NCBI GenBank assembly: GCA_020846875.1 | Contig: JADLDB010000052.1 | Location: 1 to 64,000 of the forward strand | Length of the DNA: 64,000 bases | Direction of reading: 5' to 3' | Source: Myxococcales bacterium | GTDB taxonomy: Bacteria > Myxococcota > Myxococcia > Myxococcales > Myxococcaceae | The notes under the pieces: model-generated | Databases searched by the model: none | Told to the model about the DNA's origin: nothing | Seen by the model: only the letters and a program-made list of their open reading frames with translations | Program-made: the position numbers and the translations under genes | Shown here: positions 1 to 64,000 of the stretch, piece after piece | How the letters are laid out: each line of letters begins with the position of its first letter | How positions within the stretch are numbered: position 1 is the stretch's first letter

Positions 1-265
1 CCTTCGGCGTGGTGCGGGTGGTGGACAGGGGGGGCCGCACGTCCTCCGACGCCGTCACGGTGATCGACGACGCGGTGTAGGACTTGATGAGGAACACCAG
101 GATGATGGTCATCATGTCCATCATCGCGGTGATGTTGAGCTCCTTGATCTCGCCCTCGTTCTCGCGGTCGATGCGCTTCTTGCGGGCCAGCGCCTTCCGG
201 TAGCGCATCCGCTGGCGATCGTCGTCGCTCAGCTCAACGGCGGATCCGGTGGGTTGGGTGGCCAT
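1..265 (-). CDS. ExbD/TolR-like motor subunit (AglS-like), C-terminus off the window
   Basis: N-terminal 88 codons of a TolR/ExbD-family protein; the rest lies beyond the left edge. A charged cytoplasmic N-terminus leads into one membrane helix that begins ELNITAMMDMMTIILVFL, the typical ExbD segment with a buried Asp (Asp50 from this ATG). If the internal Met20 is the true start, that Asp becomes residue 31. Proteins of this family form a proton-driven complex with a TolQ/ExbB channel in the inner membrane. It follows a second ExbD-like gene and a TolQ-like gene on the same strand with 9 bp between the two ExbD genes, so the three are probably cotranscribed. One TolQ plus two TolR is the arrangement of the Myxococcus AglRQS gliding motor; that assignment is inference. 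Confidence 0.8.
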   Translation of the reverse strand, partial: MATQPTGSAVELSDDDRQRMRYRKALARKKRIDRENEGEIKELNITAMMDMMTIILVFLIKSYTASSITVTASEDVRPPLSTTRTTPK

Positions 266-274
266 GACGGGTTT

Positions 275-814
275 CTAGAAGCTGGCGAGGGTGACGTCGG
301 GGAAGAGCAGCTTGTGATCCTTGGTCTCGCGGGTGGCGTCCATGGCGCCCACCAGCACCTCGTAGGCCGTGTCGGCGTCGGCGGCGAGGATCACCTTGCT
401 CTCGGAAGGGAAGGCCGACTTCACTTCCATCATCTTTCGGGTGAGCGCCTCGTAGTCATAGGTGCCGTCGGGCCTGAGGGGAATGGTGGGGGCGCCTTCA
501 CCGGGAGCCGCCGCGGCCTCCGCCTCGGTCTGCCCGGGCAGCACGCCGCCGGTGGCCGCCACGAAGAAGCCCTTCTTGCCCACCGCCACGGTGAGGGTGA
601 GGGGGGGCTTGTCATTCTCCCCGCCTCCGCCGGCGCCGGCCCCGTAGCTGGGCGCGTTGACGTTCAGAATGCCGAACGCCGCCAGGCCCGTCATCGACAG
701 GAGCATGAAGATGATCAAGTTCATCAGGATGTCGAGGTACGGGACGATGTTGAGCTCGCCCGCGTGCTCTTCTTCCTTCGGCTTGATCTTCCTTCTGGAG
801 AAGTAGAACGCCAT
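275..814 (-). CDS. ExbD/TolR-like motor subunit (AglQ-like)
   Basis: A 179-residue ExbD/TolR-family protein. The N-terminus is basic and cytoplasmic (about residues 1-20), followed by one transmembrane helix (about 23-45) starting ELNIVPYLDILMNLIIF, then a periplasmic domain rich in Gly/Ala linkers. The conserved proton-path aspartate is residue 28, which is the position I recall as functionally critical in Myxococcus AglQ. It sits between the TolQ-like gene (68 bp upstream) and a second ExbD-like gene (9 bp downstream). Role: stator-type coupling of the proton gradient to a periplasmic partner. The family is clear from sequence. Whether it serves gliding, Tol-Pal or TonB energisation cannot be decided from this window. 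Confidence 0.85.
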   Translation of the reverse strand: MAFYFSRRKIKPKEEEHAGELNIVPYLDILMNLIIFMLLSMTGLAAFGILNVNAPSYGAGAGGGGENDKPPLTLTVAVGKKGFFVAATGGVLPGQTEAEAAAAPGEGAPTIPLRPDGTYDYEALTRKMMEVKSAFPSESKVILAADADTAYEVLVGAMDATRETKDHKLLFPDVTLASF

Positions 815-882
815 CTCGTGCAGCTCACCCGACAGCGGGTGGAGCCTCCTGGTTCCTTTCGGGTTGCCTCGCCCTGCCCTTC

Positions 883-1620
883 TTACGAGGCCTTCTCGAA
901 GTCCATCGCGCTGGTCTCACCGGCCGCGCGCCGGCCCAGCAGGTTCTCCAGCTTCATGCCGTTGAGCTCGACCGTCTCCAGCATGTTCCGCGCGTAGGCG
1001 GTGAGGAAGAGGTGAGCGATGATGCAGATCACGGCGATCGAGAGGCCGAAGAAGGTGTTGTTCATCGCTTCGGAAATGCCCTTCGACAGGAGCGCCTGCT
1101 TCTGATCGGCCGGCACGTTGCCGAGCGACTTGAACGTGCCGATCAGGCCGAACACGGTGCCAACCAGTCCGACGAGGGTGGCGATGTTCGCCAGCGACCA
1201 CAGCCACTGGATGCGGGCGGTGATGTGCGGGCTGTTCTCGAGGATCGACTCCTCCAGCGCCTTGGCGACCTCAATCTCGCCGCGGTTGGCGCGGGTCAGC
1301 CCGGCGCGCACCACCTTGGCCAGCGGGGAGTTGGGAGCGGCGCCGCACAGCTTCACCGCGCGATCGACGTTGCCGGCCATCACCAGCTTGGTGATCTGCT
1401 CCATGAAGGGCGCGGCGTTGAGGTTGTAGCGGAACATCAACGTGACGGTCCGCTCGACGACGACGGCGAGCGCGGCGGCGAGCCAGAAGATGTTGATGAA
1501 CATGAAAGGGCCGCCTTCTTTGAAGAAGGCAACCAGTTCGTGAACGAAGCCCCCGCTCTTGGCGGGCTCCGCGGCCAACACCACGTCGACGAGGTGGTGC
1601 ACCATCATGCTGGCGGACAT
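883..1620 (-). CDS. MotA/TolQ/ExbB proton channel protein (AglR-like)
   Basis: A 245-residue inner-membrane protein with the three-helix TolQ/ExbB layout: a first helix at about 37-57, a long cytoplasmic domain, then helices at about 142-165 (LVGLVGTVFGLIGTF) and 185-212. The Gly/Thr-rich second helix is the family's channel signature. It is the promoter-proximal gene of a set with two ExbD-like genes downstream, so it would supply the channel core of one motor with two different peptidoglycan-side subunits. This is the gene order I recall for aglR-aglQ-aglS in Myxococcus xanthus. The alternative is a TonB- or Tol-energising complex, but no TonB, TolA, TolB or Pal gene is visible here. Confidence 0.87.
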   Translation of the reverse strand: MSASMMVHHLVDVVLAAEPAKSGGFVHELVAFFKEGGPFMFINIFWLAAALAVVVERTVTLMFRYNLNAAPFMEQITKLVMAGNVDRAVKLCGAAPNSPLAKVVRAGLTRANRGEIEVAKALEESILENSPHITARIQWLWSLANIATLVGLVGTVFGLIGTFKSLGNVPADQKQALLSKGISEAMNNTFFGLSIAVICIIAHLFLTAYARNMLETVELNGMKLENLLGRRAAGETSAMDFEKAS

Positions 1621-1713
1621 GTCAGGTCTCGGTTCCTTTCAACCCAGACGGCGAAAGACTTTGAGCGTTTCTAGTTGGGGGCCCCCGCATCGTCAACAAA
1701 CGAGGAGCGCCCC

Positions 1714-2826
1714 TCAGGACACGCGCTCGTAGCGTTTCCCGGCACGCTGCAGCACCGCGCCGGCGACCTCCAGCTCCAACAAGGCGGCGGCGGCCACCCC
1801 GGGGTCCATCGGGAGCACCCCCTCGAGCAGCTCGTCGAAGGCGGTGGGGGCCTGGGTCATCGTGGCCAAGAGCTGCTCCGCCTCCGGGCTCAAGGGCTGC
1901 CGCACCCTGGCCGCGCGGGCAGGCCGGGGCGAGAGGATGCCGGTGAGCCCCAGAACGGCCAGCACGTCGCCCGCCGACAGGCACGGCCGAGCCCCCTTGC
2001 GCAGCAGCGCGTTGCTGCCCACCGCAGCCTGGTTCCAGGGATCTCCGGGGATCGCCAGCACCGGTCGGCCCTGGCGCAGGGCGTGGTCGGCGGTCTGCAG
2101 GGCGCCGGACTTCACCGGCGCACGGGCGATCACCACCGCCTCGGCCGCCCCGCTGATCCACTCGTTGCGCAGGACGAAGGTGCTGCGCTCGGCCCTCCTT
2201 CCTGGCGGGAACTGGGAGAAGAAGGTGCCCTGGCCGGCCAAGAAGTCCTTCTTGAGGATCGCCTGGCCCGCGTCCATCTCCTCGATCGCGCAGCCGAGGA
2301 AGGCCCACGTCTCGCCCTTCGCCTCCACCGCGCCCAGGTGGGCCGCGCGATCGATGCCTTCCGCCCCGCCCGAGACGATCCCCACCCCCTGCGAGGCGAG
2401 CTCGGCCGCCAGCCGCCGCACCTCGCGCGCGGCCCCCGTCTCGGGCTTGCGCGTGCCCACCACCGCCACCCGTCTTCGCGGCGGGCCGTCCGCCCCGTCT
2501 CCCAGCATGAACAGCAGCGGCGGGGCCTCGGGCAGGTTCCTCAAGGCCGGAGGCCAGCCGGGGTGATCCGGGAAGATCATCCGGTAGTCGAGGCGCTCGA
2601 GCTGCGCGTCGAGGCGATCGGCCACCCGGGCCAGGCAGTCCACGCCCCGCAGCGCCGCCTTCGCCCCGTCCCACAGCTCCACCTCGCCCAGCCACGAGCG
2701 CACGGGGCGCGCCAGCAGCTCCCCGGGCCTGGGGAAGGCCGCGCGCACGTCCGCGATGGTCTTGAGGCCGATCTCCGGCAGCGACCACAAGGCCGCCACC
2801 ACCCGCCGCTCCGCACTGTCATCCAT
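1714..2826 (-). CDS. dprA: DNA-processing protein DprA
   Basis: A 370-residue DprA/Smf protein that loads RecA on single-stranded DNA during natural transformation. An N-terminal helix-hairpin-helix-like region (ALWSLPEIGLKTIADV) precedes a Rossmann-type DprA core that starts VAVVGTRKPETG, contains the SGGAEGIDRAAHLGAV signature and ends around IPGDPW and GSNALLRKGA. A C-terminal winged-helix-like domain (about 300-368) completes it. I start at the ATG at 2826 (MDDSAERR) because upstream in-frame residues look noncoding and that start gives the usual family length. It lies about 90 bp upstream of the TolQ-like gene on the same strand; no functional link is implied. Confidence 0.93.
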   Translation of the reverse strand: MDDSAERRVVAALWSLPEIGLKTIADVRAAFPRPGELLARPVRSWLGEVELWDGAKAALRGVDCLARVADRLDAQLERLDYRMIFPDHPGWPPALRNLPEAPPLLFMLGDGADGPPRRRVAVVGTRKPETGAAREVRRLAAELASQGVGIVSGGAEGIDRAAHLGAVEAKGETWAFLGCAIEEMDAGQAILKKDFLAGQGTFFSQFPPGRRAERSTFVLRNEWISGAAEAVVIARAPVKSGALQTADHALRQGRPVLAIPGDPWNQAAVGSNALLRKGARPCLSAGDVLAVLGLTGILSPRPARAARVRQPLSPEAEQLLATMTQAPTAFDELLEGVLPMDPGVAAAALLELEVAGAVLQRAGKRYERVS

Positions 2827-3023
2827 GACGGGGCGAGCTACCACACGGGTCTGACATCCCCTGGAGCGGGGCGCACGACCGGTGTGAGGGGATTTTACGT
2901 TGGCTGATCGGTCGCCTTGCACGCGGGTCGATCTTCCGCGGCTGGCGCACATGGTGGTGATCGACGAATTCCGGGGGGCCCCCGGACATTCTTCGGCCGA
3001 TCGACACCGGACGGTCAGGTGTG

Positions 3024-3961
3024 ATGCACGAGCTCACGGAGCGCGTCACTGACCAGCACTTCCGTCGCGGCATGACGATGTCCGAGTTGGAGCTGCTCAT
3101 CTGGCGCGCGCGCGGCATGGAGAACCCGGCCGCGCTGCGCGCGCTCAACTCGATGCTGGCGTGGATTCCGCTCGAGGCGACGACGGGGAAGCTGTGCCCG
3201 AAGTGCGCATGCGCGTGCCGGCGAAGGCGAAGGACCGCGAGCGCGAGCTGCGCACATGGCGGGCCGCGTGACGCTCAAGCGGAACTACCACTACTGCGAG
3301 ACGTGTCAGCTCGGCTTCTACCCGCTGGACCGCGCGCTCGAGCTACCCGAGGAGAGCGAGCTGACAGTCGAGCTGGAGAAGCGCGTGCTCGATTTCGCGC
3401 TCAACGACGTCTACGGCGAGTGCGCGGCGCGCTGGCGGGTGCACTACGCAGAAGCCCGCGTCCGACAACCTCTTCCGCCGCGTGCTTCCTCTCTGGCAGG
3501 AGCGCTCGACTCAACTCCTCGCCGCCGGCGAGCCCGCTGCCCTCATCGATGAGCTGATGGCCTGCGTGCCGCTGCTGCCGCGCCGTTCGCGCCAGGAGAG
3601 CCTCGAGGCGCTCGACAACCTCGTCCGCGACTACCGCACCAACCAGCACCGCATGCGCTACGCGCTCTACTGCGAGGCCGGCTACCCCATCGCCAGCGGC
3701 GCCGCCGAGAGCGCACATCGCCACGTGCCGCAGGTGCGCATGAAGCGCGCGCGCCAGCACTGGTCGATGGCCAACGCGCGCAAGCTCGCCATGCTCCGCC
3801 GCGCCCTCAGGACGGGCGGTGCCCTCGGCCTCTACGACGGAATCCAGCGCGCTCGGAAGCGCTCGCGCGCCACCACCCACTCCTGGCGCCGCGGCAACTT
3901 CCGCTACGCCCGGGAAGGCCCCCGCGAGCGCCGCAGGTGCCTGGCTGCTTCCTCAAGCTGA
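3024..3961 (+). pseudogene. ISKra4-family transposase remnant, frameshifted and internally deleted
   Basis: Pieces of one transposase are spread over three reading frames. An N-terminal part begins near 3024 (MHELTERVTDQHFRRG) and runs to about 3195 (CPKC). A middle part from about 3256 reads GRVTLKRNYHYCETCQLGFY, the zinc-ribbon-like segment seen before the catalytic domain in ISKra4 transposases. A C-terminal part from 3482 contains NQHRMRYALYCEAGYPIASG followed by AAESAHRHVPQVRMKRAR, the hallmark C-terminal block. The central catalytic region is mostly missing, so the remnant is roughly two thirds of a normal element. No clear terminal inverted repeats were found. It lies between dprA and an unrelated envelope operon, and is probably a dead insertion. 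Confidence 0.78.
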
Positions 3962-3980
3962 TCGCACGCCCAACCCCAGG

Positions 3981-5153
3981 TCAGCGGGACGCCCGCTTGC
4001 CGCCGGAGTTCCCGGCGCGGATCTCGGCGTGATCGCCCACCACGAACTCCCGCATGGATCGCGAGATGAGGCAGATCGTCACCTTGGACTTCACCTCGAA
4101 CGCCACGCACTCGCCGATGTCCTCCCGCGGCCACTGCTCCTCGATCCGGCTGGGATTCAGAATGTTGTCCTGCGCCAGCGCGTCGTGCTGCCGCCAGAGA
4201 GTGAAGGTGTTGCCGGCCTTCACGCCGTCGTCCGAGCCCTTGTCGAGGATCATCAACTGGCTCTCTCCGAGGACAGCGAGGGCCTTGTTGGGCGCGCCGA
4301 CCACGATGGCGCCCTTCACGTCCCGCTCGTTGGGCCGGGCCGCCACCTGCCGCATCATCTCTTCCCCGGCAGGCCCCAGCAGATCGCCGCGCATCACCAC
4401 GTCCTGCTGCCGGACGACCAACGCCTTGGCCATGCCCCCCTTGTCCAGCGCCGTCACCTTCAACTGGCCGACGATCCGCGTGTAGATGCCCACCGGCTTC
4501 TGGGTGATGGGGTGCATCACCTCGCCCATGTTCCGGAAGATGAGGTACGTCTCGCCGACCTTAGCCGTGCCCGCCTTCGCGAAGGACACGTAGATCGACT
4601 CGGGGAAGTAGAGGTGCTCGGTCTCGCCGAACGAGCCTTCGATGCGGCCGGTCTCCTGCACCTCGCTGGTGGTGATGAAGCCCGGCGTGAGCAGGCTGAG
4701 CGTGGACCTGGGCCGGAAGCCGATCTGCCCGTGCAGTTGCACCTTGTCGTCGTCGCCGTACATCTGGCCTTCCAGCACGTCCGGGGTCTCTGGCTCGCCC
4801 ACCTCCACCTGCGTGGGCACCTCCTCACCCGTGGGGAAGAAGCGGACCAGGTTGCCCGGGTAGATCCAGTGCGGGTTGGCGATCTCGGGGTTGTAGGACC
4901 ACACCTTGGGCCAGTACCAGGGGCTGCCCAGGAAGCGCTGCGACAGATCCCACAGCGTGTCGCCGCGCTCGACCGTGTGCTGCGTGCCGGCCGACGAAGA
5001 CTTGACGCTGTCCCCCTCCTCCGGCGCGACGGTGGCGGACCCTTCAGGGGCCGCGCCCTCTTCGGTCGCGGCCTCGTCGTCAGCCTGGGCGAGGGCTGCC
5101 GAGGAGCTCAGGGCGACGACGGCGAAGGTGGCGGTCAACAGGCAGGTGCGCAT
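3981..5153 (-). CDS. secreted LysM-domain protein
   Basis: A 390-residue exported protein. A signal peptide (about 1-22, ending ALAQA) is followed by an acidic Glu/Ala linker and one LysM domain at about 60-107 (HTVERGDTLWDLSQRFLG then NPHWIYPGNLVRF), which binds peptidoglycan. The remaining 270 residues form an uncharacterised beta-rich region with no motif I can name. Myxobacteria carry many such LysM proteins next to envelope or motility genes. The stop is only 20 bp from the end of the ISKra4 remnant. The upstream CpoB-like gene ends 13 bp before this start on the same strand, so the two are likely one transcript with a shared cell-wall role. Confidence 0.82.
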   Translation of the reverse strand: MRTCLLTATFAVVALSSSAALAQADDEAATEEGAAPEGSATVAPEEGDSVKSSSAGTQHTVERGDTLWDLSQRFLGSPWYWPKVWSYNPEIANPHWIYPGNLVRFFPTGEEVPTQVEVGEPETPDVLEGQMYGDDDKVQLHGQIGFRPRSTLSLLTPGFITTSEVQETGRIEGSFGETEHLYFPESIYVSFAKAGTAKVGETYLIFRNMGEVMHPITQKPVGIYTRIVGQLKVTALDKGGMAKALVVRQQDVVMRGDLLGPAGEEMMRQVAARPNERDVKGAIVVGAPNKALAVLGESQLMILDKGSDDGVKAGNTFTLWRQHDALAQDNILNPSRIEEQWPREDIGECVAFEVKSKVTICLISRSMREFVVGDHAEIRAGNSGGKRASR

Positions 5154-5166
5154 GGCAGTTCGCTCG

Positions 5167-5973
5167 CTACGGAGATGCGGCCGAAGCCGCGTGGGAAGTC
5201 AGGCGTGCCTGGGCCTGGAGGGCCGCCGGCGTGCCGGGGTAGGTGTGGAGGATCCGCTCCCAGGTGCTCTTCGCCTCCCGGGGCTGCTTGAGCTTCACGC
5301 GACAGTCGGCCAGCTTCAGCATCGAGTCCACCACCGCGTCGCCCGCCGGGTACTCGGCCGTCACCCGCTGGAAGCTGGACGCCGCACCCTCGAAGTCGTC
5401 GAGGCTCATCAGCCCCACGCCGGCGAAGTACAGGGCGTTGTCCGCCCGGGGGTGCCGCGGCCAGTCGACGATGAACTTCTGCATCGCCTGCACGCCTCCC
5501 TGGGCGTTTCCCGTCTTCAAGCCGTCCAGCGCCCGCTCGAACTGGGCCTCGGCGATGGCCACGTCGGTGGGATCGTCTTCGGACTCGCCGGGCCTGGCCG
5601 GATCGGCCTGGCGCAGCTCCTCGACCACGCCTTCGGGCGGATCGATCACCGCGACGCCGGTGTCCAGCTTCGGGGCCGCCTCCCGCTTCGGCTTGAGCTT
5701 CACCACCGTGAGGGAAGGCAGCGCGTCGAGCGAGCTGGCGGCCTTCTCCGCCGGGCCCACCGCGGGCTTCGCCGGAGCCGCTGCGCGCGGGGCCTGGGCC
5801 AGGGCCGCGCGCTGCTCCAGCTTCTCCAGCCGCGCCTCGAGCCGGGCGTTGTCGGCCCTCAGCGCGCGCACGGACACCAACAGCTCGTCGAGCTGCGAGC
5901 GGGGCTCCGGGCTGGTCGCGCACCCGCTGAGCGCGAACCAGGCGATGACGGACGTGGCGCGGATGACAAGCAG
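5167..5973 (-). CDS. CpoB/YbgF-like lipoprotein with non-canonical start
   Basis: The frame encodes a coiled coil followed by TPR-like repeats (from about residue 150, AQFERALDGLKTGNAQGG onward), the architecture of CpoB/YbgF, the periplasmic coordinator of peptidoglycan synthesis and outer-membrane constriction. The first ordinary start codon in frame is the TTG at 5880. Upstream of it the same frame stays open to 6003 and encodes a hydrophobic stretch ending FALSGC, a good lipobox, followed by ATSPEPRSQLDELL. I therefore place the start at the CTG at 5971-5973, which gives a short lipoprotein signal; there is no ATG, GTG or TTG between 5881 and the upstream stop. A sequencing error near the start is the other explanation. 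The LysM gene follows after 13 bp. Confidence 0.68.
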   Translation of the reverse strand: MLVIRATSVIAWFALSGCATSPEPRSQLDELLVSVRALRADNARLEARLEKLEQRAALAQAPRAAAPAKPAVGPAEKAASSLDALPSLTVVKLKPKREAAPKLDTGVAVIDPPEGVVEELRQADPARPGESEDDPTDVAIAEAQFERALDGLKTGNAQGGVQAMQKFIVDWPRHPRADNALYFAGVGLMSLDDFEGAASSFQRVTAEYPAGDAVVDSMLKLADCRVKLKQPREAKSTWERILHTYPGTPAALQAQARLTSHAASAASP

Positions 5974-6040
5974 GAGGATAGGGACTGCCCAGAAACAGGG
6001 TCAAGAAATGGGCGGCCGGCCACTGCTACATGTCTGTGCG

Positions 6041-6787
6041 TCAGCGGCAGGTGATGAAGGACAGGTGACGCCCAGTGAGGCCTCGATCCCTCCGGTGCGA
6101 GAAGAAGCGCGCATCGCACATGGTGCACTGCGGCAGCGCGGCCACGTGGGCCTCGTCCAGCCCCGCCCGCCCAAGCGCCCGCAGCACAGCGCGGGGGAGA
6201 TCCAGGTGGCGGCGCTCCTTCCCCGGCACCTCCACCACCACGTCTTCGCCGAAGGCCGCCCGAAAGCGCTCCGGCAGCTCGCCGTCCACCTCGAAGCAGC
6301 AGCGCTGGATGCACGGGCCGACCACCGCGCGCAGATCCTCCGGCCGGCTCCCGGCGGCCTTCAGCGCCTCCACCGCCCGCGCCGCGATGTCGGCGATCAC
6401 CCCCCGCCAGCCGGCGTGCACGGCCGCTACCCGCCTCCCGACGGGATCTTCGAGGAGGACGGGCAGGCAGTCGGCCGTCCGCACACCCACCGCGGTGCCC
6501 CGGGCGTCGGTCCACAGGCCGTCTGCTTCGCCCAGCGGGCGCCCCACCTGGCCGCGCTCCCCTGCCCCCGCGCGCAGCACCACGTCGCCGTGCACCTGCG
6601 AGACGGTGAGAAGCCAGCCCGGTGACACCCCGGCGGCGAGGGCCACCCGGCGCAGGTTCTCCGCCACCGCCTCGGGGCGATCGCCCACCGTGGCCGCGCA
6701 GTTGAGTGAGCGGAAAGGGCCTTCCGACACGCCGCCGGCCCTCGTGGGAAAACCGTGGGGAACCGAGAGCAACGGGCTTGTGATCAA
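6041..6787 (-). CDS. pgeF: PgeF/YfiH family polyphenol oxidase (laccase domain)
   Basis: A 248-residue member of the YfiH/PgeF family (Cu-oxidase_4), which includes the editing enzyme that hydrolyses mis-incorporated UDP-MurNAc-L-Ser during peptidoglycan synthesis. Family landmarks are PHGFPTRAGGVS near the N-terminus, VSQVHGDVV, GVRTADCLPVLL, AAVHAGWRG and GPCIQRCCFEV, which together supply the metal-binding His and Cys residues. I chose the TTG start at 6787 because GGAAGG lies six bases upstream; the GTG at 6793 is the alternative. The start is 25 bp from the divergent diguanylate cyclase gene, so the two share a very compact promoter region. Confidence 0.9.
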   Translation of the reverse strand: MITSPLLSVPHGFPTRAGGVSEGPFRSLNCAATVGDRPEAVAENLRRVALAAGVSPGWLLTVSQVHGDVVLRAGAGERGQVGRPLGEADGLWTDARGTAVGVRTADCLPVLLEDPVGRRVAAVHAGWRGVIADIAARAVEALKAAGSRPEDLRAVVGPCIQRCCFEVDGELPERFRAAFGEDVVVEVPGKERRHLDLPRAVLRALGRAGLDEAHVAALPQCTMCDARFFSHRRDRGLTGRHLSFITCR

Positions 6788-6812
6788 CTCCACCCTTCCA
6801 CCATAACCCAAC

Positions 6813-8795
6813 GTGCCCGGCGCTCCTTTCGGCGCCGCGGCAGGACGGGGAGCGTCGCTGAGGTCGATTGGCACCAGACTGCTGTTGGCGGTGGCGCTGC
6901 CGGCGTCGGTGGTGGCCCTGCTGGGGACCGCCGCCGCCTGGCGCCAGACAGACGCCGCCGTGCGGGAAAAGACGCGCGCCGACGCCGTCGGCCTGGCCGA
7001 GTTCGTCGCCACCAGCTTCGGCACCGTCGACGACACCCGCCCCGGCACTCCCCCCCGCGTCGCCCACCGCGCCGTCACCAACGCCGTGCGCAGCGACTGG
7101 TCCGCCATGAAGCTGGTCACCGAGCTGCGGATCGTCGATCGGCAGGGAGTGGTGCGCTGGTCCCGGCGGATCGAAGAAGAGGACAAGGTGCTGCCAGACG
7201 CGCAGCGCCTGCTCGCCGTCACCGCCGGCCGCGCCTCCTTCGAGACCCCGCCTGGCCTGTCGCCCCTCGGCGGCGGGGGGGGTGACGTCATCTACCCACT
7301 CGGCGGCGTGGCGTGCGGCGGCTGCCACACCGGCGAGGCCACCATGCGCGCCGGCGTGCTGCAGTTGGTGGTGGGCGAGTCGGCCCTGCGCCGGCAGGTG
7401 GCCGAGGTGTTCTTCCAGGCGACCGGCTTCGTCGTGGCCTTCGTGGTGGCGCTCGCGCTGCTCGTCTTCGTCGCGGTGCGCGTCTTCGTCAGCCGCCGCG
7501 TCGCCCGCCTGTCCGCGGTGATGAAGCGCGTAGAGGACGGGGATCTGGTGGTGCGCGCGCCGGACCTCGGCCAGGACGAGCTGGGGCAGTTGGCCCGCGC
7601 CTACAACAAGATGCTCGCCCGCCTCACCGCCCTCAAGGCCTCGGAGATCGACACCCAGCGCGATCTGGATCACGCCCGCACCGAGCTGTCACTGAAGGCC
7701 GAGCTGGAGACGCGCGTGGGCGAGCTGCAGATCCTCTACGATCTCGCGCGCACCATCACCTCCACGCTCGAGCTGAACGAGGTGCTGGCGCGGATCGCGC
7801 AGGTCGTCCCGAAGCAGCTCAAGGTCCCCAAGTTCAGCATCATGCTGCTCAACGGCGAGGGCCTGCTGGAGGTGCTCAAGGCCTTCCCAGCCAACGTCGG
7901 CTCGGAAGGGCTGACCTTCTCGGTGGGCGAAGGCATCTGCGGGCACGCCGCGGCCACCCGCAAGGACGTGTACGTCCCGGATCTGGAGATCGACGGAAGC
8001 TTCCGGATCCGCGGCGGCGCGGGGGCCAGGGGCCGCGGGTGCCTGTTGGCGGTGCCGATGGTACACGGCGATGAGCTGCTCGGGGTGCTCAACTTCGAGC
8101 GCCCGGAGAAGGCCGACTTCTCCGCCGAGGAAATCGAGTTCTTCACCGCGGTCGCCGGCCAGGCGGCCATGGCCGTGCAGAACGCGCGACTGCACGAGCA
8201 GACGGTGGCGCTGTCGGTGACCGATCCGCTGACCGGGATCCCCAACCGGCGCTATCTCTTCCAGCAGCTCGACGCAGAGATCGTCCGCGCCAACCGCTTC
8301 GGCACGCAGCTGTCGGTGCTGATGATCGACATCGATCACTTCAAGCACTTGAACGACACCGCCGGCCACAGCGCAGGCGACGAGGTGCTCAAGCAGGTGT
8401 CCTCGATCCTCCGCAACACCGTGCGCAAGGTGGACACGGTGGCCCGCTACGGGGGCGAGGAGTTCCTCGTGCTGCTGCCGCAGATCGCCCGGCCGGAGGC
8501 GCAGGAGGTAGCCGAGAAGCTGCGCCGCAGCGTGGAGGAGTCGGTGGTGCAGCACGCCAGGGCTCAGCCCGGCGGCAAGGTGACGATCTCGGTGGGGGTG
8601 GCGAACCTGCCCGGCGACGCAGCCGAGCGGGTGAAGCTGGTGGACTGCGCCGACTCGGCCCTCTACGCGTCCAAGCGCGGAGGCCGCAACCGCGTCACGG
8701 CCTACCAGCCGGGCATGGAGCTGGATCCGACGCGCCAGCGCGGGCCTCACGCGCAGCGCCGGCGCACGGGAGAAGTCCCCCTCACCCGCGCGTGA
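6813..8795 (+). CDS. membrane diguanylate cyclase with periplasmic c-haem motif, HAMP, GAF and GGDEF
   Basis: A 660-residue sensor enzyme that would make cyclic di-GMP. Order of parts: transmembrane helix 1 (about 22-43), periplasmic domain (44-200), helix 2 (about 205-228), HAMP (about 229-283), GAF (about 312-465) and GGDEF (about 470-640). The active-site loop reads YGGEEF and an intact RKVD inhibitory I-site lies five residues before it. The periplasmic part contains VACGGCHTGE with Cys168, Cys171 and His172, a perfect c-type haem CXXCH site, suggesting redox, O2 or NO sensing. The GTG start at 6813 lacks an obvious Shine-Dalgarno; a CTG further in (LRSIGTRLL) follows GGGGAG and could be used instead. 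Confidence 0.9.
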   Translation: MPGAPFGAAAGRGASLRSIGTRLLLAVALPASVVALLGTAAAWRQTDAAVREKTRADAVGLAEFVATSFGTVDDTRPGTPPRVAHRAVTNAVRSDWSAMKLVTELRIVDRQGVVRWSRRIEEEDKVLPDAQRLLAVTAGRASFETPPGLSPLGGGGGDVIYPLGGVACGGCHTGEATMRAGVLQLVVGESALRRQVAEVFFQATGFVVAFVVALALLVFVAVRVFVSRRVARLSAVMKRVEDGDLVVRAPDLGQDELGQLARAYNKMLARLTALKASEIDTQRDLDHARTELSLKAELETRVGELQILYDLARTITSTLELNEVLARIAQVVPKQLKVPKFSIMLLNGEGLLEVLKAFPANVGSEGLTFSVGEGICGHAAATRKDVYVPDLEIDGSFRIRGGAGARGRGCLLAVPMVHGDELLGVLNFERPEKADFSAEEIEFFTAVAGQAAMAVQNARLHEQTVALSVTDPLTGIPNRRYLFQQLDAEIVRANRFGTQLSVLMIDIDHFKHLNDTAGHSAGDEVLKQVSSILRNTVRKVDTVARYGGEEFLVLLPQIARPEAQEVAEKLRRSVEESVVQHARAQPGGKVTISVGVANLPGDAAERVKLVDCADSALYASKRGGRNRVTAYQPGMELDPTRQRGPHAQRRRTGEVPLTRA

Positions 8796-8798
8796 GGG
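8779..8798. terminator. inverted repeat between convergent genes
   Basis: CCCTCAC and GTGAGGG form a perfect 7-bp stem with a 6-base loop, overlapping the stop codon of the diguanylate cyclase and preceding the end of the convergent rlmE gene. There is no T-tract on either strand, so it may be a weak or Rho-assisted bidirectional terminator. Confidence 0.35.
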
Positions 8799-8811
8799 CA
8801 GGTGCGCGCCC

Positions 8812-9417
8812 TCAGCCCGCCCGGCGACGCAGGCCGACCAGGTAGATCTCCATGCTGGCGCCGCGCGTCGCCTCCGGGCGCACCACCTTCACGTCCTCGT
8901 ACGCGCCGCGCAGCTCCTCCCGGAAGTCCTCGAAGCCGCCGCCCATGAACAGCTTGGCGATGAAGTGGCCCCCGGGTCGGCCGCGCCGCCGGCCCAGCTC
9001 CAGCGCCTTGCCCGCCAGCCGCAGCGAGCGCGCCTCGTCGGTGGCCTTGATGCCCGTCGTCTTGGGCGCGAGATCCGACACCACCACGTCGATCGGCCCC
9101 GGGTGCAGCGCCTCCAGCTTCGCGTCGAAGTCCAGAGCCAGCACGTCCAGCACCGCGGTCTTCACGTTGGGCCGGCCCAGCGGGCGGATCTCCGCCAGAT
9201 CCACGCCCACCACGAAGCCCGTCGGGCCCACTTCGCCCAGGATCACCTGCAGGAAGCCCCCGGGGGCGGCGCCTAAGTCCACCACCACCTGCCCCTTCCG
9301 GAAGACGCCGAAGCGCCGGGCGATCTCGTCGATCTTGAAGGCGCTGCGGGCGCGCAGCCCGGACTCCTTCGCCTTCTTGAAGAAGAAGTCCTTCGGCTGG
9401 TAGGGCCGCTTCGCCAC
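8812..9417 (-). CDS. rlmE: 23S rRNA 2'-O-methyltransferase RlmE (FtsJ/RrmJ)
   Basis: A 201-residue FtsJ-family enzyme, close to the usual RlmE length of about 208. The SAM-binding loop reads VVVDLGAAPGGFLQVILG. The K-D-K-E catalytic set is recognisable as Lys28 (SAFKIDEI), Asp in VVVSDLAPKTTG, Lys in FIAKLFMGG and Glu in SMEIYLVG. It methylates the ribose of U2552 in the A-loop of 23S rRNA in the family's model. It is followed on the same strand, 21 bp upstream, by a small secreted protein gene with no evident connection. Confidence 0.93.
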   Translation of the reverse strand: MAKRPYQPKDFFFKKAKESGLRARSAFKIDEIARRFGVFRKGQVVVDLGAAPGGFLQVILGEVGPTGFVVGVDLAEIRPLGRPNVKTAVLDVLALDFDAKLEALHPGPIDVVVSDLAPKTTGIKATDEARSLRLAGKALELGRRRGRPGGHFIAKLFMGGGFEDFREELRGAYEDVKVVRPEATRGASMEIYLVGLRRRAG

Positions 9418-9438
9418 GGGCGCGCTTCCGACGTCCCC

Positions 9439-10089
9439 TCAGGGCGCCGCGGGAGGCGTGCCGCTCTCCTGGGAGAGATCGTCCCCGTTGGCGACGTTCT
9501 TCACCTTCTCGAAGAGCTTCATGTACCGCGTCTCGGCGAAGTCCTTCACCTTGTCCACGGCGATCCGCTTCGCCCCGGTGCCGCTGATCAGCGCCTGGAA
9601 GACGCGGGCCTTGGGCGCCGCCTTGTCCTGGGCCCACACGGTGATGGTGGAGGCGATCGGGCAGGCCTCGGCCGCCTTCGCCGCGGCGAACGACGCCTCC
9701 ACCGGCAGCGCCTTCAGCTCGGCGTTGAACCACTGCACGTAGGCCACCGCGTGCGCCGCCTCCGTGTCCACCTCCAGCCGCCCCACCCGCCCGGCCAGCT
9801 CCCCCGTGGCGAAGACCTCCTTCAGGTTGGCCTCGCACTTGGCCTTCAAGTCCCCGGCCTCGTCGCCCTTGGCGATCGCCTTCTCCAGCTCCTTGGGCTT
9901 GTAGCCCGCGTCCTTGGCGATCGCCGGCAGGCGCTTCTCCGGCTTCATCGCCTGCACCCGCTCGTCGGCGAGCGCGATCTTGTAGTGCCGGTACATCTTG
10001 AACTCGTCCTCGGACAGGCCGAGCGGCTCGACCGCGAGGACGGGGGCGGACGACAACAGGACGACCAGGGCGAGGAACGACGAGCGCAT
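9439..10089 (-). CDS. secreted protein of unknown function
   Basis: A 216-residue protein with a clear signal peptide (MRSSFLALVVLLSSAPVLAV) and a GGAGG ribosome-binding site before the ATG at 10089. The mature part is helical and charged, with segments such as LSEDEFKMYRHYKIALADER and EKRLPAIAKDAGYKPKELE. A second region has two Cys residues about 80 residues apart (AKCEANL and EACPIAST) that could pair in the periplasm. I do not recognise a family. It is probably cotranscribed with rlmE and is divergent from a zinc-ribbon gene 42 bp away. Confidence 0.75.
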   Translation of the reverse strand: MRSSFLALVVLLSSAPVLAVEPLGLSEDEFKMYRHYKIALADERVQAMKPEKRLPAIAKDAGYKPKELEKAIAKGDEAGDLKAKCEANLKEVFATGELAGRVGRLEVDTEAAHAVAYVQWFNAELKALPVEASFAAAKAAEACPIASTITVWAQDKAAPKARVFQALISGTGAKRIAVDKVKDFAETRYMKLFEKVKNVANGDDLSQESGTPPAAP

Positions 10090-10131
10090 CCGGACAGGAC
10101 CTCCAGGGTGGGCGTGCGTTATACCCACGCC

Positions 10132-10419
10132 ATGCCCGGGTGTGGAAAGTGCGGCGCGCAGCTCGACGTCATGTTCAACCAGGTCGGGCGGGCGGACACC
10201 TGCCCGGAATGCGAGGCGGAGCTGCACGCGTGCATCCATTGCCGGCACTACGACGAGAGCGTCGCCAAACAATGCAAGGAGCCCTTCGCTGAGGTGCCCC
10301 AGGACAAGGAATCCGCCAACTTCTGCGACCTGTTCCAGATCGGCGACGGCACGGTGCGCGACTCAGGCCCCTCGAAGGCGTCGCTGGTGTCGGCGGCGGA
10401 GGCGCTCTTCAAGAAGTAG
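10132..10419 (+). CDS. small zinc-ribbon protein
   Basis: A 95-residue protein with three Cys pairs: CGKCG at the N-terminus, CPECE, and CIHCRHYDE, followed by CKEP and FCDLF. The first two pairs look like a zinc ribbon and the later cysteines may form a second site. It is close in style to short cytoplasmic zinc-ribbon proteins annotated as hypothetical in many proteobacteria. The last 57 bases overlap, tail to tail, the 3' end of the peptidase gene on the other strand, so both transcripts would be complementary there. The function is unknown. Confidence 0.78.
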   Translation: MPGCGKCGAQLDVMFNQVGRADTCPECEAELHACIHCRHYDESVAKQCKEPFAEVPQDKESANFCDLFQIGDGTVRDSGPSKASLVSAAEALFKK

Positions 10420-11835
10420 CAGGGCGATCGCCGGGAGCGCCGGACCGGGCATGGCCGCGCAGCCGGACCTCGGCGCGGTGGACTCCCCGCAGGTGACGGG
10501 CGCGCACCCCTCCCCTTCAGCGCACAGCCTCTCACCGCACTGGCCCTCGCCCGGCGCGTCCAGCGTCACCTCGAAGGAGCCGTCCTCCTGCAGGCGAATG
10601 TCGTCGATGAGCCACCCCGTCACCTCGCCCGAGTAGCGGTTGGTGTCCAGGGTCAGGTTGTCCTGTGCCAGCGCGTTGCCCGGGAAGCCCGGCCGCAGGT
10701 AGCGCCCGTCGTGGAAGAGATCGGTGTTGGCGTACAGGGGCCTGCCCTGCTCGATCTCATAGAGGCCGTCGGCCTGCACCAGCCGGATGTACGGGTGGAA
10801 GGGATCGCACTCCACGCAGTCCAGGCTGCGCTCGGCGAAGGCGCCTTCGTCGCCCTTGAGCTTCACGGTGCGATCGACGTGGAAGACGGCCAGCCCGCGC
10901 GTGGACAACGACCTGTCGAACGCGCCCGGCCCCCGGTTCTCGATCAACAGGTACTCGCTGCCGGTGCCCAGCCGGTACACCTCCCCGGTGGTCTCCGCGG
11001 GCTGGATCCGCACCCGCTGGCGGCCCTGCACCTGGTGCCAGTTGGCCCAGCGCAGCCGCAAGCGCGTCTCGGCGTCGGGCAGCGGCACCTTCGCGTCGTA
11101 CCCCCACGCGCCCATGAAGGAGAGGTACAGCCCGTCGTACCGCTGGGACTCGTCGTAGAGATCGGTGAGGCCGAGCAGGTGGCCGAACTCGTGGATCATC
11201 ACGAAGCGATCGCCCTCGCCGGCGATCGCGAAGTGCCCCAGCTTCACCCCCTGCACCACCAGCGGCCCGCCGGAGCCGCCGTTCAGGTTGTCCCCCCGGT
11301 TGAAGAAGGCGAACGGGAAGGCCAGGCCGCCGAACGGCGTGTTGGTGAGGATCATCACCCCGTCCGCCCAGCCGTCGGACGTGCCCCTGCGGCCGTTGAG
11401 ATCGAGCTGGGTGAAGTCGAAGCCGGCGTCGCGCGTCCTCGTGATGATGTCGCGCATCATGTCCATGCCGCTGGTGAGCGCGGTGATGTCCCCCCGGGCG
11501 ATGGCGCAGCCGGGGAACTGGGCCGCCGGCAGGGGGCAGGTGTCGTACGTCACCTTCGGCGCCACCACCACCCGGGGCCGGTAGCGCCCGAGCGACGCCG
11601 TCTCGTAGTAGCGCACGAAGCCGTTGGGATCGTCCGGGCCGAAGAAGGCCTGGAGCGCTTCGGCGCCCAGCGGAGGAAAGCCCTTCACCTCCACGGGGAT
11701 CAGCACCAGCTTCGCGTCGCCCAGGTACGGGGCCTTGTGCGGGCCCACGTCCTCCCGGATGACGAAGTGATCCATGTAGTCGGCCCGGGCGAGGACCGGC
11801 AGCAGGAGGACGAGGACGAAGATGGCTCGCAGCAC
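10363..11835 (-). CDS. secreted M6-like zinc metallopeptidase with MYXO-CTERM-like tail
   Basis: A 490-residue exported protease. The signal peptide is about 1-18 (MLRAIFVLVLLLPVLARA). The catalytic zinc site is MIHEFGHLLGLTDLYD, a metzincin-like HEXXHXXGXXD pattern as in the immune inhibitor A/M6 group. A beta-rich C-terminal region follows, then a Cys-rich stretch (GQCGERLCAEGEGCAPVTCG). The end reads SGCAAMPGPALPAIALLLLEE and then an Arg cluster, resembling a MYXO-CTERM surface-sorting tail (Cys, hydrophobic helix, basic end) although the helix is short. It lies 52 bp upstream of nothing on its own strand except the acyl-CoA dehydrogenase stop. Likely a cell-surface or shed protease used in predation or matrix turnover; that role is inference. 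Confidence 0.85.
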   Translation of the reverse strand: MLRAIFVLVLLLPVLARADYMDHFVIREDVGPHKAPYLGDAKLVLIPVEVKGFPPLGAEALQAFFGPDDPNGFVRYYETASLGRYRPRVVVAPKVTYDTCPLPAAQFPGCAIARGDITALTSGMDMMRDIITRTRDAGFDFTQLDLNGRRGTSDGWADGVMILTNTPFGGLAFPFAFFNRGDNLNGGSGGPLVVQGVKLGHFAIAGEGDRFVMIHEFGHLLGLTDLYDESQRYDGLYLSFMGAWGYDAKVPLPDAETRLRLRWANWHQVQGRQRVRIQPAETTGEVYRLGTGSEYLLIENRGPGAFDRSLSTRGLAVFHVDRTVKLKGDEGAFAERSLDCVECDPFHPYIRLVQADGLYEIEQGRPLYANTDLFHDGRYLRPGFPGNALAQDNLTLDTNRYSGEVTGWLIDDIRLQEDGSFEVTLDAPGEGQCGERLCAEGEGCAPVTCGESTAPRSGCAAMPGPALPAIALLLLEERLRRRHQRRLRGA

Positions 11836-11887
11836 GGCCCTGACGGTGTTTCACGCCACGGGCCCGGGGCGCAAGAGCCCCCGAAGA

Positions 11888-13027
11888 TCAGAAGCCGACC
11901 AGCTTGGAGATGATCTCCTTCATGATCTCGCTGGTCCCGCCGCCGATGGTGATGAGGCGAATGTCGCGCCACGCCCGGGCGATGTCCGTCTCTTCGATGT
12001 AGCCCATGCCGCCGTAGAACTGCTGGCAGTCGTACGCCACCTTCTGGGCCAGATCGCCGGCCACCAGCTTGGCCATGCTGATCTCCTTCACCGGGTTCTC
12101 CTTCGCCTCGAACAGCTCCACCGCGTGGTACGTGAGCCGCTTGCAGGCCTCGATGTTCGACAGGTGCTCGACGAACTTGTGCTTCCACACCTGGAACTTG
12201 ATCAGCGGCTTGCCGAAGGCGCTGCGCTCGTTCCCGTAGCGGACCGCGTCGGCCACCATCTTCTCCATGGCGGCCACGGTGGTGATCGCCGCGGTCAGGC
12301 GCTCGCCCTGGAAGTTGGTCATCACGTGGTAGAAGCCTTCGTCCTGCTCGCCCAGCACGTAGCGTGCGGGGATCCGGCAGTCCTCGAAGTAGAGGATCGC
12401 CGTGTCCGACGAGAGGTTGCCGATCTTGTCCAGCTTCTTCGACACCGAGAAGCCCTTCACGTCGGTGGGGAAGGTGAAGAGCGAGATGCCCCCGTAGCCC
12501 TCCGGGCCGGTCCGCGCCGCCAGGGTGATGAAGTCGGCCCGGGTGCCGTTGGTGATCCACATCTTCGAGCCGTTGATCACGTACTCGTCGCCCACCTTGC
12601 GCGCCGTCGTCTTCAGGTTGGCCACGTCGCTGCCCGCGCCCGGCTCGGACACGCCCAGCGCGGCAACCTTCTCCCCTTTGAGCGCCGGCTCGAGGAAGGT
12701 GCGCTTCTGCTCGTCGGTGCCGATCTCGTTGATGATCGGCGTCGCCATCTGGCTCTGCACCAACAGCGCCATGTTCACGCCTGCGTTGTGGCTGTAGGTG
12801 AGCGCCTCGCAGAAGGCGGTGACGTACCAGTAGTCCAGCCCGCTGCCGCCGTACTTCGGATCGTGGTTGATGCCCAGAAAGCCCAGCTCGCCCGCCTGCT
12901 TGAACACCTCGCGCGGGAAGATGCCGGCTCGATCCCACTCCAGCGCGTGCGGCGTCAGCTCGCGCTCCACCCACTGGCGAACGGACTTGCGGAAGGCTTC
13001 GTGCTCGGGCGTGAAGAAGTTCGGCAT
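11888..13027 (-). CDS. acyl-CoA dehydrogenase
   Basis: A 379-residue FAD-dependent acyl-CoA dehydrogenase, the usual length for the family. Signature segments are ALGVSEPGAGSDVANLKTTA in the middle domain, WITNGTRADFITL, and the C-terminal QFYGGMGYIEETDIARAWRD with the LITIGGGTSEIMKEII flavin-binding stretch. The probable catalytic Glu is in GGMGYIEE or GGGTSEI depending on subfamily. The ATG at 13027 is preceded by GGGAG at a good distance. It catalyses the first oxidation of acyl-CoA in fatty-acid or branched-chain amino-acid breakdown. A perfect AT-rich palindrome 40 bp upstream suggests repression by a TetR- or MerR-type regulator. Confidence 0.94.
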   Translation of the reverse strand: MPNFFTPEHEAFRKSVRQWVERELTPHALEWDRAGIFPREVFKQAGELGFLGINHDPKYGGSGLDYWYVTAFCEALTYSHNAGVNMALLVQSQMATPIINEIGTDEQKRTFLEPALKGEKVAALGVSEPGAGSDVANLKTTARKVGDEYVINGSKMWITNGTRADFITLAARTGPEGYGGISLFTFPTDVKGFSVSKKLDKIGNLSSDTAILYFEDCRIPARYVLGEQDEGFYHVMTNFQGERLTAAITTVAAMEKMVADAVRYGNERSAFGKPLIKFQVWKHKFVEHLSNIEACKRLTYHAVELFEAKENPVKEISMAKLVAGDLAQKVAYDCQQFYGGMGYIEETDIARAWRDIRLITIGGGTSEIMKEIISKLVGF

Positions 13028-13066
13028 GTGTGCTCCCTGAACGCGGCGCCCTGGAAGGCGCCGGGA

Positions 13067-13084
13067 ATTGATTCCGAAATCAAT
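13067..13084. promoter_or_regulatory. operator-like palindrome upstream of acyl-CoA dehydrogenase
   Basis: ATTGATTCCGAAATCAAT is a perfect 7-bp inverted repeat with a 4-base centre, AT-rich in a very GC-rich surrounding, ending 40 bp before the ATG. A second inverted repeat GGCGCC-N6-GGCGCC lies at 13045-13062, between the palindrome and the gene, and may form a 5' leader hairpin. Confidence 0.5.
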
Positions 13085-13108
13085 ACCAGACGGCTCCAGA
13101 AACGCAAC

Positions 13109-13135
13109 GGGGGACCCGCCCTGAGGCGAGCCCCC
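13109..13135 (-). terminator. GC-rich hairpin after the Cys-rich lipoprotein gene
   Basis: GGGGG and CCCCC plus CGCC and GGCG pair around a CTGA loop with a small internal loop. On the minus strand it follows the stop at 13170 by about 35 bases and is trailed by TTGCGTTTCT, a weak T-rich stretch. It probably ends the surface-protein transcript that starts near 24144 or within it. Confidence 0.5.
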
Positions 13136-13169
13136 CCGACACGCGCGGGTGACGCAAAGGCGAGCGCGG

Positions 13170-14498
13170 CTACATCGGGTTGCAGTAGCCGAAGCCGGCC
13201 GGCGCGCCGGTGATCTGCAGGCACGTCTGCGGGCGCGGCACCTGAATGCAGCCCGCGGTGCCGGCGGCCACGTCACAGTAGGCCCGGCAGATGCCCGTCT
13301 GGCCCAGCACCAGCCCCAGGCAGTGGATGGACCGCGGCGCGGGGTTGGTGGAGAAGCAGGCGGTGGCCACGGTGCAGGCGTCGTCTTCCTTCTTGGTGTC
13401 GGTGGGCGCCGCGCAGTACGCGGCCGGCGTGGCGGCGGAGGAGTCGTAATAGCAGTAGGCGCCCGACGGGCAGTCCGGGGTGCGGATGTCGCAGGGCCGC
13501 CGGCAGGCCTGCTGTACGGGGTTCTGCACGCAGATCTCAGCGGGGCTCACGCCCCCGTCCGTGTTGGCCGGGGCGCACACCAGCCCGCCACGCCCACCGC
13601 ACTTGCACTTGCCGTCCTCGGGATCGCAGCTGGTGCCGCCGGTACAGCTCTTCGGGCCGCCGTCGGGCTGGGTGCACTGCTGGCCGCCCTGGCACTGCGG
13701 CGGAGGCCCCAGGTTGCAGATCTGGTTGCTGGCGCACACCGGGCCGCCGGGCCCGCCGCACTTGCACAGCCCGTCCACCGGATCGCAGGTGGTGTTGTTG
13801 GTGCAGGTTACGGAAGCGCAGGCGTTGCCCGGCCGGCAGGCCAACTGGTTGGCCGCGCAGCCCGCGTCGGAGCCAGGGGGACACGCGCAGGCCTCTCCGC
13901 TCTGGCACACCACGCCGCTGCATTTGCACAGGCCGTCGGCGCCGTCGCACACGTTGTTGCCGGTGCAGCTCACCCCGGTGCACGCGTTGGCCACGCACGT
14001 CTTCGCCCCGCCCATGTCCACCGAGCAGCTCTGCCCGGCGCTGCACTCCGCGCCGCCGCACTTGCAGCGGCCCGTCAGCTGATCACAGGCCTGGTTCACC
14101 GGGCACGCCACCTGGCCGCAGTTGACGCGCGGCACGCAAGCCTTGGCGTTGGGGTTGCACTCCTCGGTGTCGGTGCACACCGTGCCGCCGGTGCCGCCGC
14201 ATTTGCACAGCCCGTCCAGCACGTCGCAACTGGTGCCCGGCTTGTCGGTGCAGTCCACCCGCGAGCAGCGGGTGGACAGGCAGGTGTTGGACACCGGATC
14301 GCACGAGAAGCCCTCGGAGCAGACGACGCCGCCGCGGCCTCCGCACTTGCACACCCCGTCGGACGGATCGCAGGTGAGCGGCGCTTCGCAGCTGACGTTG
14401 CGATCGACGCAGAGGTTGTTGCTACCGCCGCCGCACGACGCGGTGACCGCGCCGACGAGGAGCGCGGCCAGGGCCGCCAGGACAATGTTCTTCAGCAT
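13170..14498 (-). CDS. Cys-rich repeat lipoprotein
   Basis: A 442-residue lipoprotein (signal peptide 1-21, lipobox VTASC). The mature part is built from about seven repeats of roughly 40 residues, each with the core CDPxDGxCKCGG followed by a Gly-rich turn and VC, for example CDPSDGVCKCGGRGG, CDVLDGLCKCGG and CDPEDGKCKCGG. These look like small EGF- or kazal-like disulphide knots. A different Cys-containing C-terminal domain (about 330-442) follows. The even spacing suggests a rigid rod on the cell surface. It is the last gene of a three-gene minus-strand set, 56 bp after the large two-part protein. The function is not known; adhesion or recognition is plausible. Confidence 0.85.
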   Translation of the reverse strand: MLKNIVLAALAALLVGAVTASCGGGSNNLCVDRNVSCEAPLTCDPSDGVCKCGGRGGVVCSEGFSCDPVSNTCLSTRCSRVDCTDKPGTSCDVLDGLCKCGGTGGTVCTDTEECNPNAKACVPRVNCGQVACPVNQACDQLTGRCKCGGAECSAGQSCSVDMGGAKTCVANACTGVSCTGNNVCDGADGLCKCSGVVCQSGEACACPPGSDAGCAANQLACRPGNACASVTCTNNTTCDPVDGLCKCGGPGGPVCASNQICNLGPPPQCQGGQQCTQPDGGPKSCTGGTSCDPEDGKCKCGGRGGLVCAPANTDGGVSPAEICVQNPVQQACRRPCDIRTPDCPSGAYCYYDSSAATPAAYCAAPTDTKKEDDACTVATACFSTNPAPRSIHCLGLVLGQTGICRAYCDVAAGTAGCIQVPRPQTCLQITGAPAGFGYCNPM

Positions 14499-14554
14499 GG
14501 TGGGGAGACGTCCTCCAGGTGGATTCAAGGCCTTGAATTCCAACGGCTCGCTCT

Positions 14555-17500
14555 TCAGCGGCGCCGGCGGCGCCACAGGGACACCGCCAGGCCCAGCACG
14601 GCCAGGGCCGAGGGATCGAGCCCGGTGCCCGAGCACCCACCGGACTTCTGCTGCGTGAAGTCGGCTCGCACGCGAATCGACATGCCGCGCACGTCCTGGC
14701 GGCCGGAGGCGTCGGTCAGCTTCACCAGGAAGCTGTAGATGCCTTCGGGGCCGGTGGGGGTGCCGGCGATCAGCCCGTCGGCTCCCAGGAGGAGCCCCAT
14801 GGGGAGGATCTGGTTGGGATCCGCGCCGGTGCAGACGAACTCCCCGGGGCGAATGGCCTGCTTCACGCACGGGAGGGCGAAGGTGATGCCTTCCGCGTCG
14901 CGCCCACCGTTGTGGGACAGGCGTGCCGTGTACTGGTTGTTGATGAAGGCGTCGGGCAGCACCGTGGAGGTGATGGCGAGGCCGTCACGGTAGGTGACGT
15001 AGAGCATCACCGTAGAGGTGTCCTCGGTGCCGGTGCCGTCGGTCACCTTGAGGGTCAGCGTGTACAGGCCCGCCTTCCGCGGTGCCCCACGGAGGAAGTC
15101 GTCGTTGGCGCCGTCCTCGATCACGAGGCCGAAGTCATCGGGGATGGCCGCCAGCTCCTGCCCTGGCTGCTCGGTGGGGTTCTCCGGCAGTTGCTGCATC
15201 CGCACCACCGTCCAGGCGTAGGGGGCCCGGCCGCCCACCGCCACCAGCGGCTGCAGGTACTCCCGGCCCACGAAGCCCGTCTCCAGCGCGGTGGTGGCGA
15301 CCGCCAGCGCAGTGGGCGTCACCACCCGCACCGACAGCTCCTTGGACGCGGTGGTCCCCGCCGAGTCCTTCACCTCCACGCCGAAGGTGAAGTCCCCGGC
15401 CGAGGAGCCGCGGCCCTCGATGCGGCCGTCGGTGGACAGGGCCAGCCCGTCGGGCAACTGGGTGTCCGGGGTCACCGTCCAGGTGTACGGCGGCTTTCCG
15501 CCCACGGCGATCAGCGGGGTGTTGTAGGCGCGGCCAAACTCCGCCGCGGGCAGCGCCTGGTCGACGATCACCAGGGGCAGGTTCCCCTGCGCGACCGTCA
15601 GGCTGAGGCTGCCCGTCTGGGTCAGCGTGCCGCTGGTCACCTTCACGTCGAAGGCAAACGTGCCGGTGGTGGCCGGCGCGCCGGTGAGATCCCCCAGCGG
15701 CGACAGCGACAGTCCCACAGGCAGCGAGCTGCCCGGGTTCACCTCCCACACGTACTGGCCGGTGCCGCCCGAGGCCTGCAGCCGCAGCCCGTAGGGGGCG
15801 TACTGGGTCGCCGCCGGCAGCGCGGTGGTGGTGATCGCCAGCTGCGAGGTGGACACCCGCACCTCGGGGCCAGTGACGCAGTTGTTGACGATGGTGATCT
15901 CCCCGCCGCCGAAGGCGCCGGTGGCGCCGTCGTAGTTGACGCACACGCCCAGCCAGTACGGGCCGGCGATCAGATCGCCGGGTAGGGCCACGGTGTCCAT
16001 GCCCAGGTCCACCTGGCCGGCCGTGAGGGCCCCCAGGTTGCCCACCGGCGACAGCGCGCGATCCGACACGCTCACCACCGAGTTGTCCGAGAGGAAGTAG
16101 GTGAACTTCGCGGCGGAGGACGCCGCGTTGCCCACGTTCTGGAAGGAGCGCGTCACCTGCAGCATGGCGCCGGGCTCAGCGGTGGAGGGCGACGAGAAGG
16201 CCGAGACCACCAGGTCGGCGGTCGGCATGCCGATCGTCATCGGGATCGGCGTGGAGGTGTTATTCAGCTCGTTCTGCTCGGGCAACACCGCGTCAGGATC
16301 GACCTTCGCGATCACGTAGTAGGAGCCGGAGGCGGCGGCCATGGGCAGCGGCTGGCTCGAGGTGACCTGCACCGTCGCGCCCGCGGGGACGTTGGCGGCG
16401 GTCTGGGTGCCGATCACCTGGTCGGCGGCGTCCCAGGCGGCGTCGGTCGACAGGTAGAAGCGCACGTCCACGGAGGCGGCGTCGCGCCCCCCGCGGTTGC
16501 GCACCGACGCGGTCACCGGGAAGGCCACTCCAGCGAACCCCGTCTGCGGGACGGACAGCGAGACGAAGTCCAGATCGGGCGGGAGAAAGTAGTCGATGGC
16601 CGACGACGCCGGGTAGTTGACCGACGCGCAGTTGGCCGTGGAGCCGCAGGTGAGCCCCGCCACCCCGTTCCCCAGCTCGCTCTGTACGCCCACCGAGGCG
16701 GACGAGGTGCCAGGCACCGCCGAGCTGTAGGCGAAGCGGATGCGTCCTGTCGTCTCGTACAGCAGCGCCTGGAAGACGATTCGCGGGGTGGTGGCGATCG
16801 AAGGGGCGATGTTGTTCCACTCGAAGATCGCCACCCGGTTGGGCGCAACCCCGGTGATGGCGTACTTGTACGTCACGGTGCTGGTGGTCATCGAATCCCA
16901 CCAGGGCGCGATGAAGGCCCGGGCCGACAGGCTCGAGCTCGAGCTGTGGGGCACGGTCTCGTTGGAGCTGTCGGTGGCCGTGGAGCCCCCCACCGCCAGG
17001 TAGCCGTGCGCGGAGATCGCCACCGAGCTGAAGGACGACGTGTAGAAGGGAAAGTCGAACGGCAGGGCGACGTTCGACGCCGCCGTCACGTTCTGACCCG
17101 CCGGCAGCCCGCCGGTGCCCAGCGCCTGGAAGGTGATCGTCTGGGGCCCGACCACCTGGTACGTCTGGGCCGAAGCCACCGCCGGCGCCAGGAGCACCAC
17201 CGCCGCCACCAGGCCCGCCGCACGAGGCAGGCGCAGGGACCACCGGCGGCGCAGACCCAGCAGCAGGCCGACCAGGGCCAGCCATGCGCCGGACAGGCCA
17301 CCACCGGCGGCGCTGCAGCCCCCCTTGGGCTGCTCACGCTCTACGCGGGCCGCCAGGGGCGACAGGCCCGTGGAGTTGCGCGCGTCGCGGGCCTCGACCA
17401 CGAAGCTCCAGGTGCCCTCGCTGTGCTCTTCGGCCACCGTCCCCGACAACACCCCTTGCTCGCTCAGCGTCAGCCCGGGCGGCAGGGCCCCCGAGACGAC

Positions 17501-20500
17501 CTTCCACGTCACCGAGCCCGCGGGGCTCACCGTCAAGCTCACGTTGACCTCCTCGCCCGGCCGCAACGGGTCGGGCAGAACCGGCGCGCCAATCTTGTAG
17601 CGCGGCGGGTACACCACCAGCGTGTAGTCCATGGTGTCGGCGCGCCCGTTGGCGTCCTCCACCGAGATGCCAAACGAGAAGACGCCCGCCACCGTCGGAC
17701 GACCCGACAGGGTGACGATCTCTGACTGCTCCGTCATCGACAGGCCGTCGGGCAAAGTGCCGTCGAGGCGCCAGAGCAGCGGAGTCACCAGCGGAGAGCC
17801 GTCCGAGTTCTCCACGGCGATGTCCTGCAGGTACTCCTGCCCCATCAGCGCGTCGGCGAGGGAGATGGTGCGGAAGACGATCGATCCGGGCGCCACCAGC
17901 CGCAGGACGAGCGCCTTCCTGGCGCGCCCCCCCGAGGCGTCCGTCACCTCGAAGGTCACCTGGGTGTTCCCGTTGGGCACGCCGCGCGGCGCGCCCGCCA
18001 GCACGCCCTCGCTGGTGAGCGTGAGGCCGCTGGGCAAGGTCCCGCCGGCCACCCGCCACGCGTAGGGCCGCACCCCGCCCGCGGCCCCCAGCGAGTACGA
18101 GAAGACGCTGCTGGCGCTGTTGACGATCGCCGGCAGACCGGTCGTGGTGATCTCTACCTGGGTGGTGGGCGGCAGGACGCGCAGGGCGAGCCGCTGGGCC
18201 GCCTTCCGGTTGTTGTTCTCGAGCACCACGGTGAAGGCCAGCACCTGGGCGCCCATGGCCCCGCTGGGCTCACCGCTCAAGCTGCCGTTGGTCTCGTCGA
18301 GGCTGAGCCAGGTGGGCTTTGCGCCCTGGGACTCGTCGATCGTCCAGCGGGAAGCCCCCTGCTCGCCCATGGCCGCCAGCCTGAAGGAATATGGCTTGCC
18401 CACGGTGGCGTCGGGGAGCTGGGCGGTGGCGATGCGCAGCGACGACGGCGCGACCTGCATCGGCCGCGAGGCGCCCGCGTTGTTGCCGCGCTCCAGCTCG
18501 GCGACGGTGGCCTCGGGATCGATGATGCACCCCAGGTAGTAAGCGCCGGCGGGCAGCGTGGGCGGCAGGCGCACCAGCTCGGTGGCGCTGTCCGCAGCCC
18601 CCTTCGCCAGGGTCACCATGCCGCCGCCGCTGGGCGTCCCGGTGGCAGGATCGATCAACTCCAGCGCCACGTCTTCCCGGGTGATGATGTCGTTGGCGGA
18701 GACGTAGTAGCGGTAGGCCACCGCCGGCGCGTCCACATTGCCGATGTTGCGCAGGGTCCGGACGACGGGCAGCACCTCCCCCACTCCGGCGGCGGCCGGC
18801 GCGGTCACCGAGGCAGTCGTGAGATCGGCGCCGGGGGCGGTCACCCGCACCGGCCCCACGGGGATGTTGTTGTTGCCCTTGTTGGACTCGTAGATGGCGC
18901 TGGTCGAGTCCACCACCAGGAAGAAGAAGTACTGGCCGGTGGGCAGCGGCATCATGCTGGAGTTGTTGACCGGGAGCGTGCACGTCAGCTCGACCGTCAC
19001 CGCCGCCCCGCCTGAGGGCAGCGAGGTGACCACCTGCTCGCAGACCAGCAGGTCCGAGAGCAGCGACACGGTGGCGTCGTTGGACAGCACCAGCGCCACG
19101 CTGAAGTTCGAGGCGTTGGCCCCACCCTGGTTGCTCAGCCGCACGGTGGCCTTGATCGGCTCGCCGAACTTGCCGTTCCGGGTGGACAGCCCCGTGGTCG
19201 CGTCGAGGATGTCCGCGATCTCCGCCACCAGGTCCGCCCGTCGCACCGACACCCGTCCACCCGAGACCGCGGCGTTGTTGGTCTCGCTCAGCTCGCTGAG
19301 CGCGCCGGCCGGGTCCACCACCAGCACGTAGAAGTAGTCGCCGTTGGGCGAGTTCGCCGGCATGGTGACGTTGATCGTCTCGTTGATCGTCTGCCCGCCG
19401 CTCATCGTCCGCGTGTCCTCGTGGATGAGGAAGTCGTCCATGCTGGGCGTGGCGTCGTTGCTGAGCAGGATCCGGAACGTCACCGGCCCCGGCGCGTTGG
19501 TGCCGCGGTTGTAGAAGCTCACCTGGATCGGGTCGACGTTGCCGCCGCCGGTGGAGGCCACGCCGTTGATGTTGGTGGCCACCAGGTCCAGCCCCTGGAC
19601 GAAGCTGTCCGCCGTGGCGCCGACGTTGTTGGCCTCGGACGCCTCCATCACCACGCCGGTGGGATCCGCCTCGACCAGTACGTAGTAGGCGCCCGGCGCC
19701 GGAGGCGTGGTGGTGGCCGCTGGGCCGTTCACGGTGACCACCGTGGTGATCCCCACGCTCACCGGTCCCCCCGACGCCACCAACTGATCGCCCGCGTCCT
19801 TCACTCGATCCGTGGACAGGTACGCCCGCCAGAGGAAGTCGCTCGCCGCCGTCTTCCCGTAGTTGCGGATCTGCGCCTGCACGTCGAAGGTGAGGTTCCC
19901 GCCGCTCACGAGCTGCAGGTTGGAGATGGTCACCGACGGCACCCCCAGATCGGCCTCGTTGGGCTCGCCGATGGTGATCACCTTGTTGGGGATGATGTCG
20001 TTCATCGTGCAGTTGGGCGCGGTGGTGGAGCAGCAGCCGCTCTGAGTGGCGCTGTTGCAGGTGCCCGTGCCGGCGGTCGAGAGGAACGAAGCCCCCAGCG
20101 CGCCCGTCGGCCCCTCGAACCCCGCCGCTCCGGCTCCGGCGGTCCCCGTCTTCGGCCCGTAGTGCACTACCACCGAGCCGGAGGGGCTCAACCTCACCTG
20201 AGCGGTGATCGAATAGGTGCCCGTGAGCCACTCCTCGATCTGGTACCACTCGACCACGAACTCCCCGGGCGTGGAGGTGTAGCGCACCACGCCGCCGCCG
20301 ATCTCCAGGTCGTCATAGAAGGGGGCGATGAGGTTGTTGGGCTTGGCCGCGTTGGGGACGTTGGTGACGTCGCCGTAGAGCGCGCAATAGCCGCTGGTGC
20401 CGGTGCAGCCCGTGGGCGGCCCCCCGATCAACGCGAGGCCATCGACGTGGATGAAGATCGAGTTGTACGTCTGGCCGAACCAGGGGAACGGGAACTGGAG

Positions 20501-20662
20501 CGGCAACACCACGAAGCCTTCATCGTCGCTGCTGAAGGTGATCGGCGTGCCCGTGGTGAGCGGCGTGTAAGGCTGGGTGCTCTCGATGAATACAGGAGTC
20601 TGTGCGGACGCGGGGACCGCCAGGAGGGCCCCGGCGAGGAGGGCAAGGATGGTCGTCTTCAC
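14555..20662 (-). CDS. 2035-residue surface precursor: two CARDB/Ig-like proteins fused through an internal MYXO-CTERM-like tail and signal peptide
   Basis: One uninterrupted frame encodes two complete exported proteins. Part 1: signal peptide 1-20 (MKTTILALLAGALLAVPASA), a nidogen-like beta domain, several CARDB domains (PSVTISNLQL, AYYVLVEADPTG), then putative Ig He_PIG repeats (LPDATVGKPYSFRLAA). It ends at KGGCSAAGGG (Cys1116), a hydrophobic helix and LRRRW. Part 2 begins at once: SLRLPR, a second hydrophobic helix and a signal-peptidase site ASA/Q at about 1165/1166, then the same architecture again. It ends KSGGCSGTGL (Cys2010), a helix and five Arg. No start codon suitable for an independent part 2 exists at the junction. 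Trp1141 is TGG, one base from a TGA stop exactly where part 1 should end. Confidence 0.88.
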   Translation of the reverse strand: MKTTILALLAGALLAVPASAQTPVFIESTQPYTPLTTGTPITFSSDDEGFVVLPLQFPFPWFGQTYNSIFIHVDGLALIGGPPTGCTGTSGYCALYGDVTNVPNAAKPNNLIAPFYDDLEIGGGVVRYTSTPGEFVVEWYQIEEWLTGTYSITAQVRLSPSGSVVVHYGPKTGTAGAGAAGFEGPTGALGASFLSTAGTGTCNSATQSGCCSTTAPNCTMNDIIPNKVITIGEPNEADLGVPSVTISNLQLVSGGNLTFDVQAQIRNYGKTAASDFLWRAYLSTDRVKDAGDQLVASGGPVSVGITTVVTVNGPAATTTPPAPGAYYVLVEADPTGVVMEASEANNVGATADSFVQGLDLVATNINGVASTGGGNVDPIQVSFYNRGTNAPGPVTFRILLSNDATPSMDDFLIHEDTRTMSGGQTINETINVTMPANSPNGDYFYVLVVDPAGALSELSETNNAAVSGGRVSVRRADLVAEIADILDATTGLSTRNGKFGEPIKATVRLSNQGGANASNFSVALVLSNDATVSLLSDLLVCEQVVTSLPSGGAAVTVELTCTLPVNNSSMMPLPTGQYFFFLVVDSTSAIYESNKGNNNIPVGPVRVTAPGADLTTASVTAPAAAGVGEVLPVVRTLRNIGNVDAPAVAYRYYVSANDIITREDVALELIDPATGTPSGGGMVTLAKGAADSATELVRLPPTLPAGAYYLGCIIDPEATVAELERGNNAGASRPMQVAPSSLRIATAQLPDATVGKPYSFRLAAMGEQGASRWTIDESQGAKPTWLSLDETNGSLSGEPSGAMGAQVLAFTVVLENNNRKAAQRLALRVLPPTTQVEITTTGLPAIVNSASSVFSYSLGAAGGVRPYAWRVAGGTLPSGLTLTSEGVLAGAPRGVPNGNTQVTFEVTDASGGRARKALVLRLVAPGSIVFRTISLADALMGQEYLQDIAVENSDGSPLVTPLLWRLDGTLPDGLSMTEQSEIVTLSGRPTVAGVFSFGISVEDANGRADTMDYTLVVYPPRYKIGAPVLPDPLRPGEEVNVSLTVSPAGSVTWKVVSGALPPGLTLSEQGVLSGTVAEEHSEGTWSFVVEARDARNSTGLSPLAARVEREQPKGGCSAAGGGLSGAWLALVGLLLGLRRRWSLRLPRAAGLVAAVVLLAPAVASAQTYQVVGPQTITFQALGTGGLPAGQNVTAASNVALPFDFPFYTSSFSSVAISAHGYLAVGGSTATDSSNETVPHSSSSSLSARAFIAPWWDSMTTSTVTYKYAITGVAPNRVAIFEWNNIAPSIATTPRIVFQALLYETTGRIRFAYSSAVPGTSSASVGVQSELGNGVAGLTCGSTANCASVNYPASSAIDYFLPPDLDFVSLSVPQTGFAGVAFPVTASVRNRGGRDAASVDVRFYLSTDAAWDAADQVIGTQTAANVPAGATVQVTSSQPLPMAAASGSYYVIAKVDPDAVLPEQNELNNTSTPIPMTIGMPTADLVVSAFSSPSTAEPGAMLQVTRSFQNVGNAASSAAKFTYFLSDNSVVSVSDRALSPVGNLGALTAGQVDLGMDTVALPGDLIAGPYWLGVCVNYDGATGAFGGGEITIVNNCVTGPEVRVSTSQLAITTTALPAATQYAPYGLRLQASGGTGQYVWEVNPGSSLPVGLSLSPLGDLTGAPATTGTFAFDVKVTSGTLTQTGSLSLTVAQGNLPLVIVDQALPAAEFGRAYNTPLIAVGGKPPYTWTVTPDTQLPDGLALSTDGRIEGRGSSAGDFTFGVEVKDSAGTTASKELSVRVVTPTALAVATTALETGFVGREYLQPLVAVGGRAPYAWTVVRMQQLPENPTEQPGQELAAIPDDFGLVIEDGANDDFLRGAPRKAGLYTLTLKVTDGTGTEDTSTVMLYVTYRDGLAITSTVLPDAFINNQYTARLSHNGGRDAEGITFALPCVKQAIRPGEFVCTGADPNQILPMGLLLGADGLIAGTPTGPEGIYSFLVKLTDASGRQDVRGMSIRVRADFTQQKSGGCSGTGLDPSALAVLGLAVSLWRRRRR

Positions 20663-20742
20663 GTCTGTTCTCCTGCGTGCGAAGGCGCGCGGGAAGGCTT
20701 CCTCCCTGCACGCCAGTTCGGCCTCTCTTTTTCAGTCCCTGG

Positions 20743-23700
20743 TCACGGGATACAGGCCACCTGGTAGGTGACGGTCAACGTCTTGCCCGGCTCCGGCACA
20801 TACAGCGGCTCGAAGTTGATCGAGTTGTTGGTCGGGTCGTACTCCCACACCTTCGCGCCACGCGAGTCGGTGGGGGGAAGGATGCACATGTTGCTGTTCA
20901 TGCTGCACGTCTGTCCCTGCGGGCAGCCCGTGCCGCAGGGCACCGAGTCGATGCCCACCTCGATGCCGCGCATCGCCGTCAGATCCGGCCGGGCGGTGAG
21001 GTAGAAGTTGGTGCGGAAACCGAAGGCGTTCTTGCCGATGTTCTCCAGCGCCTTGGCCCAGTCGGGCGAGCAGATCTCCTCGCGCACGCCGTTGGTGCTG
21101 TTGACCATGTAGGCGTGGGCCCCGTCGTCGGGTGAGCCGTCGTAGTAACAGCCGCTCGGCGGGTTGGGCGCGAAGGGGCCGACCACGTTGTACGTGAACA
21201 TACCCGGGCGCTGCGCACCCTTGATGTTCACGAGCTGGTTCAAATAGAAGGCCGGCGCCTGAACGGCCTGGTCTGGCGCGTCGGTGACGCACACCACCGC
21301 GAGCACCGCGTCCTGCCGGAGCAACCCCAGGTTGGCCGCGGGATCGGTGATGAGCGGAGGTGTCAGCGCGGCGACGGCCGGCTGCATGCACGACTCAATC
21401 GCCGAGCCGCTGGTGCCGACGTTCACCAGGGCGGCGAACTGCTGCTCGATGTTGGGCGTCGTCGGCTTGAAGATCTTCACGCCAGCCGGCGAGGCGCGCA
21501 GCCGCCCGGTGATGGACGGCGATGAGAAGTCCGTGGTCGTCAGGCCGATCTGGAAGTCGACCTGGCTGGACTGCGCGTACTTGATGAACGCGTTGAAGTT
21601 GGAGCCCAGGTAGGCCTGCTCCTCGCTCATGGAGCACGAGTCGTCCACGACGATCAAGATGTCGGCCTTGGGCTTGGAGTCCTGCCGGAAGGTGTCGGTG
21701 TTGAGGCCCATGGTGTCGCCCTGGCCGCGCAGCGTCACCACGTAGTCGACCTGCTGCCCGCCCTGCGTGGCGCGCACCACGAAGGCCCCCGTGTCAGGAC
21801 CGTAGTTGATCGGCCGGTACTTGAGCTGGAAGGTCAACGGGGTGTTGCCGCCGGGGCTCAAGACGCCGTTCGGCGGGTTGGTGACGGCGAAGAACTCAGG
21901 GCAGGGGCTGGCGCCCGCGCAGTTCGGCCCGCCCGGCGGCTCGCCCGCGGCCGCAAGCATGGCCGAGGAGTTGATCGTCACGTCTACCGCGCAGGTGTTG
22001 TAGATCGAGAACTCCCGGCCGGGGCTGTTGCAGTCCTTCTGCACGGTGCCGAAGTCGAGATCGGTCGGGGAAATCGCCAGGCAGCTCGGGGCGATCGTCG
22101 CGGTCAAGTTGACCTGCCCCTGGGGCGTGGTCGGGTTGGAGACGTTGAACTGCACCCGCCCGGTGACCACCGCCGGGTTGGCGGGCAGTTGGCCCTGCGG
22201 CCAGGCGCGCACCAGCACCTGCATCGACTCGCCGGGCATCAGCTCCTTCTCGTTCACGTCGCCGGCCGGCAGCGAGAAGACCGCCGGCATGCCCGCGGGC
22301 GTGCCCGTCTCAGGCTGAAGCTGAACGTTGGTGACGAGGCAGATGTCGCCAGTCCCCGTGCCGTTGTTGGTGATGGTGAAGCCCAGGTCCTTGGTGGACG
22401 GCGGCGAGACGACGCCGAAGTTGAGGCCGGTCGGCGAGACGGTGAAGTTGCAGGGGGGCAGCATCACCGCGTTGGCGGTAACGGTGATGGTGGTGACCGG
22501 CTCGTCGGGATCGTTGGAGAAGATCTTCACCTCCCACTCCTTATTCATCAGGCCGTTGGGCGTGATGCGGATGGGGATGTCGAGGAGCGCCGCCGCGCCG
22601 CTGGCCTCCAGCCCGATCGCCGGATCGTACCGGCCGGGGCCCGTGGCGGGCAGATCGTCGAGGCACATGTTGGTCCCGCTGTCGAAGGTGCCCAGGCAGA
22701 TCTCTGACAGGCTGGAGTTCGCGTTCTTCGCCGTCACCTCCCAATAGGGCTTGGCGAAGCCGCCCGCACCGTCCGGCTTGCCGAGCTTCAGGTTGGCCCT
22801 CGGGTCCGGCGGGGTGGGCCGGGTGCCGGAGTTCTGCACCGTCAGCTTGCGGGTGGCGAAGGACGGCGGGTTGGCGCCGGAGAAGAAGGCGATGCGGCCG
22901 AAGTTGAGCGTGGGCGAAGGCCGGACGTCGATGTCCGGGCCGCCGCCGACGCCCCGCAGCGGCACCACGATGCTGGCCTGGTTGCGCAGGTCGGTGTTGG
23001 CGCGCAGGGTGCCGGGGCGGGGGCCGAGCACCAGCGGCTTGAAGCTCATCTTCACCTTGGCCGTGCCGGGGACGATCACCCGGCTGGCGTTGCGGGTCGC
23101 GGCCGGGACGGTCAGCTTCGTCAGATCCCCCATGGACGCCTCGGTCACCTTGAAGACCGAGCTGGGCACGGTGCCCTCGAAGGTGGCCAGGGTGGACAGC
23201 TCCACCGCGCGCAGGCCCTGGTTGGAGAAGGTGACCTCGCTCTCCACGGTGAGGCCGGGCGTCACGTAGCCGAACTCGACGGTGGCCGGGGCCCAGGTGA
23301 GGACCTGATCGACGCCGGTGCCGATCAGCCGCACCTGCTTCTCGGGGCAACCCTCGGCCTTCCGCATGCGGACGTTGCCGAAGTAGTCGCGCGCCTCGGT
23401 GGGGGCGAAGACGATCGTCACGTCCTTGGAGCGCCCGGCGAGGACGGTGAACTCCCCTCGGGGAGAGTCAGGGGTGAAGGTGAAGATGCCGGTGCCCTGC
23501 GCAGACTCGATGTCCCCCACGTAGGCGCGGGTGTCGATGGGCTGGGTGTTGGTGAAGGTCTCGGTGTGCGAGTAGGTGTCGCCGCGCGCCACCGCGCCGA
23601 AGTCGATCTCATTGGGCAGGTCGCACTGGCCGGACACGCCGGTGCCCAGCAGGGTGATCTGCGCCGACTCCTTGCCGGGCTCGGTGTTGAGCGCCTTGAG

Positions 23701-24144
23701 CGTCACCACCGAGCGGTGGTCGACCTGCTTCTCGGTGGGGTGCAGGGGCGGCGTGAAGGTGATGTCGAACTCCTGGGTGGCGCCCGAAGGAATGTCCACC
23801 TGGGTCACCTCACCGAGGGTGACGGTGAAGATCGGGTTGGCCTCCGTGACGCCCGGAGTAGCCAGCACCGCGTCGCCTTCGAACTTCTCGAAGCCCGTCA
23901 GCGTCAGCGTGCCGAGGCCGGAGTTGGTGACGACCAACTGCAGGTGCTCCGTCTTGCCCATGGAGACCTGGCCGAAGGTGTACGTGCCGTTCTCACCGGC
24001 CAGGGTAGCGCCCGTCTCGTCGGTGTACACGATGCGGATCTCGCCCATCGAGCGCGGAGGCGTCGTCCCACTACACCGACACCCAGACACGGCCACCAGG
24101 GCGGTGGCGATCGCCACCGTGAACAGCTTCAGAGACTTGGTCAT
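20743..24144 (-). CDS. large ASH-repeat lipoprotein with VWA-like domain
   Basis: An 1133-residue lipoprotein: signal with lipobox AVSGC (Cys22), then many beta-sandwich repeats of the ASH/choice-of-anchor D type, recognisable by phrases such as LQLVVTNSGLGTLTLTGFE, FGYVTPGLTVESEVTFSNQG and FNFGVVSPPSTKDLGFTITNN-like units. About residues 830-1060 form a von Willebrand factor A-like domain with the MIDAS motif DDSCSMSEE and a later TDAPDQ. Such proteins bind ligands through a metal ion. The ATG at 24144 follows GGAG. The gene is first in a minus-strand series with the two-part surface precursor (80 bp downstream) and the Cys-repeat lipoprotein, suggesting one cell-surface assembly. The specific ligand is unknown. 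Confidence 0.85.
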   Translation of the reverse strand: MTKSLKLFTVAIATALVAVSGCRCSGTTPPRSMGEIRIVYTDETGATLAGENGTYTFGQVSMGKTEHLQLVVTNSGLGTLTLTGFEKFEGDAVLATPGVTEANPIFTVTLGEVTQVDIPSGATQEFDITFTPPLHPTEKQVDHRSVVTLKALNTEPGKESAQITLLGTGVSGQCDLPNEIDFGAVARGDTYSHTETFTNTQPIDTRAYVGDIESAQGTGIFTFTPDSPRGEFTVLAGRSKDVTIVFAPTEARDYFGNVRMRKAEGCPEKQVRLIGTGVDQVLTWAPATVEFGYVTPGLTVESEVTFSNQGLRAVELSTLATFEGTVPSSVFKVTEASMGDLTKLTVPAATRNASRVIVPGTAKVKMSFKPLVLGPRPGTLRANTDLRNQASIVVPLRGVGGGPDIDVRPSPTLNFGRIAFFSGANPPSFATRKLTVQNSGTRPTPPDPRANLKLGKPDGAGGFAKPYWEVTAKNANSSLSEICLGTFDSGTNMCLDDLPATGPGRYDPAIGLEASGAAALLDIPIRITPNGLMNKEWEVKIFSNDPDEPVTTITVTANAVMLPPCNFTVSPTGLNFGVVSPPSTKDLGFTITNNGTGTGDICLVTNVQLQPETGTPAGMPAVFSLPAGDVNEKELMPGESMQVLVRAWPQGQLPANPAVVTGRVQFNVSNPTTPQGQVNLTATIAPSCLAISPTDLDFGTVQKDCNSPGREFSIYNTCAVDVTINSSAMLAAAGEPPGGPNCAGASPCPEFFAVTNPPNGVLSPGGNTPLTFQLKYRPINYGPDTGAFVVRATQGGQQVDYVVTLRGQGDTMGLNTDTFRQDSKPKADILIVVDDSCSMSEEQAYLGSNFNAFIKYAQSSQVDFQIGLTTTDFSSPSITGRLRASPAGVKIFKPTTPNIEQQFAALVNVGTSGSAIESCMQPAVAALTPPLITDPAANLGLLRQDAVLAVVCVTDAPDQAVQAPAFYLNQLVNIKGAQRPGMFTYNVVGPFAPNPPSGCYYDGSPDDGAHAYMVNSTNGVREEICSPDWAKALENIGKNAFGFRTNFYLTARPDLTAMRGIEVGIDSVPCGTGCPQGQTCSMNSNMCILPPTDSRGAKVWEYDPTNNSINFEPLYVPEPGKTLTVTYQVACIP

Positions 24145-24465
24145 GGTGATTTCTCCAGCGTGACGGCGATACTGCGTGGACCGGAACCGGCGCGTCCGGT
24201 CACATTCCTGAGATAAATCGGCCTCTTGACACATCCTCGAAACCGCGGTCAACCCCGCGCTGGAATTTTCGGTACGACATCAAGCGCGGTTCTCCCACCT
24301 CAATGTGAAGGACCCTGACGGACGCTGGAAGCGGGGAGAGTTGCAGATGAATATGGTCCTGCCCACCCTCGCGCAACCCGCGCAGGGACTCGGGCATGCC
24401 GAGACTGCGAAAAGTCAGACGTGAGCTGTCGATTTTCAAGATAAGTAGCGCTGTTGGGCACGGCG
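24145..24465. other. 321-bp divergent intergenic region
   Basis: No gene is seen. It separates the minus-strand surface operon from the plus-strand MutS-like gene. It holds a perfect inverted repeat GACCGGA-N9-TCCGGTC (24179-24201) in the leader of the minus-strand gene, a TTGACA (24225-24230) without a convincing partner -10, and an AT-richer stretch just before the MutS-like start. The promoters for both directions must lie here, but I cannot place them with confidence. Confidence 0.5.
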
Positions 24466-26280
24466 ATGACGAGCACGGGCGCAGAAGGGGCGCGGGCCGC
24501 CTACGAAGCGGGAGTACGGCGCCGGACGGAGGCACTGAAGGCGCTCGATCGGCAGGGCGCGCTCCTGGCCCACTTCAGGACAGTGGCCTTCCTGGCGTTC
24601 GCTGGGCTGGTGCTGCTGGTGATCTTCGAGAAGGTGTCGCGGGTGGGCCTGCTGGGGGCCTTGGCCTGCCTCGCGGGCTACGTGGGGCTGGCGATCGTCC
24701 ACGCGCGGGTGCTGCGGGACGAGGCGATGGCGAAGGTGCTGCTCGCGCTCAACCGGCGCGGCCTGGCCCGGCTGGACGGCAAGTGGCACGACTTCCCCGA
24801 GCGCGGCTCGGAGCTGCTTCCGGAAGGCCACCTCTACGGCGGCGATCTCGACGTGGTGGGCCAGGGCTCGCTCTTCCAGCGCCTCGACGACACGGGGACG
24901 AAGGCCGGCGAGCGGCAGTTGGCGGACTGGCTGCTCACCGCGGCGCCCGACGCGGCCACGGTGCGCGCGCGGCAGGAGGCGCTCAAAGAGCTCGCCCCGC
25001 AGCTTGGCTTCCGGCAGGCGCTGATCGCCGAGGCGAGGCTGGCGGGCAAGGACAAGGCCGATCCGGCGCGCTTCATCGCCTGGGCGGAAGGCCCTTCTCC
25101 GCTGGACGGCGTCCGCTGGGCGTTTCCCCTCGCGCACGTGCTGCCCATCGTCACCATCTCCAGCGGGCTGTTGGCGGCGAACGACGTCATCACCGCCCTG
25201 CCCTTCTGGGTGGGCCTCGCGGCGCAGGTGGGGATCGTCTTCGCCACGCGGATCCCGCTGGGGCGAATGTGGGAGGCGCTGATGCTGGGGGAGCGCGGCT
25301 TCATCCGCTTCGAGCAGACCTTTCAGGCGATCGACGCGCAGCAGCTCTCCTCGCCGCTCCTCCGGGCGCTCAAGGCCGGCCTGTCGGGCGGGCCCCCGGT
25401 GTCGGCGCGGCTCAAGGCCTTCGCGCGACTGATGGGCTTCGCCGAGCTGCGCTCCTCGGGCCAGCTGCACCCGATCATCAACGCGCTCACCCTGTGGGAC
25501 GTGCTGTTCCTCTTCCGCCTCGACGCGTGGCGGGCCGAGCACGGGCGCGGGGTGCGCAAGTGGTTCGAGGCGCTCGCGCAGTTGGAGGCGCTGGCTTCCT
25601 TCGCCTCCTGGCCCTTCGAGCGGCCCGAGGACGCCTGGCCCCAGGTGGATGACGGCCCGGTGCACGTGGAGGCGAAGGAGCTGGGCCACCCCCTGCTCGA
25701 GGCGCCGGTGACCAACGACGTCTCGCTGCCGTCGCCGGGGCACGCCTGGGTGATCACCGGCTCGAACATGAGCGGGAAGACGACGCTGATGCGCACCGTG
25801 GGCCTCAACACGGTGATGGCGCTGGCGGGCCTGCCGGTGCACGCGTCGTCCTTCCGGGTGTCGCGGGTGCAGGTGATGACCAGCATGCGGCTCAAGGACT
25901 CGCTGGAGCGCGGCGTCTCGTATTTCTACGCCGAGGTGCAGCGGATCAAGACGCTGCTGGAGACGGCGAAGGCGCACCGCGAGCGCTGCTTCTTCCTCCT
26001 GGACGAGCTGTTCATGGGCACCAACACGAAGGAGCGGCAGGTGGCCTCGCGGCAACTGCTGCTCCTGCTGCTGGATCAGGGCGCGTCGGGCGCGGTCACC
26101 ACGCACGATCTCTCCCTCTGCGAATTGGCCACCGAGCGCCCAGCCCAGGTGAAGAACGTGCACTTCCGCGATCAGATCATCGACGGCGAGATGACCTTCG
26201 ACTACCGGCTCAAGGACGGCGTGGTGCAGACCACCAACGCGCTGGAGGTGCTCAAGCGCGCGGGGATCCCGCTCGGGTGA
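24466..26280 (+). CDS. membrane-anchored MutS-family ATPase
   Basis: A 604-residue protein with a MutS-type ATPase in its last 190 residues: Walker A GSNMSGKTT (about 432), the ST.F motif region, Walker B FFLLDELFMGTN (about 509) and the TTHDL switch. The N-terminal mismatch-recognition domain of MutS is absent and there is no Smr domain as in MutS2. Instead two hydrophobic helices (about 38-80) and two more (about 220-262) predict membrane insertion; the central part resembles the MutS core and lever region. This matches a poorly studied group of membrane MutS-like proteins. It might bind branched DNA or act as a membrane remodelling ATPase; neither is established. The start is the ATG at 24466; a TTG four codons earlier is possible. 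Confidence 0.85.
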   Translation: MTSTGAEGARAAYEAGVRRRTEALKALDRQGALLAHFRTVAFLAFAGLVLLVIFEKVSRVGLLGALACLAGYVGLAIVHARVLRDEAMAKVLLALNRRGLARLDGKWHDFPERGSELLPEGHLYGGDLDVVGQGSLFQRLDDTGTKAGERQLADWLLTAAPDAATVRARQEALKELAPQLGFRQALIAEARLAGKDKADPARFIAWAEGPSPLDGVRWAFPLAHVLPIVTISSGLLAANDVITALPFWVGLAAQVGIVFATRIPLGRMWEALMLGERGFIRFEQTFQAIDAQQLSSPLLRALKAGLSGGPPVSARLKAFARLMGFAELRSSGQLHPIINALTLWDVLFLFRLDAWRAEHGRGVRKWFEALAQLEALASFASWPFERPEDAWPQVDDGPVHVEAKELGHPLLEAPVTNDVSLPSPGHAWVITGSNMSGKTTLMRTVGLNTVMALAGLPVHASSFRVSRVQVMTSMRLKDSLERGVSYFYAEVQRIKTLLETAKAHRERCFFLLDELFMGTNTKERQVASRQLLLLLLDQGASGAVTTHDLSLCELATERPAQVKNVHFRDQIIDGEMTFDYRLKDGVVQTTNALEVLKRAGIPLG

Positions 26281-27609
26281 TCAGGCCGACGGCTTGGGAG
26301 GCGGCGCGCTCCTCGGCTCGATGCGCACCGTCACCACGCGGGGGCCTTCCGTCTTCACCACGTTGATTCGGAAGTCGCCCGCCACCCAGGAGTCGTTGGC
26401 GGTGGGCACCCGGCCCAGCTTGGCCATCAGGAAGCCCGCGATGGTGGTGATCTGCGTCTTGTCCACGTCGAACTCGAGCTCGAGGGTGTGCTCCAGATCG
26501 TCGAGCTGCGCGGTGCCGGGCAGCTCCAGCTTGCCGCCGGGCAAGGTCTGCACCTGCTCCAGCTTGCGCCCCAGCACGGCCACGTTCCCCACCAGCTCGG
26601 CGACCACGTCTGCCAGCGTCACCAGCCCCGAAGTGCCCCCGTGCTCGTCCACCACCACGGCGATCTGCTTGTTGCGGCGCTTGAACTCGGCGAGCAGTTG
26701 CTCGAGCGTCACCGTCTCGGGGACGAAGAGCACCGGCCGCTGCACCTGGCCTATCGACTTGAGCTCGTCGCGCGCCTGCAGGTAGAAGAGGTCCTTCACG
26801 TTGACCAGGCCCTCGACGCGATCGAGCGTGCCGCGCACCACCGGTAGCCAGGTGTGCTGCGAGGACCAGGCGGCGGCCAGGTTCTCTTCCAGCGTCATCT
26901 CCAGATCGAGGGCCTTCATCTGCGAGCGCGGCACCAGCACCTGGCGGGCCGTCTTCTCCATCATCCCCAGGGCGCGATCGAGCAGCTCGGCGCGAGACTC
27001 GGCCAACTGCCCGGCCTCGGCGGAGCTGGTGAAGACCATGCGCAGCTCGTCCTCGCCCAGGGCCTCCGACGCCTCGGAGTGCTTGCCGTCCAGTCCCAGC
27101 ACCTTCAGCACCAGCCTGGTCGCGGCGTTCAGCGTCCAGATCACCGGGAAGAAGACGAAGTGGAAGACCCGCATCGGCCAGCCGAGGATCAACACCGTCC
27201 GCTGAGAGTTGGCGATGGCCAGGGTCTTGGGGACCTGCTCGCCCACCACGATGTGAAGGAAGGTGATCACCGTGAAGGCGAAGACGATCGAGACGGTGCG
27301 GGCGATGGCCTGAGAGGCGGCGGTGTCGGCGGCCACGCGCCGCGCGAGCGGCTCGACCAGGTGCGCGAAGGCGGGCTCACCGACCCAGCCCAGCGCGAGG
27401 GAAGCGAGCGTGATGCCCACCTGCGAGGCGGACAGCCACACGTCGAGCGACCGGCGCATCTTGAGCGCGGCCTGCGCGCCCGGGCGGCCCTGCTCGATCA
27501 TCGCCTCGAGCTGCGTCGGGCGCACCTTGACCAGCGCGAACTCCACCGCCACGAAGAAGGCGTTGGCCAGCACGAGGCCGAAGGCCAGGAGGAGCGCGGC
27601 GGCTTCCAT
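26281..27609 (-). CDS. CNNM/CorC-family transport protein with CBS domains
   Basis: A 442-residue protein of the CNNM/HlyC/CorC family, linked to Mg2+ (or Co2+) efflux. An N-terminal DUF21 membrane domain (about 1-190) contains several helices, including LLAFGLVLANAFFVAVEFAL and the family-typical GEQVPKTLAI. A CBS pair follows (about 200-335, with VVDEHGGTSGLVTLADVV) and a C-terminal CorC_HlyC domain (about 350-435, TIAGFLMAKLGRVP). The ATG at 27609 comes 2 bp after the TPR gene's stop, so the two are cotranscribed. Its stop abuts the convergent MutS-like gene without any gap. Confidence 0.92.
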   Translation of the reverse strand: MEAAALLLAFGLVLANAFFVAVEFALVKVRPTQLEAMIEQGRPGAQAALKMRRSLDVWLSASQVGITLASLALGWVGEPAFAHLVEPLARRVAADTAASQAIARTVSIVFAFTVITFLHIVVGEQVPKTLAIANSQRTVLILGWPMRVFHFVFFPVIWTLNAATRLVLKVLGLDGKHSEASEALGEDELRMVFTSSAEAGQLAESRAELLDRALGMMEKTARQVLVPRSQMKALDLEMTLEENLAAAWSSQHTWLPVVRGTLDRVEGLVNVKDLFYLQARDELKSIGQVQRPVLFVPETVTLEQLLAEFKRRNKQIAVVVDEHGGTSGLVTLADVVAELVGNVAVLGRKLEQVQTLPGGKLELPGTAQLDDLEHTLELEFDVDKTQITTIAGFLMAKLGRVPTANDSWVAGDFRINVVKTEGPRVVTVRIEPRSAPPPKPSA

Positions 27610-27611
27610 CG

Positions 27612-28427
27612 CTACAGCAGCGCCTCGAACTCGGGGTCGCCCTTGAGCGCGTCGAACATCGGATCGGCTGCCAGCCACCCGGACACCTTGGGCCGATCGA
27701 GCGAGAGCGCCTTCTTGAGCTGCAAGAGCGCCTCCTTCGGGCGATCCCACAGGGCATACAGCGCGCCCAGGTTGTAGGTGAGGAGCAGATCCTCGGCGTC
27801 CAGCGCCTTGGCCGCCTCGTAGGCGCGCTCCGCTTCCGCGTAGAAGCCCTTCTGGGCGTAGCAGATGCCCAGGTCGAGCCAGGCGTCGAAGTTGTCGGGC
27901 TCGAGGCGGGCGACCTCCTTGAGCTGGGTGATCGCGGTGCGGAAGTCGCCCGAGTCCATCAGCACGCTGGCCAGCTCCTGCCTCGGCAGCGCGTCGGAAG
28001 GATCGAGCTCAACCGCGGTGCGCAGCTCCTTCGCCGCGTCCTCGTTCTGCCCCAGATCCGCGTAGGTGAGGCCCAGGTTCAGGTGGGCGTCGGGGTAGTC
28101 GGGCTCGAGCTCGATCGCCCCCTTGTACTCGGCGACGGCGAACTCGTGGCCGTGGGCGGACAGGAAGCAGGCCAGGTTGTAGTGGGCGGTGGCGCTGTCG
28201 GGCTCGAGGCGCAGCGCGGTGAGGTACTCCTCGAGCGCCTCGCGGTAGCGCTTCTTCTCCGCGTACACGGTGGCCAGGTTGTCGTGGGCGTGGGCGGAGT
28301 TGGGATCGAGATCGATCGCCTTCTGGAATTCCTTGATCGCCTCGTCCAGCCAGCCGCGATCGGCCAGCTCGATCCCCCGGCTGTTGTGCTCGTCGGACGC
28401 GCCGATGCTGTCCCTCTCGCGAGGCAT
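27612..28427 (-). CDS. tetratricopeptide repeat protein
   Basis: A 271-residue cytoplasmic protein made almost wholly of about six TPR units, for example GWLDEAIKEFQKAIDLDPNS, KKRYREALEEYLTALRLEPD and GFYAEAERAYEAAKALDAED. No signal peptide or catalytic domain is seen, so it is a protein-interaction scaffold. It immediately precedes and is probably translationally linked to the CNNM-family gene, and starts 41 bp from the divergent CapA-like gene. The partner is unknown. Confidence 0.88.
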   Translation of the reverse strand: MPRERDSIGASDEHNSRGIELADRGWLDEAIKEFQKAIDLDPNSAHAHDNLATVYAEKKRYREALEEYLTALRLEPDSATAHYNLACFLSAHGHEFAVAEYKGAIELEPDYPDAHLNLGLTYADLGQNEDAAKELRTAVELDPSDALPRQELASVLMDSGDFRTAITQLKEVARLEPDNFDAWLDLGICYAQKGFYAEAERAYEAAKALDAEDLLLTYNLGALYALWDRPKEALLQLKKALSLDRPKVSGWLAADPMFDALKGDPEFEALL

Positions 28428-28468
28428 GTGAATGCAATAGCAGATGCACCCTCTATAGTCCCGACGCG

Positions 28469-29554
28469 ATGCTTCCCCTCCTTCACGCGATCCTCGCCGC
28501 TGTGCCGGCGCCCACGGTCTCGGTCCTCTTCTCGGGCGACGTCACGCTCGGCTACCACTACGAGGAGTACGTAGACGAGCAGGTGAAGAAGGGCGGCCGT
28601 CAGGACGAGCTGCTCGGCTGGGGCTTCCAGAAGGTGGCGCCCGTCACCACGAAGGCGGATCTGTTCGTCGTCAACCTGGAGTGCCCCTTCACGGATCGCG
28701 GCGCGAAGATCCCCAAGAACTTCAACTTCCGGGCGCGGCCGGAGCTGGCGGCGGCGCTGGCGGTGGGCGGCGTGGACGTGGCGTCGATCGCCAACAACCA
28801 CATGCTGGACTACGGGCCGGAAGGCCTCTTCGACACCATGACGGCGCTGGACACCCTGGGCGTGAAGTACTTCGGGGCGGGCCGCACGCTGGCCGAGGCC
28901 CGCGCGCCGGCGCTCGTCGAGAAGCACGGCGTCACCTTCGCGTTCCTCGGCTACTTCTTCCTCGGGGAGAAGAACATCGAGCCCAAGGAGGTGATCGCCA
29001 CCGACGCCCAGCCGGGCGTGGCGGGGCACTTCTCGGACCTGGCGGCCTTGAAGAGGATGGTGGAGGCCGACGTGCGCGCCGCGAAGCAGAGGGCCGATCA
29101 CGTGATCCCCTTCTTCCACTGGGGTCGCGAGGGCACGACGCAGCCGGAGCCGTACCAGGTGGAGCTGGGGCGCGCGGCGATCGACGCGGGCGCCTCGGCG
29201 GTGGTGGGCAGCCACCCGCACGTGCTGCAGGGCATCGAACTCTACCAGGGCAAGCCGATCGCCTACTCCCTGGGGAACTTCGTCTTCGGCGGCAACTGGA
29301 ACCCGCGCGACAAGCGCACCGCGCTCCTGGAGCTCCTCTTCGACAAGCAGGGCGTGAGGAAGATCGGCATCGTCCCCGCGTACTCCGACGCGTACCCGGA
29401 CGTGCCGGTGCAGCCCTACCTGGCCACGGGAGAGAAGGCGGACGCGGTGCTGGATCACCTGGCGACGATCAGCGCGAAGTTCCCCGCCACGGTGCCGGTG
29501 CTGAAACGGAAGAAGCCGGCGAAGGACGCAAGTCCCGACGCCGGCTCCCCGTGA
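28469..29554 (+). CDS. CapA/PgsA-family metallophosphatase-like protein
   Basis: A 361-residue exported protein of the bacterial capsule synthesis (PGA_cap) family. A short signal (MLPLLHAILAAVPA) leads into VSVLFSGDVTLGYHY. The metal-site motifs are spread as GDV, NLECPFT, ANNHMLDYG and GSHPHVLQGIE, and the end of the fold reads GNFVFGGNW. Members act in poly-gamma-glutamate or capsule assembly or as envelope hydrolases; no capsule genes are adjacent. TATAGT at 28454-28459, 10 bases before the ATG, could be a -10 box giving a nearly leaderless message. It is convergent with a tiny basic gene. Confidence 0.88.
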   Translation: MLPLLHAILAAVPAPTVSVLFSGDVTLGYHYEEYVDEQVKKGGRQDELLGWGFQKVAPVTTKADLFVVNLECPFTDRGAKIPKNFNFRARPELAAALAVGGVDVASIANNHMLDYGPEGLFDTMTALDTLGVKYFGAGRTLAEARAPALVEKHGVTFAFLGYFFLGEKNIEPKEVIATDAQPGVAGHFSDLAALKRMVEADVRAAKQRADHVIPFFHWGREGTTQPEPYQVELGRAAIDAGASAVVGSHPHVLQGIELYQGKPIAYSLGNFVFGGNWNPRDKRTALLELLFDKQGVRKIGIVPAYSDAYPDVPVQPYLATGEKADAVLDHLATISAKFPATVPVLKRKKPAKDASPDAGSP

Positions 29555-29564
29555 AGCGTCGCTG

Positions 29565-29684
29565 CTAGTACTTGCCCTTGGCCTTGCGCGCGCGGACGCG
29601 GCGGCGCTTGAGCACGGCCTTGCGCGTCTTGGCGCGGTTCTTCAGCTTCCTCTTGCTGCGGTTCGACTTCACGGGCTTGGCCAT
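29565..29684 (-). CDS. 39-residue polybasic protein
   Basis: A 39-codon gene ([20 protein letters not shown], ending ARKAKGKY) in which 20 of 39 residues are Lys or Arg, with no acidic residue at all. AGAGAGA lies ahead of the ATG as a weak ribosome-binding site. Composition and length recall small ribosomal proteins such as bL34, bL36 or bTHX, though it matches none of these by motif. It lies between the CapA-like gene and divergent prfA. It probably binds rRNA or DNA; this is inference from composition and from the neighbouring translation genes. Confidence 0.7.
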
Positions 29685-29782
29685 GGGTGTCTCTCTCTTT
29701 CGGTATTGCGCGGGAAACGCGCGCGCTCTGTACCATTTCACGGTGCGAAGGACAGGCAAGAAGAGGTACACAGCGGGCCGCC

Positions 29783-30856
29783 GTGATCGAGAAGCTGGAC
29801 GAAGTCGAGCAGAGGTTCGAGCGCCTCACCGCCGAGCTGTCGAGCCCCGCGGTGATCGCCGACACCGCGCGGCTGCAGAGGGTGTCGAAGGAGCGCGCGC
29901 AGCTCGAGCAGCTCGTGGACACCTACCGCGCCTGGAAGAAGGTGCGCGACGAGGTGCGCGGCAACGAGGAGCTGCTCGAAGGCCCGGACGCGGAGCTGAA
30001 GGCGCTGGCCAAGGAAGAGCTGCCCGCCCTGAGGGCCCGCCTCGAGCAGCTCACCGAAGAGCTCAAGCTGCTGCTGCTGCCGAAGGATCCGATGGACGAC
30101 AAGGACGTCCTGATCGAGATCCGCGCGGCCGCGGGCGGAGACGAGGCGGCGCTGTTCGCCGAGGAAGTGATGCAGATGTACCTGCGCTACGCGGCCTCGC
30201 GCGGGTGGAAGGCGGAGGTCGTCGATCTCTCCGGCGGCAACCAGGGCGGCGTGAAGGACGCCACCATCACCCTGTCCGGCGACGCGGTGTATTCGATCTT
30301 GAAGTACGAGTCGGGCGTGCACCGGGTGCAGCGGGTGCCGGCCACCGAGGCGCAGGGACGCATTCACACCTCCACCATCACCGTGGCGGTGCTGCCCGAA
30401 GCCGAGGACGCCGACGTGCAGGTCAAGGAGTCGGACGTGGAGCTGCAGGTGATGCGCTCCACCGGCGCGGGCGGCCAGTCGGTCAACACCACCGACTCGG
30501 CGGTGCGGCTGATCCACAAGCCCACCGGCATCGTCGTGAAGTGCCAGCAGGAGAAGAGCCAGATCAAGAACCGCGCGATGGCGATGAAGCTGCTGCGCGC
30601 CAAGCTGTATGAGCTGGAGCAGGAGAAGCTGCGGGCCGAGCGCGAAGCGCTGCGCAAGGGGCACGTGGGCACCGGCGATCGCAGCGAGAAGATCCGCACC
30701 TACAACTTTCCCCAGGACCGCCTCACCGATCACCGGATCGGCTACACCCGGCACAACCTCCCCGCGGCGATGGCCGGCAACATCGAAGACGTGCTCTCTC
30801 AGCTGCGCACGTTCTTCCAGGCGGAGGCGCTGAAGAACCAGGGAGCCGCGAGTTGA
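29783..30856 (+). CDS. prfA: peptide chain release factor 1
   Basis: A 357-residue RF1, normal for the family, which releases the peptide at UAA and UAG. The codon-reading segment [19 protein letters not shown] carries the PAT tripeptide typical of RF1 rather than the SPF of RF2. The catalytic loop reads [17 protein letters not shown] with the universally conserved GGQ. The start is the GTG at 29783 ([12 protein letters not shown]). The stop codon overlaps the TTG start of prmC, whose product methylates the GGQ glutamine, so substrate and modifier are translationally coupled. Confidence 0.97.
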
Positions 30857-31731
30857 GCCAACCGGCCGCCGAGTCCTGGACGATCCGCAAGGTGCTGGAC
30901 TGGACCCGCGGCCACTTCGAGAAGCACGAGGTGGACGCGCCGCGCCTCACCGCCGAGCTGCTCCTGGCCGCTCTCCTCGAGGTGGAGCGGGTGAAGCTGT
31001 ACATGGATCTCGAGCGGCCGCTCTCGAAAGAAGAGCTGGCGGCCTACCGGGCGCTCATCCAGCGCCGTCTGGGCGGCGAGCCCACCCAGTACCTGATCGG
31101 CGCGAAGGAGTTCTACGGGCGGCGGTTCCTCGTCGATCCCCGCGTGCTGATCCCCCGATCCGAGACGGAGCTGCTGGTGGAGGCCGCGCTGCGCGCGCTG
31201 CCGAAGGACGCGGCGTCGCGGGTGCTGGATCTGTGCACCGGCTCCGGCTGCATCGCGGTGTCGATCGCGGCCGAGCGGCCACAGGCCTCGGTGTGGGCGA
31301 CGGACCTCATGCCGGGGGCCCTGGAGGTGGCGAAGGCCAACGCGGCCAGACACCAGGTGGACGCGCGGGTGAGCTTCTTCGAGGGCGATCTCTTCGGTGC
31401 CGCGCCGGCCGACGCGAAGTTCGACCTGATCGTCTCCAACCCGCCATACGTGAAGCGGGGAGACCTCCCGGGGCTGCAGAAGGAAGTGCAGAAGGAGCCG
31501 GTGGCGGCCCTGGACGGAGGCGCAGACGGGCTGGAGGTGATCCGGCGGATCGTCGACGCCGCCCTGCCCCGCTTGAAGGCTGGCGGCCTGCTTGCACTGG
31601 AGATCGGCGACGAGCAGGGCGCGGCCTTGAACGAGCTGCTGGTGCGGGCGGGCTACCACGGAGTGCGAATCGAGAAGGATCTGGCGCGGCACGATCGACT
31701 GGCGTTCGGAGCCGCGGCGAAGGACAGCTGA
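30853..31731 (+). CDS. prmC: release factor glutamine methyltransferase PrmC (HemK)
   Basis: A 292-residue SAM-dependent enzyme that N5-methylates the Gln of the GGQ motif in RF1 and RF2. The SAM-binding loop is [16 protein letters not shown] and the substrate-glutamine motif is [15 protein letters not shown]. The N-terminal helical domain (about 1-85) contacts the release factor. It starts with TTG inside the prfA stop (TTGA) and ends one base before the murA ATG, so prfA-prmC-murA form a tight operon. Confidence 0.96.
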
Positions 31732-31732
31732 C

Positions 31733-33001
31733 ATGGACGCGATCGTCATCGAGGGGAACGGCCCGCTGCACGGAGAGACGTACGCCTCGGGCGCGAAGAA
31801 CGCGGCGCTGCCGATCCTCGCCTCCGCCCTGCTGGCCCCGGGCGAGCACACCTTCCGCAACGTGCCGGACCTGGCCGACGTGCGCACGATGCTGAAGGTG
31901 CTGGACACCATGGGCTGCGAGTCCCAGCGGCTCAAAGGCAAGAAGCAGGACACCGTCCTCATCAAGGTGCCGCAGCGGGTGCACCCCGAGGCGCCCTACG
32001 AATTGGTGAAGACGATGCGAGCGTCGGTGCTGGTGCTGGGGCCCTTGACGGCGCGGTACGGGCGGGCCCGAGTGTCGATGCCCGGCGGGTGCGCGATCGG
32101 CGCGCGGCCGATCGATCAGCACCTCAAGGGGCTGGAGGCGCTGGGCGCCGAGGTCGACCTGCAGGAAGGCTACGTGGAGACCCGGGCGAAGCGGCTCAAG
32201 GGCGCGCCGGTGACGTTCGACTTGATCACCGTGACGGGCACCGAGAACTTGCTGATGGCGGCGGTGCTGGCGAAGGGGCGGACGCTGATCGAGAACGCCG
32301 CGCGCGAGCCGGAGGTGGAGGAGCTGGCGCGGGTGCTCAACAAGATGGGAGCGCGGATCAGCGGCGCGGGCAGCGACGTGATCACCGTGGACGGGGTGGA
32401 CGAGCTCAAGCCCGTGGATCACGCGATCATCCCGGATCGGATCGAGACGGGCACGCTGCTGGTAGCGGCGGCGATCACCGGCGGGGACGTGCTGGTGAAG
32501 CGGGCGGCGCCCGAGGCGCTGGAGCCGGTGATCCAGAAGCTGCGGGAGGCGGGCTGCAAGGTGACCGTGGAGGGCGACGGGATCCGCCTGGTGGCCGGCA
32601 GCCGGGTGCACGCGGTGGACGTGAAGACGCAGGAGCACCCGGGCTTCCCCACCGACATGCAGGCGCAGTTGATGGCGCTGCTGGCGACGGCGCACGGGAC
32701 CAGCGTGGTGGCGGAGACGATCTTCGAGAACCGCTTCATGCACGTGGCCGAGCTGCGGCGAATGGGGGCGGACATCGCGGTGGACGGGCACACGGCGGTG
32801 GTGCGGGGGGTGGCGCGGCTGTCGGGGGCGCCGGTGATGGCGACGGACCTGCGGGCCTCGGCGTCGTTGGTGCTGGCCGGGCTGCACGCCGCGGGGAAGA
32901 CGAAGGTGGCGCGCGTCTACCACCTGGACCGCGGGTACGAGCGGCTGGAGAAGAAGCTGCGGGCGCTCGGGGCGAAGATTCGAAGAGTCAAGGACCGCTG
33001 A
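31733..33001 (+). CDS. murA: UDP-N-acetylglucosamine 1-carboxyvinyltransferase MurA
   Basis: A 422-residue MurA, which transfers enolpyruvate from PEP to UDP-GlcNAc in the first committed step of peptidoglycan synthesis. It keeps the fosfomycin-target loop [19 protein letters not shown] with the reactive Cys, the N-terminal [16 protein letters not shown] and the C-terminal [16 protein letters not shown]. The length is normal. It begins one base after prmC. Confidence 0.97.
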
Positions 33002-33099
33002 GTCAACTACGCTTCGCGCCGAACAAAGGGCCGTTGCCTAAAGCGATCGGCCGCCCCTACGCTTTCGCCCATCCACCCCAACAGGAGCCGAAAACCACA

Positions 33100-33495
33100 A
33101 TGGAGTGCCCCAGCTGCGGCGTCGAAATGGTCGACCTGGCCGGTGACGATCAGACGCTACGCAAGTGCGGCGAGTGCGGAGGACTCTGGCTGGACATCGC
33201 GGACTTGAACCGGATGCTCCTGCACAGGAACCTCCCCGGCCTGGAGACGCTCGGCGGGAAGATGAACGCCGACGCCATGAGCGGCCAGTGCCCCGAGTGC
33301 CTCGTCGATCTGGTCCGGGTGGAGGGCGGCGAGAAGACTGAGCCGCTCGGCTACGACACCTGCGAGGCCTGCGGCGGCGTCTTCCTCGAAGAGGAGTTCA
33401 AGGACGCGCAGGACTTCGCGGCCGCGGAGAAGATCATCATCGAGTTCTTCAAGCGCTTCTCGCCCAGGACGAAGAAGAAGGTCGCCGGCGGCTGA
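33100..33495 (+). CDS. double TFIIB-type zinc-finger protein
   Basis: A 131-residue protein with two zf-TFIIB-like units: CPSCG..CGECGGLWLD at residues 3-31 and CPECL..CEACGGVFLEEE at about 67-95. The pattern CxxC-x(n)-CxxCGGxWxD is the family signature. An amphipathic, basic C-terminus follows. AGGAG lies 12-13 bases before the ATG, slightly far. It probably belongs to the murA transcript (98 bp downstream). No function is established for this family. Confidence 0.85.
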   Translation: MECPSCGVEMVDLAGDDQTLRKCGECGGLWLDIADLNRMLLHRNLPGLETLGGKMNADAMSGQCPECLVDLVRVEGGEKTEPLGYDTCEACGGVFLEEEFKDAQDFAAAEKIIIEFFKRFSPRTKKKVAGG

Positions 33496-33682
33496 GGCCG
33501 ACACAGTCAGGGTTGTACGCGCCGAAGCGCTTGCCGAGGAGTCCACTCGGGCACATGTCCCAGACGGTCTGTCGAGTCAGCGCGGATGGGGAGATCAGCG
33601 GTCCCTTCCGTGAGCTCTGGTACAGACACCTCGGTCGCTGAGCAGCGGGGCGGTCCCGATGGCGCGACGCACCGCGGCCAGC

Positions 33683-34381
33683 TCACTCGGCCAGGCCAGC
33701 GCGGGGAGCGCCATCGGGCGCGGGAAGCGCGCCAGCGCCTGCGAAGTACACGAAGTCGGCGAGCAGCTCGGCGTCGGCTTCGTCGAGCCCGGTGGGCGGC
33801 ATCGTCGTGGTGGGCTTCACCGCCGCGGGGTCACGGATCCACCGCGCGAGCGTCACTCGCGAGAGGCGCTCTCGTGCGTGGCGTAGGTCGGGCGCGAGCT
33901 CGTCCGTCCCGTCAGGGCCGTGACAGCTCCCGCACCCGCTCGCGGCGAAGCGCGCGGCGCCCTGGGCCAGCCGCGCACCCGAGGGGCTGGACGGCCCGGG
34001 CCCCTCCCCTCGCGCGTCCTCCTCTGCACCCCACCCCTCGATCAGCACCTCGATGTCGAGCACGCCGAGGCGCTCGGGGCGCGGCATGCGCTGGGCGAGC
34101 CTCGGGCGCACCGGTGAAGGATCCGCGAGGAAGCGCCGCAGCCACTGCGCCCGGAAGCGCTCCATCGAGGCGAGCGTGGGCGCGGCGCGGCGGGGCGCCT
34201 CGACGCGCTCGCCATTCGCTCGCGAGGTGGCGCCGAAGACCGCCTCCAGCGAGTGGCAGGTGTGGCACTCGTGCTGGTTGAGCAGGCTCTGCACCTGGCT
34301 CGGCCCGACGACGCGGGTGGTGGTGGGCGGGGGAAACGCGGCACTGCAGCCGCAAAGGAGAAGGAGGAAGCAGACGCGCAT
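33683..34381 (-). CDS. dihaem c-type cytochrome lipoprotein
   Basis: A 232-residue exported lipoprotein (MRVCFLLLLCGCSAAF, lipobox LCGC). Two CXXCH haem sites are present: ECHTCHSLE near the N-terminus and GCGSCHGPDGTD in the C-terminal half, with candidate sixth-ligand Met residues in TMPPTG and QRMPRPE. It would carry electrons in the periplasm or at the outer membrane. It is the last gene of a minus-strand operon with a carotenoid-type desaturase, CrtC-like protein and two small envelope proteins, so it could take electrons from the desaturation chemistry; that link is inference. Confidence 0.87.
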   Translation of the reverse strand: MRVCFLLLLCGCSAAFPPPTTTRVVGPSQVQSLLNQHECHTCHSLEAVFGATSRANGERVEAPRRAAPTLASMERFRAQWLRRFLADPSPVRPRLAQRMPRPERLGVLDIEVLIEGWGAEEDARGEGPGPSSPSGARLAQGAARFAASGCGSCHGPDGTDELAPDLRHARERLSRVTLARWIRDPAAVKPTTTMPPTGLDEADAELLADFVYFAGAGALPAPDGAPRAGLAE

Positions 34382-34382
34382 G

Positions 34383-34859
34383 TCAGGCCTCGATGAACAG
34401 GCCGACCAGCACGACGGCCTGGAGCTGCGGGTGGGACCAATCGAGCGCCGGCGTCCGGCCACGCGCCCCCGCCTGGACGGCGACACCGAGCCCCCAGAGG
34501 AGCTGGTAGCGCAGCGAGATCCCCAGCTCGAGGCCGAGGTCGAGCCGCGGCGCGCTGGAGGGCACCAGCATCAACTCAGGGAGCAGGAAGAGCTGCAGCG
34601 TCAGCCAGTCCCCCTGGTAGAGCCCGACGCGTGGCCCGAGGCCGAGGAGCGCGGAGGGCTCGGCGTTGAAGTCGCCGCCGATCGCCAGCGAGACGCCCCA
34701 GCGCTCGGAGACGCCGTACTCGGCCGCGGCGGTGAGCGCCGCCCCATGGCTCGTGGCTTCGAAGGTCGGCCCCGCGACGAGCGAGAAGGCGAAGAGCCCT
34801 CGCTCCGCGGAAGCCGCTGTGGAGGCGAGCACGACGAACACCAGCAAGAGGCGCCTCAT
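34383..34859 (-). CDS. small outer-membrane beta-barrel-like protein
   Basis: A 158-residue protein with signal peptide MRRLLLVFVVLASTAASA followed by alternating amphipathic strands (FAFSLVAGPTFEATSHGAAL, WGVSLAIGGDFNAEPS, LGLELGISLRYQLLWGLGVA) and a terminal hydrophobic residue pattern suggesting a small 8-strand barrel. No family is recognised. Its start overlaps the stop of the preceding lipoprotein gene by ATGA, and its stop is one base from the cytochrome ATG, so the three are translationally coupled. Confidence 0.75.
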   Translation of the reverse strand: MRRLLLVFVVLASTAASAERGLFAFSLVAGPTFEATSHGAALTAAAEYGVSERWGVSLAIGGDFNAEPSALLGLGPRVGLYQGDWLTLQLFLLPELMLVPSSAPRLDLGLELGISLRYQLLWGLGVAVQAGARGRTPALDWSHPQLQAVVLVGLFIEA

Positions 34860-35128
34860 TCTCTCACCCCGGGCGGCTCCGTCGCCTCATCCCGCTGCGG
34901 GGTCGAGGGGCGAGCGCCGAGCGCCGGCAGGGCCGCGTCCTCCGGCACGCCGAGCGAGCAGCGCCCCGCCTCACCTCCGGCAGCACGCACGAAGTAGCGG
35001 CACAGGTCGTGATCGCAGGCGCGGCCGATCCCCGAGCGCGCCGCGTCCTCAAGAGAGCCGCGCGCGGGCATGGTCGCGCAGCCGCACACGAAGGCGCCGG
35101 CCGCGAAGAGAAGCTCACGGCGCCTCAT
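34856..35128 (-). CDS. small Cys-containing lipoprotein
   Basis: A 90-residue lipoprotein with MRRRELLFAAGAFVCGCATM (lipobox VCGC; the RR-x-L-L start also resembles a twin-arginine signal). The mature part has a compact Cys pattern CDHDLCRYFVRAAGGEAGRC. It sits between the CrtC-like gene (64 bp upstream) and the barrel gene (4-base overlap). It is possibly a small partner of the dihaem cytochrome; no family is recognised. Confidence 0.68.
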   Translation of the reverse strand: MRRRELLFAAGAFVCGCATMPARGSLEDAARSGIGRACDHDLCRYFVRAAGGEAGRCSLGVPEDAALPALGARPSTPQRDEATEPPGVRE

Positions 35129-35192
35129 CGGACGTCCCCTCGTGACGGCCTTCGGCGCCGCCTGGGGGCGCGCCGGTGCAGGAAGCAGAAAT

Positions 35193-36284
35193 TCATCGCT
35201 GTGTCTCCTCTGGTGGTGGCCCTGACGAAAAGAAGCGGCGCAGGTGCGGCTGCGACAGCCCGAACACCTCGACCATGGCGCGGCCGCGCACCGCCCGCCC
35301 GCGAAGCTCGCCGCGCACGGCGAAGGAGCCCGCCCAGATCGCGGCAGGGAATGCGTCGAGCTCCTGCTGCGGGACGTCGGTGGTCAGCTCCAGCACGCCC
35401 CGCTCCTCAGGCAGCTCGAGGCGCCAGCGCACCGGCCAGGTGATGCTCGTCCTCGGGCTCGTCCACGCCTCGCCGGTCTGCATGACCCCAACGCGGGTGA
35501 GCTCGAGCCTGCGCACGGCTCCATCCGCCTCGATCAGCTCCGCGAAGGAGCCGTCCACCTCGCGCCACTCGCGGTCGCGGATGAGGCCGATCTGCAGCTC
35601 GGTCCCGTCGTCGAGCTGCGCGCCGAACCACGTCCACCCTGCGATGCGCTCGGAATAGAGGAAGCCCCACTCGTGCTTCACCCACGCCTCGCCCGTCACC
35701 GCGACGCGCTCGCCATCCAGTGTCAGCGCGCCCGAGGCTGGCAGCCGCGGCAGCGTATAGAAGAGGTGGGCCGTGCCGTCGGCCACGAAGCGGCCGCCCT
35801 CGCCTTCGAGCACCACGGGCTTGCCTTCACCGAGCGTCAGCGAGAGCTCCGCGTCCCGCGTCGACGCGCTGAGCGCCATGCCGCGCGCAGTCCCCTTCGC
35901 TGTCCAGTCGTCATGCGAGAGCTCGAGTCGCCCGGTCGCCGCCGACGCTGCCCACACGTCGGGGAACGCGTACTTCTCACGGCCGAAGTAGCGGCGACCG
36001 TGCTCGTCGGTGACGCAGAAGACGGCCACCTGCCCTGGATCCACCGCGAGGCGAACCGGGACGCCGAGGAAGCGATCGCCGTCGGTGTGCCAGCGCACGA
36101 AGCCGAGGAAGAAGTCGTACTTCCTCCCGCGCGCATCAAGCAGGTGCCCGTGGAAGTGCCACCACTCGGTCTGCGCGAGGTGGGCGCCGTGGTCCGCGGG
36201 CAAGGTGATGTTCGCGACCGCCGGAGCGCCCTCGAGTTGGTGCGCACAGGAGCACAGCGAGACGAAGAGCAGCGCCCACCTCAT
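35193..36284 (-). CDS. CrtC/AttH-family carotenoid hydratase-like lipoprotein
   Basis: A 363-residue protein of the CrtC (hydroxyneurosporene synthase)/AttH lipocalin-like fold. Landmarks are HLAQTEWWHFHGHLLDARGR, GVPVRLAVDPGQVAVFCVTD, VTGEAWVKHEWGFLYSERIAGWTWF and GTELQIGLIRDRE; the WWxxHG and E-W-Tx-Q residues line the family's cavity. In carotenoid producers the enzyme adds water to the 1,2 double bond of acyclic carotenoids. Unusually the N-terminus is a lipoprotein-type signal (LLFVSLCSCAHQ), so the protein would be exported. The ATG overlaps the FAD-enzyme stop (ATGA). The substrate may not be a carotenoid. Confidence 0.82.
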   Translation of the reverse strand: MRWALLFVSLCSCAHQLEGAPAVANITLPADHGAHLAQTEWWHFHGHLLDARGRKYDFFLGFVRWHTDGDRFLGVPVRLAVDPGQVAVFCVTDEHGRRYFGREKYAFPDVWAASAATGRLELSHDDWTAKGTARGMALSASTRDAELSLTLGEGKPVVLEGEGGRFVADGTAHLFYTLPRLPASGALTLDGERVAVTGEAWVKHEWGFLYSERIAGWTWFGAQLDDGTELQIGLIRDREWREVDGSFAELIEADGAVRRLELTRVGVMQTGEAWTSPRTSITWPVRWRLELPEERGVLELTTDVPQQELDAFPAAIWAGSFAVRGELRGRAVRGRAMVEVFGLSQPHLRRFFSSGPPPEETQR

Positions 36285-37768
36285 CGCGGCACCCCCTGCT
36301 CCAGCCAGTCGAGCGCCGCGTTCGCGGCCGACAGCCCGCTGCGGATCGCGGCCTCCATGCAGGGGAAGTCGAGCTCGTTGCGGATCCAGTCGCCGGCGAG
36401 GAAGAGGTTCGCAATAGGCGTGACGGTGCGCGGCCGCAGCTCGAGCGTCCCCGGCTCGGTGTACCAGTAGCGCCCCTGCGGCCCCCGGTTGCGCACCACG
36501 ACGTAGTGCTCGACGCCGGCGCGATCGATCCGCTCGTAGCCGGGCAGCGGCTTCACCGCCTCGAGGCAGCGGGCGAGCAGCGCCTCGTCGTCCAGGTGCT
36601 CGTAGCCAATCTCCTGGCCGACGAAGTACAGCACCGAGCCGTAGCGCGGATCGTCGCGGAACTCGCGCACCACCGGCTTGTTGTCGATCACGAAGGACAG
36701 GGGCGGCGGCAGGCCGGCGATGACGCTCGCGTAGCGGCGCGTGACGGGCGCGCGGTGCCAGATCTGCATGCCGAGCGGAGGGACGCTGCGCAGCTTCCGC
36801 ATGCGCGCGAAGTCGGGCAGCGACCAGAACTCCGAGTCGCCCGCGTTGAGCCGGCGGAAGCAGCCCTCGGGGATCGCCAGCACGACCGCGTCGAAGTCGG
36901 AGTCGACACGCACGCTCCCGGCCTTCGGCTCCAGCGGCGCCTGCGGCCCGCGGTGATCCTGGTGGTGGTGCCCGGCAGAGTCGGGCTCGGCGATCTCCAG
37001 CCCTACGGCGCGCCGGTCGCGCAGCTTCACCCCGGTGAGCTGCTGGAAGAAGCGAAGCTGTCCGCCGAGGCGCCGCACGTACACGCCGATGGGATCCCAG
37101 AAGCGATCGGTCATGCCGCCGTCGGGGAAGCCGTACTCGCAGGTGGCGTACCCGCGATCGAGCGTGCCGGCGGCGAGCATCAACTGGTGCGCGCTGACCT
37201 GCCCTGGGTAGTTGAGCTGGCCGTCGCGCGACATGCGGAACGCGTTGGTGGCGATCACGCTCGGCGGCAGGCCGTTCTTCCAGCACCACGCCGTGAAGCA
37301 GACGTCGTCGAACTGCTCGAGGCCCTGCGCGCCGCCCCAGGCCGCGGCGGTGCGCGCGACGAAGCGCGTGATCTCGACGAGTTCCGAGCGCGTGAAGCCG
37401 GTGTAGCCCATCGAGGACTTCAGCGTGTGCAGCGGGTTCCGGTGGAGTTCGAGATCGTGGACGCGCTGATCGCGGTCCTCGTAGATGTGCGTGAGGCCCT
37501 TGTTGCTCCACAGGTGCGCGGCGGGATCGACGCCGGCGCGGCGCAGCAGCGCCTTCATCTCGCGGTAGAAGCCGACGACGACGTGCTGGCCGTGATCGAT
37601 GAGCCGGCCCTCGCTGTCTCGCCACGACGCCGCCTTGCCGCCGAGGTGGTGGCCGAGGTTGAGCAGTTGAACGCGCACGCGATCGCCGCCGCGCTCCAGC
37701 AGGCGCGCTGCCGCGGCGAGCCCCGCGGGGCCGCCTCCCACCACCTTGACTCGAAATGGTCGTTGCAC
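36281..37768 (-). CDS. FAD-dependent carotenoid desaturase-like oxidoreductase
   Basis: A 495-residue flavoenzyme of the phytoene/zeta-carotene desaturase and amine-oxidase superfamily. The dinucleotide-binding motif is VKVVGGGPAGLAAAARLLER at the very N-terminus. It is followed by LGGKAASW and IDHGQHVVVGFYREMKALLR, the wording of ZDS-like desaturases, and the C-terminal FAD motif NLFLAGDWIRNELDFPCMEA. The GTG at 37768 follows TGAGG. It leads the operon, coupled by ATGA to the CrtC-like gene, so both probably act on one isoprenoid. A His/Gln/Asp-rich insertion (GHHHQDHRGPQ) near residue 270 is unusual. A hydroxysqualene-type oxidase is an alternative. Confidence 0.85.
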   Translation of the reverse strand: MQRPFRVKVVGGGPAGLAAAARLLERGGDRVRVQLLNLGHHLGGKAASWRDSEGRLIDHGQHVVVGFYREMKALLRRAGVDPAAHLWSNKGLTHIYEDRDQRVHDLELHRNPLHTLKSSMGYTGFTRSELVEITRFVARTAAAWGGAQGLEQFDDVCFTAWCWKNGLPPSVIATNAFRMSRDGQLNYPGQVSAHQLMLAAGTLDRGYATCEYGFPDGGMTDRFWDPIGVYVRRLGGQLRFFQQLTGVKLRDRRAVGLEIAEPDSAGHHHQDHRGPQAPLEPKAGSVRVDSDFDAVVLAIPEGCFRRLNAGDSEFWSLPDFARMRKLRSVPPLGMQIWHRAPVTRRYASVIAGLPPPLSFVIDNKPVVREFRDDPRYGSVLYFVGQEIGYEHLDDEALLARCLEAVKPLPGYERIDRAGVEHYVVVRNRGPQGRYWYTEPGTLELRPRTVTPIANLFLAGDWIRNELDFPCMEAAIRSGLSAANAALDWLEQGVPR

Positions 37769-37874
37769 GCGGACCTCACGCTCCGCGCCCGGCGAACTTT
37801 CCTGAGCGCCCGGTGGAAACCTGAGAACGCGTCGTGCGTGAGGCCGCAAACCGCTCACCACAGGAGCTGCACCG

Positions 37875-38984
37875 ATGCGCTCATTCCCGCTGTCGTTCCT
37901 CATCCCCTGCCTCATCGCCAGCGCCGAGGCCGCCTCGATGGAGCCGGGCACCACCTGGCCGCCCCTGATGATGGCGGCGGCCAGCGAGTCGCCCGGCCTC
38001 GTCTCGGCCCGCTGGAGCGAAGCCACCATCGACGCGAGCGGGCAGATGGGCCAGCACGTGTCGCTCGCGCTCGATCGCGAAGGCCGCGCGCACCTCGCCT
38101 ACTACGAGTTCGTCGGCCCCCGCCGCCAGCTCAAGCACGCGCGGTGGACCGGCGATGGCTGGCACACGGAGACCGTCGATGCTTCCGGGGACGTCGGTGG
38201 CGCCGGATCGCTCGCCCTCGACGCGCAGGGGCGCCCGTGGATCACCTACTTCGACTTCGCCCACCAGAGCCTCAAGCTGGCGCGCTACTCCGGCTCGTCG
38301 TGGCGCGTGGAGATCGTCGACGGAGAAGAGGCCGTCGGGCTCGACAGCTCGCTGGCGTTCGACGCGTCGGGCGCGCCGCATGTCGCCTACTACGATCTCG
38401 CGAACCGGGCCTTGAAGCACGCGCAGCGCGCCGGCGCGACGTGGAAGGTTGAGACGGTGGACGCGCTGGGCGACGTGGGGATCGAGACGTCGATCGCGGT
38501 GGGCGCGTCGGGGCGAGTGCACATCGCCTACCTCGAGCGCCTCTCGCGTCGCGTCCGCTACGCGCACCGGACGACTGCCGGCTGGGAACGCGTGACGGTG
38601 GACACGTCGGGGAACGCCGCCGGCCCCTCGCTGGCGCTCGACGCGAAGGGCAGAGCCCACATCACCTGGCTCGATCGCCGCCGCGACGTCCTCAAGCACG
38701 CCTGGTGGGACGCGCGCCTGTGGACCACCGAGCCGGTGCTCCAGGTCGGCGCCGGGCTGCGCACCTCGCTGGCGATCGATCCGGGTGGCGGGCTGCACGT
38801 CGGCGTGCAGGAGCCCGGCGGAGCGCTCAAGTACCTGCAGCGCACGGCGGGCGCCTGGACCAGCGTGAACGTCGAGGGCGTCCGGGAGGCGGCGTGGGGC
38901 GTGGCGCTCGCGCTGTCGGGTACGACTCCGCTCGTCTGCTACAGCGACCTCGCGCAGCACGGCGTGCGGTGCGCCCGGCCGTGA
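37875..38984 (+). CDS. secreted repeat protein, probable beta-propeller
   Basis: A 369-residue exported protein (signal about 1-19, LIASAEAAS). The body has about seven repeats of roughly 46 residues with the consensus VDxxGxVGxxxSLALDxxGxPHIAYYDxxxxxLKHARxxGxxW, for example SLALDAQGRPWITYFDFAHQ and SLAFDASGAPHVAYYDLANR. The number and length of blades suggest a seven-bladed propeller similar to those annotated on many myxobacterial surface proteins. No catalytic site is seen. It is divergent from the desaturase operon with 106 bp between. Confidence 0.83.
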   Translation: MRSFPLSFLIPCLIASAEAASMEPGTTWPPLMMAAASESPGLVSARWSEATIDASGQMGQHVSLALDREGRAHLAYYEFVGPRRQLKHARWTGDGWHTETVDASGDVGGAGSLALDAQGRPWITYFDFAHQSLKLARYSGSSWRVEIVDGEEAVGLDSSLAFDASGAPHVAYYDLANRALKHAQRAGATWKVETVDALGDVGIETSIAVGASGRVHIAYLERLSRRVRYAHRTTAGWERVTVDTSGNAAGPSLALDAKGRAHITWLDRRRDVLKHAWWDARLWTTEPVLQVGAGLRTSLAIDPGGGLHVGVQEPGGALKYLQRTAGAWTSVNVEGVREAAWGVALALSGTTPLVCYSDLAQHGVRCARP

Positions 38985-39016
38985 ATGAAACCGGGTGAGC
39001 CGACCACTGACGGCGC

Positions 39017-39961
39017 GTGCGCTGCAAACGTCTCGCTTCCACCGGCCGGCGCTGCTCAGGGACGAGACCGTGGTGGTTGATTCCGATCATCCTCGCGGCG
39101 CCTGCCTTCGCCGCCCCGCCGAGCGCCGCGTTCGATCTCTCCGCGCTCGACGCGAAGGACTGGGCGCGGCTGGACGCGCTCAACCTCGAGAAGCACGTGG
39201 TGCTCCGCCTGATGCAGGAAGGCTTCGCGGTGGTTACGCCGTCGGCGAGCCCCGAGCTGCTCCTGCGCGTCACGGTGACGCCCCACGCGCTCGAGCTCGA
39301 AGGGTCGGCCGCCTGGAAGACCGCGCGGCGCGAGGTCGAGCTGCGAGAGGAGCCGCTGGCCGAGCTGCACCTCGAGATCGCGCAGAAGACGGTGTCCCTG
39401 GCCCGCGCGGTCCTCGACGCGAGGCCGGCCCCCGCGGCCCGGCCGAGTCCCGAGCTCGTCGTCGTCGCGCCGCCGCCGAACCTCACAGAGCCCCTGCGTC
39501 CGGCGCAGGCGCCTCGGTATTTGCTCGGGGTCCATGCAGGGGTCCTCCCGCGATCCGGGGGCACCGATCTCGCCCTGGGCGCGCGGGCCCGGATCGGCAG
39601 GGCGCTCGGGTTTCGTGGCGCGGTCACGCTCTACGTCTCGCGAGGCACGGACATCACCGTGCTCGAGGTGCGGGCGCTGGCCGGCATCGGCTACCGCTTC
39701 CGCCCTCACGAGCGCATCGATCTGGAGGCGGGCGCGCTGATCGGAGGCCGCTTCCACACCTGGTTCGACGCGACGCAGCCCGGGCTGAAGGTCGACTTCA
39801 CGGCCGGCCTGCCGCTCTCAATCACCTGGTGGCCTCACCGGAGCGCGGGCTTCACGCTGGAGGTGACGCCGGGCGCGACCACGCAGGCGCTCGAGCACCC
39901 GGGGTGGGCGCGCGGGCCGTGGTCCATCGAGGCGGTGGTGGCGCTTCAAGTTCGGTGGTGA
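39017..39961 (+). CDS. secreted protein with barrel-like C-terminus
   Basis: A 314-residue protein. A hydrophobic N-terminal segment (WWLIPIILAAPAFAAP) is a likely signal peptide. The first 110 mature residues are helical with a LEKHVVLRLMQEGFAVV stretch, a Pro/Ala linker follows (about 135-165), and the last 150 residues show repeated amphipathic strands (LGVHAGVLPRSGG, LALGARARIGRALGFRG, ALAGIGYRFRP, FTAGLPLSITWW) like a small outer-membrane barrel. The GTG start at 39017 has no strong ribosome-binding site, so an internal TTG (MIPIIL) is possible. It precedes the sigma factor gene by 19 bp and is probably in its operon. Confidence 0.72.
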   Translation: MRCKRLASTGRRCSGTRPWWLIPIILAAPAFAAPPSAAFDLSALDAKDWARLDALNLEKHVVLRLMQEGFAVVTPSASPELLLRVTVTPHALELEGSAAWKTARREVELREEPLAELHLEIAQKTVSLARAVLDARPAPAARPSPELVVVAPPPNLTEPLRPAQAPRYLLGVHAGVLPRSGGTDLALGARARIGRALGFRGAVTLYVSRGTDITVLEVRALAGIGYRFRPHERIDLEAGALIGGRFHTWFDATQPGLKVDFTAGLPLSITWWPHRSAGFTLEVTPGATTQALEHPGWARGPWSIEAVVALQVRW

Positions 39962-39980
39962 GGAAAGGCGGGGACGCGCC

Positions 39981-40550
39981 GTGCGTGATGCCGGACGAAT
40001 GCAGGCAGCCACCCACACCTTGGACGCGCTCAGCGTCGGTCGCGAGGAGGTCTTCGAGGCCGCCTGGAGAGCGCACCGGCACGAGGTGTATCGCTGGGCG
40101 TTGCGCTTCACCGGCCGCGCGGCGCTCGCGGAGGACCTCACGCACGACGTCTTCGTCAAGCTGCTCGAGCGCATCGGCCACCTGGAGCGCGCCGGGGAGC
40201 TCGGCGGTTGGCTGTACCGCGTGACGGCGAACCTCGCCTTAAGCCAGTTGCGCCGCGAGCGCTCTTTGGTGCGGAAGCTCGGCCGAATTCTCACCGGAGA
40301 GGACGAGACGAGCGACGGCCCTGACCAAGGGCTCGAGCTGAGAGAGGCCGCGCAGAACGCCTTGAGGACGTTCCGCGCGCTGCCGCCGAAGGAGTCGATG
40401 GTGCTGACGATGAAGGTGATGGACGGCAAGAGCCAGCGGGAGATCGCCGACGCGCTGGGCATGTCCGAGGGGTACGTGTCGAAGCTCATCGCCCGCGCGT
40501 GGCAGCAGGTGCGGGCGGCGGGCTGGGAGGTGGCGCATGCCGGGGCCTGA
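39981..40550 (+). CDS. ECF-type RNA polymerase sigma factor
   Basis: A 189-residue extracytoplasmic-function sigma factor. Region 2 (about 20-90) includes YRWALRFTGRAALAEDLTHD with VFVKLLERIG, and region 4 (about 130-180) includes ALPPKESMVLTMKVMDGKSQ and the helix-turn-helix MSEGYVSKLIARAWQQVRAA. It directs transcription of a small regulon in response to an envelope signal. The last 14 bases overlap the start of a membrane protein gene with a FecR-like domain, the usual place for its anti-sigma factor. Confidence 0.93.
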   Translation: MRDAGRMQAATHTLDALSVGREEVFEAAWRAHRHEVYRWALRFTGRAALAEDLTHDVFVKLLERIGHLERAGELGGWLYRVTANLALSQLRRERSLVRKLGRILTGEDETSDGPDQGLELREAAQNALRTFRALPPKESMVLTMKVMDGKSQREIADALGMSEGYVSKLIARAWQQVRAAGWEVAHAGA

Positions 40551-41400
40551 ACTCTTCCAGGCGGCGCGCGAGGCGTCGGCGGCGTTCGAAGCGTTACGGC
40601 TGCCCGACGCGGCGGCGCGGAGGATCCGCGCGCGGCTCGACGCCCCAGGGGCTCCGCGCTGGCTCGTCAGCGTGGCCCTCGTCGCGGCAACGGCGGCAGC
40701 AGCGGCGCTCGTCGTCCTTCCCCTGGCCCACGAGGAGGATCGCACGAGGGTGACGGCCTCGCGCTTCGCCTCGTACCAGCAGCTCCCGGGGGCGCTGGTG
40801 CTGCGCTCTGGCAGCGTCGAGGTGGACACGAGCGGCTCGTACGGCATCGAGGTCGCGTGGGGCCGCGTCGAAGTGCTCGGCGCGCGGGTGACTGTGAGCA
40901 TCGACGGCGACACGGGGAGCGTCACCCTGCACGAGGGATCGGCGGTGTTCCGCGCGAGCGACGGGCGGGAGGTGCGTCTGGAGCCGGACCGAAGGCTCGA
41001 ACTCCCCCTGCCGGAGCCTGCCCCGGTCGAGGCGCGCCGGGAGGAGCCGCCGGCTGAAGTCGAGGCGCCCGTGCGCCCACCGAGGCCGCGCGCGCCGCGC
41101 GTGATCACGCCGCCTCCCGCGCTGCCGTCGTCGGAGGCGCTGCTCGAAGAGCTCGCCAGGCTCCGCAGCCGCGGGCGGTACGACGAGGCGGTGGCCCGGC
41201 TACTCGAGGCGCTGCGTGAGGAGCGCCACCCGTCCACGCGAGAGCGGCTGAGCTTCGAGCTCAGCGCGATCCTCTCCACGCAACTGCAGGATCCAGTGCG
41301 GGCCTGCGCGCACTGGCGGAGCCACGCGCGTGAGTTCCCGAGCGGGCGGTACGAGGAAGAAGTCTCGGTCGCCCGGCGGCAGCTCGGCTGCGTGCCGTGA
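40537..41400 (+). CDS. FecR-like membrane protein, probable anti-sigma partner
   Basis: A 287-residue protein: a short cytoplasmic segment (about 1-43), one membrane helix (VSVALVAATAAAAALVVLPLA, about 44-64), a FecR-like periplasmic domain (about 75-165, LVLRSGSVEVDTSGSYGIEV, SVTLHEGSAVFRASDGREV), a Pro-rich linker and a C-terminal TPR-like region (about 200-280, RGRYDEAVARLLEALREE). A strong GGAGG lies six bases before the ATG inside the sigma gene. The cytoplasmic part is short and lacks an obvious zinc-binding anti-sigma domain, so sigma control by it is likely from position but not proven. Confidence 0.82.
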   Translation: MPGPELFQAAREASAAFEALRLPDAAARRIRARLDAPGAPRWLVSVALVAATAAAAALVVLPLAHEEDRTRVTASRFASYQQLPGALVLRSGSVEVDTSGSYGIEVAWGRVEVLGARVTVSIDGDTGSVTLHEGSAVFRASDGREVRLEPDRRLELPLPEPAPVEARREEPPAEVEAPVRPPRPRAPRVITPPPALPSSEALLEELARLRSRGRYDEAVARLLEALREERHPSTRERLSFELSAILSTQLQDPVRACAHWRSHAREFPSGRYEEEVSVARRQLGCVP

Positions 41401-41446
41401 CGCGGCCGGCGGCTTGCTCCTGGGTTTTCGCCGCCTGCCCTCGTTC

Positions 41447-41782
41447 ATGTGGGCGGCCCTGCCAGAGTTCGGCGCTCCACTCATCGGGGAGACCCTTCAC
41501 CGGCAGAAGTACCTGCTGTCGCTGTGCGTCGCGGTCTTGGTGTGCGCGTCGAACTGCTCGGGAGGCCCCAGCAGCGGTACCGGTGGCGGAGGCGGAGCGA
41601 GCGGGGGCACCGGCGGCGGCGGAACCGGTGGCGGCACTGGCGGTGGCGGCACTGGCGGCGGAGGAGGCGACGTGATGGGCACCGTCTTCGTGCCCAGCGC
41701 CTGGCCGGTGCACTTCACCGTGGCCAACGGCTCGCGCTATTGGATCAGCAACCTCACCGCGGGCTACGGACTGAACATCTGA
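41447..41782 (+). CDS. truncated Gly/Thr-linker lipoprotein
   Basis: A 111-residue frame. A hydrophobic segment YLLSLCVAVLVCASNC is followed by a Gly/Thr/Ser-rich linker of about 35 residues, then GDVMGTVFVPSAWPVHFTVANG and an early stop. Long Gly/Thr linkers after the lipobox are common in myxobacterial surface lipoproteins, which are normally several hundred residues long, so this looks like the N-terminal stump of a larger protein. The stop falls inside the end of an orphan RHS fragment on the opposite strand, suggesting the rest was lost in a rearrangement. There is no good ribosome-binding site. Confidence 0.5.
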   Translation: MWAALPEFGAPLIGETLHRQKYLLSLCVAVLVCASNCSGGPSSGTGGGGGASGGTGGGGTGGGTGGGGTGGGGGDVMGTVFVPSAWPVHFTVANGSRYWISNLTAGYGLNI

Positions 41783-41972
41783 AGGCAGTTCTTCATCATG
41801 CCCATGACGAACGGCAGATCGGTGAGTTCGCGACCGTCCGGGTCGACGTACCTCAAGGGGTTGTTGGCGGCGTAGGCGTAGATCGGCACCTGCATCCCAC
41901 GCGCGGCCATCGTAGTCATGTACGCGGGCGACTGGAGGAGCGGCTCTGGCGAGAGGTACTTCCCAAGGCCAT
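41764..41972 (-). pseudogene. orphan RHS core remnant
   Basis: About 68 codons of the RHS-repeat-associated core: GKYLSPEPLLQSP, then PIYAYAANNPLRYVDPDGR and a short tail ELTDLPFVMGMMKNCLQMFS. There is no start codon of its own in a sensible place, since the open frame upstream runs into the lipoprotein gene. It is a displaced tip without a toxin domain, or its toxin part has been lost. It closely resembles the core at the start of the neighbouring tip gene. Confidence 0.7.
41836..41887. repeat. direct repeat copy A, RHS core
   Basis: This 52-bp segment encodes the PIYAYAANNPLRYVDPDG part of the orphan RHS core and is identical at 44 of 52 positions to 42913-42964. Such homology blocks are where RHS and polymorphic-toxin tips recombine. 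Confidence 0.7.
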
Positions 41973-41990
41973 GAGGCCTTGCAGCGCCGG

Positions 41991-42482
41991 TCACGGCTTG
42001 GCTTCGGTCGCGGGTGGAAGCGCGCATACCTGTTGCTGCGAGTCGCAGACCAGCCCGCATCCGCGGGCATCAGCGCGCAGGGCGACCCAGCAGCCGGGTC
42101 GACCACAATCCACGATCCCCTCGCCATCGACGTACGCGCGCAGCGCGTCAGGGACCTTGCCTGAGCGAATGTCGTTGAACACCGCAACGGGCAGAGCGCG
42201 CCACTCAACGAGAGAAGGTGCAGCATCGCGGAGCTGGAGCTCGCACACTGTTCGAGCGGCCCAAGCGTCGCGTTCAAGCAACACAAGGCGGCTGCGAACG
42301 GGCTGTGCGCCCGCCGTCGCCACGTTGCGTGGAAGGGCGGGGTCGTCAGCACTCGTATCTGCGTCTTCGTCCCCGGCCCGCAGGGGTGGCGGCGGAGGCT
42401 GGATCTGCGCTCCCTGCGGCGTCGCGCAGGCAGCGAGCAGCAGCGCCGCGGTGACCAACCAGCGGACGCTAGTAGCGATCAC
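41991..42482 (-). CDS. lipoprotein, candidate immunity protein of the RHS tip
   Basis: A 163-residue lipoprotein (MIATSVRWLVTAALLLAACA, lipobox LAAC). A Pro-rich and acidic linker (about 25-50) is followed by a compact domain with paired cysteines: RTVCELQLRD, GIVDCGRPGCWVALRADARG and CGLVCDSQQQVCALPP. It starts 14 bases inside the preceding toxin-like RHS tip gene and thus is translationally coupled to it, the standard position of an immunity gene. A lipoprotein would protect the periplasm. No immunity family is recognised, so the role rests on position alone. Confidence 0.62.
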   Translation of the reverse strand: MIATSVRWLVTAALLLAACATPQGAQIQPPPPPLRAGDEDADTSADDPALPRNVATAGAQPVRSRLVLLERDAWAARTVCELQLRDAAPSLVEWRALPVAVFNDIRSGKVPDALRAYVDGEGIVDCGRPGCWVALRADARGCGLVCDSQQQVCALPPATEAKP

Positions 42483-43050
42483 GACGCATCACCGAATCCA
42501 GCATGGAATTGAACTTGTACGCGTCCAGATTGGCATCAAACGATGCGCGGGCCCGTTCGCACTCCGCCTGACTAGCAAAGCCCTCGGTCTGAATGGACTG
42601 GTTGAGAGCCGGCTCGGCGAAGTCGAACTGCAGGTCGAGTCGATGGCCGAACTCGTGGTTCTCAAGGGTGAAGCCCGGCGGATCTCCGACCGACTGGCCC
42701 TTGGGGTCGGTCTGTGGTGAGAAGTGCGACGCGATGTAGGAGTTGACGCTGACGTCGAAGCCGTAGCCACAGCCGCTTGATGAAGGTCTGCACTGCCCTA
42801 ACGCACCGTCCCGGGCGACGCGGGCGCACGTCTTCCCGCCGCCGGGCTTGGGCGTACAGCCAGGAATCCAGCCGTAGGAATCGTTCACGACAGTTGCGGA
42901 TATTCGAAGCCCGTCGAGGTCGACGTACCTCAATGGGGCGTTGACAGCGTAGGCGTAGGTCGGCGTCGTGAAGCCCGCTGAGGCCTCTTCCTGCACCCAG
43001 CTGGGGTCCTGCAGCATCGGCTCCGGCGAGAGGTAGGCCGTCATAGGCAT
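42469..43050 (-). CDS. orphan RHS tip with HEFGH metallopeptidase-like toxin domain
   Basis: A 193-residue protein. Residues 5-47 are the terminal RHS core (AYLSPEPMLQDP and TPTYAYAVNAPLRYVDLDG), the point after which RHS proteins carry variable toxins. Residues 48-193 are a domain I do not recognise, with Cys-bearing GCTPKPGGGKTCARVA and the zinc-peptidase motif ENHEFGHRLDL (His132-Glu133-His136). Downstream Glu/Asp residues (QTEGFAS, FDANLDAY) could give the third ligand. There is no signal peptide. It starts 4 bp after the glycan-binding protein gene and overlaps the lipoprotein gene by 14 bp. It is best read as a displaced tip cassette usable by recombination with a full RHS gene elsewhere. 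Confidence 0.72.
   Translation of the reverse strand: MPMTAYLSPEPMLQDPSWVQEEASAGFTTPTYAYAVNAPLRYVDLDGLRISATVVNDSYGWIPGCTPKPGGGKTCARVARDGALGQCRPSSSGCGYGFDVSVNSYIASHFSPQTDPKGQSVGDPPGFTLENHEFGHRLDLQFDFAEPALNQSIQTEGFASQAECERARASFDANLDAYKFNSMLDSVMRRDRY
42913..42964. repeat. direct repeat copy B, RHS core
   Basis: This is the partner of 41836-41887 (44 of 52 positions identical), encoding PTYAYAVNAPLRYVDLDG of the orphan tip. The similarity extends to the nearby YLSPEP-coding stretches (about 41935-41968 and 43012-43044). Confidence 0.7.
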
Positions 43051-43054
43051 ACCC

Positions 43055-43909
43055 TCACGGCTGACTGCGCCACTCGCCCTTCAAGTCCTCCGGCAAGTCC
43101 CCCTCGAGCTTCAGCACGAAGCCCTTCTTCGCCGGATCCTTCGACCACTTGAGCGCGTGCTTCTTCCCGCCAACCGTCACCGTCAGGCGGCCCGCGCCCA
43201 CGTCGTACTTCCCTTCGACTACCTTCTCCTTCGCGCGCGCCGAGTCGAACGGCTCGAAGCTGTAGCGAAAGGTGCCGTCGTAGTTGAAGGACAGGAACCG
43301 GTCCGGCGTCTTGTCGTACCCCGAGTACCAGGTGCCCATCACCAGCGAGACGTGCTTGTCGTACTTCAGCTTCGTCGTCATCCACGCGCCGTTGAGCGGC
43401 TTGCCCGCGTCCACGAAGACCACGTCGCTCACGCACACCGGCTGGTCCGGGTCGTCCGCCGGGTATTGATCGAGTACCTCCAGGGTGAAGCGCGCGCCCA
43501 CCATCGGCGGGCTCAACGACACCGTCTGCGGCCCCCGCGAGTCCTCCAGGTCGAAGGTCTTCGACTGCTTCCCGCTCTTCAACCGGAACTTCCTCGCCCG
43601 CGCGAACGCCTGGAACGTCCCGTCGTCGAAGTTGTTGCCCGTGGTGATCTTCAGCTCTTCCACCGTCACCGGCCCGTCGAAGCCGAAAGACAGCAGATCG
43701 TTCAGCGGATCCGACGAGGTGCTGCACCACGCCGTGGCGTCGCGCGCGTCCAGCAACCCCAACGGCTGGTACAGCGTCGGCCGGCTGTCCTGCTTGAAGT
43801 AGCCCGTCGCCTGGGCGTAGCCGACCACCCCTCCGGCCAGCGCCGGCACGGCCGTCAGCAGCACTCCCGCCACCACGCGTCGCGTCCACCCCGAGTCACG
43901 CATGCGCAT
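43055..43909 (-). CDS. secreted protein with NADase-type glycan-binding domain
   Basis: A 284-residue exported protein (signal about 1-26, VVAGVLLTAVPALAGGVV). Residues about 50-160 match the discoidin-like NADase-type glycan-binding domain: DATAWCSTSSDPLNDLLSFG, FDGPVTVEELKITTGNNFDD, KTFDLEDSRGPQTVSL and a closing CVSDVVF. The C-terminal half (about 165-284) is lipocalin-like or calycin-like in rhythm (GTWYSGYDKTPDRFLSFNYD, GTFRYSFEPF, GRLTVTVGGKKHALKW). Its stop lies 4 bp before the orphan RHS tip, so they are one transcript, perhaps by insertion of the tip behind a surface-protein gene. Confidence 0.78.
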   Translation of the reverse strand: MRMRDSGWTRRVVAGVLLTAVPALAGGVVGYAQATGYFKQDSRPTLYQPLGLLDARDATAWCSTSSDPLNDLLSFGFDGPVTVEELKITTGNNFDDGTFQAFARARKFRLKSGKQSKTFDLEDSRGPQTVSLSPPMVGARFTLEVLDQYPADDPDQPVCVSDVVFVDAGKPLNGAWMTTKLKYDKHVSLVMGTWYSGYDKTPDRFLSFNYDGTFRYSFEPFDSARAKEKVVEGKYDVGAGRLTVTVGGKKHALKWSKDPAKKGFVLKLEGDLPEDLKGEWRSQP

Positions 43910-43976
43910 GCGACGCACTATGCCACGGAAGATTTCGCCGTTTGCGAGGTTCCACGTGCGTGGCATGACGCTCCTC

Positions 43977-45722
43977 ATGAATCGCCGACTCCTCGCCCTG
44001 GCCTCCTGCGCCCTCCTCCTCGCCTGCGAGTGCGACAAGCAGCCCGTCGTGGAGGCCCCCGCCGACGCCGGCCCGCCCGTCCTCGCCGAGAAGGAGCCCA
44101 ACGACTCCGCCGCCGCCGCGCTGGCGATCGACCGCTCCTCCATCGTCGAGGCCAACCTGGGCGCCGATCCCGGCAAGCCCGACTCCGACTGGTACGCCTT
44201 CACCTCCAGCCTGCCTCGCACCGCCGACTTCACCGTCTCCTGCCCGCCCGGCGCCGACGTCGCCCTGGAGATCGTCGACGAGACAGGCTCCGTCCTCGCC
44301 TCCGTCAACACCGGCGGGCCCGGCGCCTCCGAGCGCTTCCCCAACCTCGACGTGTCCGGCAGGGCCTTCGTCCGCGTCGTCGGCCTCAAGAAGGGCGCGG
44401 GCGGGGCGTACACCCTCACCACCACCTTCTCCGAGCGCGCCCCCGGGTACGAGCTCGAGCCCAACGATCGCCGCGTCGACGCCACCCAGGTCGCCCTGGG
44501 CCAGGCCGTCTCCGGCACCGTCGCCCACGGCGGCGACGTCGACTGGTTCCGCTTCGAGCTCCCTTCCTCCGCTGGCGCGCCCGCTGAGGACGACGCCGGC
44601 GCCCCCGAAGACGCGGGGGAGGCTCAGGACGCGGGCCCCGCCGAGCCGGTGGACGCAGGCCCTCCTTTGCCCGAGCGCCGCCTCGCCCTGCGCGTCGACG
44701 TGAGCCAGGTGGAGGGCGTGTCCTTCGACGTCCAGGTGATGACCGAGGCCGAGGCCGTCCTCTTCGCCGCGAAGTCCCGCGAGGGCGGCCCCCTGTCGTT
44801 GCGCAACGTCGGCGTCCGCGAGAGCGACCGGGTGATCTACGTGGTGCTCCGCTCCAACCCGATCGGCACCGGCAAGGACGCCAAGCGCGGCTTCAACCCG
44901 TCCACCAGCTACACCTTGACCGTCGCGCCCGAGGAGGCCGGCGGCAGCGCCGAGTACGAGCCCAACGACGAGCGCGACAAGGCCACCGACGTCCCCGCCA
45001 ACAGCTACCGCGAAGGCTTCATCTCCCCCAAGGGTGACGTGGACTACTTTCGCCTCGTCACCGACGGCCCGTCGATCGCCAAGGTGCAGGTCACCGGCGT
45101 GGAGAAGGTCGACCTGGTCCTCTCCCTCGTCACCGTCGGCGCCGACGGGAAGGAAGAGCAGTCGATCAAGGCCAACGAAGGCGCGGTGAAGGAGCCCGAG
45201 CGCCTCAACAACGTCTTCTGCGACAAGTCCTGCGTCCTGCGCGTCGAGGCCGCCCCTCGCAAGGTGGACGGCAAGTGGGTGAAGGACGACGAGAACGGCG
45301 ATCAGGCCTACCGCCTCTCCGCCGACGTGGTGCCCGACGACGGCTCCGAGGAGCGCGAGCCCAACGGCACCGCCGCCACCGCCACGCCGCTCGCCACCGG
45401 CCGCCCCGTGCGCGGCACCGTCTTCCCGAAGAAGGACGTGGACTACTTCTCCCTCGATCTGCGCGGCGAGCAGGTGAAGACGCCGCTCAAGGCCACCCTG
45501 CTGGGCGTGCTCAAGGTGGACGTGGGCCTCTACCTCCACCGCGTCGAGGACGACGGCAAGCTGACCCTGGTGCAGACCGCCGACTCCGCCAAGGGCGACA
45601 AGCCCGAGACGATCCGCTTCTCCGCCGAGCCAGGCCTCTACGTCTTCGAGGTGCGCGACTCGAGGTCCCGCGAGGCCAACTTCCAGGACAGCTACCAGCT
45701 CACCGTCGACGAAGGGGAGTGA
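43977..45722 (+). CDS. lipoprotein with four PPC domains
   Basis: A 581-residue lipoprotein (MNRRLLALASCALLLACECD, lipobox LLAC). It has four bacterial pre-peptidase C-terminal (PPC) beta-sandwich units, each opened by an EPN motif: EKEPNDSAAAALAI, ELEPNDRRVDATQVAL, EYEPNDERDKATDV and EREPNGTAATATPL, with the usual GDVDWFRFEL or KDVDYFSLDL strand. An acidic Ala/Asp/Pro-rich insertion lies at about 205-235. PPC domains usually aid secretion or binding by larger hydrolases; here no catalytic domain is present. An ATG four codons earlier (43965) is an alternative start. It ends 7 bp before mgtE. Confidence 0.86.
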   Translation: MNRRLLALASCALLLACECDKQPVVEAPADAGPPVLAEKEPNDSAAAALAIDRSSIVEANLGADPGKPDSDWYAFTSSLPRTADFTVSCPPGADVALEIVDETGSVLASVNTGGPGASERFPNLDVSGRAFVRVVGLKKGAGGAYTLTTTFSERAPGYELEPNDRRVDATQVALGQAVSGTVAHGGDVDWFRFELPSSAGAPAEDDAGAPEDAGEAQDAGPAEPVDAGPPLPERRLALRVDVSQVEGVSFDVQVMTEAEAVLFAAKSREGGPLSLRNVGVRESDRVIYVVLRSNPIGTGKDAKRGFNPSTSYTLTVAPEEAGGSAEYEPNDERDKATDVPANSYREGFISPKGDVDYFRLVTDGPSIAKVQVTGVEKVDLVLSLVTVGADGKEEQSIKANEGAVKEPERLNNVFCDKSCVLRVEAAPRKVDGKWVKDDENGDQAYRLSADVVPDDGSEEREPNGTAATATPLATGRPVRGTVFPKKDVDYFSLDLRGEQVKTPLKATLLGVLKVDVGLYLHRVEDDGKLTLVQTADSAKGDKPETIRFSAEPGLYVFEVRDSRSREANFQDSYQLTVDEGE

Positions 45723-45729
45723 GACGCCG

Positions 45730-47127
45730 ATGTCCGCGCCGACGGAAGACGACGCCCCAAAGTCCGCCCTCCCCCTCGCTGATCTCTCGGAGCTCGACCG
45801 CGCGCTGCGGCCCCGCGGCCCACAGCTCGCCCAGGTCCTCAAGACGCTCCGCCCCGCCGACGTGGGGAGGGATCTCTCGCGCCGCACCGTGAAGGAAGGC
45901 GTGGCGGTCCTCCGTGCCGCCGACGACCGGCGAGCCGCGGCCATCCTCCGCGCCACCCACCACGGCGTCGCCGCCCGCCTCATCACCGAGCTGGATCCTC
46001 CTCGGGCCGGCGCCCTGCTGGCTCGCCTCACCACCGATCGTCGCATCGAGATCCTCTCCCAGCTCGAGCCGAAGCAGCGCGAAGCGCTCGAGCAGGGCCT
46101 GTCGCCCGAGGACCAGCGGTTCATCCAGTGGACCCTGTCCTTCCCCGAGGGATCCGTCGCCCGCCACCTCTCCCCGTCCGTCTGGCAGCTCGAGGAGTCC
46201 GCCACCGTCCGCGACGCGCTCCAGGCGCTCCAGCAGGGTGGCGAGCGGATCGAGGTCGCCCCCAACCTGTACGTCATCGCCGCGGGCAAGCTGGTGGGCG
46301 TGGTGCCCCTGCGGGAGATTGCCGTCGCCAACCCGGACGCGCGGCTCGACGCGATCATGGTGCGGGACCCGATCTCCGTGCGGCCCGACACCGAGCTGTC
46401 CGCCGCCGCGGAGATCATCCAGACGCACGACTTCCTCTCACTGCCCGCCACCGACGCCGAAGGGAAGCTGCTGGGCGCGGTGCGGGTGGACGATCTGCTC
46501 GACGCCGCGCTGGAGAGGGCCGGCACCGCCGTGCTCAACCAGGGCGGCGTGGCCGGGAAGGTGGCAGGCGCCGTCCCCTACTTCCTGGTACCGCTCCACC
46601 GCGTGGTGCGCGCCCGCATCACCTGGCTCATCCTGCTCTTCGTCGCCGAGACGCTCACCGGCACCGTCCTGCGCGCCTTCGAGGACGAGCTGGCGAAGGT
46701 GGTGGCCCTGTCCTTCTTCGTGCCGCTGATCATCGGCACCGGAGGCAACGCGGGCTCGCAGACGGTCTCCACCATCATCCGCGCGCTGGCCCTGGGAGAG
46801 GTGCGGGTGCGCGACGTGGGGCGAGTGATCGCCAGGGAACTGTCCGCCGGCGTCATGCTCGGGACGCTCCTGGGCGGCATCGCCTTCGGGCGCGCTCAGC
46901 TCTGGGGCGTCGGCGCCGATCTCGCCCTGTGCGTGGCGATCACCATCTTCGTGGTCTGCGTGTGGGCCAACTTCGTCGGCTCGATGATCCCCCTCGGAGC
47001 GCACGCGCTGAAGATCGATCCCACGGTGGTCAGCGGGCCGATGATCACCACGCTCGTCGACGCCTCGGGCCTGTTCATCTACCTGACGGTGGCGCACCTG
47101 ACGATCGCCAAACTGGCAGGTGGCTGA
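45730..47127 (+). CDS. mgtE: magnesium transporter MgtE
   Basis: A 465-residue MgtE channel. It has the superhelical N domain (about 25-135), a CBS pair (about 145-265, with PLREIAVANPDARLDAIMVR and LLGAVRVDDLL), a plug helix and five membrane helices (about 290-465). The pore signature is IIGTGGNAGSQTVSTIIRAL and the ion-binding Asp is in TLVDASGLFIYL. Mg2+ binding to the cytoplasmic domains closes the channel. It begins 7 bp after the PPC lipoprotein gene; that pairing has no known meaning. Confidence 0.96.
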   Translation: MSAPTEDDAPKSALPLADLSELDRALRPRGPQLAQVLKTLRPADVGRDLSRRTVKEGVAVLRAADDRRAAAILRATHHGVAARLITELDPPRAGALLARLTTDRRIEILSQLEPKQREALEQGLSPEDQRFIQWTLSFPEGSVARHLSPSVWQLEESATVRDALQALQQGGERIEVAPNLYVIAAGKLVGVVPLREIAVANPDARLDAIMVRDPISVRPDTELSAAAEIIQTHDFLSLPATDAEGKLLGAVRVDDLLDAALERAGTAVLNQGGVAGKVAGAVPYFLVPLHRVVRARITWLILLFVAETLTGTVLRAFEDELAKVVALSFFVPLIIGTGGNAGSQTVSTIIRALALGEVRVRDVGRVIARELSAGVMLGTLLGGIAFGRAQLWGVGADLALCVAITIFVVCVWANFVGSMIPLGAHALKIDPTVVSGPMITTLVDASGLFIYLTVAHLTIAKLAGG

Positions 47128-47172
47128 CACGCGGTGCAGGCGCCGCGCCCCATTCGGCGCTAATTTCCGACC

Positions 47173-48090
47173 ATGGACTACGAGAAGGAGATCGGGCGGC
47201 TCAAGCAGGAGCTCAACGCCGTGATCCTGGCCCACTACTACCAGGAGAGTGAGATCCAGGACGTAGCCGACTTCGTGGGCGACTCGCTGGCGCTGGCCCA
47301 GCAGGCGGAGAAGACCCAGGCGGACGTGATCGTCTTCTGCGGCGTCCACTTCATGGCCGAGACCGCGAAGCTGCTCAACCCGACGAAGCTGGTGCTGCTG
47401 CCCGATCTCGCCGCCGGCTGCAGCCTGTCCGATCGCTGCCCGCCCGGCCTCTTCAAGCAGTTCCGGGATCGCCACCCCCAGCACTTCGTCGTCACCTACG
47501 TCAACTCGTCCGCCGCGGTGAAGGCGATGAGCGACGTGATCTGCACCAGCTCCAACGCCGTGAAGGTGGTGTCGAAGATCCCCGGGGACCGGCCCATCCT
47601 CTTCGCGCCCGATCAGCACCTCGGCCGCTACGTGATGAAGCAGACCGGCCGGGACATGATCCTCTGGCCGGGCAGCTGCATGGTGCACGAGATCTTCAGC
47701 GAGAAGCGGGTCGTCCAGCTCAAGGTGGAGCACCCGGGCGCCGAGGTGATCGCCCACCCCGAGTGCGAGGAGGCGGTGCTCAACCACGCGGACTTCATCG
47801 GCTCCACCAAGCAGTTGCTGGAGCGCACCAAGACGTCGCCGAAGAAGGCGTTCATCGTGGTGACCGAGGCGGGGATCATGCACCAGATGGAGAAGGCGTC
47901 GCCCGAGAAGACCTTCATCCCCGCGCCGCCCACCAACGGCTGCTCGTGCAACGAGTGCCCGCACATGAAGCTGAACACCATGGAGAAGCTGTACCTGTGC
48001 ATGCGGGACAGGACGCCGAAGCTGGAGCTCCCCCCCGGCCTTGGCGAAGCTGCCGCGAAGCCGCTGAAGCTGATGCTGGAGTGGAGCTGA
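47173..48090 (+). CDS. nadA: quinolinate synthase A
   Basis: A 305-residue NadA, a [4Fe-4S] enzyme that condenses iminoaspartate with dihydroxyacetone phosphate to quinolinate in de novo NAD synthesis. Three cluster cysteines are recognisable: [24 protein letters not shown] and [20 protein letters not shown]. The substrate segment [20 protein letters not shown] is typical. The stop is directly followed by the ATG of a small gene. nadB and nadC are not in the window. Confidence 0.96.
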
Positions 48091-48618
48091 ATGTTCCGTT
48101 TCTACGCAGTCCCGTCGTGGCAGGCGCTGGGCGCAGATCCGAAGAAGTCCCAGGGGGAGCCAGCCGACCCGCTGTCGCCGAAGCTGGACGCGCCGATGGA
48201 GCGCATCCTCGACACCGCCGAGTACCGGGGAGAGCGCGCCCTGGCGCGCGCCCAACGCCTGGTGGCCGAGGCGAAGGGGCCTGCCGTCTACGCCCGCCCG
48301 CCGAAGGATCTTCCGGCGCTGTTGCGCACCGCCGATCAACTGCTCCTCTTCACCCACCGGGAGGCCGGCGAGCGCGCCCTGGTGTGGCGCTGCGAGTGCG
48401 GCACCCGCTTCGCCGTGCCCGTCACCCTGCTCCGCCCCGTCACCATCCGCTGCGAGCGCTGCGGCCGCATGGTCGATCTGGATCCCGCGCGCAGCGCTGG
48501 CGTCTCGCACCTCACCGGCCCCGAGCTGGCGCAGATCAACTCGTCCCGCCAGGCGCTGGCCGACTTCTTCCGCGAGGCCATGGCGCGCGGGTGGCCGGTG
48601 ATGGTGGCCAGGAGCTGA
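48091..48618 (+). CDS. hypothetical protein with zinc-ribbon-like centre
   Basis: A 175-residue cytoplasmic protein with no recognised family. The first 90 residues are helical (PMERILDTAEYRGERALARA). A central segment WRCECGTRFAVPVTLLRPVT and IRCERCGRMVDLD provides a CxC...CxxC zinc-ribbon pattern, and a helical tail (QALADFFREAMARGW) ends it. It starts at the base after the nadA stop and its own stop abuts the methyltransferase ATG, so the three genes form a gapless operon. Confidence 0.78.
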   Translation: MFRFYAVPSWQALGADPKKSQGEPADPLSPKLDAPMERILDTAEYRGERALARAQRLVAEAKGPAVYARPPKDLPALLRTADQLLLFTHREAGERALVWRCECGTRFAVPVTLLRPVTIRCERCGRMVDLDPARSAGVSHLTGPELAQINSSRQALADFFREAMARGWPVMVARS

Positions 48619-49416
48619 ATGCGCCGCGCCACGCTCGATCTGCTCCGGTGCCCGCGGTGTCACGCGGCCAGCCTGGTGCCCGACGGCGCCACGCCCGAGC
48701 CCGCGCTCCTCTTCGGCCCCGCCCGCTGCCTGGGCTGCTCGTTCCGCTACCCGGTGCACGAGGGGCTCATCGATCTCGTCCACGATCGCCCCAGACCCCG
48801 CGGCGTCCAGCAGGCGATGGAGCTGCCCTGGGTGGCGCGATCCTGGGAGCGCTACGTGCGCCCGGCCATGGACGCGGTGCTGACCCGCGGCCGCCTCGAT
48901 CAAGACAGCGAGTACGCCGTCCTCCACAACATGGTGGGCGCGCCCGACGGCCCGGTGGTGGACCTGGGCTGCGGCTCCGGCACCTACCTCCGCCGGTTGA
49001 TCCGCGACTTCAAGGGCGTGCCGGTGATCGGCGTCGACGTCTCCCGACCGATGATCGAAGAGGCCATGGCGCAGGTCCGCGAGAACGCGCAGGCCGCCGA
49101 CTTCGTGCGCGCCGAGGTGCCGCCGCTGCCCTTCGTCGATCACTCCGTCGCGGCCATCGTCGCCACCAGCTTCGTGCACTACGTGGCCGATCTCGACGCG
49201 CTGCTGGCCGACGTGGCCCGCGAGCTCAAGCCCCGGGGCCGCTTCATCGCCACCACCTACGAGGCCGCCGGGCTGGCGAAGGGGATGCACGAGAGCGCTG
49301 GCCTGCACCCGCGCGGAGAAACAGCCCTGCGCGAGAGCGCCGCGAAGGCGGGCCTCATCCACTTCGAGCGCATGAAGGTGGCGCCCTTCCTGATCTGGAA
49401 GGTCGAGCTGCCCTGA
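48619..49416 (+). CDS. class I SAM-dependent methyltransferase with N-terminal zinc ribbon
   Basis: A 265-residue protein. The N-terminus (LLRCPRCHAASLV and ARCLGCSFRYPVHEGLIDL) is a Trm112-like or RlmA-like zinc ribbon. The methyltransferase domain has motif I PVVDLGCGSGTYLRRLI, then VIGVDVSRPMIEEAM and a post-motif LPFVDHSVAAIVATSFVHYV. It belongs to the Methyltransf_11/UbiE-like group; the zinc ribbon suggests an rRNA or small-molecule substrate similar to RlmA, but the substrate is not determinable. Third gene of the nadA cluster. Confidence 0.87.
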   Translation: MRRATLDLLRCPRCHAASLVPDGATPEPALLFGPARCLGCSFRYPVHEGLIDLVHDRPRPRGVQQAMELPWVARSWERYVRPAMDAVLTRGRLDQDSEYAVLHNMVGAPDGPVVDLGCGSGTYLRRLIRDFKGVPVIGVDVSRPMIEEAMAQVRENAQAADFVRAEVPPLPFVDHSVAAIVATSFVHYVADLDALLADVARELKPRGRFIATTYEAAGLAKGMHESAGLHPRGETALRESAAKAGLIHFERMKVAPFLIWKVELP

Positions 49417-49433
49417 GAGGGTCTTTCAGCGGA

Positions 49434-49712
49434 TCAGATGAACACGCCGCCGTGGGCGTCGTGGCGGGCGGTGTCCGGCAGGCGGGTCGTCTCGGACGAG
49501 CCCTGGAGCGTCTTGATGATCGTCCCCGGCTTCGCGCCATTTCCGCACTTCTTGCACTTGCACTGCCCCTTGGGGCACGTGCAGTCGCCCGGGCCCTTGC
49601 AGTTGCAGGTGGCGTTGGTGGACAGGAGCGCCTTCTCGAGGCCCGTGGCCCCGGCCGTCGAACCCACCAGCAGCGCGCCAAACGCGATCGTCCGGAAAGT
49701 CATCAGGCCCAT
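49434..49712 (-). CDS. secreted Cys-rich peptide, metallothionein-like core
   Basis: A 92-residue exported peptide. AAGGAG precedes the ATG at 49712. A signal peptide (about 1-22, FGALLVGSTAGA) leads to the core TCNCKGPGDCTCPKGQCKCK plus KCGNG, seven cysteines within about 24 residues in CxC and CxxxC spacing, then a His-containing tail (TARHDAHGG). Either it binds soft metals such as Cu or Zn in the periplasm, or it forms a disulphide knot. No family is recognised. It is convergent with the methyltransferase gene and divergent from a membrane protein gene. Confidence 0.72.
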   Translation of the reverse strand: MGLMTFRTIAFGALLVGSTAGATGLEKALLSTNATCNCKGPGDCTCPKGQCKCKKCGNGAKPGTIIKTLQGSSETTRLPDTARHDAHGGVFI

Positions 49713-49782
49713 GGAGTGCTCCTTTGTCCGACACGCGACCTAGCAATTGTGTCGGTGCTTGCCAAGCGCCCGGCCTCGCTTC

Positions 49783-51417
49783 ATGGTCCGCGCCCTCTTC
49801 GTGACTGGCACCCCTCCCCACCCCTGGCGGCCGACCTCGGTGCAGCTCGCGTGGATTGTGGCCTTGATCTGCGGGGTTGCGCCCCTGTGGGCCAGCCAGG
49901 CGCTGCCGCTGGTGGATCTGCCCCAGCACCTGCACCTGATCTCGGTGCTGCACCGGCTGGACGATCCGTCGACGCTGTACCCCGAGTACTTCGCGCGTCG
50001 GCCGCAGCTCACACCGTACCTCGGGTACTACTACACGGTCAGCCTGCTGAACTGGTTGATGCCGTTGGAGCTGGCCAACCGGCTCTTCCTGTCCGCGTAC
50101 GTGGCCGGGCTGCCCCTGTCCCTGGGCTTCCTCCTCAAGAGCCTCAAGCGGCCGACGTGGCCGGCGCTCCTGGCGCTCCCCTTCGCCTATGGCGACAGCC
50201 TGGCCTGGGGCTTCATCAACTACTGCGCCGCGCTGCCCCTGGCCTTCCTCACCTGCGGCTTCTTCGTGCGGGCGATCGAGGACGCGCAGCGGCGGAAGGC
50301 CTGGGCGATCGCGTTGGCCGTCACGCTGGCGCTGGTGCTCCTCTTCCACGTGCAGGTCTTCGCGTGGCTGGGCCTGGCGCTGCCCTCGCTGCTCTTGACG
50401 ACGCCCGCGCCCGAAGGGAGGACGTGGCGCGCGAGACGGCACGCGCTGGCCGGCGTCACGCCCGCCGTGGTGCTCTTCCTGGTGTGGGTCGGCATTCGCC
50501 TCAGCCAGCCCGCAGAGATCGCGCCCGGCCAACCCTGGAAGGCGTGGGGCCCGCTGCTCTCGGAGCAGAACCTGGCGTGGCGCACCTTCGAGCAGAACGT
50601 GAGCCAGCTGATCACCGTGCCGAAGGATCCGCAGGGCGGCGCGGCGCTGTCGGAGGTGCGGTTTCCCCTGCTCGCGGGCACCACGGGGCGCCCCGAGGAG
50701 CAGCGCGCGGTGCGGCTCGTCTTCCTCCTCGCGCTCGCGGGCGTCGTCCTCGCGGCGGCGAAGGGGCGGGACACGAAGGAAGGGCCCGTCGCCCGCTGGC
50801 GCATCGTCGCGCTGGCCGCGCTGGCCTTCGTCCTCTACTTCGCGCTGCCCTTCGACATCCGTGGGTACATGTACGCGCTGAACATGCGCTACGCGCACCT
50901 GGCGGCGGCGCTCCTGGTGGCGGCGGTACCTCCGCTGAAGGAGGCGTGGGCGAACCGCCTGGCGTGGGCCGGGGCGCTGGCGGCGATCGTGCTCATGCTG
51001 CCGCTCCGTTCCGCCTTCCTGGAGTTCGGCGAAGAGGAGCGAGCGCTCGAGGACCTCGCGGCCTTCGCCGCCCCGAAGCCGAAGGTGATGGGCCTGGTGT
51101 TCAACACCGGATCGCGCGCGGTGGCGCACCCCGTCTACCTGCACGCGGCGGCGGTGATCGCCCGCGAGCGCGGAGGCCTCACCAACTTCTCCTTCGCGCT
51201 GACGCCGCACTCGCCGCTCATGTACAAGGTGCCGCCGCCGCCCACCTTCCCCAGCGAGTGGCGCCCCAACGAGATGCGCTGGGAAGAGCAGGGCCGCTAC
51301 TACGATCACTTCGTCCTGCGCGGCGTCAGGCCCGAGCAGATCTTCGGCGCGCGGATGCAGGCTGAGCTCTTCGTCGCCGGGCAGGTGGGCGACTGGGTGC
51401 TGGTGCGCAGGCGTTGA
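49783..51417 (+). CDS. multi-pass membrane protein, GT-C glycosyltransferase-like
   Basis: A 544-residue integral membrane protein with about 10-11 hydrophobic helices, starting WIVALICGVAPLWASQALPL. The first periplasmic loop has LPLVDLPQHLHLISVLH, an acidic-plus-His motif like the catalytic loop of GT-C (PMT/ArnT-type) glycosyltransferases that use lipid-linked sugars. A soluble C-terminal domain follows the last helix (about 415-544, including HSPLMYKVPPPPTFPSEW). I start at the ATG at 49783 rather than 12 codons earlier. The enzyme class is inferred from topology and the loop motif only. Confidence 0.72.
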   Translation: MVRALFVTGTPPHPWRPTSVQLAWIVALICGVAPLWASQALPLVDLPQHLHLISVLHRLDDPSTLYPEYFARRPQLTPYLGYYYTVSLLNWLMPLELANRLFLSAYVAGLPLSLGFLLKSLKRPTWPALLALPFAYGDSLAWGFINYCAALPLAFLTCGFFVRAIEDAQRRKAWAIALAVTLALVLLFHVQVFAWLGLALPSLLLTTPAPEGRTWRARRHALAGVTPAVVLFLVWVGIRLSQPAEIAPGQPWKAWGPLLSEQNLAWRTFEQNVSQLITVPKDPQGGAALSEVRFPLLAGTTGRPEEQRAVRLVFLLALAGVVLAAAKGRDTKEGPVARWRIVALAALAFVLYFALPFDIRGYMYALNMRYAHLAAALLVAAVPPLKEAWANRLAWAGALAAIVLMLPLRSAFLEFGEEERALEDLAAFAAPKPKVMGLVFNTGSRAVAHPVYLHAAAVIARERGGLTNFSFALTPHSPLMYKVPPPPTFPSEWRPNEMRWEEQGRYYDHFVLRGVRPEQIFGARMQAELFVAGQVGDWVLVRRR

Positions 51418-51508
51418 TCACGGTCCAGCCGCGGCGCCCTCTCGCACCACACCCGCGGCGCAGCCGGACACCCCAAGGCCGGTGATGACGATCCGCGCGA
51501 GGTGGGCC

Positions 51509-52573
51509 ATGTTCCGCTCCATGAGTGACTTTCTCGCGATGACGCCCGAGCAGGTGGAGGGACTGGCGCCGGATCAGGTGGAGGCCGTCCTGGCGGCATG
51601 GGTCAAGGCGAAGCGGCTCGAGCTGCCTGAGGCGCTGGCGGGCTCGAAGTCCAAGCCGCTGGCGAAGCTGGCCAAGAAGGCGCTCTACCAGCTCAAGTCG
51701 ATGGGCCTCGAGGTGAAGGACGCCGCGCCGGCTGAGACGACGAAGGCGCCCGAGGGCGCGGGGCCTGCCGGGCTGCCCGCGGTGCTGTCGCCAGTGGTGG
51801 GCACCGGGGAGCGCGCGATCCTCTTCGCCACGCCGGTGCGCGGCGGCGGCCTGGAGATCTTCCAGGGGGTGATCAGCGACGAGTTCGGCCTGGTGCAGTT
51901 CGGCGCGGGGAACACCAATCGAAACACCTACCGGGCCCAGATGAACGCCCTGGAGCGGGACGGGCTGCTCAAGGTGCTGAAGGTGCCCCTGGCGCGGATG
52001 AAGCTGGAGCTGGGGCGCGCCATGACGCTGAACGAGCGCTCCGCCACGCGGCTGCCCGAGGAGTGGGAGGCGTCGCTTCGCAAGCTGGGCGTCTCCCCGG
52101 AGGATCCGGACTTCTCGATCCCCGCGCCCGAGGCTTTCGACGAGCGCGAGGCGCGGAGCGGCGCGTCCCTCCAGCAGGAGCCCGAGCTCGGCCAGTGGAT
52201 GCCGTCGGAGGCGGGCCTGGCGAGGCTGGGGGAGCTCGTCAAAGAGATCCGCTCCAGCCCGCTGGCCCTCACCGACGCCCAGAAGGCGGAGCAGCTCGCG
52301 CACCGGGCGGCGGCCCTTGCCCGGGAGTTCCTCACGCCGGAGAAGCGGCGCCTGTACGCGCGCCGGCTGTGGACGAACGCGGAGATCTTCGAGGCCTCAG
52401 GGCGCCCGGCGCAGGCGAACCTGGCGCGCGCGGAGGCCCGCCGGCTGTTCCATACCACCGAGCCGTCGGCCTTCCTCGAGCGGATGTTCACGAGAGCGGC
52501 TGAGACGGCCACGCCCCCTCCGAGCGCGGCGGAGCTGGTGGCCGAGCGGATCCCAATCCCGAAGCCGAAGTAG
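51509..52573 (+). CDS. conserved-looking hypothetical protein
   Basis: A 354-residue cytoplasmic protein with no recognised domain. The N-terminal helical stretch (FLAMTPEQVEGLAPDQVEAV, KPLAKLAKKALYQLKSMG) resembles small DNA- or protein-binding helical bundles. A middle beta-like region (RAILFATPVRGGGLEIFQGV, FGLVQFGAGNTNRNTYR) is followed by a long helical C-terminus (AEQLAHRAAALAREFLTPEK). GAGG lies six bases before the ATG at 51509; an ATG four codons later is possible. It is convergent with sucD. Confidence 0.75.
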   Translation: MFRSMSDFLAMTPEQVEGLAPDQVEAVLAAWVKAKRLELPEALAGSKSKPLAKLAKKALYQLKSMGLEVKDAAPAETTKAPEGAGPAGLPAVLSPVVGTGERAILFATPVRGGGLEIFQGVISDEFGLVQFGAGNTNRNTYRAQMNALERDGLLKVLKVPLARMKLELGRAMTLNERSATRLPEEWEASLRKLGVSPEDPDFSIPAPEAFDEREARSGASLQQEPELGQWMPSEAGLARLGELVKEIRSSPLALTDAQKAEQLAHRAAALAREFLTPEKRRLYARRLWTNAEIFEASGRPAQANLARAEARRLFHTTEPSAFLERMFTRAAETATPPPSAAELVAERIPIPKPK

Positions 52574-52594
52574 CTCGCGGCGAGGACGGCTTCG

Positions 52595-53488
52595 TCAGAC
52601 CTTGAGGCCGGCCTTCTTCGCCGCGGCCACCAGGGTGGTGCCGAGCTCGGCGGGGGACGCCGCCATGAGGATCCCCGCGTCGGTCATCGCCTTGATCTTG
52701 TCGCCGGCGGTGCCCTTGCCGCCGGAGATGATCGCGCCGGCGTGGCCCATGCGCTTGCCCGGAGGCGCGGACACGCCCGCGATGAAGCCGGCCATCGGCT
52801 TCTTCATGTTGGCCTTCACCCAGGCGGCGGCTTCTTCCTCGGCGCTGCCGCCGATCTCGCCGATCATGATCACCGCGTCCGTCTCCGGGTCCGCGTTGAA
52901 CTCCTTGAGGCAGTCGATGAAGTTGGTGCCGTTCACCGGATCGCCGCCGATACCCACCGCGGTGGACTGGCCCAGGCCCAGCTGCGTCAACTGGAACACC
53001 GCCTCATAGGTCAACGTACCCGAGCGCGACACCACGCCGATCCGGCCCGGCTTGTGGATGTGGCCGGGCATGATCCCGATCTTGCACTTCGCGCCGGGGG
53101 TGATCACGCCAGGGCAGTTGGGGCCGACCAGCCGGGTGCCGGCGCCGGCGAGGAAGCGCTTGGCCTTCACCATGTCATTCACCGGGATGCCCTCGGTGAT
53201 GGTGATCACCAGCGGCAGCTTCGCGTCCACCGCCTCCATGATCGAGTCGCCCGCGAACGGGGGCGGCACGAAGACGGCCGAGGCGTTGCAGCCGGTGGCC
53301 TTCACCGCCTGCTCGACGGTGTCGAAGATGGGCACCTTGCCTTCGAACTTCTGGCCGCCCTTCCCGGGGGTGACGCCGGCGACGATGTTGGTGCCGTACT
53401 CCAGGCACTGCTTCGCGTGGAACGAGCCCGCGGAGCCGGTGATGCCCTGCACGACGACTCTGGTGTCCTTGTTGACGAAGATGCTCAT
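52595..53488 (-). CDS. sucD: succinyl-CoA synthetase alpha subunit
   Basis: A 297-residue SucD, which with SucC makes succinate and ATP or GTP from succinyl-CoA in the TCA cycle. CoA-binding segments [20 protein letters not shown] and GVTPGKGGQ are present, as are [34 protein letters not shown] and the phospho-His loop [14 protein letters not shown]. It lies 31 bp after sucC and is clearly cotranscribed. Confidence 0.97.
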
Positions 53489-53519
53489 GGCTGTCTCTCT
53501 GTGAAGAGTCTCGTGGGGA

Positions 53520-54686
53520 TCACTTCCTGGACACCGCGGCGACCGCCTTCTCGGCCGCCTGGCGCAGGTTGTCGGCGGGGATCAGCGCGAGGCCGGACTT
53601 CTCGAGCAACTGCTTGCCCAGCTCCACGTTGGTGCCCTCGAGCCGCACCACCACCGGCAGGGTGAGGCGCATTTCCTTGGCCGCGGCGATGATGCCTTCG
53701 GCGATCACGTCGCACTTCATGATCCCGCCGAAGATGTTCACCAGCACCGCCTTCACGTTCGCGTCCTGGAGGATCAGCTTGAAGGCGGCGGTCACCTTCT
53801 CCTTGCTCGCGCCGCCACCCACGTCGAGGAAGTTGGCCGGCTGTCCGCCCACCAGCTTGATGGTGTCCATGGTGGCCATCGCCAGGCCGGCGCCGTTCAC
53901 CATGCAGCCGATGTTGCCTTCCAGGGCGATGTAGGCGAGGTCGAACTCCTTGGCCTTCGCCTCGCGGGGATCCTCCTCGGCCACGTCGCGCATCTCGACG
54001 ATGTCCTGGTGCCGGTAGAGCGCGTTGTCGTCGAAGTTCATCTTGGCGTCGAGCGCGAGGATCGAGCCGTCCTTGAGCCGCACCAGCGGGTTGATCTCAG
54101 CCAGCGACGCGTCCGTGTCCACGTAGGCCTGGTAGAGCGCCCGGCAGAACTTCACGAACTTGCCCACCGAGTCGCCCGTCAGGCCCAGGCCGTACGCCAT
54201 CTTCCGGCCCTGGAAGTCGAGGAAGCCGACGGCGGGATCGACGGACTCGCGCAGGATCTTCTCCGGGTGCTTCGCCGCCACCTCTTCGATCTCCACACCG
54301 CCCTCGGTGGAGGCCATGAAGGTGATCCGGCTGGTGGCGCGATCGAGCGTGACGCCCAGGTAGTACTCCTTGTCGAGGTCGAGGCCTTCCTCGATGTAGA
54401 GCGTCTGGACCTTCTGGCCCTCGGGGCCGGTCTGCGCCGTCTTCAGCATCATCCCGAGCATGGCCTTGGCCAGCTCGCCCGCCTCGGCGGGGCTCTTCGC
54501 GATCTTCACGCCGCCGCCCTTGCCGCGACCGCCGGCGTGGATCTGCGCCTTCACCACCGTCACCTTCGTGCCCAGCTCCTTGGCGGCCAGCTCGGCCTCG
54601 TGAGGGGAGCGGGCGACGATGCCGCGGGGCACCGGGACACCGTACTTCCTGAAGATCTGCTTGCCCTGATACTCGTGGATTTTCAT
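53520..54686 (-). CDS. sucC: succinyl-CoA synthetase beta subunit
   Basis: A 388-residue SucC, normal length. It has the ATP-grasp domain ([20 protein letters not shown] at the N-terminus, [20 protein letters not shown] for nucleotide binding, and LNFNDN-like [15 protein letters not shown]) and the C-terminal ligase domain ([33 protein letters not shown]). It starts the sucCD operon; the 158-bp gap to the divergent hydrolase gene must hold both promoters. Confidence 0.97.
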
Positions 54687-54844
54687 GTCGGCTCGTCTCT
54701 CGGGTGGGGCGGCTGAAGCCGCTGTCTCTGTAGCGACTTTGCCGGTCGATGTCTGCCTCTTCGTGACCGACGCGCGCGGATGACGGCGCCTTCGGGGACG
54801 GGCTTGGCAGCGGTGCCGCCCTGCGGGTAATTCGCGATCCTCGC

Positions 54845-56440
54845 ATGAGCCCTGCCCGCGTCCTGGCCGTGGTGATGGTGCTGTCCCTCGCGGCCTGCGG
54901 AGGGGCGGTGGGCGTGGAGGACTCGGGCTTCGACGCGTCGCCGGGCACCGACTCGGGCACGCAGGATGGAGGCAGCGCAGACGCCGGAGGGCCGGATGCG
55001 GGCACGCCCGACTCAGGAGCTCCCGACTCCGGGACTCCGGACGGCGGCGGCGGCGACGGAGGGGTGACGGTGGCCGTCTCGCACACGCGGGAGTTCCGCG
55101 GGATGTGGGTGGCGACGGTGTCGAACCTGGACTTCCCCGCGTCGGTGGCGGGCAACAGGGACGCGGGCATCGCCGAGCTGGGGCGGATCGTCGACGTCGC
55201 GGCGGCGCACGGGATCAACGCGCTCGTCTTCCAGGTGCGCCCGGAGGCCGACGCGCTGTACCAGTCGTCGCGAGAGCCCTGGAGTCGCTTCCTCACCGGC
55301 ACCCAGGGCCGCGACCCCGGGTACGATCCGCTGGGCGAGCTGATCACCCTGGCGCATGCGCGGGCGATCGAGGTGCACGCCTGGGTGAACCCCTACCGGG
55401 CGAAGGTGTCGTCGGGGAGCGCAGTGGCGGCGACGCACATCAGCCAGGTGTTGTCGCAGCACGCGATCAACTACGGCACCGCGACGGTGATGGATCCATC
55501 CGCGCCGGCCGTGCGGACCTGGGTGATCAGTGAGATCGCCGACATGGTCCGCGACTACGACGTCGACGGGGTGCACTTCGACGACTACTTCTACCCCTAC
55601 CCGGTCTCCGGCACGCCGTTCCCGGACAACCAGCAGTACGCGGCGTACCAGGCTGACGGCGGCACGATGACGCGGCTGGCCTGGCGGCGGGAGAACGTGA
55701 ACCAACTGGTACAAGGCGTGTCGCAGGCGGTGGCGGCGCGCAAACCGCACGTGCGCTTCGGGATCAGCCCCTTCGGCATCTACCGGCCGGGCATGCCGCC
55801 GGGGATCACGGGGCTCAACTCGTACGACGACATCTCCTGCGACACGCTGGCGTGGCTGTCGAACGGCTGGCTCGACTACCTGGCGCCGCAGTTGTACTGG
55901 CCGACCACGCAGAGCGGCCAGGAGTTCGACTTGTTGATCGCCTGGTGGGCGCAGCAGGTGTCCAACGGGCAGAGCATCTTCGCGGGGCACGCGCTGTTCC
56001 GCCTGGGCTCGACGGGCGCGTGGACCCTGCAGGAGCTGCGCGATCAGGTGGCCTTGACGCGCGCGCAGTACCCGAACGCGGCCGGGAGCATCTGGTTCCG
56101 GCACGCCAACCTGCGCGACAACCTGGGCGGGGTGCAGACGGTGTTCGACACCGACTTCTACCCGCGGCCCGCCTTGCCGCCTCCGGTGGCAAAGCTGCGG
56201 ATGGCGACGGTGGCCGCGCCGAGCGCGCAGGTGAATGGCGCCGCCGTGGCGTTGAGTCACCCGGCTCCCTCCGAGCTGCGGGCGTTCACGATCTACAAGC
56301 GCGAGCTGGGCCTGTGGCGCCTCCAGCGGGTTGTCCCGGCTCAGCCCGGAGCCGTCACGCTGGCGAGCGGGCAGTGGGCGATCGCCGCGGTCAATCGCGC
56401 CGACGTGGAGAGCCGGGCCGTCGTCGTGGACGTGCCGTAG
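54845..56440 (+). CDS. GHL10/DUF187 family 10-like glycoside hydrolase lipoprotein
   Basis: A 531-residue lipoprotein (signal [20 protein letters not shown], lipobox LAAC). A linker rich in Asp, Ser, Gly and Pro (about 25-75) leads to a TIM-barrel of the GHL10 (DUF187) family: [67 protein letters not shown] and [15 protein letters not shown]. Relatives act on bacterial cell-wall glycans, some cleaving denuded peptidoglycan. A beta domain (about 450-531) ends it. The linker is DSG/DAG-repetitive as in other myxobacterial lipoproteins here. Likely placed on the outer membrane for cell-wall turnover or prey lysis. Confidence 0.88.
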
Positions 56441-56501
56441 GCTGAGCCGGGCGACAAGCCGAGCTGTCAGGCCCTAGTGGCCCAGGCCGTCGCCTCCCCA
56501 T

Positions 56502-56721
56502 GCTCCCGTAGCTCAAATTGGAAGAGCACCGGAAAACGGTACGACCGGCCCCCACCAGGGCACATGGCGACCTGCTACCGCGTCGAGACGAGCGGGTGTG
56601 GGTAGCAGGCACGGTTGCGGATGCACCGGGCGGGGTGTGGCGAACGTTCCGTCAGGGAAGCGCGTTGCCCGAAAGGCCTGCTTCACGCCGAGTGATGCGG
56701 GTTCGACCCCCGCCGGGAGCT
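56502..56721 (+). ncRNA. structured RNA with tRNA acceptor, D and T arms and a 165-170-nt replacement of the anticodon region
   Basis: The ends are those of a tRNA. GCTCCCG (56502-56508) pairs perfectly with CGGGAGC (56714-56720). A D arm GCTC-AAATTGGAA-GAGC (56511-56527) keeps the GG pair. A T arm GCGGG-TTCGACC-CCCGC (56697-56713) keeps the TTCRANY loop. Between D and T arms lie about 169 bases instead of 23-45, and no 7-base anticodon loop with U33 can be formed. They fold into clear hairpins: ACCG-GAAAA-CGGT (56528-56540); a perfect 9-bp stem CCTGCTACC/GGTAGCAGG (56571-56609); CGGT-TGC/GCA-CCG (about 56613-56628); and AACG-TTCC/GGAA..CGTT (about 56643-56666). No CCA is encoded and no group I intron core was seen. 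Confidence 0.7.
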
Positions 56722-56726
56722 TCTTC

Positions 56727-56750
56727 GCGACGCGCCTGTTCGGGCGTCGC
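56727..56750. terminator. hairpin between the tRNA-like RNA and the MFS gene end
   Basis: GCGACGC and GCGTCGC form a 7-bp stem, extended inside by CC/GG and outside by CTTC/GAAG across a bulge. It begins 6 bases after the tRNA-like 3' end and 30 bases before the convergent transporter's stop. No T-tract is present, so it may act with Rho or serve as a processing boundary. Confidence 0.4.
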
Positions 56751-56779
56751 CGTGAAGACCGTTGGCACGCGAGTTGGGG

Positions 56780-57982
56780 TTAGCCCGCGTCGGCCGGCAC
56801 GGAGGTGGCCGCGCGGGCCGGGAAGAGCGCCATCGCCACGCTGCCCAGCTGCGCGAGGCCCGCGACCGCGAACACCACGCCGTACGCCGTGGCGCGCGCC
56901 ACCCCTCCGTGGATCAGCGCGCCCGACAACGCTCCCGCCAGCGTCGAGCCGAGGAACATCCCCAGCGTGCCCGCGGCGTTCAGCACCGCCATCGCCGACG
57001 CGCGGCTGTTCGCCGGCACCGCCCCCGCGGCCAGCCCCAGGCTGGGCCCGTAGATCGCCGCCGAGGCCAGGCCTCCCACCGCCAGCACCACGGACAGGCC
57101 TTTGACCGGAGCCAGCGGCAGCGCGAAGAAGGTCACTCCGTAGACCGCCGCGCCCAGCGCGACGAGCTTCCAGCGGTCCACGCGATCGCCCAGCCGCGCG
57201 AAGGGCCACGTCGCCAGCGCGAACACCGTGAGGAACACGGAGAACCACGCCGACACCCGATCGTCCCCCACTCCCAGGACGTGCCCGTAGAGCTGCAGCG
57301 TCACCACGAAGGCGCCCACCGCGAAGCGCTCCAGCGCCACCACCACCGTCGGCCCCTTGAGCGCAGGCGCCCGCAACAGCTCCCGGAAGGTCACCGCCGA
57401 GCGCCGCGCGTCCGTCTCCGCAGGCAAGAGCAGCGGCGTGAGCAGCCCCGTCAAGACGCCGACGGCCCCGCCCACCACCAGCGGCAGCGTCGCCGACGCC
57501 TTCCCGAGGATCGCCCCCAGCGGGATCCCGACGAGGATCGACAGCACCACCGCGCCGCCCACCAGCCCCATCGCCGCGCCCGTCTTCGCTTGCCGGCGGA
57601 TCGAGCCCATGAGGATCGACACCGCCGCGATGTAGAAGGCGCCCTGCACGAAGCGCAGCAGCAGCAGCACCGCCAGCGGTGGCACCAGCGTCACCAGGAG
57701 CAACAGCGCGCCGTCGAAGGCCGCCGACACCGCCGCCATCAGCCTGCGTTGGGACAGGCGCTCCGCCCGCACCGCCAACAGCGGCCCGCCCGCGCAGGCG
57801 CCCAGCAGGTTGACGGCGATGAAGGCGTGCATCACCCACTCCGCGCCCGGCCAGCCCACCTCCACGAAGCGCCGCACCACGGGGATCACGATCGTCGCCG
57901 GCAGCATCGCCCCGAAGACGAGGCCTGACGCCACCCCTACGCGCCGGGACGACATCGGTGCGCTCTCAGAAGCGTGGGCCAC
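56780..57982 (-). CDS. MFS transporter
   Basis: A 400-residue protein with about 12 hydrophobic helices in the major facilitator layout; the intracellular loop after helix 2 reads [13 protein letters not shown] and helix 4-5 includes [17 protein letters not shown]. It resembles small drug or metabolite exporters. The GTG at 57982 follows TGAGG four bases upstream and is preferred over the ATG at 57955. It is convergent with the tRNA-like RNA, and no substrate clue is nearby. Confidence 0.87.
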
Positions 57983-58148
57983 GCCGCCTCACTTACCCGA
58001 GAACTCCCGCGCGCTCATCACGCAGACTCTTCGCGCCCACGATTTTTCTTGTCGTTCAGGGCCTCTGCCGGCAAATGCTGCGCTGGTCTTCGTGGGTTTC
58101 GGCCCGTAGAGGACCGTCAGGAGCACCCCTCACCAGGAGAGAAGCCAC

Positions 58149-58870
58149 ATGGCAGAAGCATCGGAACTCCGCCGGGAGGCCGCGTCGGAGCCCTTGTTCG
58201 GAAGCCTCGCGACCTTCGCGATGAGCTCGGTGGGCTCGAAGGTGGTGATGGCCGTCACCGGGATCGGCCTGTGGCTCTTCATCACGGCCCATCTGGCGGG
58301 CAACCTGACGGCCTTCCTCGGCCGCGAGATCTTCAACGGGTACGCCGCGGCGCTGCACCACAACCAGCCGCTGCTGTGGGGAATGCGCCTGGCGCTCCTC
58401 ATCGGCTTCCCGCTGCACATCCTCACCGCGGCGAGGACGGTGGCCCTCAACCGCGCCGCCCGGCCCGTCGAGTACGCCTGGGCCAACAAGTCCCCCGCGC
58501 GGGCCGCGGCCAAGACGATGATGCTGTCCGGCGCGGTGGTGCTGGCCTTCCTCCTCTACCACCTGGCGCACTTCACCTGGCGGGTGACCGGGCCGATGCC
58601 CGCGGCGCCGCTGCCCTCGGGCGACTGGGACGCGTACTCGATGCTGGTGATGGGCTTCCAGCGGCCGCTGATCGCCGGCTTCTACGTGCTGGGCCAGGTG
58701 CTGCTGGCCGCGCACCTCTCGCACGGGCTGTACAGCATGTTCCAGCACCTCGGCCTGTGGGGCCGCAGGTGGACGCCGTGGCTCCAGAGCGCGGCCCTCG
58801 TCGTCGGCTACGGGCTGTGCATCGCCTTCGCCTCCATTCCCCTCGCCGTCCTCCTGGGGATCATCAAGCC

Positions 58871-58874
<4 letters not shown>
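58149..58874 (+). CDS. sdhC: succinate dehydrogenase cytochrome b subunit (type B)
   Basis: A 241-residue membrane anchor with five helices and many His residues that can ligate two b haems ([57 protein letters not shown]). The single large anchor subunit marks the type B enzyme of deltaproteobacteria, epsilonproteobacteria and Bacillus. AGGAGA lies before the ATG. Its stop overlaps the sdhA start (ATGA). Confidence 0.94.
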
Positions 58875-60780
<1,906 letters not shown>

Positions 60781-60781
<1 letters not shown>

Positions 60782-61536
60782 TGAGCGACAAGAAGATGAA
60801 GCTGAAGCTCCACGTGTACCGGCAGGCCTCGAAGGACGCGGCCGGCGCGATGAAGGAGTACGTGGTGGAGGACGTGTCCGAGCACATGTCCTTCCTCGAG
60901 ATGATGGATCACTTGAACGAGCAGTTGATGAACAAGGGCGAGGAGCCGATCGCCTTCGATCACGACTGCCGCGAGGGGATCTGCGGCATGTGCTCGATGG
61001 TGATCAACGGGATCCCGCACGGCGGCCACCGCGGCGTCACCGCCTGCCAGTTGCACATGCGCCACTTCAAGGACGGCGATGAGATCTTCGTCGAGCCCTG
61101 GCGCGCGCGGGCCTTCCCGGTGCTGCGCGACCTGGTGGTGGATCGCCAGGCCTTCGATCGCATCGTCGCGGCCGGCGGCTACGTGTCGATCAACACCGGC
61201 GGCGCGCCCGACGCCAACGCCCTGCCGATCTCCAAGAAGGAAGCCGATCTGTCCATGGATGCGGCGGCCTGCATCGGCTGCGGGGCGTGCGTGGCGGCCT
61301 GCAAGAATGCCTCGGCGATGCTCTTCGTGGCGGCCAAGGCGTCGCACCTGAATCACCTGCCCCAGGGCGAGCCCGAGCGGTACGAGCGGGTGAAGAAGAT
61401 GGCCGCGCAGATGGACGCCGAGGGCTTCGGCACCTGCTCCAACTACTCGTCGTGCGAGGCGGTGTGTCCCAAGGAGATCAGCGTGCGGGTGATCGCCGAG
61501 TTCAACCGCGATCTCTTGAAGGCCCAGGCGAAGTAG
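60781..61536 (+). CDS. sdhB: succinate dehydrogenase iron-sulphur subunit
   Basis: A 251-residue SdhB. The [2Fe-2S] domain has [20 protein letters not shown] and a later Cys in GVTACQLHM. The C-terminal ferredoxin-like domain has [20 protein letters not shown] and [17 protein letters not shown] for the [4Fe-4S] and [3Fe-4S] clusters. It starts on the last base of sdhA, completing a coupled sdhCAB operon. Confidence 0.97.
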
Positions 61537-61608
61537 GCCCTCGTCCTTTTCCCCGGCGGCGGCGATGGGCTAAGCGCTGTCGCAGTCACGCTCAGGAGGA
61601 GCTTCACC

Positions 61609-62565
61609 GTGCGCATCATCGTCACCGGCTCGTTGGCCTACGACTACATCATGAACTTCCCCGGGAAGTTCTCGGACCACATCCTCCCGGACAAGGTCCA
61701 CATGCTGACGGTCAGCTTCCTGGTGGACTCGATGAAGCGCCTGCGCGGTGGGACCGCGGGGAACATCGCCTACAACCTGGGGATCCTCGGTGCGAAGGCG
61801 GTGCTGGTCTCGGCCGCCGGCCAGGACTTCGCCGAGTACAAGGACGTGCTGGCGAGGTCGGGCGTGGACTTGAAGGGCGTCAAGGAGGTGCCCCACGAGT
61901 TCACCGCCTCCTGCTTCATCAACACCGATCAGGTGAACAACCAGATCGTCGCCTTCTACCCGGGCGCGGTGGTGCACGCCCGTGAGGTGACGCTGCAGTC
62001 GGTGGGCCTGACGAAGGGCGACTGGGTGATCATCAGCCCCACGGATCCCGAGTCCATGCTGCGGCACACCGCAGAGTGCAAGCAGGCGTCCGTCAGCTAC
62101 ATCTTCGATCCCGGCAAGCAGACGCCGCGCCTCGACAAGCAGCAGATCCTCGGCGGGATCGACGGGTGCGCCGCGCTGGTGGGCAACGACTACGAGTTCG
62201 GGATGATGGCCCGCACCACCGGCGTGCCGGAAGCCGAGTTGATCGCCATGGCGCCGCTGACGGTGATGACGCGCGGTCACGAAGGCAGCCGCTTCTACGT
62301 CAAGGGCAAGGTGGCCGCGGAGATCCCCGTGGCGAAGGTGGAGGAGGTGGTCGACCCCACCGGCGCCGGTGACGCCTACCTCGCCGGCCTGGCCTTCGGC
62401 CTGGCGAAGGGCCTGCCCTACGAGGTGTGCGGGCGGCTGGCGGCGCTCACCGCCACCTACGCGATCGAGAAGCGCGGCTGCCAGGAGCACTCCTTCGAGC
62501 GGCCAGCCTTCGCGCGGCGCTACCACGCCAGCTTCGGCACCGAGCTGCCCGCCGGCGCGCTGTAG
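61609..62565 (+). CDS. PfkB-family sugar or nucleoside kinase (adenosine kinase-like)
   Basis: A 318-residue ribokinase-like protein. The N-terminus MRIIVTGSLAYDYIMNFPGK and the glycine-rich GGTAGNIAYNLGILGAKAVL fit the adenosine-kinase-like branch; the C-terminal signature is EEVVDPTGAGDAYLAGLAFG with the catalytic Asp. A very strong AGGAGGAG site precedes the GTG start, suggesting high expression. It follows sdhB after 72 bp and is convergent with the MlaD-type gene. The substrate (adenosine or a sugar) is not certain. Confidence 0.9.
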   Translation: MRIIVTGSLAYDYIMNFPGKFSDHILPDKVHMLTVSFLVDSMKRLRGGTAGNIAYNLGILGAKAVLVSAAGQDFAEYKDVLARSGVDLKGVKEVPHEFTASCFINTDQVNNQIVAFYPGAVVHAREVTLQSVGLTKGDWVIISPTDPESMLRHTAECKQASVSYIFDPGKQTPRLDKQQILGGIDGCAALVGNDYEFGMMARTTGVPEAELIAMAPLTVMTRGHEGSRFYVKGKVAAEIPVAKVEEVVDPTGAGDAYLAGLAFGLAKGLPYEVCGRLAALTATYAIEKRGCQEHSFERPAFARRYHASFGTELPAGAL

Positions 62566-62572
62566 ACGTCGG

Positions 62573-64000
62573 CTACGGCGTCGGCACCACCGGGAGCAGC
62601 GACTTGAGATCCGCGTCGGTGAAGTAGATCCCCGCGCCCACGAAGAAGTCGCGCCCGCTGACGAGGCGGTTGGTGAGCGAGTCCCGGTTGGGGCTATTGA
62701 GCGCGTCGTCGATGCCGAGGTTGATGTAGACGTGCTCGAAGGGCGTGAAGCGCAACGTAGCGCGCAACCGCGGCAGCCGCAGCGCCTCGATGGAGAAGTT
62801 GAACACGTCCACCTTCAGCGCCAGCGCGTCTTCCAGCCAGCGCGTGTAGTAGGGGAACTTGATGGGCAGCGTGAAGTCCGCGCCCAGCCCGCCGGTGGAT
62901 TCGATCACGCCGAAGCGCAGGGTGAGGAAGCTGTAGCGCTTGGCGAACTGCGCGGAGAACTTCACCGTCTCCTTCGTCACCGTGTTCTTCTGCACCACCG
63001 GCTCACCCGCGGCCGGCGGGTTCTGCTGCACGTACACCGTCTCTACCGTCCCGCGGGGATCGTCGATCACCTCGATCAGGTAGTACTTGTCGGGCTTGGG
63101 GATCAGCCGCACGCCGAGGAAGGTCTTCGCCGCGCCCTGCTGGGTGAGGTAGTCCACCTTGAGGCCCACCTCGAGCTGCAGGTTGGTGAGGCGCCCGGCG
63201 AAGTCGGCCACGTCTTCCACCGTGTCGGTGACCTTCTGCTGCAGCCGCTCGTCCTGGAGCAGCGCGCCGGCGGCGCCCTTCCCTTCCTTGATGTCGTTGG
63301 TGATCTGCTCGACGTTGGCCAGCGAGCGATCGAGCTTGGCCAGCGTCTCCTTGAGCGACGACATGGTGCCCGCCACCTCGCCCTCGTTCTCGCCCACCAT
63401 CTTCTTCACGCTGGCGACCACGTCGCGGACGTCGGCGGAGATGGTGTCGATGTTCTGGACGATGTTGTGCACGGAGGCGCGCTCGGCCTCGGTCACCTTC
63501 CGCACGTCGCCGGACACCGCCTCGACGTTGGCGAGGATCTGATCGAGCCGGGTGGCGTTCTCGCGCACCGTCTTCTCCACCGCCTCGGACAGCTTGACCA
63601 GGTTCTGCACGATGGCCTCGATCGAGCCCTGCCCCTGCGGGCCTCCCAGCACCGCGCGCAGCGCGCCCGTCACCGCCTCGATGTCCTTGGTGATGGCGGC
63701 CAGCGAGTTGAAGATCTGCTCCATGCCCTGCGCGTCGATGACGCGGGTGATCTCGCCGTCGTCCTTCAAGAGCGGCTGATCCTCGGTGCCGGGCGTGAGA
63801 TCGAGCATGTAGTCGCCGAGCAGCGACTCCGAGCGCTTGGTGAGGGTGGCGTTCTCCCGCACGCCCACGTCCCGGCGCAGGCGCATGTCCACGCGCGCGC
63901 GGGTCCCCTCCAGGCTGATCCCGACGATCTCTCCCACCGGGATGCCGGCGATCTGCACCCGGCTGCGCGCCCCCAGGCCCGACGCGTCGCGGAAGAACGC
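62573..64000 (-). CDS. MlaD/MCE-family lipid-transport protein, N-terminus off the window
   Basis: 476 codons of a frame that continues past the right edge. The visible start is within the MCE domain (AGIPVGEIVGISLEGTRARV, then SESLLGDYMLDLTPGT). A very long helical region follows (about 120-250 of the visible part, repeated SEAVEKTVRENATRLDQI-type heptads) as in MlaD or LetB-like tunnels. The C-terminal part is beta-rich (LEVGLKVDYLTQQG, FINLGID-like strands) and ends ADLKSLLPVVPTP. It binds phospholipids in the periplasm together with an MlaFE ABC transporter, which would be encoded upstream, beyond the window. Confidence 0.88.
   Translation of the reverse strand, partial: AFFRDASGLGARSRVQIAGIPVGEIVGISLEGTRARVDMRLRRDVGVRENATLTKRSESLLGDYMLDLTPGTEDQPLLKDDGEITRVIDAQGMEQIFNSLAAITKDIEAVTGALRAVLGGPQGQGSIEAIVQNLVKLSEAVEKTVRENATRLDQILANVEAVSGDVRKVTEAERASVHNIVQNIDTISADVRDVVASVKKMVGENEGEVAGTMSSLKETLAKLDRSLANVEQITNDIKEGKGAAGALLQDERLQQKVTDTVEDVADFAGRLTNLQLEVGLKVDYLTQQGAAKTFLGVRLIPKPDKYYLIEVIDDPRGTVETVYVQQNPPAAGEPVVQKNTVTKETVKFSAQFAKRYSFLTLRFGVIESTGGLGADFTLPIKFPYYTRWLEDALALKVDVFNFSIEALRLPRLRATLRFTPFEHVYINLGIDDALNSPNRDSLTNRLVSGRDFFVGAGIYFTDADLKSLLPVVPTP

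What the first reader, a model, noticed from the sequence alone, without database searches (positions are those of the whole stretch)
56502..56721. A 220-nt RNA that is a tRNA at both ends but has a folded domain where the anticodon arm should be
Seen: 7/7 acceptor pairs, a canonical D arm with its GG, and a canonical T arm with TTCGACC, on both sides of about 169 bases with several stable hairpins, including a perfect 9-bp stem. No anticodon loop with U33 is formed after the D arm, the T loop and acceptor are undamaged, and no CCA is encoded. Known: group I introns in bacterial tRNAs exceed 200 nt and carry recognisable P7 and S elements, which I do not see; tmRNA lacks a D stem and carries a tag frame, also not seen. 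Inference: either a new class of tRNA-like RNA (possibly aminoacylated or bound by EF-Tu or RNase P without decoding), or a tRNA gene hit by a short structured insertion. The perfect acceptor pairing argues against simple decay. CCTGC occurs twice and can pair alternatively with GCAGG, hinting at two conformations.
Basis: partly seen in the sequence, partly recalled or inferred. Interest (0 to 1): 0.85.

Follow-up and report, generated by a model that had tools for sequence, protein, structure and literature searches.

The report
tRNA-framed structured RNA of myxobacteria
A handful of myxobacteria carry a 180-232-base RNA gene whose two ends fold like a transfer RNA but whose middle, where the code-reading arm should be, is a separately evolving folded domain with no known relatives, so it is probably a new kind of non-coding RNA whose job is still to be found.

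Summary
Window 56502-56721 (+) has tRNA ends (7/7 acceptor, 4/4 D and 5/5 T pairs) around about 169 nt with no anticodon arm. Neither ARAGORN on the whole window nor Rfam recognises it. It is not a damaged tRNA: six relatives of 180-232 nt and one 3' remnant occur in 7 other genomes of the same family, and none were found elsewhere. All seven full copies keep the tRNA shell through compensatory changes (four D-stem versions, two acceptor versions), and the inner domain has three covarying helices. Every copy is preceded, 33-38 nt upstream, by GTCAGG-N15/16-CGTC or a close variant, resembling an ECF sigma-factor promoter. RNA and promoter occur together in unrelated gene neighbourhoods, one copy per genome. 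The host has a full set of 48 ordinary tRNAs and its own tmRNA. My reading: a stand-alone, probably stress-induced, non-decoding RNA that uses a tRNA shell for processing and stability, with an inner domain acting on an unknown target. Structure and distribution are shown; promoter identity, processing and function are inferred.

The parts
56466..56471 (+). putative -35 element GTCAGG of an ECF-type promoter
   Evidence: G[TG]CAG[GC] at -33 to -38 with CGTC 15-16 nt further on in all seven full copies; background rate 7.7e-5 per position
56488..56491 (+). putative -10 element CGTC
   Evidence: same alignment; CGTC is a common ECF -10 consensus (PMC3426412)
56502..56508 (+). acceptor stem, 5' strand (GCTCCCG)
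   Evidence: 7/7 pairs in all seven copies, one compensatory U-A to C-G change in G009
56511..56527 (+). D arm (GCTC / loop with GG / GAGC)
   Evidence: 4/4 pairs in all seven; versions GCUC/GAGC, GCGC/GCGC, GUGC/GCAC, GUUC/GAAC
56529..56548 (+). hairpin A: CCGG - 12-nt loop AAAACGGTACGA - CCGG, in the place of the anticodon arm but without U33 or a 7-nt loop
   Evidence: nearly invariant, no covariation
56550..56560 (+). hairpin B: CCC ... GGG
   Evidence: invariant in all seven
56561..56569 (+). helix P3, 5' strand (CACATGGCG), pairs with 56686-56694
   Evidence: 9-bp helix closing the inner domain, six pairs with changes on both sides; 8/9 paired in the window
56571..56602 (+). P4 hairpin (CCTGC/GTGGG with inner CCGC/GCGG)
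   Evidence: one compensatory pair, 92% of cells paired
56605..56610 (+). helix P5, 5' strand (GCAGGC), pairs with 56676-56681 (GCCTGC)
   Evidence: 6/6 in five copies as GCAGGC/GCCUGC, GCGGGC/GCCUGC, GUCGGC/GCCGAC, GAAGGC/GCCUUC; 5/5 equivalent in G009; absent in G053
56613..56627 (+). nearly invariant GGTTGCGGATGCACC hairpin
   Evidence: all seven copies (one C to A change in G053); used as the motif for the public genome scan
56629..56653 (+). P7 hairpin (GGCGGGGTGT/ACGTTCCGTC)
   Evidence: 10/10 pairs in all six copies that have it, three positions with both-sided changes; missing in G053
56655..56670 (+). hairpin GGGAAGCGCGTTGCCC
   Evidence: conserved in six copies, one-sided changes only
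56676..56681 (+). helix P5, 3' strand (GCCTGC, the second CCTGC)
56686..56694 (+). helix P3, 3' strand (CGCCGAGTG)
56697..56713 (+). T arm (GCGGG TTCGACC CCCGC)
   Evidence: 5/5 pairs in all seven
56714..56721 (+). acceptor stem, 3' strand (CGGGAGC) and discriminator T; no CCA encoded

Best explanation
A stand-alone non-coding RNA gene of Myxococcaceae. Shown from sequence: a tRNA shell (acceptor, D and T arms in normal order) and a separate inner domain (hairpins A and B, then helix P3 leading to P4, P5 and P7) are both held by selection; RNA and an upstream promoter-like element occur together in unrelated places of the genome; there is one copy per genome; the host does not need it for decoding. 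Inferred: an ECF-type sigma factor starts transcription a few bases before the acceptor stem; RNase P trims the 5' end, RNase Z or exonucleases and CCA-adding enzyme finish the 3' end, as for this genome's ordinary CCA-less tRNAs; the elbow of the shell protects the RNA and may bind tRNA-handling proteins; the inner domain does the actual work in trans on an unknown partner, without decoding.
For: Six full relatives and a remnant; compensatory changes in D stem, acceptor, P3, P4, P5 and P7, with 0 of 500 shuffles reaching the observed cells paired, both-sided changes or covariation score; covariance models separate the family (164-254 bits) from ordinary tRNAs (at most 42 bits) and find one copy per genome; promoter-like motif in all seven at -33 to -38, chance per copy about 5e-4, homology between G091 and G094 extending 36 nt upstream through it although the flanks are unrelated; full set of ordinary tRNAs and an ordinary tmRNA over threshold in five of the seven genomes, the window's included.
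Against: No transcript has been seen. Only seven sequences, two of them 95% alike; shuffles are not probabilities. Unconstrained folding of the inner domain is no more stable than shuffles (z -0.2, 0.2, -1.3 in three relatives; whole window RNA z -2.3). G053 lacks P5, P7 and a hairpin, so parts are dispensable. Distribution is patchy (8 of 96 family genomes including the remnant).
Confidence: 0.62

Rival explanations
1. A tRNA mimic that acts by being mistaken for a tRNA: a decoy or carrier for tRNA-handling proteins (modification enzymes, nucleases, EF-Tu, a Ro60-type protein), analogous to YrlA, with the inner domain as the protein's docking site.
For: Elbow elements (D-loop GG, T-loop TTCGA) and acceptor are strictly kept. 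YrlA's tRNA-like domain has been suggested to inhibit an anticodon nuclease competitively (PMC7790460). A permuted YrlA-like RNA exists in other genomes of the same bacterial family, and its T-arm/acceptor stretch is 89-92% identical over 35-36 nt to this RNA in the closest four loci.
Against: No linked protein gene; flanks share nothing between genomes apart from G010/G011. No TROVE-domain protein in 96 family genomes. Order of arms is that of a tRNA, not permuted.
Confidence: 0.2
2. A charged, ribosome-visiting tRNA-like RNA that works like tmRNA.
For: Same overall plan as tmRNA: tRNA ends with the anticodon arm replaced by a large domain.
Against: No tag frame (indels between copies are not multiples of three); a true D stem; 3:70 is U-A or C-G, not the G-U of tmRNA; discriminator varies; ordinary tmRNA is present in the window's genome and four others.
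Confidence: 0.06
3. A tRNA gene interrupted by an intron that is spliced out.
For: Bacterial tRNA introns sit in this region; ARAGORN, when allowed introns, offers splits.
Against: The splits give a different amino acid in different relatives; no pairing was found that forms a standard 5-bp/7-nt anticodon arm; helix P3 covaries inside the supposed intron and abuts the T arm; no Rfam intron match; the host has a complete tRNA set.
Confidence: 0.03
4. A selfish or mobile RNA cassette (or attachment site) with no cellular function.
For: One copy per genome in unrelated neighbourhoods, often within 2-65 nt of a stop codon; patchy.
Against: No target-site duplication clearly above chance except one 12-nt repeat at G094, no linked recombinase noticed, none in phage or plasmid records; G010 and G011 share the same site, one intact and one decayed, which looks like inheritance and loss; the strong structural constraint implies function.
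Confidence: 0.06
5. A pseudogene: a tRNA hit by an insertion and decaying.
For: Unusual length and no anticodon arm.
Against: Conserved and covarying in seven genomes.
Confidence: 0.01

Closest known systems
tmRNA (SsrA; Rfam RF00023)
   Same: tRNA-like acceptor and T arm at the two ends, a large structured domain where the anticodon arm would be.
   Different: Here a true D stem, no coding tag, no G3-U70, no CCA, about two thirds of the length, no match to the model; ordinary tmRNA coexists in the same genome.
YrlA / bacterial Y RNA (Rfam RF02553)
   Same: A T arm, acceptor-like stem and D arm in a non-coding RNA that does not decode.
   Different: YrlA is permuted (T arm before D arm, ends closed by a long stem); here the order is that of a tRNA and the ends are the acceptor. 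Model score only 13 bits against 36-37 bits for YrlA-like loci of the same bacterial family.
Ordinary tRNA (Rfam RF00005)
   Same: Acceptor, D and T arms.
   Different: No anticodon arm; 220 nt; below the gathering score.
tRNA genes with group I introns
   Same: Long insertion in the anticodon region of a bacterial tRNA gene.
   Different: No intron core recognised, no exons that make an anticodon arm, insertion only about 147 nt.

Membership tests
tRNA | acceptor, D and T arms pair | tested here: met
   7/7, 4/4, 5/5 in all seven copies
tRNA | 5-bp anticodon stem with 7-nt loop and U33 | tested here: not met
   CCGG hairpin with 12-13 nt loop, no U33; no consistent anticodon
tmRNA | match to RF00023 | tested here: not met
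   no match in window; the true tmRNA is on another contig
tmRNA | open tag frame | tested here: not met
   no conserved frame; indels not in threes
tmRNA | G3-U70 alanylation determinant | tested here: not met
   U3-A70 in six, C3-G70 in one
YrlA / Y RNA | permuted order, T arm then D arm, termini closed by a long protein-binding stem | tested here: not met
   tRNA order, acceptor at the termini
YrlA / Y RNA | Ro60/Rsr partner in the genome | tested here: inconclusive
   no PF05731 match in 96 genomes, own included, but a divergent candidate next to the YrlA-like loci is invisible to Pfam
group I intron in tRNA | match to an intron model and exons that form a standard anticodon arm | tested here: not met
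   no match at relaxed threshold; no such arm
ECF-dependent transcription unit | -35 and -10 elements of ECF type at fixed spacing | tested here: met
   GTCAGG-N15/16-CGTC or close variant in all seven; a sequence match only, the sigma factor is unknown
charged or EF-Tu-bound tRNA-like RNA | aminoacylation, CCA addition, EF-Tu binding in vivo | not testable with these tools
   needs RNA from cells

The most novel reading that the evidence does not exclude
A categorically new class of bacterial non-coding RNA: a complete tRNA shell in natural order used as a processing, stability or delivery module for an independent functional domain, switched on by an ECF sigma factor, and acting without decoding.
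Probability: 0.45. Interest if true: 0.88.

Novelty: new variant of a known kind. Interest (0 to 1): 0.7.

Why it matters
tRNA mimicry in bacteria is known from few RNA classes (tmRNA, Y RNAs). A separate solution, with the tRNA order intact and its own promoter, would show that the tRNA fold can serve as a chassis for other RNA functions, would add a structured RNA family absent from Rfam, and gives a directly testable gene in a culturable species (Pyxidicoccus caerfyrddinensis carries a trimmed version).

Tried and rejected
Rfam at gathering and relaxed thresholds on the window and the relatives: nothing but chance and the separate YrlA-like loci. Missing-tRNA hypothesis: the genome's 48 tRNAs cover all 20 amino acids. 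Phage and plasmid origin: only T-arm scraps. IMG/VR scans for two conserved motifs gave chance matches without the rest of the RNA. A scan of the public species genomes with an 18-base motif gave 16 stretches, of which six are the known relatives; the other ten score at most 19 bits with R1 or are not listed at all. Inner domain alone across 195 genomes of the phylum: only the same seven. Linked protein partner: none shared among the flanks apart from the synteny between G010 and G011. Target-site duplications: not clearly above chance except one. Clean horizontal transfer: sucC similarity broadly agrees with RNA similarity except for G009, whose RNA is the most divergent although its sucC is close to G011; not resolved. 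Literature: one search for tRNA-like non-coding RNAs of myxobacteria found no paper; the 2014 Y RNA paper is not held. No sigma-70 promoter or intrinsic terminator near the RNA.

Full report
What was checked. The sequence shows exactly that: acceptor 7/7, D arm 4/4 with GG, T arm 5/5 with TTCGACC, no anticodon arm. ARAGORN finds no tRNA or tmRNA in the window. Rfam finds nothing at its thresholds and only chance matches below.

Relatives. A DNA search of 96 genomes of the same family gave six full relatives and a 3' remnant: G091, G094, G088, G011, G009, G053 and, truncated, G010. The full copies are 180-232 nt and 72-95% identical. A covariance model (R1) scores them 164-254 bits; ordinary tRNAs of 145 order genomes reach at most 42. 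An inner-domain model (R2) finds only the same seven in 195 phylum genomes, and a motif scan of the public species genomes finds no others. So the family is real, small, single-copy and, as far as sampled, confined to Myxococcaceae.

Structure. Compensatory change is found throughout. The D stem exists as GCUC/GAGC, GCGC/GCGC, GUGC/GCAC and GUUC/GAAC, all fully paired. The acceptor has one U-A to C-G swap. Helix P3 (9 bp), which closes the inner domain and abuts the T arm, has 7-9 pairs in all seven copies with up to five pair types at a position. P5 (6 bp) reads GCAGGC/GCCUGC, GCGGGC/GCCUGC, GUCGGC/GCCGAC and GAAGGC/GCCUUC, and a 5-bp equivalent in G009. P7 (10 bp) is fully paired in all six copies that have it. 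Observed cells paired, both-sided changes and covariation score exceed all 500 shuffles and all slid controls. G053 lacks P5, P7 and one hairpin but keeps a fully paired P3 and shell. In the place of the anticodon arm stands a near-invariant CCGG hairpin with a 12-13 nt loop starting AAAA; it has no U33.

Promoter. Upstream of all seven copies, at -33 to -38, lies GTCAGG (GTCAGC in G011, GGCAGG in G053) followed after 15-16 nt by CGTC; the background rate makes this about 5e-4 per copy by chance. CGTC is a common -10 consensus of ECF sigma factors, and the ECF41 promoter TGTCACA-N16-CGTC has the same layout (PMC3426412). The -35 differs from ECF41 (GTCAGG), so the sigma factor is unnamed. G091 and G094 share the RNA plus 36 nt upstream and almost nothing else around it: promoter and RNA go together.

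Surroundings. In the window it lies between the convergent ends of a glycosyl hydrolase-like GHL10 gene and an MFS transporter gene. In the other genomes the neighbours differ, and the only shared neighbourhood is G010/G011, where G010 keeps only about the 3' 75 nt. Whether the differing places reflect movement or rearrangement is open; no repeatable target duplication was seen.

Function. The host has 48 ordinary tRNAs for all amino acids and its own tmRNA, so this RNA is not needed for decoding or ribosome rescue. Most of the genome's tRNAs also lack an encoded CCA, so CCA addition after processing is expected if RNase P and RNase Z treat it as a tRNA (inference). The discriminator varies (U, U, U, G, U, U, A), so no single aminoacylation identity is evident. 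I conclude that it is a non-decoding, probably stress-induced trans-acting RNA with a tRNA shell; the partner is unknown. The closest functional analogue is YrlA, the closest in plan is tmRNA; it is a member of neither by the tests above.

Limits. Seven sequences, no transcript data, metagenome collection not available, and the genome-level partner search was cut short by caps.

Noticed in passing
L010:1479-1613 (also L011, L012, L013, L020, L021): A second, permuted tRNA-like RNA (YrlA-like module, Rfam 36-37 bits in the two loci scanned, z -4.0) in six other genomes of the same family, followed in L010 by a 447+ aa ORF with a DKSGSM vWA-like motif and no Pfam match, possibly a divergent Ro60-type protein; TROVE finds none in 96 genomes.
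   Followed up: partly
window 56571-56610: In this one sequence GCAGG can pair with either CCTGC copy, giving a possible switch; relatives support only the second pairing.
   Followed up: yes
L058:9073-9145: Directly 3' of the G011 copy lies a palindromic repeat (CCTCTCCCCGCCCGCGGGGAGAGG) with dozens of copies in Archangium-like genomes.
   Followed up: no
L055:9858-10024: About 90-260 nt upstream of the G091 copy lies a repeated element also found elsewhere in G091, G090, G092 and G087.
   Followed up: no
L109:91-168 (G000:C117): A 3' duplicate of tRNA-Pro(GGG) with an unrelated 5' part, probably the scar of an integrated element.
   Followed up: no
window 56727-56750: Strong hairpin GCGACGCGCC/GGGCGTCGC just downstream of the RNA, without a T run; a possible 3' end signal only in this genome.
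   Followed up: no
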